Part shown: piece by piece, positions 1-42,003 of the stretch
Layout of the letters: each line of letters starts with the position of its first letter
How positions within the stretch are numbered: position 1 is the stretch's first letter
NCBI GenBank assembly: GCA_018262475.1
Contig: JAGSYW010000003.1
Location: 1-42,003, forward strand
Direction: 5' to 3'
Length of the DNA stretch: 42,003 nucleotides
Origin: Burkholderiaceae bacterium
GTDB taxonomy: Bacteria; Pseudomonadota; Gammaproteobacteria; Burkholderiales; Burkholderiaceae_D
Notes under the pieces: model-generated
The model's input: the letters and a program-made list of their open reading frames with translations, nothing else
Database searches by the model: none
Told to the model about the DNA's origin: nothing
Position numbers and translations under genes: made by a program

Positions 1-184
1 AGCAAACGTCAAAAACAGCATTGAACTGCTGGAAGAAGTACAAAAGCTCCTGCTTGATCTGAAAAGTGCATGGGATTCGATTGCAGAAAACGGTGCACAA
101 CCGCAGGCTGCGCCAATGGCAGAGAAGGCTCCCGTATACGATATGCTGTCGCCGCGCGCTGTGTCCAGCTTGGCGAGGGCTTGA
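1..184 (+). CDS. fliS: Flagellar export chaperone FliS, C-terminal part (truncated by window start)
   Basis: An open frame runs from base 2 to the TGA at 182-184. It is absent from the ORF track because its start lies outside the window. The translated tail begins ANVKNSIELLEEVQKLL and continues LLDLKSAWDSI, which matches the last helices of FliS, the cytoplasmic chaperone that binds the flagellin C-terminus before export. About 20 poorly conserved residues follow the FliS core. The stop codon directly abuts the fliT start, so the two are translationally coupled. The fliD-fliS-fliT order expected in betaproteobacteria agrees, though fliD itself is not visible. Confidence 0.85.
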   Translation, partial: ANVKNSIELLEEVQKLLLDLKSAWDSIAENGAQPQAAPMAEKAPVYDMLSPRAVSSLARA

Positions 185-532
185 ATGATGATGAATAATA
201 CGCAAATCATTGACCTGTATGAACAGGTGGCGGAAATCACTGAACAAATGCTGGCGGCGGCCCGTGTCGGCGACTGGGATTCGCTGGTGGCGCTGGAATC
301 GCGCTGCGCTGCCCGTGTCGATACGCTCAAGGGCGGCGTTGATTCCAACGCATCGCTAACGCCGGTTGCGCGCGAGAAAAAAATCAGCATCATCAAGAAA
401 ATTCTGGATGATGATCGGGAAATCCGCGCGATCACCCAGCCACGCCTGGCGCAATTGTCCGCGCTCATTGGCACGTCTCAAAACGAACGCCAGCTCCGTC
501 AGGCTTACGGCGCGAATAACGCAACCGGCTGA
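185..532 (+). CDS. fliT: Flagellar protein FliT-like chaperone
   Basis: This 115-residue, largely helical protein starts at the ATG immediately after the fliS stop; two further in-frame ATGs follow, so the exact start is uncertain by two codons. Size, the N-terminal IIDLYEQVAEITEQMLAAARVGDWDSLVALE segment and its place after fliS fit FliT, the export chaperone for the filament cap protein FliD. FliT also acts as an anti-FlhDC factor in enterics; that role is not implied here. The family is weakly conserved, so the call rests on position plus the W-D-x-L-x-x-L-E pattern. It ends 5 bp before the next gene. Confidence 0.75.
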   Translation: MMMNNTQIIDLYEQVAEITEQMLAAARVGDWDSLVALESRCAARVDTLKGGVDSNASLTPVAREKKISIIKKILDDDREIRAITQPRLAQLSALIGTSQNERQLRQAYGANNATG

Positions 533-537
533 CCGCC

Positions 538-1725
538 ATGATGCTGCGGTCCGATGCAACCGGCATCCGGCCGGTCATCCTGACTGAGCATCCTGGCTCG
601 GTCAGTGCTGCAACCAGCCCGAGCCAAGATGCGTTCAACCGCCTGATGCAGGTTTCCATCGGAAAGCAGTTTCAGGCGGAAGTGATGTTGCGGCAGAACG
701 ATGGTTCCTATCTCGTCCGTCTGGCAGACACAACTGCCAGAATGCTTCTGCCGGAGGGAACCCAGACTGGCGACACGGTTTCCATGACGCTGCTTACCGC
801 CAGCCCGCGCCCCACTTTTCTATTGGGCGAAACGACAGTCAGCGCCCTTCCATTGCCGAATCAGCAGGCCGCCCTGAAAGGTTTGCTAATTGACAATATG
901 GCGCAAGAAGCAGCACAAGGAAGTGCTGGCGCCAACCAGGTCGGAAAATCCACCTCAATCGAGGCTACTACTGCCGCTCAAACCAGGTCATCTGCCGGGC
1001 AGGCTGACGGCAGCACGATGACCACGTTGAGTTCAACTGGGAAACTGATTGATTCCCTGCTGCATGCCAGCGAACAGGGCAACATGCCGGCTGCCATCAC
1101 TGGCAAGGAGGCGATTGTTCCTTCGCCAGATGTGGCACCGACCAAACTGGCCGAAGCAATGCACAAAACGCTTGAATTCAGCGGCCTGTTTTACGAGTCG
1201 CATGTTGAGGAGTGGGCGAATGGCCAGCGTGCTGCAGAGGCGCTGGCGAGGGAGCCTCAGGCACAATTGTCGGCAGAACAAACATCCGTTGCCAGCCAGC
1301 AGGCAGCAGCCAGTTCGGCTCAAGATATAGATGGATTAACGCAGGCTGCCTTGCTCAACAGCGATGCCGCGCATCTGCTCCGGATGCAGTTAAACACGCT
1401 GGAGAACCGCCACGTTGTCTGGCAGGGCGAGTTATGGCCCGGCCAGCGTTTCGAGTGGGAGGTTAGCGATGAAACGCCGCAGCGACAGGAGGCGGCAGAA
1501 GCGGTACCCACATGGCGCAGCCAGATGCGGTTTGAGTTGCCCGCCCTTGGCACCATCACCGCTTCGCTCGTGCTTTCCGGCAGCCATGTCCAGGTGCAGT
1601 TGCGCACCGCGACCGAAGAAGCGGCTGCGACCATCCGCCCATATGCGGGCGACCTGGCGAACGCGCTGGACGCTGCAGGTTCTCCGCTTGATTTGCTGAC
1701 GGTGAAAAAAGATGGAACAGCCTAA
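538..1725 (+). CDS. FliK-like flagellar hook-length control family protein (second copy)
   Basis: This 395-residue protein has a low-complexity Ala/Gln/Ser-rich middle (about residues 100-270) and a conserved-looking C-terminal third. That third contains LENRHVVWQGELWPGQRFEWEV and a MRFELPALGTITASLVLSGSHVQVQL-type beta-rich core, resembling the Flg_hook (FliK C-terminal) domain that contacts FlhB. A canonical fliK lies at 8975, so this is a second FliK-family protein. It overlaps the downstream FlhB-C-like gene by 14 bp. The physical pairing of a FliK-type C-domain with an FlhB-type C-domain suggests the two products interact, but that is inference. Confidence 0.7.
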   Translation: MMLRSDATGIRPVILTEHPGSVSAATSPSQDAFNRLMQVSIGKQFQAEVMLRQNDGSYLVRLADTTARMLLPEGTQTGDTVSMTLLTASPRPTFLLGETTVSALPLPNQQAALKGLLIDNMAQEAAQGSAGANQVGKSTSIEATTAAQTRSSAGQADGSTMTTLSSTGKLIDSLLHASEQGNMPAAITGKEAIVPSPDVAPTKLAEAMHKTLEFSGLFYESHVEEWANGQRAAEALAREPQAQLSAEQTSVASQQAAASSAQDIDGLTQAALLNSDAAHLLRMQLNTLENRHVVWQGELWPGQRFEWEVSDETPQRQEAAEAVPTWRSQMRFELPALGTITASLVLSGSHVQVQLRTATEEAAATIRPYAGDLANALDAAGSPLDLLTVKKDGTA

Positions 1726-2020
1726 ACCGCCGGTCAATGCCGTTGCGCTGGCCTACCATGCCGGCGATCTGGCGCCCAAGGTGGTCGCGAAAGGTCGCGG
1801 CCTGATCGCAGATGAAATCATCCGGCGTGCACGCGAGCATGGCATCCATGTGCATGAGTCGAGGGAACTGGTGGCACTTCTGATGCAAGTCGATCTCGAT
1901 AAAAATATCCCGCCCGCACTGTATCGCGCAGTAGCGGAACTGCTGGCATGGCTATATCATATCGAATCCGAGCAACATGGCACCAAAAAACCCATTGCGC
2001 CACCGACTGCTGCTGGCTAG
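1712..2020 (+). CDS. Stand-alone FlhB/EscU cytoplasmic-domain-like protein
   Basis: A 102-residue protein that aligns by eye to the cytoplasmic C-domain of FlhB/YscU-type export switch proteins. It shows VNAVALAYHAGD, then PKVVAKGRGLIADEII, REHGIHVHESRELVALL and IPPALYRAVAELLAWLY. There are no membrane segments, so it is not FlhB itself. The self-cleavage motif NPTH that precedes the VAL strand in FlhB is not present; the protein begins PPVNAVAL. It therefore probably cannot autocleave. It overlaps the end of the upstream FliK-like gene. Similar small proteins sit beside fliK-like genes in other proteobacteria and are usually annotated as FlhB-domain or EscU/YscU/HrcU-family proteins. Confidence 0.75.
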   Translation: MEQPKPPVNAVALAYHAGDLAPKVVAKGRGLIADEIIRRAREHGIHVHESRELVALLMQVDLDKNIPPALYRAVAELLAWLYHIESEQHGTKKPIAPPTAAG

Positions 2021-2046
2021 GCTTGCTATCGTTTCATTTGAAAAAC

Positions 2047-2793
2047 ATGAATTATCTCCGCTCCATCGGCATTGAAGATCTTGGCCCCTATCAGGTGCAT
2101 TCTCGCCGGGAAATCATCATGCTGCTGCAAGGCATCATGGAATCGAAACAGCTCGTCAGGATGGCTTTCAACAAAGGTTCGGAAGCCATCGTGACCACCA
2201 TCCTGGAAGTCGATGATGAATCCGATCGGGTGGTCATCGATTGCGGCCCTGACCGCACACAGAACCAGCGCATCGTCGATAGCGACAATGTTTCGTTTGA
2301 CACCAGCCTTGACCGAATTCGCATTGTGTTTTTCACCACCAGCCTTGACGTCTGTCTGCATGATGGCAAGCCTGCATTTTGTTTTTCTATGCCGGCCAAC
2401 CTGATCCGCCTGCAACGGCGCGAAACCTATCGCATTCGAACGCCGCGTAGCACGGTTGAGCTGTTTCTTGAGACCGAGGAAGATGGCAAGCAGAGATTTA
2501 CCGCTTATCTGCACGACATCAGCGCCGGCGGCGTTGGCCTGCTCGACGAACAGATGCTGCTTGACGACAGCTTCGGCTGCCGGTATACCAATTGCCGCAT
2601 CATGCTGTCCGACAAGAGCGTAATCATTGCCGATTTGCAGGTGAGAAATTCCCAGGAAATCTCCCTGGCGAACGGAAAAAAAATCCGCCGCATTGGCTGC
2701 CAGTTCACGCAGATGCCTAACCGGACGATGGTTGAAGTTCAGCGCTACATCACGAAAATCGAACGCGAACAGAACGCGCGCACCAACTCTTAA
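2047..2793 (+). CDS. ycgR: Flagellar brake protein YcgR (PilZ domain c-di-GMP effector)
   Basis: YcgR binds cyclic di-GMP through a PilZ domain and slows the flagellar motor. The ORF track starts at 1948 inside the previous gene; I prefer the ATG at 2047 (MNYLRSIGIEDL), giving 248 aa, the usual size. The N-terminal YcgR domain covers about residues 1-115. The PilZ signature follows: RRETYR (R125-xxx-R129) and DISAGG (D157-x-S-x-x-G162), both c-di-GMP-binding elements. Its place among flagellar genes agrees with the function. The intergenic gap that follows holds copy A of the 70-bp repeat. Confidence 0.9.
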   Translation: MNYLRSIGIEDLGPYQVHSRREIIMLLQGIMESKQLVRMAFNKGSEAIVTTILEVDDESDRVVIDCGPDRTQNQRIVDSDNVSFDTSLDRIRIVFFTTSLDVCLHDGKPAFCFSMPANLIRLQRRETYRIRTPRSTVELFLETEEDGKQRFTAYLHDISAGGVGLLDEQMLLDDSFGCRYTNCRIMLSDKSVIIADLQVRNSQEISLANGKKIRRIGCQFTQMPNRTMVEVQRYITKIEREQNARTNS

Positions 2794-2823
2794 GCAGCGC
2801 TGCCATGACGCAACCGCTGGCAC

Positions 2824-2841
2824 CGTTCATTAGGATGAACG
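2824..2841 (+). other. Small inverted repeat after ycgR
   Basis: CGTTCAT and ATGAACG form a 7-bp stem with a TAGG loop, 30 bp after the ycgR stop. There is no T-run behind it, so it is at best an RNA-stabilising hairpin or part of a non-canonical terminator. Confidence 0.35.
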
Positions 2842-2913
2842 CCTGCCCCCCACATGGTTGAATGGCATGTGCCTGCTGCCAACGCCTTGCGACTTGGTCG
2901 TAAAGCTTGAAAT

Positions 2914-2943
2914 AACTGACCGGAATGGCGGTTTCGGTCAGTT
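2914..2943. repeat. Inverted repeat AACTGACCG/CGGTCAGTT upstream of repeat copy A
   Basis: Perfect 9-bp arms AACTGACCG and CGGTCAGTT flank a 12-bp centre, with further partial pairing inside. The end of the GGTCAGT arm lies 13 nt before the ATACTCC box of repeat copy A. The same arrangement, at the same 13-nt distance, recurs beside copy C at 28967-28994. It may form a hairpin at the ycgR 3' end. Confidence 0.75.
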
Positions 2944-2955
2944 AGGCAAAAATAC

Positions 2956-3025
2956 ATACTCCCCGCAGTATTTTAAAATCGCCAGAAAAATGGTGACCCA
3001 ACCCTTCATTTTTACAACATACCCC
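2956..3025 (+). repeat. Dispersed 70-bp intergenic element, copy A
   Basis: The copy reads ATACTCC, 5 nt, GTAT, 17 nt, AATGGTGAC (compare ATATGTGGC), 22 nt, TACCCC. The spacings are identical to those in copies B and C and, apart from one inserted base, copy D. Copy A lies between convergent ycgR and fliE. The ORF track's 2858..3073 reading frame runs across this element and is not credible as a gene. Confidence 0.75.
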
Positions 3026-3045
3026 AATCCCTTTACATCACGGAA

Positions 3046-3384
3046 TCAGACGTTCATGTTCATGATGTCGTGATAGGCGGTCACCAGCTTGTTTCGTGCC
3101 TGCACCGTCGCCTGGAACGAAATGTTGGCCTTCTGGATTGAGATCATCACGTCCGACAGGTTTACGCTATCATCACCGGCAACAAATTGCTGCCCCAACT
3201 GTTCCGCCCTCACCTGCGCATTGTTGACCTGATCCAGCGAGGTTTTCAGTACGCTGGCAAAATCCGTCTTGTCGGTGGTGGTCTTTTCCCCCTGAAGCGG
3301 GGAAATCTTTCCCTGCGCGGTGGCGGCGGCTGCCCGCAACTGCGCCACCATCGCGTCTATCCTGCTGGCATCGATCGCATTCAT
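3046..3384 (-). CDS. fliE: Flagellar hook-basal body protein FliE
   Basis: FliE is a 112-residue protein that joins the MS ring to the rod and is needed for assembly of the export gate. The C-terminal half shows the family pattern VNLSDVMISIQKANISFQATVQARNKLVTAYHDIMNM. The ATG at 3384 is preceded by a good Shine-Dalgarno sequence (CAGGGAG). The gene is transcribed away from fliF, so it is a separate unit within an otherwise plus-strand flagellar cluster. The 243-bp gap to fliF must hold both promoters; I see no convincing sigma-28 or sigma-54 consensus in it. Confidence 0.93.
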   Translation of the reverse strand: MNAIDASRIDAMVAQLRAAAATAQGKISPLQGEKTTTDKTDFASVLKTSLDQVNNAQVRAEQLGQQFVAGDDSVNLSDVMISIQKANISFQATVQARNKLVTAYHDIMNMNV

Positions 3385-3627
3385 CGCAACTCCCTGTTAT
3401 TCGTCTGCTTTCGTGCACACTCCTGACTTTTTTTCAAAAGCAGGAGCGGCAATTCCCACGGCAAGAAGTTATCATGTACGCTTGACAGCAGCCCGCCGAG
3501 GAGGCGGCAAAACATCGTTCTGTTCGTCCGATTGAAATTTACGACAGCGAAGAAAATAGCTATCACGGCGAAATCCCGACAGGGCACATAATCATCGCAA
3601 CCGAACAGAAGCACGCGGAGAAGAAAC

Positions 3628-5376
3628 ATGGCGACAGCAGGCGAACAGGCAACCGCACCGGCTTTGATACCTGAGACAGAAACAGGTGGACAACAAACCG
3701 CAATACAGCGGTTTATTGCGTATGCCCGCTCCGAAGGGGTGCGCACCTATTTCCTGATTCTTGGCATCGCGGCAGTGATCGGCATCATGGCTGCCATCTG
3801 GCTGTGGAGCCAGAAAACGGAATACAAGGTGCTGTTTTCCAACTATTCCGACAAGGATGGCGGCGCAATCGTCACGGCCTTGCAGCAGATGAACGTGCCA
3901 TACAAGATTGCAGATACTGGCAATGCGATTCTGGTGCCGGATAAGCAGGTGCATGACGTGCGCCTGAGGCTGGCATCCCAGGGCTTGCCCAAAGGCGGCG
4001 GCATCGGCTTCGAATTGATGGAAAACCAGAAGCTGGGGATTTCCCAATTTCTGGAACAGGTAAATTTCCAGCGCGCGCTCGAAGGCGAGATGGCGCGCTC
4101 GATCCAATCCATCGGCGCCGTGCAGTCCGCGCGAGTCCATCTGGCGCTGCACAAGGCATCGGTTTTTGTGCGCGAACAGCAGAAACCGACCGCTTCGGTC
4201 ATGCTGAACCTGCATCCCGGCCGCTCGATCGACCAGAATCAGGTCAACGCGATTGTTCATCTGGTTGCCAGCAGCGTACCCAGCCTGGTGGCATCAAACG
4301 TGACAGTAGTCGATCAAAACGGCAACCTGCTCTCGGGCCCGGAAAAACCAAAGGACAACAAAACGCTTGATCCGTCGCAAATCCAGTATGTGCAGGAGTT
4401 GCAGCGCAACATTATCAAGCGGGTCGAATCCATCCTGACCCCTATCGTTGGTGAAAACAATGTGCGCGCGGAAGCAACCGCCGAAGTGGATTTCTCGACC
4501 AGCGAACAGGCCGCCGAAACTTACAAGCCGAACCAGCCGCCGAAAAACGATCCTGCCATCCGCAGCCAGCAAAGCTCGGAATCGCAAACCGTGGTCGGAA
4601 ATGCCGCCGCCGGTGTTCCTGGCGCGTTGACGAACCAGCCGCCGGCGCCAGCAACCGCGCCAATTACCCAGCAAGCAGCCAGAGGTGCGCCTGCAGCGAC
4701 TGCGCCCGGCGCACGGCCGGGCACTGCAACCACCCAGCAGATACCGATCAAGTCGCAAAAGGATGCCACCGTCAATTACGAAGTCGACAAGACCATCCGT
4801 TATACCCAGCAGCCAATGGGCGGGCTCAAGCGACTGACGGTGGCTGTGGTCGTCAATTACAAGAAACAGACCGACAGCGAAGGCAAAGTTGCTCTGGTGC
4901 CGTTGACCGATGCGGAAAAGGCGCAGGTAACCGACTTGGTCAAGGAAGCGATGGGCTTTAACAAGGAGCGCGGCGACTCGCTCAATGTGGTTAACAGCCC
5001 GTTTGCCGCCAAGGAGGCCGCGCCGCAACCGCCTTTGTGGAAGCGCCCGGAAATGCTGGCACTGGCACAGGAAGTCGGCAAATACATCCTGATCGGGGCA
5101 ATTTTGCTTTACCTCTTTTTCGCTTTCCTCAGGCCGATGCTGAGAAAATTGTTGCCGCAACCGCCCAAACCTGAGCCAACCTCTGCTGAAGGAGAAGAAG
5201 GAGAAGAAGGTGAAGAAGGCGAAGAAGGCGATGAAGATGCCATTGTCAGCCTGAGCGAAAAAGGCCAACGTCAAGGGCAACGCAGATATGAAGACAATCT
5301 CAGCGCTGCCAAGCAACTGGCCAAACAGGATCCGAAAGTCGTTGCCAATATTATCAAGAACTGGGTGGAAGAATGA
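3628..5376 (+). CDS. fliF: Flagellar MS-ring protein FliF
   Basis: FliF (582 aa) forms the MS ring in the inner membrane, on which the C ring and export gate assemble. Two membrane segments are visible, YFLILGIAAVIGIMAAIWLW (residues 41-60) and YILIGAILLYLFFAFL (near residue 490), enclosing the periplasmic ring-building domains. A disordered Pro/Ala/Gln-rich stretch lies in the middle. The C-terminal tail that binds FliG is preceded by an unusual run of Glu-Glu-Gly repeats (residues about 521-536). The stop overlaps the fliG start in an ATGA, so the two are coupled. fliF heads the long fliF-R run. Confidence 0.97.
   Translation: MATAGEQATAPALIPETETGGQQTAIQRFIAYARSEGVRTYFLILGIAAVIGIMAAIWLWSQKTEYKVLFSNYSDKDGGAIVTALQQMNVPYKIADTGNAILVPDKQVHDVRLRLASQGLPKGGGIGFELMENQKLGISQFLEQVNFQRALEGEMARSIQSIGAVQSARVHLALHKASVFVREQQKPTASVMLNLHPGRSIDQNQVNAIVHLVASSVPSLVASNVTVVDQNGNLLSGPEKPKDNKTLDPSQIQYVQELQRNIIKRVESILTPIVGENNVRAEATAEVDFSTSEQAAETYKPNQPPKNDPAIRSQQSSESQTVVGNAAAGVPGALTNQPPAPATAPITQQAARGAPAATAPGARPGTATTQQIPIKSQKDATVNYEVDKTIRYTQQPMGGLKRLTVAVVVNYKKQTDSEGKVALVPLTDAEKAQVTDLVKEAMGFNKERGDSLNVVNSPFAAKEAAPQPPLWKRPEMLALAQEVGKYILIGAILLYLFFAFLRPMLRKLLPQPPKPEPTSAEGEEGEEGEEGEEGDEDAIVSLSEKGQRQGQRRYEDNLSAAKQLAKQDPKVVANIIKNWVEE
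5188..5229 (+). repeat. 9-bp tandem repeat (GAAGAAGGN) coding for Glu-Glu-Gly in fliF
   Basis: Four consecutive GAAGAAGGN units occupy 5194-5229, preceded by a partial GAAGGA unit. They encode an acidic EGEEGEEGEEGEEG spacer between the second membrane segment and the FliG-binding tail. The repeat is in frame, so loss or gain of units would only change the spacer length. Confidence 0.9.
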
Positions 5377-6368
5377 GTGATGCCGGCGTACAAAGAGCGG
5401 CGATTATGATGCTTGCACTGGGCGCCGACGAAGCCGCCGAGGTGATGAAATATCTCGGCCCGCGCGAAGTGCAAAAACTGGGCGCGGCCATGTCGTCGAT
5501 GAAGGCCGTGCAAAGCGAGGAACTGGAAGCCGTGCTGGAAAAATTCACGGTGGAAACGGAGCAAAATACGTCGTTCGGCCTCGATTCCGACGAATACATC
5601 CGGGACGTGCTGACCAAGGCACTGGGGGATGACAAGGCGACCTCGCTGATCAACCGCATCCTCGGCACGCGCGACGCCAGTGGCATCGAGAGCTTGAAGT
5701 GGATGGATTCGCAATCGGTGGCTGATTTGATCCGCAACGAACATCCGCAAATTATTGCCACTATTCTTGTTCACCTCGAACGCTACCATGCATGCGAAGT
5801 ACTGAACCATTTCACCGAACGGCTACGCAATGATGTGGTGCTGCGCATTGCCACGCTCGATGGTGTTCAGCCAGCCGCGCTGCGCGAGCTGAACGAGGTG
5901 CTGACCAAACTGCTGACCGGCAACGAAAACGTGAAGAAAAAACCGATGGGCGGCGTACGTACTGCGGCAGAAATCCTCAACTTCATGGGCGGCGAAAACG
6001 AATCTTCAGTCATGGATAACCTGAAACGTCATGACTCTGACATGGCGCAGAAAATCATGGACGAGATGTTCGTGTTCGAGAACATTCTGGACATCGAAGA
6101 TCGCGGCATCCAGACGATGCTTCGCGAAGTGCAATCCGAAACCCTCATCGTCGCACTCAAGGGCGCAAGTCAGGAATTGCGAGACAAGATCTTCAAGAAC
6201 ATGTCGCAGCGTGCAGCCGAAATGATGCGCGACGACCTCGAATCGAAAGGCCCGGTCCGACTGTCGGAAGTTGAAGCACAGCAAAAGGAAATCCTTCAGG
6301 TCGTCCGCCGTCTGGCAGACGAAGGTCAGATCGTGCTAGGCGGCAAAGGAGAAGACACGTATGTCTAA
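5373..6368 (+). CDS. fliG: Flagellar motor switch protein FliG
   Basis: FliG (331 aa) is the C-ring protein that contacts FliF at its N-terminus and the MotA stator at its C-terminus. Visible family marks include the N-terminal AAIMMLALGADEAAEVMKYLGPREVQKLG, the middle-domain EHPQ motif in NEHPQIIATILVHL, GGVRTAAEILNFM, and a C-terminal charged helix region with MREVQSETLIVALKGA. Length is normal. It overlaps fliF by 4 bp and fliH by 8 bp, implying translational coupling along the operon. Confidence 0.97.
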   Translation: MSDAGVQRAAIMMLALGADEAAEVMKYLGPREVQKLGAAMSSMKAVQSEELEAVLEKFTVETEQNTSFGLDSDEYIRDVLTKALGDDKATSLINRILGTRDASGIESLKWMDSQSVADLIRNEHPQIIATILVHLERYHACEVLNHFTERLRNDVVLRIATLDGVQPAALRELNEVLTKLLTGNENVKKKPMGGVRTAAEILNFMGGENESSVMDNLKRHDSDMAQKIMDEMFVFENILDIEDRGIQTMLREVQSETLIVALKGASQELRDKIFKNMSQRAAEMMRDDLESKGPVRLSEVEAQQKEILQVVRRLADEGQIVLGGKGEDTYV

Positions 6369-7080
6369 CGCACTGCCCAAGGAAAAGCAGACTGCGTATC
6401 AACGGTGGGAGATGGCGTCGTTCGACACCCCTCAGCCTCCTCCGCCCCCCTCGCCTCAGCAACGCCAAGCCGCAGAAAAGGCCGATGCGTCGGCCAGAGT
6501 GAAGGAGCAGCTTGCATCAGTGCTGGAGCAAGCACGAACAGAAGGCTTTGCGTCCGGCCTCGAGGAAGGGCGCATAACAGGCCTTGATGAAGGACGAGCA
6601 ACTGGTCTGGAAGAAGGACGGAACCAGGGACTGGCTGAGGGGCGTGCCATTGCAGCCAAGGAAGCACAAACGCTGCAAAGGCTGACCCAATCCTTCCAGG
6701 AAGAAATATCCAAAGCAAATGAATTGATTGCGCAGGACATGCTTGATCTGGCACTCGATATTGCAAAGGCAATGCTGCATTCTGCACTCAAAATCCGGCC
6801 CGAAATCGTTCTGCCTGTTATCAGTGAAGCTATACGTTACCTGCCATCTATACAGCAACCAGCTCAGCTTTTTCTGAATCACGATGATGCGCCAGTTGTC
6901 AGGCAATATTTAGGTGAAGATTTGACCAAAGCTGGCTGGCAAATACTGGAAGATCCGCATGTTGAACGTGGCGGTTGTCGCGTGGATACAGCCAGCAACC
7001 AGATCGATGCCACATCATCTACCCGCTGGCATCGTATCGTTACCGCACTTGACAAGGATAATGAATGGCTAGCACCGTAA
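6361..7080 (+). CDS. fliH: Flagellar assembly protein FliH
   Basis: FliH (239 aa) is the peripheral stalk-like regulator of the FliI ATPase and links it to the C ring. The N-terminal part carries repeats of the form GLxEGRxxG (about residues 65-100: [26 protein letters not shown] and so on), the GxxxG-like helical repeats typical of FliH. The C-terminal half ([33 protein letters not shown]) resembles V/F-type ATPase stalk subunits. It overlaps fliG by 8 bp and fliI by 16 bp. Confidence 0.93.
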
Positions 7081-8480
7081 CTGACGACACCGTTGGCAGT
7101 ACCCGCTGGCGCTCATATCTCCGAGATTGCCGCGAACTGCTTGAAATTGTCGAACCAATGCAGGTTTCCGGGCGTGTTACCCGTGTGACTGGTTTGGTAA
7201 TGGAGGTTGTCGGACTCAAATTGGCCATTGGCGGTGGTGCTTACGTACCATTATCGAATGGCTCACGCATCGAGGCGGAAGTGGTTGGTTTTGAAAATAA
7301 CAAACTATTTCTCATGCCCCAAAGCGATGTCGAAGGGATAGTACCTGGCACACGGGTATTTCCCATGGAGGTTGTACAAAGCCTCCCTCGCCCAGGCTCG
7401 GTCAACCATCCACGACGCCGACCTGATGACCGCAGCAAGCATATGCCCGTTGGCGATGAATTGCTTGGCCGCGTCCTTGACGGCCTTGGCCGTCCACTAG
7501 ACAATCTTGGCCCGCTCAACACACAGCATGCTGCACCACTGAATGCGCGCACCATCAATCCGCTGGCACGCGCCCCTATCCACGATATTCTCGATGTCGG
7601 CGTACGTGCGATCAACAGCATGCTGACCGTTGGACGTGGCCAGCGGATGGGATTGTTTGCAGGTTCGGGCGTTGGTAAAAGTGTGCTGCTGGGCATGATG
7701 GCCCGATATACGGATGCCGATGTCAACGTAGTCGGCCTGATCGGCGAACGCGGACGCGAAGTCAAGGAATTCATAGAGGAAAACCTAGGCCCTGACGGTT
7801 TGGCGCGCTCGGTAGTTGTCGCCGCACCCGCTGACGCACCTCCGCTTATCCGCTTGCAAGGTGCCGCCTATGCCACCACAATTGCCGAATATTTTCGCGA
7901 TCAGGGGAAGAATGTCTTGCTGATCATGGATTCACTCACCCGCTACGCAATGGCGCAACGTGAAATTGCCTTGGCTGTTGGCGAACCACCGGCCACCAAG
8001 GGTTATCCCCCCTCCGTTTTTGCCAAATTGCCGGCGCTGGTCGAACGTGCAGGAAATGGCAAGGACGGCGGCGGTTCGATCACCGCGTTCTACACCGTAT
8101 TGACCGAAGGCGACGATCAGCAAGATCCAATTGCAGATTCTGCGCGCGCCATTCTCGACGGCCACATCGTGCTGAACCGTTCACTGGCAGACAGCGGTCA
8201 TTACCCTGCCATTGACATCGAGCAATCGATCAGTCGCGTAATGCAAAACATTACGACACCCGAACACCAGAAACTGATGCGCCGTCTAAAACAACTCAAT
8301 TCACGTTATCAGCGCAGCCGGGATTTGATTGCGGTTGGTGCCTACAGTGCCGGTACCGATCCGGTACTGGATGAAGCGATTTCCCGCCACGAACGAATCG
8401 ACACGTTCCTCCAGCAAGGAATCAATGAACGTGCTAATGTGACTGAGAGTTTGGGGCAACTTGCCTCGCTATTCGAATGA
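7065..8480 (+). CDS. fliI: Flagellum-specific ATPase FliI
   Basis: FliI (471 aa) is the F1-beta-like ATPase that energises type III flagellar export together with FliH and FliJ. The Walker A loop GSGVGKS is at residues 200-206, followed by the [15 protein letters not shown] segment and the Walker B region [37 protein letters not shown]. Length and architecture are normal. The start overlaps fliH by 16 bp. A 32-bp gap separates it from fliJ. Confidence 0.97.
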
Positions 8481-8512
8481 TTGAATTACGTTCCGCCCGC
8501 CTATAATTTTCA

Positions 8513-8956
8513 ATGAGCATATCGTCTGCGCTCGCCACGCTTATCGAATTAGCAACAAAGGATTGCGATCATGCTGCCCAGGAACTGGGGAAAGCGATAC
8601 GTGTGGCTGATGAATCCGAAAAGAAGCTCGCTTTGCTGTTGCAATACCGGGAAGATTATTCAGCCCGGTTTCAGGCCAGCCAGGCTGAGGGCTTGACGAT
8701 TGCCGGCTATCGCAATTTCCAGCTTTTCATGGACAAGCTGGATCAAGCCATCGACGGGCAACAGCGTGTTGTGAGTGATGCGAAAAAACGCATCGAGGAA
8801 CACCGGACGATGTGGCAGGCAGCAGAAAAGAAAAGAGTGTCTTACGATACGCTCGCAGATAGGGAACGCAAAAAAGCGCAGTTAAAAGAAGCAAGACGTG
8901 ACCAGAAACAAATGGATGAGTTTGCGAACAGAAAATCCCATCAGAAACAAAAATGA
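8513..8956 (+). CDS. fliJ: Flagellar export protein FliJ
   Basis: FliJ (147 aa) is a coiled-coil protein that sits in the FliI hexamer like the gamma subunit of F1-ATPase and helps recycle chaperones. The sequence is almost all helix-forming and rich in charged residues (SEKKLALLLQYREDYSARFQASQAEG; YRNFQLFMDKLDQAIDGQQ), which matches the family. Length is usual. Its place between fliI and fliK is the standard order. Confidence 0.92.
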   Translation: MSISSALATLIELATKDCDHAAQELGKAIRVADESEKKLALLLQYREDYSARFQASQAEGLTIAGYRNFQLFMDKLDQAIDGQQRVVSDAKKRIEEHRTMWQAAEKKRVSYDTLADRERKKAQLKEARRDQKQMDEFANRKSHQKQK

Positions 8957-8974
8957 CATTCCGCAGGAGCGCTC

Positions 8975-10240
8975 ATGAATACGGCCACCATCAAGACCCC
9001 CATTGTTGCCATGACTGGCAATACAGCGAAATCTCCTGCTTCTGCGACTAACTCTGTTGCGCCCGATGAGTCGTTCAATCAGGTACTGTCAAAGGAAATG
9101 AGCGACCGCAGTTCGGCTGCCCGCTCCGGTAACGCTCAAGCGACGGAGAAATCTACGACATCGCGGCAACCTACAAAATCAGCCGAGAAAACTGCATCAA
9201 ATTCATCTGATGACTCTGATGAAGCAACACAAACTGATGCCAGCAACACGGATACAACTCATTTACTGGTGCTTGTTGCCGAATTAAGCGCTGTCGCAGA
9301 AAGCCCATCCCAACAAACCGCTTCTAGCACTGAATCATCTACAGAGGCCGCAGCTTTAATGTTATCGCAGAATACAGAGGCCGCAGCTTTAATGCTATCG
9401 CAGAATCCTGCATCACAAGCTGTTGCGCAAACCAGCCAACCGCTGGAAACCAAAACTGGCGAAATCGTAGCCGATGGTGTTATTCAAGCGCCAGACAATG
9501 CGTCCGATCGCGCAATCACATTCGATGCTCAAAGAACGGAACAAACTACTAATTTGGCTGCCACTATTAAGACAACCGATAACGCACAAGCCCTTAATCA
9601 GCCCGTGGGGGATTTTCATGAAACTATTTCATCTGCACTGACACAGACACAGACACAACCCGCGACAACCGAGCCTGTTGCTGCAGCAATCGAAAACAAC
9701 CTCTCAACCGTTAGCGGCGAATCGCACACGCCAAATGCAATAGCATTGGCTCCAATGCATCAGGTTTCTACAGCACTTGTGCAAACCGCAGCGAACATTA
9801 CCGAGAAATTAACGCCTCGCGTTGGCACTTCCGACTGGAACCAGGCGCTGGGCCAGAAAGTGGTCTGGATGGTCAACAGCGATGTGCAAAGCGCATCGAT
9901 GACATTGAACCCGCCTGATCTTGGTCCACTGCAAGTGGTGTTGAGCGTTTCGAATAATCAGGCCAGCGCCAATTTCGTTGCAGCCCAGCCGGAAGTTCGT
10001 CAGGCGCTGGAAGCCGCACTCCCGAGATTGCGCGAGATGCTGGGCGATGCGGGCATCCAGTTGGGCCATGCCAATGTGAGCGCAGGAACCCAGCAGCAGC
10101 AACACTCTAACCAAGGACAGCAGCAAATGCATGCAAGCTCGGCTCGAGGCAGCGGCAATGAGGGTATCTTTGTTTCGCAAACAGACAGCGTTGTCACACC
10201 CCGCTCAAGTCGCCAGGGAATGGTGGATACCTTTGCATGA
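8975..10240 (+). CDS. fliK: Flagellar hook-length control protein FliK
   Basis: FliK (421 aa) is the secreted molecular ruler that measures the hook and switches export specificity through FlhB. The N-terminal two thirds are low-complexity, rich in Thr, Ser, Ala and Gln, as usual for the ruler. The C-terminal domain carries the Flg_hook signature: WNQALGQKVVWMVNSDVQSASMTLNPPDLGPLQVVLSV, then RQALEAALPRLREMLGDAGIQLGHANV. The ruler region contains an exact-frame 33-bp tandem duplication (see the separate entry) and a short TQTQTQ run. A weak terminator-like hairpin follows the stop. Confidence 0.93.
   Translation: MNTATIKTPIVAMTGNTAKSPASATNSVAPDESFNQVLSKEMSDRSSAARSGNAQATEKSTTSRQPTKSAEKTASNSSDDSDEATQTDASNTDTTHLLVLVAELSAVAESPSQQTASSTESSTEAAALMLSQNTEAAALMLSQNPASQAVAQTSQPLETKTGEIVADGVIQAPDNASDRAITFDAQRTEQTTNLAATIKTTDNAQALNQPVGDFHETISSALTQTQTQPATTEPVAAAIENNLSTVSGESHTPNAIALAPMHQVSTALVQTAANITEKLTPRVGTSDWNQALGQKVVWMVNSDVQSASMTLNPPDLGPLQVVLSVSNNQASANFVAAQPEVRQALEAALPRLREMLGDAGIQLGHANVSAGTQQQQHSNQGQQQMHASSARGSGNEGIFVSQTDSVVTPRSSRQGMVDTFA
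9341..9406 (+). repeat. 33-bp tandem duplication in the fliK ruler region
   Basis: Two adjacent 33-bp units (9341-9373 and 9374-9406) differ at one base (GTTATC versus GCTATC). Each encodes TEAAALMLSQN. The single difference is synonymous (ATG TTA TCG versus ATG CTA TCG). This is a recent in-frame duplication that adds 11 residues to the ruler. Confidence 0.97.
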
Positions 10241-10254
10241 TGTTTTTATGCACA

Positions 10255-10289
10255 AGGCCGGTTCCTGTTTTCGTTCCGGCCTCTGTTTT
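10255..10289 (+). terminator. Weak terminator-like hairpin after fliK
   Basis: AGGCCGG and CCGGCCT form a 7-bp stem with a 14-nt loop, followed by CTGTTTT, 15 bp downstream of the fliK stop. The stem is short and the U tract broken, so it may only attenuate transcription into fliL. It sits in a 208-bp gap between fliK and fliL, the largest in the fliF-R run. Confidence 0.4.
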
Positions 10290-10448
10290 CCAGAAAATGA
10301 ATGGGGTAAGATCATGGTATCTCACCAAGATACGACTGGTGAAGCATCCGGCAGATATACGCAGCATTGTTCCTTCTTTTCAATGCATTCGGCTGCGTGA
10401 TTATTGTCGATAATGAATCAAACCTGACGCCAGACCAGAGGAAACCAG

Positions 10449-10970
10449 ATGGCAACACAAAAACCAGTTTCAAAATCAAAAGGCGACGCGAGCAACGGTG
10501 AGGCTGCGCCGAAGAAATCCAAGATGAAACTGTTGATCATTGCGCTACTTGCCGTCGTGCTGCTGGGCGCTGGCGGTGGCGGTGCGTGGTATTTCTTCAA
10601 GATGCGCGGTGCCAGCAATACAGCTGAAGCTGCCCCCCCCCCTAAACCTTCGGCTGCCCCGATTTTCGTGCCACTGGAACCTTTTACGGTCAATCTGCAG
10701 CCGGAAAATGGTGAACATTATCTGCAAACGTCGATCACGCTGCAGACCAACTTCAAAGAAGAAGGGGATCTGTTCAAGCTGTATACGCCTCAGGTTCGCA
10801 ACCGTATTCTGCTGTTGCTTTCGAGCAAAAAACCATCGGAAATTACCACTGTTGAAGGCAAGAAAAAGCTGGCGGAGGAAATTGTCACCGCGGTTAACCT
10901 GCCTTTCCAGCAAGGCGGAAGGCCACAAAACGTCAACAGTGTATTGTTCGTTTCATTCATCATCCAGTAA
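10449..10970 (+). CDS. fliL: Flagellar basal body-associated protein FliL
   Basis: FliL (173 aa) is a single-pass inner-membrane protein that surrounds the stator and supports torque. After a Lys-rich cytoplasmic N-terminus comes the membrane segment KLLIIALLAVVLLGAGGGGAWYFF (about residues 28-50). A Pro-rich linker encoded partly by ten consecutive C bases follows, then the periplasmic domain (FVPLEPFTVNLQPENGEHYLQTSITLQ, ending NSVLFVSFIIQ). The gap before it suggests an internal promoter or a processing site. It stops 8 bp before fliM. Confidence 0.95.
   Translation: MATQKPVSKSKGDASNGEAAPKKSKMKLLIIALLAVVLLGAGGGGAWYFFKMRGASNTAEAAPPPKPSAAPIFVPLEPFTVNLQPENGEHYLQTSITLQTNFKEEGDLFKLYTPQVRNRILLLLSSKKPSEITTVEGKKKLAEEIVTAVNLPFQQGGRPQNVNSVLFVSFIIQ
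10633..10642 (+). repeat. Homopolymeric C10 tract inside fliL
   Basis: Ten consecutive C residues within codons for Ala-Pro-Pro-Pro, just after the membrane segment. It is the longest mononucleotide run I noticed in the window. Gain or loss of one base would shift the frame and remove the periplasmic domain of FliL. Confidence 0.95.
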
Positions 10971-10978
10971 ACGATAAC

Positions 10979-11977
10979 ATGGCTGAAACTTTTCTTTCCC
11001 AGGAAGAAGTTGACGCCCTCCTCCGAGGGGTCACCGGCGAACAGGATGAAGACCTGTCGCAAGGGGACAACTCGGGCGTTCGCCCCTACAACCTAGCCAC
11101 ACAAGAACGCATCGTCCGCGGCAGGATGCCGACGCTGGAAATTATCAACGAGCGTTTTGCGCGTCTGTTGCGCATTGGCCTGTTCAACTTTTTGCGGCGC
11201 ACCTCGGAAGTATCCGTCGGGCCGGTTCGCGTTTCAAAGTACAGCGAATTCATCCGCAATCTGGTCGTACCAACCAACCTCAACTTGGTACACATGAAGC
11301 CTTTGCGTGGTACCGCACTAATGGTGCTCGATCCGAATCTGGTATTCCTTATTGTGGACAACCTTTTCGGAGGCGACGGCCGGTTTCATACCCGCGTCGA
11401 GGGGCGAGATTTTACACAAACCGAACAGCGCATCATCCAGCGTGTTCTGGAAATTATTTTCGAAAACTACGCCAAGTCATGGGAGCCGGTATATCCGCTG
11501 GAGTTCGAATACATCCGCTCCGAGATGAATACCCAGTTTGCCAATATTGCCACACCAAATGAGGTTGTGGTGGCTACCACGTTCACGATTGAACTTGGTC
11601 AGGTCAGCGGCGAAATGCATTTTTGTACGCCGTACTCAATGATTGAACCAGTGCGTGACGTTCTCACCAGCAGCCTTCAAGGTGAAACGCTGGAGGTGGA
11701 CAAGCGTTGGATTCGCCTGATGACCCAGCAAATTCAGACGGCAGAAGTGCAAATCATTGCCGATTTGGGAACAATCAAATCGACGGTGGGTGACATTCTG
11801 AACATGAAGGCGGGCGACATCCTTCCGATAGCGATCCCGGAAACCGTGGAAGCAAAAGTCGATGGCGTTCCCATCATGGAATGCACATACGGCAAATTCA
11901 ACGGCCAGTACGCATTACGAGTCGAAAAACTGATGCACAGCATGACAGATACAGCACAGGGAGATGAGCATGGCTGA
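10979..11977 (+). CDS. fliM: Flagellar motor switch protein FliM
   Basis: FliM (332 aa) forms the middle of the C ring and binds phospho-CheY. The N-terminal CheY-binding peptide is recognisable (FLSQEEVDALLRGVTGE, residues 4-20). The CheC-like middle domain follows (RPYNLATQERIVRGRMPTLEIINERFARLLRIGLFNFLRRTSEVSVG). The C-terminal SpoA domain ends with DGVPIMECTYGKFNGQYALRVEKLM. It overlaps the fliN start region by a few bases. Confidence 0.97.
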   Translation: MAETFLSQEEVDALLRGVTGEQDEDLSQGDNSGVRPYNLATQERIVRGRMPTLEIINERFARLLRIGLFNFLRRTSEVSVGPVRVSKYSEFIRNLVVPTNLNLVHMKPLRGTALMVLDPNLVFLIVDNLFGGDGRFHTRVEGRDFTQTEQRIIQRVLEIIFENYAKSWEPVYPLEFEYIRSEMNTQFANIATPNEVVVATTFTIELGQVSGEMHFCTPYSMIEPVRDVLTSSLQGETLEVDKRWIRLMTQQIQTAEVQIIADLGTIKSTVGDILNMKAGDILPIAIPETVEAKVDGVPIMECTYGKFNGQYALRVEKLMHSMTDTAQGDEHG

Positions 11978-12470
11978 CGAAACCAACTCGCAGACAACCA
12001 TTGAAGATGACTGGGGTGCCGCAATGGCCGAACAGTCCGCGACGGAGTCGGCAACTGATTCCATGGATGACTGGGGCGCTGCAATGGCCGAGCAGGCCAA
12101 GGCTGATGCTACAGCCGACACGCCCAACGATTCTTCCGCACTGAAGCCGCAATCTGCCACTGCCACGGTCTTCAAGGATTTCTCGGCTTCCACGCAGGGC
12201 AGCACACATAATGATATCGACTTCATCCTCGACATCCCGGTGCAACTCACGGTCGAACTTGGCCGAGCAAAAATCGCCATCAAAAATTTGCTGCAACTGG
12301 CACAGGGTTCCGTAGTAGAGCTTGACGGTCTGGCCGGCGAACCAATGGATGTCCTGGTCAACGGCTGCCTGATTGCGCAAGGGGAAGTGGTCGTGGTCAA
12401 TGACAAGTTCGGCATCCGGCTTACTGACGTAATATCTCCGGCGGAACGCATCCGGAAATTGAATCGATGA
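11970..12470 (+). CDS. fliN: Flagellar motor switch protein FliN
   Basis: FliN sits at the base of the C ring and receives FliH. I choose the ATG at 11970 over 11964 because AGGGAG at 11958-11963 lies 6 nt upstream (166 aa). The C-terminal SpoA domain is clear (DIPVQLTVELGRAKIAIKNLLQLAQGSVVELDGLAGEPMDVLVNG). The N-terminal extension contains the DDWGAAMAEQ motif twice, spaced 20 residues apart. One copy of a DDW-x-AAMAEQ motif is what I recall from many proteobacterial FliN proteins. It overlaps fliM by 8 bp and fliO by 4 bp. Confidence 0.95.
   Translation: MADETNSQTTIEDDWGAAMAEQSATESATDSMDDWGAAMAEQAKADATADTPNDSSALKPQSATATVFKDFSASTQGSTHNDIDFILDIPVQLTVELGRAKIAIKNLLQLAQGSVVELDGLAGEPMDVLVNGCLIAQGEVVVVNDKFGIRLTDVISPAERIRKLNR
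12006..12095 (+). repeat. Duplicated DDWGAAMAEQ-coding segment in fliN
   Basis: The 30-bp segments at 12006-12035 and 12066-12095 both encode DDWGAAMAEQ and differ only at a few third positions. The start-to-start distance is exactly 60 bp, consistent with an in-frame tandem duplication of a roughly 60-bp unit whose second half has since diverged. Confidence 0.88.
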
Positions 12471-12883
12471 AGCATCTGACGGAAGCTGCCCTGCTGTTCG
12501 CCACAACCGGCATGGTATTCGCAGCAGAACCTGCGACACCGCCGCCGGCTTCAGGCGGGTTGTTTCAGGTGCTGCTTGGCCTGATTGTTGTTCTCGGCCT
12601 GATGGCTGGCGCAGCCTGGCTGCTGAAACGCTTCGGCGCGCCAAGAATGGCTTCAGGCACTGTTATCAAGGTCATTGGTGGCATCGCTGTTGGCAACCGC
12701 GAACGCATCATGGTGATCGAAGTGGCCGATCAGTGGATTGTCGTCGGCATCACCTCGAATCAGATCAACACCCTGTCAACGATGCCCAAACAGGAACTTC
12801 CGCCCCTTCCAGAAGGCGGCACACCTGGCAGCCAGTTCTCCGACTGGTTGCAGCAATTCATGGACAAACGCAATGGAAAATAA
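12467..12883 (+). CDS. fliO: Flagellar biosynthetic protein FliO
   Basis: FliO (138 aa) is a small membrane protein that assists assembly of the FliP ring in the export gate. An N-terminal hydrophobic segment resembling a signal ([17 protein letters not shown]) is followed by a membrane helix ([21 protein letters not shown]). A conserved cytoplasmic domain comes next ([35 protein letters not shown]). The start overlaps the fliN stop in ATGA, indicating coupling. Position before fliP is standard. Confidence 0.92.
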
Positions 12884-12884
12884 C

Positions 12885-13643
12885 ATGCAGCGCGCCAAAT
12901 TGTTTCAACCTCCCTGGCTGCGCCTGATGCCCATGCTTCTGTTAGCGTTTCCGTTAATCGCCGGCGCGCAAGGCTTGCCGGTTCTCAATAGCACACCGGC
13001 AGCAGGCGGCGGACAAAATTACACACTCAGCCTGCAAACCCTGCTGCTCCTCACCAGCTTGTCCTTCCTTCCAGCTGCGCTGCTGATGATGACCAGCTTC
13101 ACGCGCATCATCATCGTGCTATCGATGCTGCGACAGGCGCTGGGAACACAAAGCGCACCACCCAATCAGGTCATTCTCGGACTTTCGCTGTTTCTGACAT
13201 TTTTTGTCATGAGTCCCGTATTCGACAAGGCTTATACAGACGCATACCAACCGCTGTCCGAAAACAAGATCACGATGACTCAGGCGCTGGAAAAAGGCGC
13301 TGCGCCGTTCAAAAGTTTCATGCTAAAACAAACGCGCGAAGCGGATCTGGCATTGTATGTGAAGCTGTCAAATACACCGCAGCTGCAAGGGCCTGAAGAT
13401 GTGCCAATGCGCGTGCTAATTCCCGCTTTCGTCACCAGTGAACTGAAAACGGCGTTTCAGATAGGCTTTGCCATTTTTATTCCATTCCTGATCATCGACA
13501 TGGTCGTTGCGAGCGTGCTGATGTCGATGGGCATGATGATGGTTTCACCTGCAATTGTGTCCCTGCCCTTCAAGCTGATGCTGTTCGTGCTGGTTGATGG
13601 CTGGCATCTGCTAATCGGCTCACTGGCGCAGAGTTTCTTTTAA
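12885..13643 (+). CDS. fliP: Flagellar export gate protein FliP
   Basis: FliP forms the core pentamer of the export gate. The ORF track begins at 12738 inside fliO, which is too long. In-frame ATGs at 12873 and 12885 give 256 or 252 aa, near the family norm; I use 12885, with GGAAA 5 nt upstream. The N-terminus is a cleavable signal peptide ([17 protein letters not shown]). Membrane helices carry [54 protein letters not shown]. The C-terminal helices hold [22 protein letters not shown], a hallmark of the family. Confidence 0.95.
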
Positions 13644-13654
13644 GGATTTCCGCC

Positions 13655-13924
13655 ATGACTCCGGAAAGTGTAATGTCCATTGGACGACATGCGATTGAAA
13701 TTACCCTGATGATTTCTGCCCCGATGCTGCTGATGGCATTGGCCATCGGGCTGGTCGTCAGCATCTTCCAGGCTGCGACGCAAATCAATGAAATGACGTT
13801 GTCGTTCATTCCGAAGCTGGTCGGGGTCTGCATCGCACTGCTGATAGCCGGGCCATGGATGCTGACGATCATGCTGGATTACATGCGCCATGTTTTCAGC
13901 AGCATTCCAAACATGGTCGGCTGA
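13655..13924 (+). CDS. fliQ: Flagellar export gate protein FliQ
   Basis: FliQ (89 aa) has two membrane helices and wraps the FliP-FliR core of the export gate. The sequence MTPESVMSIGRHAIEITLMISAPMLLMALAIGLVVSIFQAATQINEMTLSFIPKL is a very typical FliQ, including the Q-A-x-T-Q-I-N-E loop. A GGA-type ribosome-binding site lies in the 11-bp gap after fliP. Confidence 0.97.
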   Translation: MTPESVMSIGRHAIEITLMISAPMLLMALAIGLVVSIFQAATQINEMTLSFIPKLVGVCIALLIAGPWMLTIMLDYMRHVFSSIPNMVG

Positions 13925-13957
13925 CGGGAACTCGCTACCCGTTCATCCACGACCAGC

Positions 13958-14752
13958 ATGATTACCGTCACCAGCGCCCAGTTGCAGACCTGGATCGCGT
14001 CCTTTCTGTGGCCGCTAACGCGCGTACTCGGACTGATCGCCGTCGCACCACTGTTTGGCAATATCAGCATTCCTGCCAGAATCAAGGTCACACTCGGCAT
14101 CATGATCTCGCTGGTCATCGCGCCATCGGTTCCGCCTCTGGCTGCAACCGACCCAATGTCGCTTCAGGGGTTACTGATTCTGGCACAGCAATTTGTCATC
14201 GGCGCCGCAATGGGCTTTACGATACGCATCGTATTTGCTGCTGTTGAAATGGCTGGCGAGGTTACCGGCATGACAATGGGACTGGGATTCGCCACGTTTT
14301 ACGATCCGATGTCACAAGGACGATCTTCTGCGATCAGCCAGTTCTTTGCTTTGCTGATGCTGATGATCTACCTGTCAACCAACCTGCATCTGGCGCTGCT
14401 GGCGACACTTTCGGACAGCTTCACCACCATCCCAATATCTGCCACACCCGCCGGCGGAAAAATGTTCCTACAATTGACTGAATGGGGCGGACGCATCTTC
14501 AGCGCCGGCGTTCAACTGGCATTGCCACTAATCGCTGCTCTGCTGATAACGAACATGTCACTTGCCATCCTGACGCGCGCAGCGCCTCAGCTTAACCTGT
14601 TTGGCATTGGATTCCCGGTTACTATCGGCGTCGGGTTTCTGGTAATCGGACTGGTTCTGCCCTATCTCGTTGCGCCGCTCGATAGCCTGTTTCACCAAGG
14701 CTTCGGTGCATTGCAGCAGATAACGTCAGCAACAGCCTCTGCATCACCGTAA
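13958..14752 (+). CDS. fliR: Flagellar export gate protein FliR
   Basis: FliR (264 aa) closes the FliP-FliQ-FliR export gate in the inner membrane. Several long hydrophobic helices are visible, with family stretches FLWPLTRVLGLIAVAPLFGN, PARIKVTLGIMISLVIAP and MAGEVTGMTMGLGFATFYDP. It is the last gene of the fliF-R run. It converges with relA, leaving only 9 bp between the two stop codons, and I see no separate terminator hairpin there. Confidence 0.96.
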   Translation: MITVTSAQLQTWIASFLWPLTRVLGLIAVAPLFGNISIPARIKVTLGIMISLVIAPSVPPLAATDPMSLQGLLILAQQFVIGAAMGFTIRIVFAAVEMAGEVTGMTMGLGFATFYDPMSQGRSSAISQFFALLMLMIYLSTNLHLALLATLSDSFTTIPISATPAGGKMFLQLTEWGGRIFSAGVQLALPLIAALLITNMSLAILTRAAPQLNLFGIGFPVTIGVGFLVIGLVLPYLVAPLDSLFHQGFGALQQITSATASASP

Positions 14753-14761
14753 GCAGCCTCT

Positions 14762-17014
14762 TCACTGGCGCTTCGCCTCAATCACCCCTTTTACTTCGCC
14801 AATGATCGCCAGCGCCTTTTGCAACTGCTCGGTGGCGCCAATTTCTGCGGTAAACGACATCCTCGCCTGGCCTTTCGCGCTATGCGTGTTAACGCCGATC
14901 ACATTGATTTTCTCGCGCGAGAAAATTTCGGAAATATCGCGCAGCAAACCCTGGCGGTCAGCTGCCAGCACGAAGATATCGACAGGATAAACTGTATCCG
15001 GCGCTGATTTTCCCCATGCCGTTTGAATCACGCGCTCTGGAGTACGTTCCTGCATTTCGAAAAAATTCTTGCAGTCTGTCCGATGAATCGACACCCCCTT
15101 GCCCCGAGTAACAAAACCGACGATATCATCCGGCGGCGCTGGTTTGCAGCATTTAGCCAGTTGCGTCATCAAGCCGTCTGTGCCCACCACCAGCACCCCC
15201 GATTTCGCCCCCTGTGCGACGCTGGAAGCGCGGCTCTTGCGCGCCACAACTACATCTTCCGCCCCGGCATCCTTCACTGCAATCTCGCCGTGCAGCGCTA
15301 TCTCGACACTGCGCAGACTGAATGTTTCCTTGCCTACCGCATGGAAAAACTCTTCCAGCTTCGCGAATCCGAGCTTGTGTGCCAGTTCCTCAAGATTGAC
15401 CGCCGTTTTGCCCTCGCGCTGCAGGGTCTTTTCGACCATGCTACGTCCGGTTGCCAATGTTTCCTGAAAATCGATGGCGTTAAACCATGCGCGAATTTTG
15501 GAGCGTGTACGCGGACTCGCGGCATAACTTGGGCTGAGCCAGTCACGCGAAGGCCCAACCGCGGCATTTGCACCTTTGGCGGTAATGATTTCCACCGTTT
15601 GTGCATTCTTCAGTGGCGTATTCAGCGGCACCATGACGCCATCAATTTTTGCGCCTCTGCACCTATGTCCGACATCACTGTGCAGATGATAGGCAAAATC
15701 GATCGGTGTGGCCCCACTTGGTAGTTCGATCACGCGCGCATGGGGCGTCAGCACATAAATGCGCTCGTCCAGCCCCGCAGATTTGAGCTGATCTCCCCAC
15801 TCCAGATGAGCCTTGTCTGGCCCCGCAACAACGTCCGCCACGTCGGTCTGCCACGCCAGCAATTGTCGCAGCCAGGCGATCTTCTCATCGTACTCCTGCT
15901 CATCCGACGCGTTCGAACCGCCAGATTCCTTGTAGCGCCAATGGGCTGCAACCCCGTATTCGGCGAAATGATGCATTTCAGCGGTACGAATCTGGACTTC
16001 CAGCGGCAAGCCTTCTTCTGAAACGACAATCGTGTGCAGCGACCTGTAGCCATTGGCCTTGGGGCGCGAAATATAATCATCGAACTCGTTCAGGATCGGT
16101 GCCCAGATGGCATGGACGATGCCCAGCACTTCATAACATGTTTTGACATCATCGACGATGACCCTAAAGGCTCGCACATCGTGCAAGTCGGCAAAATTGA
16201 GCGACTTGCCCCGCAGCTTGTTCCAGATGCTGTAAATATGCTTTGGCCGCCCTGACACATCTCCCTTGATGCCCGCTGCCGCCAACTCCTCTTTCAGCCG
16301 GACAATCGCCCTTACGATGAAATCCTCGCGCTCAACGCGCTTCTCTTCAAGCATCTTGGCAATATTGCGATAGGCATCGGGTTCCAGAAAACGGAATGAG
16401 AAATCTTCCAATTCCCACTTCAGCTGCCAAATGCCAAGCCGGTTCGCCAGCGGCGCATACAAATCCAGCGTTTCGCGTGCATATTCATGCACCATTTCAT
16501 TTTGCAATTTTTGCTCAGCGAAATAGCGCAAGGTTGTCAACCGTGAAGCCAGTCGAACCATCACCACACGAATATCGGACGCCATGGCCAGTAGCATCTT
16601 GCGCAAGGTTTCAACCTGCGCAACAGCCTGCTGCGCCGCATTCTTGCCACGCAAGACTTCCTGCGCCCCAGCGGTCAGCCCACGCAAGCGCAAAAGTTGG
16701 CGAATGCTGTTCAAAAGCACGGCTACATTCTTGCCGAAATGCGCTTCAACCCCTTCCGCCGCCTTCTGATTAATGCCGGGCAACTCGGTCAGCACGCCGG
16801 CAATGCGGGTATCTGCATCGCTGTTGAGCGATGCCAGTATCGTAACCACGCCAGTCGCATATTCCAGCATGTTCTGCCCGGTATGCAATGTCATTGCGGA
16901 GTACAGTGGTCTTACATAGGCCAGTGCATCATCAACGCGAGCAGCATCTTCCGGCGATAGCCCAATCCCGTACTGCACCTGTTGTGCACTATGCAAAGCT
17001 GCTCTAGAGACCAT
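14762..17014 (-). CDS. relA: GTP pyrophosphokinase RelA ((p)ppGpp synthetase I)
   Basis: RelA makes (p)ppGpp from ATP and GDP/GTP on starved ribosomes. The pseudo-hydrolase N-domain lacks the catalytic His-Asp pair; the place is occupied by TRIAGVLTELPGI. The synthetase domain carries SLNFADLHDVRAFRVIVDDV, the EFDD acidic motif typical of monofunctional RelA, and PKANGYRSLHT. TGS (IYVLTPHARVIELPSGATPIDFAYHLHSDVGHRCRGAKIDG), zinc-finger-like (LAKCCKPAPPDDIVGFVTRGKGVSIHRTDC) and ACT domains follow. The ORF track starts at 17074, overlapping the upstream gene by 8 bp. I prefer the internal ATG at 17014 (750 aa), since the extra 20 residues look unrelated; the start is uncertain. A separate spoT should exist elsewhere. 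Confidence 0.93.
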   Translation of the reverse strand: MVSRAALHSAQQVQYGIGLSPEDAARVDDALAYVRPLYSAMTLHTGQNMLEYATGVVTILASLNSDADTRIAGVLTELPGINQKAAEGVEAHFGKNVAVLLNSIRQLLRLRGLTAGAQEVLRGKNAAQQAVAQVETLRKMLLAMASDIRVVMVRLASRLTTLRYFAEQKLQNEMVHEYARETLDLYAPLANRLGIWQLKWELEDFSFRFLEPDAYRNIAKMLEEKRVEREDFIVRAIVRLKEELAAAGIKGDVSGRPKHIYSIWNKLRGKSLNFADLHDVRAFRVIVDDVKTCYEVLGIVHAIWAPILNEFDDYISRPKANGYRSLHTIVVSEEGLPLEVQIRTAEMHHFAEYGVAAHWRYKESGGSNASDEQEYDEKIAWLRQLLAWQTDVADVVAGPDKAHLEWGDQLKSAGLDERIYVLTPHARVIELPSGATPIDFAYHLHSDVGHRCRGAKIDGVMVPLNTPLKNAQTVEIITAKGANAAVGPSRDWLSPSYAASPRTRSKIRAWFNAIDFQETLATGRSMVEKTLQREGKTAVNLEELAHKLGFAKLEEFFHAVGKETFSLRSVEIALHGEIAVKDAGAEDVVVARKSRASSVAQGAKSGVLVVGTDGLMTQLAKCCKPAPPDDIVGFVTRGKGVSIHRTDCKNFFEMQERTPERVIQTAWGKSAPDTVYPVDIFVLAADRQGLLRDISEIFSREKINVIGVNTHSAKGQARMSFTAEIGATEQLQKALAIIGEVKGVIEAKRQ

Positions 17015-17066
17015 AAATACTTTCGTTGTCCTGTTTCTATAATTCGTTACCACCCATTGCCATGTT

Positions 17067-18023
17067 TTATCCAAGCCAGACGGCTATCGACAATAACAGC
17101 AACATCAGCATCCACAACAGCAAAGCGCGCCACACCAAACCAACCGTGCTTTGCAATGCACGAACGGAAGGTTCTTCCCCCGGCAACATTTCAGCCTCAC
17201 CGGCTATCATGTCAAGCATTGATACCTCAACCGAAGGCATGTTGACCGCTTTTTCTGCCGAATTACCGAGGCGAACACCCATTGCGCCCCCGCCCGTTGA
17301 TAGAATGACACCCGCCGTTTCATCCTGCCACCGGTCGGCAAAATTGCGCCACGCATAAACCGCATCCTCGAAATTGCCAACAATGGCAAACGCAATTGCT
17401 GTCAGCCTAGCAGGGATCCAGTCGATCCAGTAAAACGCCTTGGCAGCAAAATTCCCGAACGCCTCATTACGCATATGATCCGGCTCGTTCCAAGCACGCG
17501 CAAGATATTCTGCCACGCGATACAGCACCGCGCCAGCAGGGCCAAACGGCAGCAGGAACCAAAAAAATACGCCAAACACATTGCGATGTGATGCCAGCAA
17601 CGCTGTTTCAACTGCCACACGCACAATTTCTGGCGCTTCCATGCCGACCGTATCCTGTTTGGTCCATTCAGCCAGACGCGCGCGCGCCGTCGTTTCATCA
17701 CCGGCCAGCAATGCAATCTGTATCGAAGTGAAATAATGGCTGTAACGTCTGAAACCGAGCGTCAGATAAACAATAAGGATATTCCACAGCAATTCCGCCA
17801 GCGGGTTGAAACGTGCTAGAAACCAGTTGATCGCAAAGGTTGGAACCAGCAACAGCCCCATGATGACCAACCAGCCGAAGCGTCCATGGCGAGGATGGCC
17901 TGCATTGCACCAAGCTTCTATGCGTGACGCCAGCGACTTGACTTCAGCATATACCGGATTGTTTGCGCGCATCGGTTTGAACTGTTCGATCAGGAGCGCG
18001 CAGAGGATGGAAAGAAACGTCAT
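17067..18023 (-). CDS. CobD/CbiB-like integral membrane protein
   Basis: A 318-residue protein with hydrophobic segments at both ends (LSILCALLIEQF; GWLVIMGLLLVPTFAINWFL; LLLWMLMLLLLSIAVWLG). An internal region resembling the CobD/CbiB/AmpE superfamily contains LAEWTKQDT, RVAVETALLASHRNVFGVFFWFLLPFGPAGAVLYRVAEYL and DWIPARLTAIAFAIVGNFEDA. CbiB makes adenosylcobinamide phosphate, but no other cobalamin genes are nearby. The AmpE-like members have unknown roles, so biochemical function should not be assumed. It has a good AAGGAA ribosome-binding site and lies just upstream of relA on the same strand. Confidence 0.75.
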   Translation of the reverse strand: MTFLSILCALLIEQFKPMRANNPVYAEVKSLASRIEAWCNAGHPRHGRFGWLVIMGLLLVPTFAINWFLARFNPLAELLWNILIVYLTLGFRRYSHYFTSIQIALLAGDETTARARLAEWTKQDTVGMEAPEIVRVAVETALLASHRNVFGVFFWFLLPFGPAGAVLYRVAEYLARAWNEPDHMRNEAFGNFAAKAFYWIDWIPARLTAIAFAIVGNFEDAVYAWRNFADRWQDETAGVILSTGGGAMGVRLGNSAEKAVNMPSVEVSMLDMIAGEAEMLPGEEPSVRALQSTVGLVWRALLLWMLMLLLLSIAVWLG

Positions 18024-18103
18024 TATGGTTCCTTAATCAGCTATCCGCTACGATAACCCAGCATGCCGACAGAATCAAACCCGTTTCCCTGCATTGCCAA
18101 TGC

Positions 18104-18781
18104 TCAGGCACGCAAAAAATGGAACAGATTGCGCAACATGGCTGCAGTCGCCCCCCAGATGAAGTACTGTTCGTACGGAATTGCATAAAACGAACGCCGC
18201 CCCCACCCGCGTGGAAAGTCCGCCTGTAGCCGCTGATAATTCATTCCCGACATCAGGAAAGATAGCGGCACCTCGAACACTTCCGCCACTTCGAATGAAT
18301 CCGGCTTTAGCCCGAATGGTGGCTGAATGATGGAAACCACCGGCGTTACGCGATAGCCGCTGGCAGTAATATAATCCGGCAGCGCACCGATCACATCGAC
18401 GTGCCGGCGATGCAGGCCAATTTCCTCTTCCGTTTCGCGCAGTGCAGTTTCGATGGACGAAGCATCGCTCTCCTCCGTTCTTCCACCGGGAAAACTGACC
18501 TGTCCAGGATGATCGTGCAAATGGTCGGTGCGGCGCGTCATCAGCATCACCGCTCCCTGCTCTCGCGCCACGATTGGAATCAGCACCGATGCCGGCGTTG
18601 GTTCCTCAGTTGCAAGCGAGGCAGGCAGACGACTGTCAGAACGTACTTCTGGCTGCCACTCTGGCGGATTGGCGAAGCGCGAACGTATCCAGTTTATTTC
18701 CAGTCTCTCTGGCGGAAGTGCTTTTTCCCTGCCAGTGTATTCAAGAATCATACTGGCAGGATCAAACGGCAATTTGGCCAA
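18104..18781 (-). CDS. Nudix hydrolase, CoA pyrophosphatase-like
   Basis: The Nudix box region reads SFPGGRTEESDASSIETALRETEEEIGL. It includes the extra conserved residues seen in the CoA-pyrophosphatase subfamily (NudL-like), which splits CoA into phosphopantetheine and 3',5'-ADP. The ORF track start at 18967 would overlap rplS and cross its terminator and is rejected. I favour a TTG start at 18781 (MAKLPFDPASMILEY), preceded by GGGGAAA about 5 nt upstream, giving 225 aa. The ATG at 18751 is the alternative and has no visible ribosome-binding site. Substrate is inferred from the motif only. Confidence 0.82.
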   Translation of the reverse strand: MAKLPFDPASMILEYTGREKALPPERLEINWIRSRFANPPEWQPEVRSDSRLPASLATEEPTPASVLIPIVAREQGAVMLMTRRTDHLHDHPGQVSFPGGRTEESDASSIETALRETEEEIGLHRRHVDVIGALPDYITASGYRVTPVVSIIQPPFGLKPDSFEVAEVFEVPLSFLMSGMNYQRLQADFPRGWGRRSFYAIPYEQYFIWGATAAMLRNLFHFLRA

Positions 18782-18800
18782 AATTTTCCCCAGACATAAT

Positions 18801-18826
18801 AAAAAAGGCGCCCGCAGGCGCCCTTT
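18801..18826 (-). terminator. Rho-independent terminator of the rpsP-rimM-trmD-rplS operon
   Basis: On the minus strand two GGCGCC arms separated by TGCG form a strong GC stem, followed by a run of six T (the AAAAAA at 18801-18806 on the plus strand). It lies 25 bp downstream of the rplS stop codon and immediately upstream of the Nudix gene start. Confidence 0.9.
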
Positions 18827-18851
18827 GTCATGCAACACATTGCATGCCTGC

Positions 18852-19238
18852 TTATTCCTCGCCTTGGCTTGCAGCCGAACGACGGCTTGGCAATTTTTCC
18901 TTGATGCGTGCAGACTTGCCAGAACGCTCGCGCAGGTAGTACAGCTTGGCGCGGCGTACATCGCCACGGCGCTTGACTTCGATCGAAGCGATCAGCGGCG
19001 AGTACAACTGAAACGTACGTTCCACGCCTTCGCCGGAAGAAATTTTGCGCACGATGAAGTTAGAGTTCAGGCCGCGATTGCGACGCGAAATCACCACACC
19101 TTCATACGCCTGTGCACGCTTGCGCGTACCTTCGACGACGTTAACGCTCACCACCACCGTATCGCCTGGAGCGAAATCGGGAATGTTCTTGCCCAAACGG
19201 GCGATTTCTTCTTGTTCGAGTTGCTGAATCAGATTCAT
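18852..19238 (-). CDS. rplS: 50S ribosomal protein L19
   Basis: L19 (128 aa) sits at the 30S-50S interface. The sequence [76 protein letters not shown] is a standard L19. The C-terminal tail ([17 protein letters not shown]) is slightly longer than in E. coli. It is the last gene of the operon, 157 bp after trmD, and is followed by a strong terminator. Confidence 0.98.
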
Positions 19239-19395
19239 GGTTGACTCCAGAAACCATCTTGCCGACGCTTTGTTGATTCGTGCACTGCACTTGCCCGGTA
19301 GAGGATGGGGTTAAACACGCGGACATATCCGCTCTCTTGCATTCGCATTGTCTTGCTTTGCACAAGTCGCAGCGAAACGCGAATTTTACTGCAAA

Positions 19396-20148
19396 TTACG
19401 TTTTCAGGCTAGCCAGGAACCGTTCGTCTGCCGTTGTCAGCAACCCAGCTTCTCTCGTCAGAGCAATCAAATCGGGGCGTTTGACCACGGTTGCGCGCAA
19501 CAACTGCTCGCGCCTCCATTTCTCGATTTCGGCATGATTCCCACCCAGCAGCACCGACGGCACAGATTCCCCTTGGTACTCTTCCGGCCGCGTATAGTGC
19601 GGACAGTCGAGCAAGCCATCTGCAAAGCTGTCGTTCTGCGCCGATTCCGCGTCGTTCAACACCCCCGGCAACATCCTGATGACCGCATCCATCAGCGCCA
19701 TTGCCGGTATTTCGCCACCCGAGAGCACGAAATCACCGATGCTAATTTCTTCATCCACGCAGCGGTCAAGCAAACGCTGATCGACCGCCTCGTAGCGGCC
19801 ACACAGCAATACCAAACCAGGATCAGCCGCAAGCCGGATGACGCGTTCGTGCGTCAGCGTCTTACCCTGGGGTGACAGGTAAATCACCCTCGGCACCGGC
19901 AAACCCAGTTCCGTTTGCCGCATTTTTGCCGCGACTATTGCATCCTCCAGCGGCTTGGCCATCATCACCATGCCCGGGCCACCGCCATAAGGCCGGTCAT
20001 CCACGGTACGATGCCTGTCTTGCGTGAAATCGCGCGGATTCCACAAGGACAAATGACTGCGATTCTGCTCGAAAGCGCGACGTGTGACTCCTGACTGGGT
20101 CAGCGCCGAAAACATTTCCGGAAACAGCGTGATTACATCGAATTGCAT
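19396..20148 (-). CDS. trmD: tRNA (guanine37-N1)-methyltransferase
   Basis: TrmD (250 aa) methylates G37 next to the anticodon with S-adenosylmethionine, preventing +1 frameshifts. The start [25 protein letters not shown] and the deep-trefoil-knot cofactor site ([51 protein letters not shown]) are diagnostic. It lies between rimM and rplS, the conserved order. Confidence 0.98.
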
Positions 20149-20186
20149 CGCGTTGGCTCCCGCGCCCGGCGGACGCCATGCTGCAG

Positions 20187-20741
20187 TCAGAAATCCCGCT
20201 GCCAGTCCACCTGAATGACCTTGCCGGCCTGATCGACCTTTTTGATGAATTGATCCACGAATGGGATCAACATCTCTCGCTGCCGTTTTTCAACGCCAGA
20301 CACATCGGACAGATCAACCCGCAATATCGGATGAGCACCACTTTCAATCAAACCGCTGACGGTACCGAGCGACTCACCCTGCAAGTTGACAACAGCTAGG
20401 CCAATCAGATCGACCCAGTAAAATTCGTTGTCATCCGTCGCAGGGAAATGGCGGCGTGAAATCTGCACCACAGCGCCCTTGAGCGTCTCGGCCAGATCAC
20501 GACCGGCAATCCCGACCAGTTGCGCAACAACCTCCTCGCCATGCCTTCTGGCTTGAAGGACATCGACATCACGCAACTCCGGCTTATCCAACCACCACCG
20601 CCTGGCATGCAGCAGAGCCCCCGCATCCGCCGAATACGGCTTGATGCGCACCCATCCCTGAACGCCAAAAGCACCGGTAACATGCCCCACCGGCACCAGA
20701 TCATCCGGGATCTTGACCCCGTATGCGCCTGACTGCAGCAA
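20187..20741 (-). CDS. rimM: Ribosome maturation factor RimM
   Basis: RimM (184 aa) binds S19 in the 30S head during maturation. The N-domain signature [22 protein letters not shown] and the C-terminal PRC-barrel segment [39 protein letters not shown] are clear. The track start at 20741 is a TTG codon close behind rpsP. No upstream ATG is available, and a GTG 19 codons further in would cut into the conserved N-terminus, so TTG is the best choice. Spacing to rpsP is 11 bp. Confidence 0.94.
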
Positions 20742-20752
20742 ATCCGGCCGAA

Positions 20753-20995
20753 TTACTTGCCTGCGGGGCTGACCAGACGCGCAACTGCCGGCGACAGCTG
20801 TGCACCGACGCCTTGCCAGTACGTCAGACGATCCTGAGCAATGCGAACCGGCTCTTCTGCACCAGCTGCGATCGGGTTGTAGAAACCGATGCGCTCGATG
20901 AATCGGCCATCGCGACGGCTACGGGAATCTGCTGCAACGATGCTGTAAAACGGGCGCTTCTTGGAGCCACCACGAGATAAACGAATAACGACCAT
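20753..20995 (-). CDS. rpsP: 30S ribosomal protein S16
   Basis: S16 (80 aa) is a primary-binding 30S protein. [41 protein letters not shown] is unmistakable. It is the first gene of the rpsP-rimM-trmD-rplS operon. Directly upstream are two tandem TATAAT boxes in a duplicated 22-bp unit (separate entry), the probable promoter region of the operon. Confidence 0.98.
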
Positions 20996-21022
20996 ATTAT
21001 TTCCAAAAAAAGTCGGACAAGA

Positions 21023-21066
21023 AAAAAGTCCGGGATTATAGCGTGAAAAGTCCGCGATTATAGCGT
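21023..21066 (-). promoter_or_regulatory. Tandem-duplicated -10 region upstream of rpsP
   Basis: On the minus strand two adjacent 22-bp units each contain GCTATAAT followed by a CGGACTTTT sequence; they differ at two positions. Each has a perfect TATAAT, 22 bp apart, in the 97-bp gap between ilvD's end and rpsP. Matches to a -35 box are poor. The duplication may give two start sites for the ribosomal operon. Confidence 0.7.
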
Positions 21067-21092
21067 GTTTTACCGGGAAACGGAACCTTCTG

Positions 21093-22967
21093 TTATTTTT
21101 TCAGTTGTCCCAGATCACGTACGGCACCGCGGTCGGCAGACGCTGCCAGCAATCCGTATGCCTGCAATGCCTGCGACACGACGCGCTGACGGCTCACAGG
21201 CTTCCATGCTGCATCCCCCTTGGCTTCCATCACCTTGCGCCGGTTTGCCAGTTCGACATCGCCAACCCGCAAATTGATGGTACGACCAGGAATATCGATG
21301 TCAATCATGTCGCCCTCTTCGACCAAGCCGATCGCACCACCCGAAGCCGCTTCCGGCGACGCATGGCCGATAACCAGGCCCGACGAACCACCTGAAAAAC
21401 GCCCGTCGGTAAACAAAGCACAAGTCTTGCCCAGTCCTTTGGACTTCAGGTATGAAGTCGGATACAGCATCTCCTGCATGCCAGGCCCGCCTTTTGGCCC
21501 TTCGTAGCGGATGATGACGACGTCGCCATCAACAATCTTGTCACCCAAAATCGCATCAACCGCATCTTCCTGGCTCTCGAATACGCGCGCGCGGCCACTG
21601 AATTTCAGGATGCTTTCGTCAACACCAGCCGTTTTCACGATACAGCCGTTTTGCGCAATGTTGCCATAAAGCACCGCCAGCCCGCCGTCCTGTGAAAACG
21701 CATGCGCCTTGTCGCGAATGCAACCCGCCACGCGATCGGTATCGAGTTGCTCATAGCGCCTGTTCTGCGAAAACGCGACCATGCTTGGCACACCACCAGG
21801 CGCAGCCTTGTAGAACTGCTGCACAGCCGGATCCTGCGCGGTAATAATGTCGTTGGCGGCAATCGCTTCGCCCAGCGTTTTGCTGTGTACGGTCGGAACG
21901 CTGGTATCGAGCAGACCCGCACGCACCAGTTCGCCCAGAATTGCATAAATGCCACCTGCACGATGAACGTCTTCGATATGGTAATCCTGCGTCATCGGCG
22001 CAACCTTGCACAGACACGGCACCTTGCGCGAAATACGGTCGATGTCAGCCATGGTGAAATCCACCCCTGCTTCCTGCGCAATCGCCAGCAGGTGCAGCAC
22101 GGTATTGGTCGAACCGCCCATCGATACATCGAGCGCCATCGCGTTTTGAAATACAGCCTTGGTCACGACGCTGCGCGGCAGCACTGAAGCATCATCATTT
22201 TCATAATAGCGCTTGGCCATTTCGACAATCATGCGACCAGCCCGCAGGAACAGTTCCTTGCGATCGGCATGCGTTGCCAGCAGCGTGCCGTTGCCCGGCA
22301 AGCCCAAGCCAAGCGCTTCCGTCAGGCAGTTCATCGAGTTCGCGGTAAACATGCCTGCGCACGAACCGCAGGTTGGGCAGGCAGAGCGCTCGAACGACAT
22401 CACCTCGTCATCTGTCACACCAGGATCGCCTGCCTGAATCATCGCATCGATCAGGTCAATTTTGATGACCTTCTGCGAACCTTGCTCGCGACCACGCAGC
22501 GCTTCTTTCGTTTTGCCCGCTTCCATTGGGCCGCCTGAAACAAAAATCGTGGGGATATTCAGGCGCATTGACGCCATCATCATGCCCGGGGTGATCTTGT
22601 CGCAGTTGGTGATACAAATTATTGCATCCGCGCAATGCGCGTTGACCATGTATTCGACCGAATCTGCAATCAGCTCGCGCGACGGCAGCGAATACAACAT
22701 GCCCCCGTGCCCCATAGCGATACCATCGCAGATCGCGATGGTGTTGAATTCCCTCGCCACGCCGCCGGCCGCCTCGATTTCGCGCGCAACCATTTGCCCC
22801 AGATCCTTCAGGTGAACATGCCCTGGAACAAATTGCGTGAACGAGTTGACCACGGCGATGATCGGCTTATTGAAATCGCCATCCTTCGAACCGCAAGCGC
22901 GCCACAGTGAGCGCGCGCCGGCCATGTTGCGGCCGTGGGTCGAAGTATGTGAACGGTATTGCGGCAT
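21093..22967 (-). CDS. ilvD: Dihydroxy-acid dehydratase
   Basis: IlvD (624 aa) dehydrates 2,3-dihydroxy-3-methylvalerate/isovalerate in branched-chain amino acid synthesis, using an Fe-S cluster. Signature segments are visible: [25 protein letters not shown], the cluster-region cysteines in [30 protein letters not shown] and [20 protein letters not shown], and C-terminal [27 protein letters not shown]. Length is in the long bacterial class, typical of the [4Fe-4S] E. coli type. A GGAGAACTAAAC-type ribosome-binding site precedes the ATG. It is not in an operon with other ilv genes here. Confidence 0.98.
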
Positions 22968-23331
22968 TGTTTAGTTCTCCATGAAGTTGGGGCCATTTCC
23001 ATCAATGGACGCTTCCTGACGATTGGAACGCCAGCCAGCGGAATCATGATAATCCGGAAATGAAATTGCAGCACAAGAGTGTTAGATTGCCTTGCGTTTG
23101 CCTGCATGTCAAATATATGATGCGGCGCGAGAAGCGGGAATTTCATGGCTTCTTCTTGCGGCGATGTGCTGAATCAGCAAGAAAATCCGGGGGTATATTT
23201 CGAAAATCACCGGATCGGCCTAATATTCTACGACTGTTTAAAAATACCCCATGGAGTATTTTCATGCTTCGTTTAACCACCTCAGTCCACCTGACCACCA
23301 ACACGTCCGGCAGCCATGCGAAGGAACCGGC
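22968..23331. other. Divergent ilvD-lgt intergenic region (364 bp)
   Basis: The first part (22968 to about 23110) should hold the ilvD promoter; TTGTGC and TATCAT on the minus strand are weak candidates. The second part holds repeat copy B (23190-23259, minus orientation) and then about 70 bp before the lgt start. The ORF track reading frames across it (23060..23338 + and 23143..23592 -) show no family resemblance and are rejected. Confidence 0.7.
23190..23259 (-). repeat. Dispersed 70-bp intergenic element, copy B
   Basis: Read on the minus strand: ATACTCC, 5 nt (ATGGG), GTAT, 17 nt, ATATTAGGC, 22 nt, TACCCC. The total of exactly 70 bp matches copies A and C. Here the inner GGGGTAT is fully complementary to the terminal ATACCCC, so an RNA copy could fold end to end. 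Confidence 0.75.
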
Positions 23332-24138
23332 ATGCTGATTCACCCGATGCCCGATCCGGTCCTGCTCAAGCTTGGCCCGCTGTCGATCCACTGGTACGGC
23401 GTAATGTACCTGCTGGCATTCGCACAATTCATCCTGTTGGGCCGGCAACGAATTCGCCAGCCGCATATCGCTGCCGCAGGATGGGAGAATAAGGATCTGG
23501 ACGACATGCTGTTTTACGGCGTGCTGGGCGTGGTTCTCGGCGGCCGCCTGGGCGAAGTGCTGTTTTACCACCCGGGCTACTATCTTTCTCATCCGCTTGA
23601 AATTTTCGCTGTATGGAAAGGCGGAATGTCATTTCACGGCGGCTTCATCGGCGTTGTGATCGGCATGTGGCTATGGAGCCGCAAATCAGGCCGCCATAAC
23701 CTGCTCGACACACTGGATTTCATCGGCCCGATGGTGCCGTTGGGCTACGCGGCAGGCCGCCTCGGCAATTTCATCAACGCGGAACTGCCCGGCCGCATCG
23801 CAGATGCCTCGCTTCCTTGGGCCATGATCTGGCCGAACGTGGATCGGATGCCGCGCCATCCATCGCCGATATATCAGGCGCTGGTAGATGGATTGCTGCT
23901 GTTCATCATCCTGTGGCTGTTCGCGCGCAAGCCGCGCCCGCGAATGGCTGTGTGCGGCCTGGGCGTCATGCTGTACGGCTGCGCGCGCTTCTTTACCGAA
24001 TACTTCCGCACACCGGACTATGAAGTCGCTTTCGCCGGCTTGAGGATTTCTGCCGGACAAATGCTGTCGCTGCCGATGGTCGCCGGCGGCGCCATGCTGC
24101 TCTGGCTGGCATACCGCAAACAAATAACGGATGAGTAA
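23332..24138 (+). CDS. lgt: Prolipoprotein diacylglyceryl transferase
   Basis: Lgt moves diacylglycerol from phosphatidylglycerol to the lipobox cysteine of prelipoproteins in the inner membrane. The ORF track starts at 23251, but the ATG at 23332 ([23 protein letters not shown]) has AAGGA 6 nt upstream and gives 268 aa, the usual size. Family motifs are visible: [13 protein letters not shown] and [17 protein letters not shown] (the Lgt signature with its essential Arg), with about seven membrane helices. The next gene starts right at its stop codon. Confidence 0.96.
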
Positions 24139-24912
24139 ATGGGCAAGCTCACACTGCAACGGGAAGACAATATCGCGACGGTCACGCTGTCGAACCCTGG
24201 AAAGCTGAACGCGCTGGACATAGCGATGTGGCGCGAGTTGACGACCACGTTCCAAACGCTATCGCAGGATGAATCGCTGCGCTGCGTAATCATCCGCGGC
24301 AAAAATGGAAATTTCGCTGCCGGGGCTGACATTGCCGAATTTAAGGCGCAACGCGCAGACGCTGTGCAGGGCATCACCTACCACGTTGACATCATCGCAC
24401 CGGCTCTCGATGCCATCGGCAACAGCCTGCACCCGACGATCGCCGCAATCGAAGGCGTCTGCGTCGGTGGCGGGCTGGAAATCGCTTGCGCTTGTGATTT
24501 GAGAATCGCAGCGCCAGACTCGCGCTTCGGCATTCCGATCAAGCGGCTCGGCTTTGCTCTGGCTCCGACGGAAATGCAGGATCTGCTGCAACTGGCCGGA
24601 CTGGCGACAACACTGGAAATCCTGCTGGAAGGACGGGTATTCAATGCCGACGAAGCAATGCGCAAAGGATTGCTGCACCGCATCGCTGGCGATGTCCACG
24701 CAGAAGCAAGACAGGCAGCCAAACGCATTGCCGAAGGCGCCCCGCAAGCTGCGCGGATGAACAAAAAACTAGCGCGGCGCTTGAGTCCGCGCCCGAATGC
24801 GCTGACCAGACAGGAATTGCTGGATGCGTATGCACTGCTCGATTCGCAGGATTACCACGAAGGCGTGGATGCATTCATCCACAATCGCCCCCCCGTCTTC
24901 GCCGGCAAATAA
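24139..24912 (+). CDS. Crotonase-family protein (enoyl-CoA hydratase/isomerase-like)
   Basis: A 257-residue crotonase-fold protein. It shows the CoA-binding loop FAAGADIAEF, the oxyanion-hole region AAIEGVCVGGGLEIACACDLRIAAPDSRFGIP and a typical C-terminal helix segment. The first acidic residue (GGGLEIA) is present, but the segment normally carrying the second catalytic Glu reads FGIPIKRLGFALAPTEM instead of a PEI-like motif. It may therefore not be a standard 2-enoyl-CoA hydratase. Its start codon directly follows the lgt stop. No beta-oxidation partners are nearby, so the substrate is unknown. Confidence 0.85.
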   Translation: MGKLTLQREDNIATVTLSNPGKLNALDIAMWRELTTTFQTLSQDESLRCVIIRGKNGNFAAGADIAEFKAQRADAVQGITYHVDIIAPALDAIGNSLHPTIAAIEGVCVGGGLEIACACDLRIAAPDSRFGIPIKRLGFALAPTEMQDLLQLAGLATTLEILLEGRVFNADEAMRKGLLHRIAGDVHAEARQAAKRIAEGAPQAARMNKKLARRLSPRPNALTRQELLDAYALLDSQDYHEGVDAFIHNRPPVFAGK

Positions 24913-24972
24913 CCACAATCGATACTGATTCGTGAATACCCAATCGCTGGAATCATGCCGACTGACCGTCGA

Positions 24973-25428
24973 TCACTCGCCGGCGTCTGCAACTGCCCGC
25001 AGCGCGGCCTGAATCGCTCGATGCGAAAAACCTCGCTGCTGCAAAAAACGCATCTGTTTCGCGCGCTCGGTCGCATCGGAGGGCAAACGATCGAATTTCT
25101 TGCGCCACACTTCTACCGCGCGTGCGGCTTCATCCTGATCCAGCCCAACCCTGACGCCGGCCAGCGCATCGCCATCGATGCCGTGCTGCTGTAATTCGCG
25201 CAGAATGCGGCTGTTGCCAAAACGCGTAGCGCGGCGATGCACCAGCGATTCGGCAAACCTTTCTTCCGACAGGAATTTCGCTGCTTCCAGTTCAGCCAGC
25301 AAGGCATCGACATCCTCGCCTTCTTGCGCATAACGCGCAAGCTTTTTCGCCAATTCGGCACGACTATGCTCGCGCGCTGACAGATAGCGTAGCGCGCGTG
25401 CTTTCAGACTAACGGCTGGTTTCTGCAC
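24973..25428 (-). CDS. recX: Regulatory protein RecX
   Basis: RecX inhibits RecA by capping its filament. The helical repeat core reads [79 protein letters not shown], a standard RecX. The track start at 25485 is a TTG inside a strong hairpin. I prefer the GTG at 25428 ([13 protein letters not shown]), giving 151 aa, the family size. It follows recA on the same strand and ends tail to tail with the crotonase gene. Confidence 0.9.
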
Positions 25429-25457
25429 GGCATTCTGGCCCGGATTTCCTGACAGAA

Positions 25458-25483
25458 GGAACAAGGGCGAGCGCCCTTGTTCC
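25458..25483 (-). terminator. Perfect 12-bp hairpin between recA and recX
   Basis: Arms GGAACAAGGGCG and CGCCCTTGTTCC flank a 2-nt centre, 5 nt beyond the recA stop codon. On the minus strand it is followed by TTCTGTC rather than a clean U tract. It probably terminates most recA transcripts and lets some read through into recX, as described for E. coli recA-recX. Confidence 0.75.
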
Positions 25484-25488
25484 AACGA

Positions 25489-26562
25489 TTATTTATCCTT
25501 CGCCTTGCCGTCCTTGCCCTCTTTGCCTTCACCCGGCAACGGCGGCAATTCGCGCACACCGAGCGAAGCGCGCACCTTGTTTTCGATTTCATGCGCCAAT
25601 TCCGGCCGTTCTTTCAGGTAGTTGCGTGCGTTATCCTTGCCCTGGCCGATTTTTTCGCCGTTGTAGCTGTACCAGGAACCCGATTTCTCGACCACTTTCG
25701 CATCCGCGCCGAGATCGAGAATCTCGCCTTCGCGCGATGTGCCTTCTCCATAAAGGATGTCGAAATGCGCTTCCTTGAACGGCGGCGCGACCTTGTTCTT
25801 CACCACCTTCACCCGCGTTTCGCTGCCGATAACTTCGTCGCCCGACTTGATTGATCCGGTGCGGCGAATGTCGAGCCGTACCGACGAATAGAATTTCAGC
25901 GCATTGCCGCCGGTGGTCGTTTCCGGGTTGCCGAACATCACGCCAATTTTCATCCGGATCTGGTTGATGAAAATCACCGTGGTATTAGTGCGGTTGATGC
26001 TGGCAGTCAGCTTGCGCAGCGCCTGCGACATCAGGCGTGCCTGCAGGCCGGGCAATGAATCACCCATGTCGCCTTCGATTTCTGCCTTCGGCGTCAGCGC
26101 GGCAACCGAGTCAATGACGATCAGATCGACTCCGCCGGAACGCACCAGCGCATCGGTAATTTCCAGCGCCTGCTCGCCGGTATCCGGCTGAGAAATCAGC
26201 AGTTCATGCAGGTTGACGCCCAGTTTTTGCGCATAGCTGACATCGAGCGCATGTTCCGCGTCGATGAAAGCGCAGGTGCCGCCCTGCTTCTGCATTTCGG
26301 CAATAACCTGCAATGTCAACGTGGTCTTGCCGGACGATTCAGGCCCGTAGATTTCGACCACACGACCGCGCGGCAAGCCGCCAACGCCAAGCGCGATATC
26401 CAGCCCGAGCGAACCGGTCGACACCACCGGCACTTCCTCGGCCACGGCGCCGGCATCCATCCGCATCACCGAGCCTTTGCCATATTGTTTTTCAATTTGC
26501 GCCAGTGCAGCGGCGAGCGCCTTGCTTTTTTCGGCATTGCCTGCGATTTTCTTGTCGTCCAT
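25489..26562 (-). CDS. recA: Recombinase RecA
   Basis: RecA (357 aa) forms the strand-exchange filament and triggers LexA self-cleavage. Walker [10 protein letters not shown] is at residues 73-81. The rest is a classical Rec[82 protein letters not shown]. The C-terminal tail is Lys/Glu/Gly-rich. A perfect LexA box lies about 50 bp upstream. recX follows after a hairpin. Confidence 0.99.
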
Positions 26563-26610
26563 GATGTTCTTTCGCCTGAAGTGATGCTGTTGATATACCA
26601 GTTTTCATTA

Positions 26611-26626
26611 CTGTATAAAAAAACAG
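26611..26626 (-). promoter_or_regulatory. LexA (SOS) box upstream of recA
   Basis: CTGTATAAAAAAACAG matches CTGT-N8-ACAG exactly, with a flanking TA on both sides extending the symmetry to TACTGT...ACAGTA. It lies 49 bp upstream of the recA ATG and overlaps a TATACA-like -10 on the minus strand with TTGCAT upstream (spacing 15). This is where repression of recA by LexA would occur. Confidence 0.92.
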
Positions 26627-26793
26627 TACCCAATGCAAGCGCAATTTTTCCGGATGCATTTTTGCAACATCACATTTCGTTTGCACGCACCGCCGCCGTA
26701 ACCATCCGGCAGTCACATTTGGGGTGCGTATGCTAAAATTTTTACTTGTCCCATCGCTGCGTGGCGGCCAATGCCGTCACCCGAAATGCCGTC

Positions 26794-27342
26794 ATGCCGC
26801 TGCCACCTGCCACCGGGCGCAAGCTCAAGCACACCCGTTCCGTCAACATCGAAATCTACAGCCGCGAAGATGAGCTTTGGGATATCGACGCCAGACTGGT
26901 CGACACCAAGACTCATGACGTCAAACTCACTATCGGCAAGCTGCCGGCCAACCAGCCGATTCACGACCTGTGGCTGCGCCTGATCGTCGATCGCCATGCG
27001 AACATCGTCGATGTCGAAACCGCGATGGATTCCGTTCCGTTTACCGGCTATTGCGACGTTATCGCTCCGGCTTATAAAAAACTGATCGGCCTAAATGTGC
27101 TCAAGGGATTCCGGCAAGGGGTGCGCGAACGGTTTTCCGAAACCGATGGCTGTTCCCACCTGAACGAACTGTCGATAATTCTGCCGACTGCGGCCATCCA
27201 GGTTTTCGCTTTCGAAAAACGTCACGAATCCGCCGGTCAGCCGCAAGAGCAAAAACCGTTCGAACTCGATCACTGCCATGCGCTACGCTGCGATGGCCCG
27301 GCGGTAGCGGTGTTCTATCCTCGCTGGGCTAACAGCAAATAA
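26794..27342 (+). CDS. DUF2889-like conserved hypothetical protein
   Basis: The track frame begins at 26746 with TTG. The ATG at 26794 gives MPLPPATGRKLKHTRSVNIEIYSREDELWDIDARLVDTKTHDV, the expected N-terminus for the DUF2889 family as I know it (182 aa). Conserved-looking pieces are LWDIDARLVDTK, PIHDLWLRLIVDRHANIVDVETAMDSVPF and CSHLNELSIILPTAAIQVF. No catalytic motif or membrane segment is seen, and the function is unknown. It is divergent from recA, with which it shares a 231-bp gap containing the SOS box. I cannot tell whether it is SOS-regulated. Confidence 0.75.
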   Translation: MPLPPATGRKLKHTRSVNIEIYSREDELWDIDARLVDTKTHDVKLTIGKLPANQPIHDLWLRLIVDRHANIVDVETAMDSVPFTGYCDVIAPAYKKLIGLNVLKGFRQGVRERFSETDGCSHLNELSIILPTAAIQVFAFEKRHESAGQPQEQKPFELDHCHALRCDGPAVAVFYPRWANSK

Positions 27343-27373
27343 GCGGTCAATACCGACAGAAGCTGCCACATTC

Positions 27374-27496
27374 GTGATTCTGCAACAGTATGTGCAGATG
27401 GTGATGGTGGTATTCACGGGCTCTCTGCTATATTACAAATTGCGTACCGGGAAACATTTCCGGCAGAAACAATTCTGGCGCAGCCAGACTAGATGA
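27374..27496 (+). CDS. Possible 40-residue membrane microprotein
   Basis: A GTG-initiated frame too short for the ORF track encodes a hydrophobic stretch followed by a basic tail: YVQMVMVVFTGSLLYYKL, then RTGKHFRQKQFWRSQTR. The layout (one membrane helix plus positive C-terminus) is that of a small inner-membrane protein. There is no clear ribosome-binding site, and it lies in the 176-bp leader between the DUF2889 and FHA genes. It could be chance coding. Confidence 0.25.
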   Translation: MILQQYVQMVMVVFTGSLLYYKLRTGKHFRQKQFWRSQTR

Positions 27497-27518
27497 TAGT
27501 CACACGGGGAGACAAAGC

Positions 27519-28136
27519 ATGGGTATCGCAAAGATCGTCGTCTCGATCGATGGCACGGTTACACAGGAAGTAGCGTTGTCAAAGGATCGCATTACCATTG
27601 GCCGACGGCCGTACAACGATGTGGTGCTCGACAATCCTGCCATCAGCGGCGAACATGCGGTCATCGTCAAATCATTTGGCGACTGTATCCTCGAAGACCT
27701 TGGCAGCACCAATGGCACCTATGTCAACGGTCAACCGGTAAAGAAGCATTTCCTGCAAAACAAAGATGTGATTGAACTGATGAAATACCGCATTCAGTTC
27801 ATTGACGCCAAACATGCCGACATGCCACACGATGCCCCCGCTGACAACACCGCTGAAGCCGCATCGCCCGAAGCGCGCCCGGCAGTACTTAAGGTGCAGA
27901 ACGGCAGCAGCGCCGGCACAGAACTTGCGCTCGCCAGGGACATCACCACGCTGGGGCGCGCCGGCATACAGCTAGCGGCAGTTGTGCGCAAGCCAGACGG
28001 TTATTTTATCCAGCACATTGAAGGCGAAAACAGCCCGCTGGTCAATGATCATCCGATAGGCACCGAACTGTTCCCGCTGATGGATGGCGATGTGGTCAAC
28101 CTGTCGGGCACGCATGTCCTGTTTTCGCTGCTCTGA
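27519..28136 (+). CDS. FHA-domain protein
   Basis: A 205-residue cytoplasmic protein. The N-terminal forkhead-associated domain has the phosphothreonine-binding marks GR (28-29), SGEH (43-46) and [11 protein letters not shown] (N65-G66). A linker rich in Ala/Pro leads to a second, degenerate FHA-like half ([59 protein letters not shown]). A Ser/Thr kinase partner is not in this window. A GGGAGA ribosome-binding site supports the start. Function is unknown beyond phospho-peptide binding. Confidence 0.88.
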
Positions 28137-28216
28137 ACGTTCGCGCGCGATGTAATTCGCAGACGGACCGCCACTTTCGGCTACAATGGCGCCCCAAACT
28201 TTCCAGCATACAAGCC

Positions 28217-28894
28217 ATGACCCAAGACGAACTCAAGCACGCCGTTGCGGTTTCCGCGATTGATTACGTGATCGGCGGCGAAATCATCGGCGTCGGCACC
28301 GGCTCGACAGCCAACTTCTTCATCGACGAACTCGGGAAAATCAAGCACCTGATCAAGGGAGCGGTCGCTTCGTCCGAAGCAACTGCCGCGCGCCTGAAAT
28401 CGCACGGAATCGAGGTACTCGACCTGAACCAAGTCACATCGATTCCGGTATATGTCGATGGGGCTGATGAAATCACGCCGCAGGGCGCGATGATCAAGGG
28501 CGGTGGCGGCGCGCTGACGCGCGAAAAAATCATCGCCTCAGCGGCGAAACGCTTCATCTGCATTGCCGACGAATCGAAACTGGTCAACACGCTCGGCGCC
28601 TACCCACTGCCGGTCGAAGTCATCCCGATGGCGCATGCAGTGGTTGCCCGCAAGCTGGCTACGTTTGGCGGGCAGCCAAAGTTGCGACTCAAAGACGGAC
28701 AGCCATTCGTTACCGACAATGGCAATTTCATCCTCGACATTTCGGGCATGAAAATCGTTAACCCGGCTGAAATCGAGCAGACTATCAACAACATCACCGG
28801 TGTCGTCACTGTCGGCCTGTTCGCCCAGCAAGGTGCAAGTGTCTGCCTTCTGGGTACGGCCAAAGGCACCCGCATGCTTGACTTTACCCCCTGA
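28217..28894 (+). CDS. rpiA: Ribose-5-phosphate isomerase A
   Basis: RpiA (225 aa) interconverts ribose-5-phosphate and ribulose-5-phosphate in the pentose phosphate pathway. The motifs [17 protein letters not shown] (phosphate loop), [28 protein letters not shown] (catalytic Asp/Glu/Lys region) and [11 protein letters not shown] are diagnostic. A TACAAT -10-like box at 28182-28187 lies 29 bp upstream of the ATG. A hairpin and repeat copy C follow the stop codon. Confidence 0.97.
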
Positions 28895-28911
28895 CCCGCG
28901 TTTTCCGCGGG
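28895..28911 (+). terminator. GC hairpin directly after rpiA
   Basis: CCCGCG and CGCGGG form a 6-bp stem with a TTTTC loop, beginning on the base after the rpiA stop codon. There is no U tract, so it may protect the mRNA end or assist Rho-dependent termination. Confidence 0.4.
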
Positions 28912-28966
28912 AATACCGGATTCAGGGAAGCGTCTGGCTTGGATCAGGCCACGCAAGCCAAAAATA

Positions 28967-28994
28967 ACTGACCGAAAATGACTTTTCGGTCAGT
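28967..28994. repeat. Perfect 12-bp inverted repeat upstream of repeat copy C
   Basis: Arms ACTGACCGAAAA and TTTTCGGTCAGT enclose a TGAC centre. This is the stronger version of the inverted repeat at 2914-2943. The end of the GGTCAGT arm is again 13 nt from the ATACTCC box. It could act as a terminator-like hairpin on either strand. Confidence 0.85.
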
Positions 28995-29007
28995 AAGCTC
29001 CACACAT

Positions 29008-29077
29008 ATACTCCACTCAGTATCCGGAAACCACCAGAAAATATGTGGCCCATCCTGATATTTTTGGGATATACCCC
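29008..29077 (+). repeat. Dispersed 70-bp intergenic element, copy C
   Basis: ATACTCC, 5 nt (ACTCA), GTAT, 17 nt, ATATGTGGC, 22 nt, TACCCC: exactly 70 bp. With its upstream inverted repeat it makes a composite of about 113 bp that can be aligned along its whole length with 2912-3025. It lies between rpiA and mltD. Confidence 0.8.
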
Positions 29078-29157
29078 CGCCATTTATTGACAGACGCTTG
29101 GGGTTCGGCCGGGCGGCTGACGCCCGCACTGAGGATGCGTCGTATTTGTAATAATCC

Positions 29158-29187
29158 TTGACTCGGCGCAAACACCTTACGTAAACT
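29158..29187 (+). promoter_or_regulatory. Candidate sigma-70 promoter for mltD
   Basis: TTGACT, an 18-bp spacer, then TAAACT, ending 52 bp before the mltD ATG. It lies downstream of repeat copy C in the 345-bp rpiA-mltD gap. Confidence 0.45.
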
Positions 29188-29239
29188 CATTCGATTATTA
29201 TCAAGCGGGCTGTTGGCTGCGCCACGGCCAGAAAGTACG

Positions 29240-30784
29240 ATGATGCAACATAAAACCATCAAGACACTGCTCGTGGCTGCCCTGTTCTGCGGCAGCTTTC
29301 CCGCCCTCACCCACGCCAACGACCTGTCGCTGCACCCTTCCGGCAAGGATTTCCAGCTAGCTTCGCTTAGCCCGTCGGTATCCCCAAGCGGCATGAGCAA
29401 CCTTGGCGCGCAAAATGAAATCGACCCGGACGACATTTCAATCACCGAAACCGACGTCTGGGAACGCATCCGCCAGGGTTTCGGCATTCCCGACCTGAAC
29501 AACCAGCAGGTCGCAAACCAACTCGACTGGTACAGCGCCCGGCCGGATTACATCGGCCGCACCACTGACCGCGCATCGCGCTATCTGTTCCACATCGTGC
29601 AGGAACTCGAAGCGCGCGGCATGCCGACTGAACTGGCGCTGCTGCCGTTCATCGAGTCCGCATTCAATCCGCATGCTGTTTCGACCGCGAAAGCGGCCGG
29701 CATGTGGCAATTCATCCCGTCGACCGGGCGCGATTTCAACCTGAAACAAAGTTCCTTCCAGGATGACCGCCGCAGCGTGCTGGCTTCGACCGATGCCGCG
29801 CTGACCTATCTGCAAAAGCTGTACAACATGTTCGGCGACTGGCAGTTGGCGCTGGCCGCATATAACTGGGGCGAAGGCTCGGTGCTGAAAGCAGTCAAGC
29901 GAAACCAGGCTGCCGGATTGCCCATCGATTTCAACAGCCTGTCAGCACGGATGCCAGCAGAAACCCGCAACTACGTGCCAAAGCTGCAAGCGGTCAAGCA
30001 AATCATCGCCAACCCGGCCAAATACGGCATCACGCTGCCAAAAATCGACAACCAGCCTTACTTCGTCACCATTGGCAAAACGCGCGACATGGACGTAAAA
30101 ATCGCGGCACAATTGGCCGAACTGCCACTGGATGAGTTCCGCGCACTGAATCCGCAATTTGGCAGATACGTGATCGCCGGCGGCAACCGCACCAGGCTGC
30201 TGCTGCCGCATGAAAACGCAGACAAGTTCAAGGCCAATCTGGCGAAATGGGACAAGGACAAGCCGCTGTGTTCATGGACCGCCTACAAGGTAACCGATCC
30301 GCGCGAACATATCGAAGCGATTGCCGAAAAGTTTGGCACAACACCGGACGTCATCCGCGATGCGAACCGAATCGCGCCCAAGATGCTGGTAAAAGCCGGC
30401 TCGACCATTCTGGTGCCGAAACCAGCCAGCCTGACCGACAAGGATATCTCGCCGGAAATCGCAGAAAACGCCCGGATTGCGGTCGAACGCGAAGCGCCGC
30501 CACTCAGGCGCGTCGCGGTCAAGGTCGGCAAGAAAGACAGCTTGGCCTCGATCGCAAAAAGGCATCGCGTCAGTATCGCGCAAATCAAATCTTGGAACAA
30601 GCTGAAAAACGACAAGGTTGCGGCCGGCACCGTGCTGGAACTGCAACTGCCGCAAAAACTGGCCTCGCCCCATAAAGGCAACCGCAAACAGGTAGCCCAC
30701 AGCACCAGACATTCCGGCAGCAAGAAAAAAACCGTGGTGGCGCAAGCCAGGTCTGGCGGGAAATCTGGCAAAAAACGCACTTAA
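29240..30784 (+). CDS. mltD: Membrane-bound lytic murein transglycosylase D
   Basis: MltD cuts peptidoglycan glycan strands, leaving 1,6-anhydro ends. The track start at 29213 is a TTG. The ATG at 29240 (or 29243) directly precedes the signal-like segment KTIKTLLVAALFCGSFPALTHA. The SLT catalytic domain follows: LALLPFIESAFNPHAVSTAKAAGMWQFIPSTGRDFNL (catalytic Glu in FIES), then GDWQLALAAYNWGEGSV. Two LysM-like cell-wall-binding repeats are at the C-terminus (IEAIAEKFGTTPDVIRDANRI; LASIAKRHRVSIAQIKSWNKL), ending in a basic tail. No lipobox Cys is seen, so it is probably periplasmic rather than a lipoprotein. Confidence 0.93.
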   Translation: MMQHKTIKTLLVAALFCGSFPALTHANDLSLHPSGKDFQLASLSPSVSPSGMSNLGAQNEIDPDDISITETDVWERIRQGFGIPDLNNQQVANQLDWYSARPDYIGRTTDRASRYLFHIVQELEARGMPTELALLPFIESAFNPHAVSTAKAAGMWQFIPSTGRDFNLKQSSFQDDRRSVLASTDAALTYLQKLYNMFGDWQLALAAYNWGEGSVLKAVKRNQAAGLPIDFNSLSARMPAETRNYVPKLQAVKQIIANPAKYGITLPKIDNQPYFVTIGKTRDMDVKIAAQLAELPLDEFRALNPQFGRYVIAGGNRTRLLLPHENADKFKANLAKWDKDKPLCSWTAYKVTDPREHIEAIAEKFGTTPDVIRDANRIAPKMLVKAGSTILVPKPASLTDKDISPEIAENARIAVEREAPPLRRVAVKVGKKDSLASIAKRHRVSIAQIKSWNKLKNDKVAAGTVLELQLPQKLASPHKGNRKQVAHSTRHSGSKKKTVVAQARSGGKSGKKRT

Positions 30785-30804
30785 TGTTTGAAATAAGCAT
30801 GAGC

Positions 30805-30825
30805 GCGGCAACGAAAAGTTGCCGC
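30805..30825 (+). other. Hairpin between mltD and fabI
   Basis: GCGGCAAC and GTTGCCGC form an 8-bp stem with a GAAAA loop, 21 bp after the mltD stop. It lacks a T-run. A TACAAT -10-like box follows at 30842-30847 in the 189-bp gap before fabI. Confidence 0.45.
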
Positions 30826-30973
30826 CGCAACGAGTACGGCCTACAATCTTGACTCGACGATGCCGACTGCAATCGACATCGTCGTCTGTAATCAATCTTT
30901 CAAGCAATCCGCCTTCGACGCCAAGCGCAAACGCCTGGCCGAAAGCGTTTTTGCATCAAATCTGGAGTCACGC

Positions 30974-31786
30974 ATGGCATTTTTGCAAGGCAAGAAAATT
31001 CTTATCACTGGATTGCTATCCAACAAATCCATCGCCTACGGCATCGCCCAGGCGTGCAAGCGTGAAGGCGCGGAACTGGCCTTCACCTATGTTGGCGAGC
31101 GTTTCAAGGGAAGGATCACCGATTTTGCAAAAGAATTCGGCAGCGACCTGATTTACGAATGCGATGTCACCAGCGATGAGCAGATCAATGCGCTGTTCGC
31201 CGACCTCGGCAAATCCTGGGACTCGCTCGATGGTCTGGTGCACTCGATCGGCTTTGCGCCACGCGAAGCGATTGCCGGCGATTTCTTCGATGGTCTGTCA
31301 CGCGATGGGTTCAAAATCGCACATGACATTTCCGCCTACAGCTTCCCGGCAATGATCAAGGCAGCCTTACCGCTGCTGAAGCCCGGTTCTTCGTGTCTGA
31401 CGCTGACCTATCTCGGCTCTGAGCGCGCCATTCCATACTACAACACGATGGGGCTGGCGAAGGCATCGCTCGAAGCCAGCGTCCGCTACTCGGCTGAATC
31501 TCTCGGAAAGAAAGGCATCCGCGTCAATGGCGTGTCTGCCGGCCCTATCCGCACGCTGGCTGCCAGCGGCATCAAGGATTTCAGCACTCTGCTGAACTTC
31601 GTCGCCGCGCACGCGCCACTGCGCCGCAACATCACCATCGAGGAAGTCGGCAACACCGCCGCTTTCCTGCTGTCGGAACTGTCATCCGGCATCACCGGCG
31701 ACATTGTTTACGTCGATGGCGGCTTCTCACATGTAATGGGACTGAACCCTGATCAGGAATTTGTCGTTAAGCGCGGCGGAAACTAA
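30974..31786 (+). CDS. fabI: Enoyl-[acyl-carrier-protein] reductase (NADH) FabI
   Basis: FabI reduces trans-2-enoyl-ACP in the last step of each fatty-acid elongation cycle. The track start at 30860 is too early. The ATG at 30974 ([28 protein letters not shown]) has GGAG 6 nt upstream and gives 270 aa. Classic FabI marks are the [13 protein letters not shown] dinucleotide site, [16 protein letters not shown], and the catalytic [18 protein letters not shown] (Tyr-x6-Lys). A second Ile/Thr-rich stretch, [15 protein letters not shown], is the usual triclosan-binding region. Confidence 0.97.
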
Positions 31787-32136
31787 TAAGCATCGCGCTT
31801 ATCCGAAAAAACCGTTATAATCGCGGCCCGGACGTCACCAAGGTGACGTCCGGAAAGTAGTTTGGCAGCATCGCAAGCCTTCGCGCGCCCTGATGGGTGA
31901 CGCAGAAAATAAAGCCCCCCCGCCTCTTGCGCCCCCGTTGGCGCTGTTCCGGCGCAAAGCTTTTGTGCCGAAATTTCCTTGCATTCCAAAGTCATTTCGT
32001 CCGGTTGGCGTTGCTTTTTTACGGCGCACATTGAACGTGCGCATACCAACGCGTGCCGGAAACGGTTGCATGCATGACCTGTGTCGTGCTGCATCTGTCC
32101 TTCCTGCCCGTGCTGGACATTATCTTTAGGAACACA
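31787..32136 (+). promoter_or_regulatory. Promoter and long structured leader of rhlE (350 bp, no gene)
   Basis: A perfect TATAAT at 31816-31821 (no good -35) is followed 6 nt later by a perfect 12-bp hairpin (separate entry). The roughly 310-nt untranslated leader contains further inverted repeats: TTGCGCC/GGCGCAA (31927-31957) and GCGCAC/GTGCGC (32024-32042). It also has a run of six T at 32015-32020. ORF-track frames here have no family resemblance. A long structured leader before an RNA helicase gene suggests post-transcriptional control. Confidence 0.55.
31828..31853 (+). other. Perfect 12-bp hairpin at the start of the rhlE leader
   Basis: Arms CCGGACGTCACC and GGTGACGTCCGG enclose AA. 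It lies just downstream of TATAAT, so the transcript would begin with, or within, this stem. There is no U tract after it, which argues against a simple terminator of fabI. Confidence 0.75.
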
Positions 32137-33552
32137 ATGAATTTTGAAGCACTCGGCCTGCATCCGGCCATCGTCAAAGCCGTTACCGATGCCGGCTATA
32201 CCGCCCCCACCCCAGTACAGCAACAAGCAATTCCGGCCGCTTTGAATGGCGCCGACCTGCTGGTTTCATCGCAAACCGGTTCCGGCAAGACTGCCGCCTT
32301 CATGCTGCCTGCGCTGCACCGGTTCGCATCCGAACCGCAAGCAAGCGGCGGCAAAACACCAAACCAGGAACGCCAATCCGCACGTTCTCGCGGCGAGCGC
32401 GTCCGCTACAAACCGGCGCAACCGAAAATGCTGGTGCTGACGCCTACGCGCGAACTCGCGCTGCAGGTCACCACCGCCACCGAACAATACGGTGCTCACA
32501 TGCGGCGAGTGAAAGCCGTGTCGATCCTCGGCGGCATGCCATATCCGAAACAGATGCAATTGCTGGCCCGCAATCCGGAAATCCTGGTCGCAACCCCAGG
32601 CCGCCTGATCGACCACATGCAATCCGGCAAGATCGATTTCTCGCAACTGGAAATGCTGGTGCTGGACGAAGCCGACCGGATGCTCGACATGGGCTTCATC
32701 GACGATATCGACACCATTGTCGCCGCCACACCGGAATCTCGCCAGACGATGCTGTTTTCCGCCACGCTCGACGGCGTTGTCGGCAACATGGCGCGCCGCA
32801 TCACGCGCACCCCGGTCGAAATCCGCATTGCCAGCGCGGCGACCAAACATGAAAACATCGTGCAATGCGTGCATTTCGCTGATGATCTGGCGCACAAGAA
32901 CCGGTTGCTCGACCACGTGCTGCGCGATGCCAGCATCAACCAGGCGGTGGTGTTCACCGCCACCAAGCGCGATGCCGACATGCTGGCCGACCGCCTGAAC
33001 ATCGCCGGCTTTGCCGCCGCCGCGCTGCATGGCGACATGCCACAAGGCGCGCGCAACCGCACGCTGAATGGCATGCGTCGCGGCCACCTGAAAGTCCTGG
33101 TGGCGACCGACGTGGCCGCGCGCGGCATCGATGTGCCGACGATCACCCACGTGGTCAATTACGATCTGCCGAAATTCGCCGAGGATTACGTCCACCGCAT
33201 CGGCCGCACCGGCCGCGCCGGCCGCAGCGGACTGGCGATTTCTCTGGTCAATCACGCTGAAATGATACACATCAAGCGCATCGAACGTTTCACCAAGCAA
33301 TCGATTCCGGTTAATGAAATTGAAGGTCTGGAGCCTCAAAAGGCACCGACCTCACCGCGCGCCGCACGCAAGCCTAACGGCTGGAAACCGGGCGACAAAC
33401 GCCGCGCCGCACACAAACCCGGCCAGCGTTCATTTGCGCAACCGAATGGCGGCCACGGAAAAGGCGCACCAGGAAAAAGTTCTCACGGCAAAGGCGGACA
33501 AAAACATGCGCGCAATACCGAAAGCAGCCGTCGCGCATTTGACGAACGCTAA
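32137..33552 (+). CDS. rhlE: DEAD-box RNA helicase, RhlE type
   Basis: The track start at 32053 is in the leader. The ATG at 32137 ([33 protein letters not shown], the Q motif) has AGGA upstream and gives 471 aa. Helicase motifs are in order: [15 protein letters not shown] (I), PTRELALQV (Ia), TPGRLIDHM (Ib), [13 protein letters not shown] (II), FSATL (III), [13 protein letters not shown] (V) and [15 protein letters not shown] (VI). The tail after residue about 410 is basic and Gly/Lys/Arg-rich, as in RhlE/RhlB-type RNA-binding tails. RhlE remodels rRNA precursors and mRNA and often supports growth in the cold. Repeat copy D follows. Confidence 0.93.
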
Positions 33553-33584
33553 ACCGCCATTTTCCGGCACAGGCGACCAGAAAT

Positions 33585-33656
33585 ATACTCCCACCGTGTA
33601 TTTTTGAGCCCCGCCGCAATATGTGGCAGAACGGCAGTATTTTCCGCAATACTCCC
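33585..33656 (+). repeat. Dispersed 70-bp intergenic element, copy D
   Basis: ATACTCC, 6 nt (one more than other copies), GTAT, 17 nt, ATATGTGGC (identical to copy C), 22 nt, TACTCCC. Near its end AGTATT and AATACT form a small inverted repeat. It lies between rhlE and selD. Confidence 0.75.
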
Positions 33657-33671
33657 GTTTTTCTGAAAAAG

Positions 33672-33693
33672 ACGGCGCAGGCGACTGCGCCGT
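33672..33693 (+). terminator. Hairpin with GCGA loop upstream of selD
   Basis: ACGGCGCAG and CTGCGCCGT make a perfect 9-bp stem with a GCGA (GNRA-type) tetraloop, preceded by AAAAAG and followed by TTTATAATTTAT. It is probably the terminator of rhlE, possibly bidirectional. The selD -10 box starts 2 bp after it. Confidence 0.6.
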
Positions 33694-33694
33694 T

Positions 33695-33700
33695 TATAAT
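33695..33700 (+). promoter_or_regulatory. Candidate -10 box for selD
   Basis: A perfect TATAAT lies 29 bp before the chosen selD start. The -35 region would fall inside the preceding hairpin and does not match TTGACA, so promoter strength is unclear. Confidence 0.45.
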
Positions 33701-33729
33701 TTATGCGTCCCATTCCACTGGCTCGAAAG

Positions 33730-34791
33730 ATGACCTCATCCGAACAACCCAAAATCCGGCTCACTTCGTTTTCACACGGCGGCGGCTGTGGCTGTAAAAT
33801 CGCGCCCGGCGTGCTGTCCGATATACTGAAGAAATCCGGCGGCGGTTTTCCTTTGCCAAAGGAACTACTAGTCGGCATCGAAACCTCGGACGATGCTGCG
33901 GTATACAAACTGAATGATGAGCAGGCGCTGATTGCGACCACTGATTTTTTCATGCCGATCGTCGATGATCCTTTCGATTTCGGCCGCATTGCCGCCACCA
34001 ATGCGATTTCGGACGTGTACGCGATGGGCGGCACGCCGATCATGGCGCTGGCGCTGGTCGGAATGCCTATCGACAAACTGCCGCTGGACGTGATTGGCGA
34101 AGTCTTGCGCGGCGGCGAATCGGTCTGCGCGCAAGCCGGCATTCCGATTGCCGGCGGCCACACAATCGATTCGATCGAACCGATTTACGGCCTGGTAGCA
34201 CTCGGCCTGGTGCATCCGGATCAGGTGAAAAAAAACGCCGGCGCGAAAGCGGGCGACAAGCTAATCCTCGGCAAGCCGCTTGGCGTTGGCATCCTGTCGG
34301 CAGCGCTAAAAAAGAATGCGCTCGATGCCGATGGCTATGCGGCGATGATCGCCAACACCACTAAGCTGAATACGCCGGGCAAAACGCTGGCCGCCATGGC
34401 CGGCGTACATGCGATGACAGATGTCACCGGCTTCGGCCTTTTGGGCCACACGCTGGAAATGGCTCGCGGCTCGAAGCTAACAGCGAAAATCGACATGACC
34501 AAGGTGCCGCTCCTGCCTGAGGTCGAACAACTGATTGGCTTTGGCTGCCAGACTGGCGCATCCGGCCGCAACTGGGCCGGATACGGCCATGAGGTTGAAC
34601 TGTCCGATGCGCTGACGCTCACGCAACGCACGCTGCTGACCGATCCGCAAACCTCCGGCGGCCTGTTGGTTGCTTGCGCGCCGGAAGCGGTCGATGCAGT
34701 GCTGGCATTGTTTGCACGCGAAGGTTTCGAACGCGCCACCGTAATCGGCGAATTGGCCGAGGGTGCTGCAAAAGTCGAAGTCGCGGCCTGA
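33730..34791 (+). CDS. selD: Selenide, water dikinase (selenophosphate synthetase)
   Basis: SelD makes selenophosphate, the selenium donor for selenocysteine and selenouridine. I choose the ATG at 33730 (MTSSEQPKIRLTSFSHGGGCGCKIAPG, 353 aa) over 33703, which is almost on the -10 box. The catalytic pair Cys20 and Lys23 in GGGCGCK correspond to E. coli Cys17/Lys20; the position is Cys, not Sec. DDAAVYKLNDEQALIATTDFFMPIVDDPFDFGRIAATNAISDVYAMGG is the ATP-binding region. No selA, selB or mnmH (selU) is present in this window. Confidence 0.95.
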   Translation: MTSSEQPKIRLTSFSHGGGCGCKIAPGVLSDILKKSGGGFPLPKELLVGIETSDDAAVYKLNDEQALIATTDFFMPIVDDPFDFGRIAATNAISDVYAMGGTPIMALALVGMPIDKLPLDVIGEVLRGGESVCAQAGIPIAGGHTIDSIEPIYGLVALGLVHPDQVKKNAGAKAGDKLILGKPLGVGILSAALKKNALDADGYAAMIANTTKLNTPGKTLAAMAGVHAMTDVTGFGLLGHTLEMARGSKLTAKIDMTKVPLLPEVEQLIGFGCQTGASGRNWAGYGHEVELSDALTLTQRTLLTDPQTSGGLLVACAPEAVDAVLALFAREGFERATVIGELAEGAAKVEVAA

Positions 34792-34809
34792 ATGGTCAGC
34801 CATCCGGTA

Positions 34810-34838
34810 CGAGAGCCGCGCCGAATGCCCGGCTCTCG
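34810..34838. other. Hairpin between selD and glyQ
   Basis: CGAGAGCCG and CGGCTCTCG form a 9-bp stem with an 11-nt loop, 18 bp after the selD stop. On the plus strand it is followed by CCAAAAAA rather than T residues, so it is not a canonical terminator in this direction. A TAAAAT box at 34880-34885 may be the -10 of glyQ. Confidence 0.5.
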
Positions 34839-34947
34839 CCAAAAAACCACAATGGCTGCCGGACACAGCCAAAAAACGCTAAAATTCATGGTTTAAGAAT
34901 CACCGCTGCCCGGAGCAATTCGGCCGCCAGCAGCAAGGAACAATCAT

Positions 34948-35859
34948 ATGATGACCTTTCAGCAAATCATCCTGAAACTGCAGAATTACTGGGATTCCCA
35001 TGGCTGCGCGATATTGCAGCCGTACGACATGGAAGTCGGGGCCGGTACTTCGCACACCGCAACTTTTCTGCGCGCGATCGGCCCGGAACCCTGGCGCGCC
35101 GGCTACGTGCAGCCTTCCCGCCGTCCGAAGGATGGCCGCTACGGAGAAAACCCGAACCGGCTGCAGCATTATTACCAGTTTCAGGTAGTGCTGAAACCAT
35201 CGCCGGAAAACATCCTCGAACTGTATCTCGGTTCGCTGGAGGCACTCGGACTGGACCTGAAGCAGAACGACGTGCGTTTCGTCGAAGACGACTGGGAAAA
35301 TCCGACGCTCGGCGCCTGGGGCCTAGGCTGGGAAGTCTGGCTCAACGGCATGGAAGTGACGCAGTTCACCTATTTCCAGCAGGTCGGCGGCATCGATTGC
35401 AACCCGATCCTGGGTGAAATCACCTATGGCCTGGAGCGTCTGGCGATGTATCTGCAAGGCGTTGAAAATGTGTATGATCTGGTGTGGACCGAATGGAACG
35501 ACCGCGGCGTGAAGAAATCGCTGTCGTATGGCGACGTATTCCACCAGAACGAAGTCGAACAGTCCGCCTACAATTTCGAGGGCGCCAACACCAAGTTCCT
35601 GTTCTCTCTGTTCTCGAACTACGAATCCGAAGCGAAACGGCTGATGGAGATGGAACTGACGATTCCTGCCTACGAAATGATCCTGAAGGCGGCGCACACG
35701 TTCAATCTACTCGATGCGCGCGGCGCGATTTCGGTTACCGAACGTGCTGCCTATATCGGCCGCATCCGCAACCTGTCGCGTGCAGTCGCGCAGGGGTATC
35801 TCGAATCGCGCAAAAAACTCGGCTTTCCGATGCTGGGCGATACGCGCAAGGTCGCGTGA
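34948..35859 (+). CDS. glyQ: Glycyl-tRNA synthetase alpha subunit
   Basis: GlyQ (303 aa) is the catalytic subunit of the alpha2-beta2 class II glycyl-tRNA synthetase. The sequence [79 protein letters not shown] is diagnostic; it contains the class II motif 2-like region. [22 protein letters not shown] carries the motif 3 Arg. The start could be either of two adjacent ATGs, preceded by an AAGGAACA ribosome-binding site. glyS follows after 61 bp. Confidence 0.98.
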
Positions 35860-35892
35860 CGCAGCGAAAACCACATAACCAATAACACTCAG

Positions 35893-35912
35893 CATCCCGC
35901 CTGCGCGGGATG
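35893..35912 (+). promoter_or_regulatory. Hairpin just upstream of the glyS start
   Basis: CATCCCGC and GCGGGATG form a perfect 8-bp stem with a CTGC loop. The right arm contains the only Shine-Dalgarno-like sequence (GGGATG), which ends about 8 nt before the glyS ATG. The ribosome-binding site may thus be paired in the mRNA. No regulator is known to me. Confidence 0.5.
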
Positions 35913-35920
35913 AATTGCTC

Positions 35921-38005
35921 ATGAATCAAACACTGTTAGTCGAACTGCTGACCGAAGAATTGCCGCCAAAGGCGCTCACCCGCCTGGCCGATGCATTTTC
36001 CGCCACCATTTTTGACGGCCTGAAATCTCGCGATTTCCTATCGGCCGATTCGAAGCTGACTTCCTTTGCCACCCCGCGCCGATTGGCGCTGACGATCACT
36101 GGCGTGCTGCCGACATCGCCCGACAAGCAGATCCGCGTCAAGGTACTGCCGGTATCGGTTGCGCTCGATGCGAATGGTCAGCCGACGGCGCCGCTGAAGA
36201 AAAAGCTGGCCACGCTCGGCTTCCCGGACGTAACGGTAGCAGACATGACGATCGCTGCCGACGGCAAGACTGAAACCTACTACTATACCCACACTGCGCC
36301 CGGCTCGACCATTGCCGCCGGCCTGCAGGCGGCGCTGGAAGAAGCGGTTGGTAAGCTGCCGGTACCGAAGCAGATGACTTACCAGCGGCCAGATGGCGTC
36401 ACGGTCGAATTCGTGCGTCCGGCACACAAGCTGGTCGCCCTGCTTGGCAAGGAAGTCGTGCCGTTATCGATCCTCGGCCTGTCCGCCGGACGCACCACCG
36501 ATGGCCACCGTTTCCTGTCGCAAGGGGAAATTGCGTTCACCGATGCTGCTTCCTACGCCGCCACACTCGAATCGCAAGGCAAGGTGATTGCCAGCGTTGC
36601 ATCGCGCAAGGAACGGATTCGCGCAATGCTGCAATCGAAAGCACAAAACGATCGCGTACTGATGCCGGAATCTCTGCTGGATGAAGTCGCCGCGCTGGTC
36701 GAATGGCCGGTGATTTACGAATGCCATTTCGAAAATGAATTCCTCGAAGTGCCGCAGGAGTGCCTAATCCTGACGATGCAGACCAACCAGAAATATTTCG
36801 CGCTGACCGATGCATCCGGCAAGCTGCGCTCGCGTTTCCTAATCGTGTCTAACATGGAAACCTCGACCCCGCAGCGCATCATCAGCGGCAACGAGCGCGT
36901 GATCCGTCCGCGCCTGTCTGATGCCCGCTTCTTCTTCGAGCAAGACAAGAAAAAGAAACTGGAAGACCGCATCCCCGGGCTGGCGAACGTCGTCTATCAC
37001 AATAAGCTCGGCACGCTGGCGCAGCGAATGGCGCGCGTGCGCATCCTAGCGGTCGAAATCGCCGGCATGATCGGCATCGATCAAGCGCTGGTCGAACGCG
37101 CCGCGCGGCTGGCCAAGGCCGACCTGCTGACCGACATGGTGGGCGAATTTCCCGAACTGCAAGGCATCATGGGCACCTACTATGCGCGCCATGACGGCGA
37201 ACATGAAGAAATCGCGATGGCCGCGACCGAACATTACATGCCGCGCTTCGCCGGCGATGCCCTGCCGACGACGCAGACCGGCACCGTGCTGGCGCTGGCA
37301 GACAAACTTGAGGCGCTGGCAGGCATCTGGGGCATCGGCCTGCAACCGACCGGCGATCGCGACCCGTTCGCGCTACGTCGCCATGCGCTCGGCATTTTGC
37401 GCATCCTGATTGAAAAGCGTCTGCCGCTGTCGCTGCGCGCGATGCTGTCGTCGATCATCCGTGTGCTGGCAGCCAATGCCAGCTTCAAGGATTCGACCGC
37501 AGGTGTACTGGGGTTCATGATGGATCGTCTGCGCGGCCTGCTGCGCGACCGCGGCTTTGCCGCGGATGAAATCGAAGCGATTCTGGCGCAAAATCCGGAT
37601 CGTTTTGACGACATCCTAGAGCGCCTGAACGCCGTCAAGGCTTTCGCCGCGTTGCCGGAAGCGGATGCGCTTGCCGCCGCGAACAAGCGCATCGGCAACA
37701 TCCTGAAAAAAGCGAACATCACCGCCGGCAACGTGCAGGAATCCTTGTTGCAGGACGAACCGGAACGGAAGCTGCATTCGGCCATGCTCGATCTGAAACC
37801 GCAAGTCGACCAGATGGTCGTGCAAGGAAATTATGCCGGCGCACTGACTGCGATGGCACAACTGCGCAATGCAGTAGATTCGTTTTTCGACACCGTGATG
37901 GTGATGGCCGACGACATCGACCTGCGCAACAACCGTGTCGCGCTGCTGTCCGATCTGCACACGATGATGAACCGCGTGGCCGACATTTCCCGTCTGGCAA
38001 GCTAA
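35921..38005 (+). CDS. glyS: Glycyl-tRNA synthetase beta subunit
   Basis: GlyS (694 aa from the ATG at 35921; the track uses a TTG two codons earlier) binds tRNA-Gly for the alpha2-beta2 synthetase. Marks are [18 protein letters not shown] at the N-terminus, [11 protein letters not shown], the HD-like domain around [31 protein letters not shown], and a C-terminal DALR-type anticodon region. Length matches the family. gmhB follows after 19 bp, so the cluster continues as one probable operon. Confidence 0.98.
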
Positions 38006-38024
38006 AGGCGGAAAAGGAGCTCGA

Positions 38025-38588
38025 ATGCCGACGAAACTGATCATTCTCGACCGCGATGGCGTCATCAATTTCGATCAGGAATCGTTCATCAAATCGCCTG
38101 CAGAGTGGGTACCGATTCCCGGTTCGCTGGAGGCGATCGCACGACTGAACCAGGCCGATTACCGGGTGGTGGTCGCGACCAACCAATCCGGCATCGCCCG
38201 CGGACTGTATGATTTAACGACGTTAAATGCGATCCACCAGAAAATGCACGCAGCTGCGCTGGCTGTCGGCGCAGAAATCGACGCCATTTTTTTCTGCCCG
38301 CATGGCGCAAGCGATGATTGCGATTGCCGCAAGCCAAAATCCGGCATGCTCGAAGCGATCGCGCGTCGTTACGACATCAAGCTCAAGGGCGTCCCCTCAA
38401 TTGGCGATTCGCTGCGCGATCTGCAGGCTGCATTCCTTGCCGGCTGCACGCCCTATCTGGTGCTGACTGGCAAGGGCAAGGGAACATTGTCAAGCGGCGG
38501 ACTACCGCCTGGCACCACAACCTACGCGGATCTGGCGGCCGCAGTCGATTTCATACTTGGCACTGAAGACGGTGCCGGTATTGAGTAA
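38025..38588 (+). CDS. gmhB: D-glycero-beta-D-manno-heptose 1,7-bisphosphate 7-phosphatase
   Basis: GmhB (187 aa) removes the 7-phosphate in ADP-heptose synthesis for lipopolysaccharide. It is a HAD phosphatase with nucleophile Asp9 and acid/base Asp11 in LDRDGVIN. The structural zinc site characteristic of GmhB is seen in FFCPHGASDDCDCRKPK (Cys-x-His ... Cys-x-Cys). An AAGGAG ribosome-binding site precedes the ATG. The neighbour plsC also concerns the envelope. Confidence 0.95.
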   Translation: MPTKLIILDRDGVINFDQESFIKSPAEWVPIPGSLEAIARLNQADYRVVVATNQSGIARGLYDLTTLNAIHQKMHAAALAVGAEIDAIFFCPHGASDDCDCRKPKSGMLEAIARRYDIKLKGVPSIGDSLRDLQAAFLAGCTPYLVLTGKGKGTLSSGGLPPGTTTYADLAAAVDFILGTEDGAGIE

Positions 38589-38620
38589 GTTTAAACTCAT
38601 GTGCTTCAGGAGAAGCCATC

Positions 38621-39376
38621 TTGCGTAGATTCACCCTGTTTTTGCGTTCACTGTCGTTCTTTTTGGCAATGCTGGTGTTCACTCCAGTCTGGACGCTCGC
38701 CTGCTTTTTGGCTGCGCCACTGCCGTACCACCAGCGCTACTACATCACTTCGCGCTGGAATGCGACCGTCATCTGGCTGGCGAAAGTCATATGCGGCATC
38801 CGCTACCAAATCAAGGGAGCGGAAAACTTTCCGGACTCGCCTGCCATCGTGCTATCGAAACACCAGTCCGCATGGGAAACAATATTCCTGCTTTACCAAC
38901 TGCCGCGCCCACTGGTGTTCGTGTTCAAGAAGGAGCTGCTTTCGATCCCGTTCTTCGGCTGGGCGTTGGGACTGCTGAAGATGATCCCGATCGATCGCAG
39001 CCTCGGAGTGCGCGCATTCCGCCACGTCATCACCGAAGGCAAGAAACGACTGAACGACGGTCTGTGGATCATCATGTTCCCAGAAGGCACGCGCACGGCT
39101 GTCGGCCAACAGGGGGAATACAAGGGCGGCGGCACGCGGCTGGCGCACGCAACCAATACAGTCATCGTGCCCATCGCCGTCAACTCGGGCGAATGCTGGC
39201 CGAAGGATTCCTTCATCAAGAAGCCGGGGCTAATCACTGTATCCGTCGGTCCGCCAATTGCGCCACAGGGACGCACTCACGAAGAACTGATGACGCTGGT
39301 TGAAAACTGGATTGAAGGCGAAATGCGGCTCATCTCGCCACATGCGTATCCGCCCGCTCCGGAAGCAAGCCGCTGA
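38621..39376 (+). CDS. plsC: 1-acyl-sn-glycerol-3-phosphate acyltransferase
   Basis: PlsC (251 aa) acylates lysophosphatidic acid to phosphatidic acid at the inner membrane. An N-terminal hydrophobic helix (SLSFFLAMLVFTPVWTLACFLAAPL) is followed by the acyltransferase blocks: SKHQSAWETIFL (HX4D-type, here H-QSAW-E) and MFPEGTRTAVG. The start is TTG at 38621, supported by AGGAGA 7 nt upstream; the next ATG would remove the first helix. The D-to-E change in block I is, as far as I recall, tolerated in this branch of the family. Confidence 0.92.
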   Translation: MRRFTLFLRSLSFFLAMLVFTPVWTLACFLAAPLPYHQRYYITSRWNATVIWLAKVICGIRYQIKGAENFPDSPAIVLSKHQSAWETIFLLYQLPRPLVFVFKKELLSIPFFGWALGLLKMIPIDRSLGVRAFRHVITEGKKRLNDGLWIIMFPEGTRTAVGQQGEYKGGGTRLAHATNTVIVPIAVNSGECWPKDSFIKKPGLITVSVGPPIAPQGRTHEELMTLVENWIEGEMRLISPHAYPPAPEASR

Positions 39377-39382
39377 AAGCCG

Positions 39383-40183
39383 ATGGCAAACCTGACGCCT
39401 TCCGTCATGCAGCTTGATCTGTTCGGTTTCGATGGCAAACCGCCAGCCGTTCCAGACACCCCTAACCGCCGCATCCTGCTGGGCAATCAGGTCATCAGCT
39501 ATGCGCTGCGCCGCTCGAAACGCCGCTCCATCGGTTTTTCCATCGACCGCAACGGCTTGCGCATCACCGCGCCGCGCTGGGTAACACTAGCCGACATTGA
39601 TCAGGCAATCCTCGGCAAGCAACGCTGGGTCATCGACAAATTGCGCGAATGCCAAAATGCCACAGCACAACGACAGGCGCAGCAAATCACCTGGCGTGAC
39701 GGCGCAACGCTGCCCTATCTCGGCGCCCCGATCACGCTGCGCCTGCGCCGCGCTTCCTGTACCGCAATAGAGTTCGATGCAGCCAGCCGCGAACTGTCGC
39801 TGCTCCTGACGGGCGATGCGACCGAAACGCAACTCAGAAACCGCACGCTGAAATGGCTGCAACAGCAGGCTGCCAGCGTGTTTGCCGCCCGACTACCTGT
39901 TTACGCTAACCGACTCGATGTCCACTACCGGACAATGAGGCTATCTTCGGCCACCACGCGCTGGGGTTCTTGCAGTTCGCGCGGCACGATTTGCCTCAAC
40001 TGGCGGCTGATCCACCTACCAGAAACGCTGATCGATTACGTAGTGGCACACGAACTGTCGCACTTGCGCGAAATGAACCACAGCGAGCGCTTCTGGGCCG
40101 CGGTAGAATCCGTCTATCCGGACTATCGCGCCGCCCGGCAGGCGCTGCGCAAACAAGCGCTGAATGTGCTGCCGGTTATCTGA
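39383..40183 (+). CDS. YgjP-like metal-dependent hydrolase (M48-type, DUF45)
   Basis: A 266-residue protein of the YgjP/DUF45 family. The diagnostic C-terminal block is ATTRWGSCSSRGTICLNWRLIHLPETLIDYVVAHELSHLREMNHSERFWAAVESVYPDY, with the zinc-binding HELSH and downstream His. The N-terminal half (GNQVISYALRRSKRRSIGFSIDRNGLRITAPRW) is the usual beta-rich part. E. coli YgjP has been described as a nucleotide pyrophosphatase, while others call the family metallopeptidases, so activity is uncertain. It follows plsC by 6 bp. Confidence 0.88.
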   Translation: MANLTPSVMQLDLFGFDGKPPAVPDTPNRRILLGNQVISYALRRSKRRSIGFSIDRNGLRITAPRWVTLADIDQAILGKQRWVIDKLRECQNATAQRQAQQITWRDGATLPYLGAPITLRLRRASCTAIEFDAASRELSLLLTGDATETQLRNRTLKWLQQQAASVFAARLPVYANRLDVHYRTMRLSSATTRWGSCSSRGTICLNWRLIHLPETLIDYVVAHELSHLREMNHSERFWAAVESVYPDYRAARQALRKQALNVLPVI

Positions 40184-40191
40184 TTTTGACA

Positions 40192-40248
40192 GGTATATCC
40201 ATTTTCGCCATATTTTTCTTGGCCAATCAAAAATACACCACCCAGTAT
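40192..40248 (-). repeat. Dispersed intergenic element, copy E (shortened)
   Basis: Read on the minus strand: ATACTGG, 5 nt, GTAT, 17 nt, AAATATGGC, 11 nt, TACC. The first half keeps the standard spacing; the second spacer is 11 nt shorter than in copies A-D. The element ends 14 bp before the gloA ATG, next to its ribosome-binding site. Confidence 0.6.
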
Positions 40249-40262
40249 AAGATGGAGGACAT

Positions 40263-40652
40263 ATGCGTATTCTGCACACCATGCTGCGCGTCGGCGACTT
40301 GCCGCGCTCAATCGATTTTTACACCCGCGTGCTTGGGATGAAACTGCTGCGCACGAAAGACAACCCGGAGTACAAATACACGCTGGCGTATCTCGGCTTT
40401 TCCAGCAATCCGGAACAAGCCGAGTTGGAGCTGACCTACAACTACGGCGTGGAAAAATACGAACTCGGCACCGCCTACGGCCACCTGGCGCTTGAAGTCG
40501 CCGATGCCTACCAGGCGTGTGAAGCGGTCAAGGCACAAGGCGGCAATGTCACGCGCGAAGCCGGCCCGGTAAAAGGCGGCACAACCGTGATTGCATTCGT
40601 AAAAGATCCAGACGGCTACATGGTCGAACTGATCCAGTCCGGCACCGCCTGA
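40263..40652 (+). CDS. gloA: Lactoylglutathione lyase (glyoxalase I)
   Basis: GloA (129 aa) converts the methylglyoxal-glutathione hemithioacetal to S-lactoylglutathione. [30 protein letters not shown] contains the first metal His (His5). [12 protein letters not shown] and [10 protein letters not shown] carry further metal ligands. Length is that of the short nickel-type bacterial enzyme. A strong TGGAGGA ribosome-binding site abuts repeat copy E. Confidence 0.97.
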
Positions 40653-40903
40653 ACCGCTGCGACAAAAACAACATGGCTATTGGGTTTGTTCGTAGACAAA
40701 TCAACGTACTGCTCCCAATTCCCAGAAAATAGGTTATGATTCGTGCGAAATCATCTTCTGCCGCCAATCTGGCGACGAAAACGACCAGACATCACGCCCC
40801 TGCCGCAAGGCTAGAACCTGAAGGCAACCACGGCACCCACCGGCAGTAAGGCGCTTCCGTCCGAATACACGTTTTATCTTTTTTCCTTCCATTCGAGGAA
40901 ACC
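40653..40903 (+). promoter_or_regulatory. gloA-trxA intergenic region with candidate trxA promoter
   Basis: This 251-bp gap has no credible gene. GGTTATGATTCG near 40733-40740 contains a TATGAT -10-like box without a good -35. The trxA ribosome-binding site region is GAGGAAACC just before the ATG. I see no terminator with a U tract after gloA. Confidence 0.4.
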
Positions 40904-41230
40904 ATGAGCGAAAACATCAAGAACATTACCGATGCCTCCTTTGAAGCGGACGTGCTGAAATCCGATCGCCCAGTGCTGGTCGATTTCTGGGCTGAATGGT
41001 GCGGCCCATGTAAAATGATCGCGCCGACGCTGGAAGAAATCGCCAAGGAATACGGCGGCAAGATTCTGGTCGCGAAACTCGACGTCGATTCAAACCAGGC
41101 TGTTCCGGCGAAATTCGGCATCCGCGGCATCCCGACGCTGATTCTTTTCAAGAACGGTGTACCGGCAGCGCAGAAAGTTGGCGCCGTCGCCAAAGGCCAG
41201 TTGACCGCTTTCATCGACAGCAACATCTGA
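40904..41230 (+). CDS. trxA: Thioredoxin 1
   Basis: TrxA (108 aa) is the general cytoplasmic protein disulfide reductant. The active site WCGPCK has Cys33 and Cys36, within [24 protein letters not shown]. The cis-Pro segment [14 protein letters not shown] is present. Length is normal. The trxA-rho order is common in proteobacteria. A long hairpin without a U tract follows the stop. Confidence 0.98.
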
Positions 41231-41240
41231 CAAACTTCCG

Positions 41241-41266
41241 CTACGGCCATGCCCGCATGGCTGTAG
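41241..41266 (+). other. 12-bp hairpin between trxA and rho
   Basis: CTACGGCCATGC and GCATGGCTGTAG pair over 12 bp (one G-U) around CC, 11 nt after the trxA stop. No U tract follows, so it is not a standard intrinsic terminator. It may protect the trxA mRNA end or belong to the rho leader. Confidence 0.6.
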
Positions 41267-41354
41267 CACGCAGTAACCACAACAAGCAACAACACCACGT
41301 TATTCCCTCCCCCACCTTTTTGATTCCCGACACGGGATACGCACAGATACAGAT

Positions 41355-42003
41355 ATGCATTTATCCGAATTGAAGGCCATGCATGTTTCGGCCTTGCTGG
41401 ACATGGCCAGCAGCCTAGACATTGACAATGCCGCCCGCCTGCGCAAGCAGGAACTGATGTTCGCCATTCTGAAAAAACGCGCAAAAGCCGGCGAACAGAT
41501 TTATGGCGACGGCGCACTGGAAGTCCTGCCGGACGGCTTCGGCTTCCTGCGATCGCCAGATGCCAGCTACATGGCATCGACCGACGACATCTACATTTCG
41601 CCGTCGCAAATCCGGCGCTTCAACCTGCACACCGGCGATTCGATCGAAGGCGAAGTGCGCACCCCGAAAGACGGCGAACGTTATTTCGCGCTGGTCAAGG
41701 TAGATAAGGTCAACGGCGAACCGCCGGAAGCATCAAAACATCGCATCCTGTTCGAAAACCTGACACCGCTGCATCCAGACAGGGCGTTGAAACTAGAACG
41801 CGACATTAACGGCAACGAAAACATCACCGGCCGCATCATCGACATGATCGCGCCCATCGGCAAAGGCCAGCGCGGCCTCTTGGTGGCATCGCCGAAATCC
41901 GGCAAGACGGTGATGCTGCAACACATCGCGCACGCCATCACCTCGAATCACCCGGATGTCACGCTGTTCGTGCTGCTGATCGACGAACGGCCGGAAGAAG
42001 TGA
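41355..42003 (+). CDS. rho: Transcription termination factor Rho (5' part, runs off the window)
   Basis: This frame starts at the ATG at 41355 and is still open at the last base, so it is missing from the ORF track. It begins [20 protein letters not shown], the Rho N-terminal helical domain. The RNA-binding OSB/CSD-like domain follows ([40 protein letters not shown]), then the P-loop [18 protein letters not shown] and [11 protein letters not shown]. Rho is the hexameric RNA-dependent helicase that ends transcription. About half of the protein lies within the window (roughly 216 residues). Confidence 0.97.

Follow-up and report, generated by a model that had tools for sequence, protein, structure and literature searches.

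In Escherichia coli, the promoters P1 and P2 of the rrn operons are about 120 bp apart, act independently of each other and are anciently conserved. The lac promoters P1 and P2 overlap, being separated by some 22 bp; they are governed by CRP and are not duplicates of each other. The locus considered here is a 22-bp direct repeat on the minus strand (21067-21024), located between ilvD and the rpsP-rimM-trmD-rplS operon in a DNA stretch of 42,003 nucleotides (the window). As in rrn, two (putative) promoters with GC-rich discriminators precede an operon of the translation machinery, but the rpsP pair is spaced by 22 bp and is private to one species. As in lac, the spacing is short and mutual exclusion is to be expected, but the rpsP copies are duplicates. 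A more general precedent is provided by the native tandem promoters of E. coli, which occlude each other when their starts are no more than 35 bp apart, and whose output can fall even below that of a single promoter; the open complex covers about 35 bp (PMC8830795). The two -10 boxes at rpsP point in the same direction and their predicted starts are 22 bp apart, that is, within one polymerase footprint. Unlike the E. coli pairs (PMC8830795), the second -10 box is an exact duplication and lacks a -35 element, and the starts are predicted ones. Another close counterpart is the single-copy rpsP promoter of Oxalobacteraceae relatives, which occupies the same place and shows the same GC-TATAAT, CGG discriminator and CTTTT start tract; in the window, there are two tandem cores instead of one, the -35 element is weakened to TTCCGT, and the spacer is 17 rather than 18 bp long.

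Judging from sequence comparison, the repeat is quite likely to represent a lineage-private tandem duplication of the housekeeping, sigma70-type core promoter of rpsP (the -10 box, the discriminator and the first transcribed bases), with the upstream start mainly used. It adds one more case to the closely spaced tandem promoters without introducing a novel type of control system, and the existing knowledge of ribosomal operon control is unchanged by it. The case is useful because it shows cleanly, in nature, how overlapping promoters can arise by tandem duplication: two sister species reveal the ancestral state with one unit, and the -35 element and the leader have been divided between the copies. 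This permits a straightforward test of occlusion and of the choice between start sites. A literature search yielded no report of a duplicated -10 box at rpsP and no start-site map for the Oxalobacteraceae-type family.

Table 1. Features of the rpsP promoter region and of the adjacent genes, in window coordinates
Feature	Position	Strand	Basis
Upstream (gene-distal) copy of the 22-bp unit, CACGCTATAATCGCGGACTTTT	21046..21067	minus	sequence
Downstream (gene-proximal) copy of the 22-bp unit, CACGCTATAATCCCGGACTTTT	21024..21045	minus	sequence
-10 box TATAAT, upstream copy; 61 nt between box and rpsP ATG	21057..21062	minus	
-10 box TATAAT, downstream copy; 39 nt between box and rpsP ATG	21035..21040	minus	
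Degenerate -35 element TTCCGT, 17-bp spacer, serving the upstream copy	21080..21085	minus	family profile
Predicted start site, upstream copy (A, 6th base after TATAAT)	21051	minus	inferred from -10 position
Predicted start site, downstream copy	21029	minus	inferred from -10 position
rpsP (30S ribosomal protein S16), first gene of rpsP-rimM-trmD-rplS	20753..20995	minus	
rimM	20187..20741	minus	
trmD	19396..20148	minus	
rplS (50S ribosomal protein L19)	18852..19238	minus	
ilvD (dihydroxy-acid dehydratase), same strand as rpsP, ends 97 bp before rpsP	21093..22967	minus	

All four genes of the operon score above the curated NCBIfam cut-offs. The nearest named matches of rpsP belong to Oxalobacteraceae (Collimonas, Oxalicibacterium, Undibacterium, Herbaspirillum), and the host is therefore taken to be within or close to this family. 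Both units are contained in the 97-bp intergenic stretch between the ilvD stop at 21093 and the rpsP start at 20995. No terminator-like hairpin was found between the two genes (20996-21092), so that transcription of ilvD may continue into the ribosomal operon.

In the best register, the two units are identical at 21 of 22 positions, and a perfect GC-TATAAT followed by a CGG discriminator is present in each. The original prediction had described duplicated TATAAT units with two differences; the repeat itself is borne out, and in the register used there, which is shifted by one base (21066-21023), the identity is indeed 20/22. The tandem-repeat score of 18 was reached in none of 200 first-order Markov surrogates of 42 kb, the best of which scored 14, nor in any of 20,000 first-order Markov surrogates of intergenic composition. 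The repeat upstream of rpsP is not a product of chance. In the whole 2.18-Mb assembly, this is the only pair of TATAAT boxes with 8-30 bp between them. It had also been claimed that a unit of two helical turns places both boxes on the same side of the DNA. The geometry is nearly so, since 22 bp from the start of one box to the start of the other correspond to 2.1 turns at 10.5 bp per turn and leave the boxes some 34 degrees off the same face, but a functional meaning of this phasing is unsupported: the boxes are as far apart as the duplicated piece is long, and the phasing needs no separate explanation.

The assignment of the units to the core promoter of the rpsP operon, as originally proposed, is well supported by the relatives, where GC-TATAAT, CGG and CTTTTT are found once at this place family-wide. 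Specifically, a profile built from 41 unique rpsP upstream sequences aligned on TATAAT consists of TTGCnG, an 18-bp spacer, GC-TATAAT, nnnCGG and the start tract CTTTTT (TTGCnG-18-GC-TATAAT-nnnCGGCTTTTT), with the -10 box and the discriminator among its most conserved parts. A TATAAT box is present 28-58 nt before the rpsP start in 75 genomes out of a family sample of 89; in the family promoter, the box is usually 37-51 nt ahead of the ATG. The downstream spacer CGGACTTTT, which had been singled out as conserved, is conserved indeed, but it is no new feature, being the family discriminator plus start tract. Strongly conserved across the family are the discriminator and start tract, CGGCTTTTTCCG, as well as the TTTTTGGAAATATT that precedes the rpsP ATG, as can be seen in the last 40 nt before rpsP, for example, in L008, L010, L018 and L034. 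No covariation was found in the family rpsP leader, and its conservation is, therefore, apparently at the level of sequence.

The expectation that such a duplication is unusual has held up: among 394 family genomes, two TATAAT boxes at rpsP are present in one only, that of the window itself. The predicted one-unit state is that of the two sister species: G002 and G001 each have a single unit, TATAATCGCGGACTTTT, identical to the upstream copy. When either 22-bp copy is removed from the window, the remainder aligns with G002 without gaps, with 68 or 69 matches over 75 positions. Thus, the copies are adjacent in one lineage, single in its relatives, and collinear with them after one deletion, the pattern of a tandem duplication. 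Because the unit is single in both sisters, the flanks are collinear after the deletion, and the double box occurs once in 394 genomes, the duplication is almost certainly derived and private to the lineage of the window, the species being represented by one genome. The single derived substitution, which turned G into C within the discriminator, must have followed the duplication and belongs to the downstream copy, since the unit of the sisters matches the upstream one. As a change of sequence, the duplication is small and probably recent. Microhomology is absent from the junction (AAAA before the unit, CTTTT at the unit end, TT after it); replication slippage or another short-range duplication could have produced the repeat.

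As regards the individual promoter elements, both copies have the -10 region of a sigma70-type promoter, with TATAAT, the conserved GC before it, and the family position. The discriminators that follow, CGCGGA and CCCGGA, are GC-rich, which by this sequence trait makes them candidates for stringent control by ppGpp/DksA. A scan with the sigma70 consensus listed neither copy, since both lack a -35 element of consensus sequence, and the family-built profile was needed. With this profile, the upstream region scores 16.3 for the upstream copy as compared to -12.6 for the downstream one, and the -35 block alone scores 2.2 and -13.8, respectively (95th percentile of random sequence, 0.4). At a spacing of 16-18 bp, the upstream copy is preceded by the degenerate TTCCGT and the downstream copy by no -35 element. 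Hence, the original statement that neither copy has a clear -35 is correct for the downstream copy, but the upstream copy keeps a weakened ancestral one: the hexamer is TTCCGT also in G002, TTGGAA in G001, and TTGCnG in the family.

Through the duplication, the context of the ancestral promoter has been divided between the two copies, such that the upstream one retains the former -35 element and the upstream DNA, and the downstream one retains the former leader and the distance to rpsP, having lost the -35. The RNA polymerase would then start mainly at the upstream copy (near 21051), extending the leader by about 22 nt relative to the sisters, and the downstream copy (near 21029) would be used at a lower rate. 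Dominance of the upstream copy is expected because of its -35 element, and from the distribution of the promoter parts we lean towards this copy as the one used; still, as its -35 is weak (TTCCGT), the downstream copy, driven by its -10 box, could be used just as much or even more. The two starts lie within the span of one open complex and would be mutually exclusive, so that the output of the operon would not be doubled and the net effect may be small.

Among the alternatives, it could be suggested that both promoters are functional and selected, and that the duplication has raised or retuned the output of the rpsP operon, for instance, as a ppGpp-sensitive pair with the discriminators CGCGGA and CCCGGA. 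Both -10 boxes are still perfect, one substitution falls in a discriminator, and the -10 and discriminator are among the best-conserved parts of the family promoter, all of which would be in line with selection. We nevertheless consider this unlikely: the two boxes occur in one species only, one substitution does not suffice to separate selection from recency, the downstream copy has no -35 element, and two starts at a distance of 22 bp should occlude each other rather than add up (PMC8830795). A fully adaptive version, with competing starts, different discriminators, two leaders, of which the longer one would carry a CGGAC/GUCCG hairpin ahead of a U-run, and a growth-state response of rpsP output unlike that of the sisters, appears quite improbable.

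Alternatively, the downstream copy alone could be the working promoter, at the ancestral distance to rpsP, with the upstream copy as a bystander. Its box is separated from the ATG by the same 39 nt as the single box of G002, near the 37-51 nt typical of the relatives. This distance, however, follows automatically from the tandem duplication, initiation is not set by the distance to the ATG, and the -35 context went with the upstream copy, so that we regard exclusive use of the downstream copy as distinctly unlikely.

The genome is of metagenomic origin and its assembly is fragmented (160 contigs, 91% completeness), which brings up the question of an assembly or strain-mixture artefact. Such an origin is very improbable, inasmuch as the two copies differ by one base, the flanking DNA aligns collinearly with that of the sister, and assembly errors in short repeats usually collapse tandem copies instead of creating unequal ones.

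It is extremely improbable that the units, instead of being promoter parts, act as a pair of operators or as a leader element at the RNA level, or belong to a dispersed repeat: the longer transcript could fold the CGGAC/GUCCG hairpin, but a single promoter at the same position throughout the family largely refutes this reading, to which the RNA and repeat searches are also unfavorable. In particular, a search of Rfam gave no match, and the leaders from either start folded no better than shuffled sequences (z-scores of -0.1 and -1.0); with such folding, and with no covariation in the family, an RNA regulator in the rpsP leader was rejected. Similarly, a dispersed repeat was rejected, as the 22-bp unit did not recur anywhere else in the 2.18-Mb assembly when up to 3 mismatches were allowed.

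Two other repeats of the window are located within coding sequences. The top-scoring tandem repeat of the window is an in-frame duplication of 33 bp at 9340-9406, which encodes 11 amino acids (TEAAALMLSQN) twice in a 421-aa open reading frame (8975-10240), presumably a candidate flagellar hook-length control protein, FliK-like. At 5188-5236, a run of GAAGGAGAA repeats encodes an acidic EGEEGEEGEEGEEG stretch in a 582-aa open reading frame that we take to be a candidate FliF.
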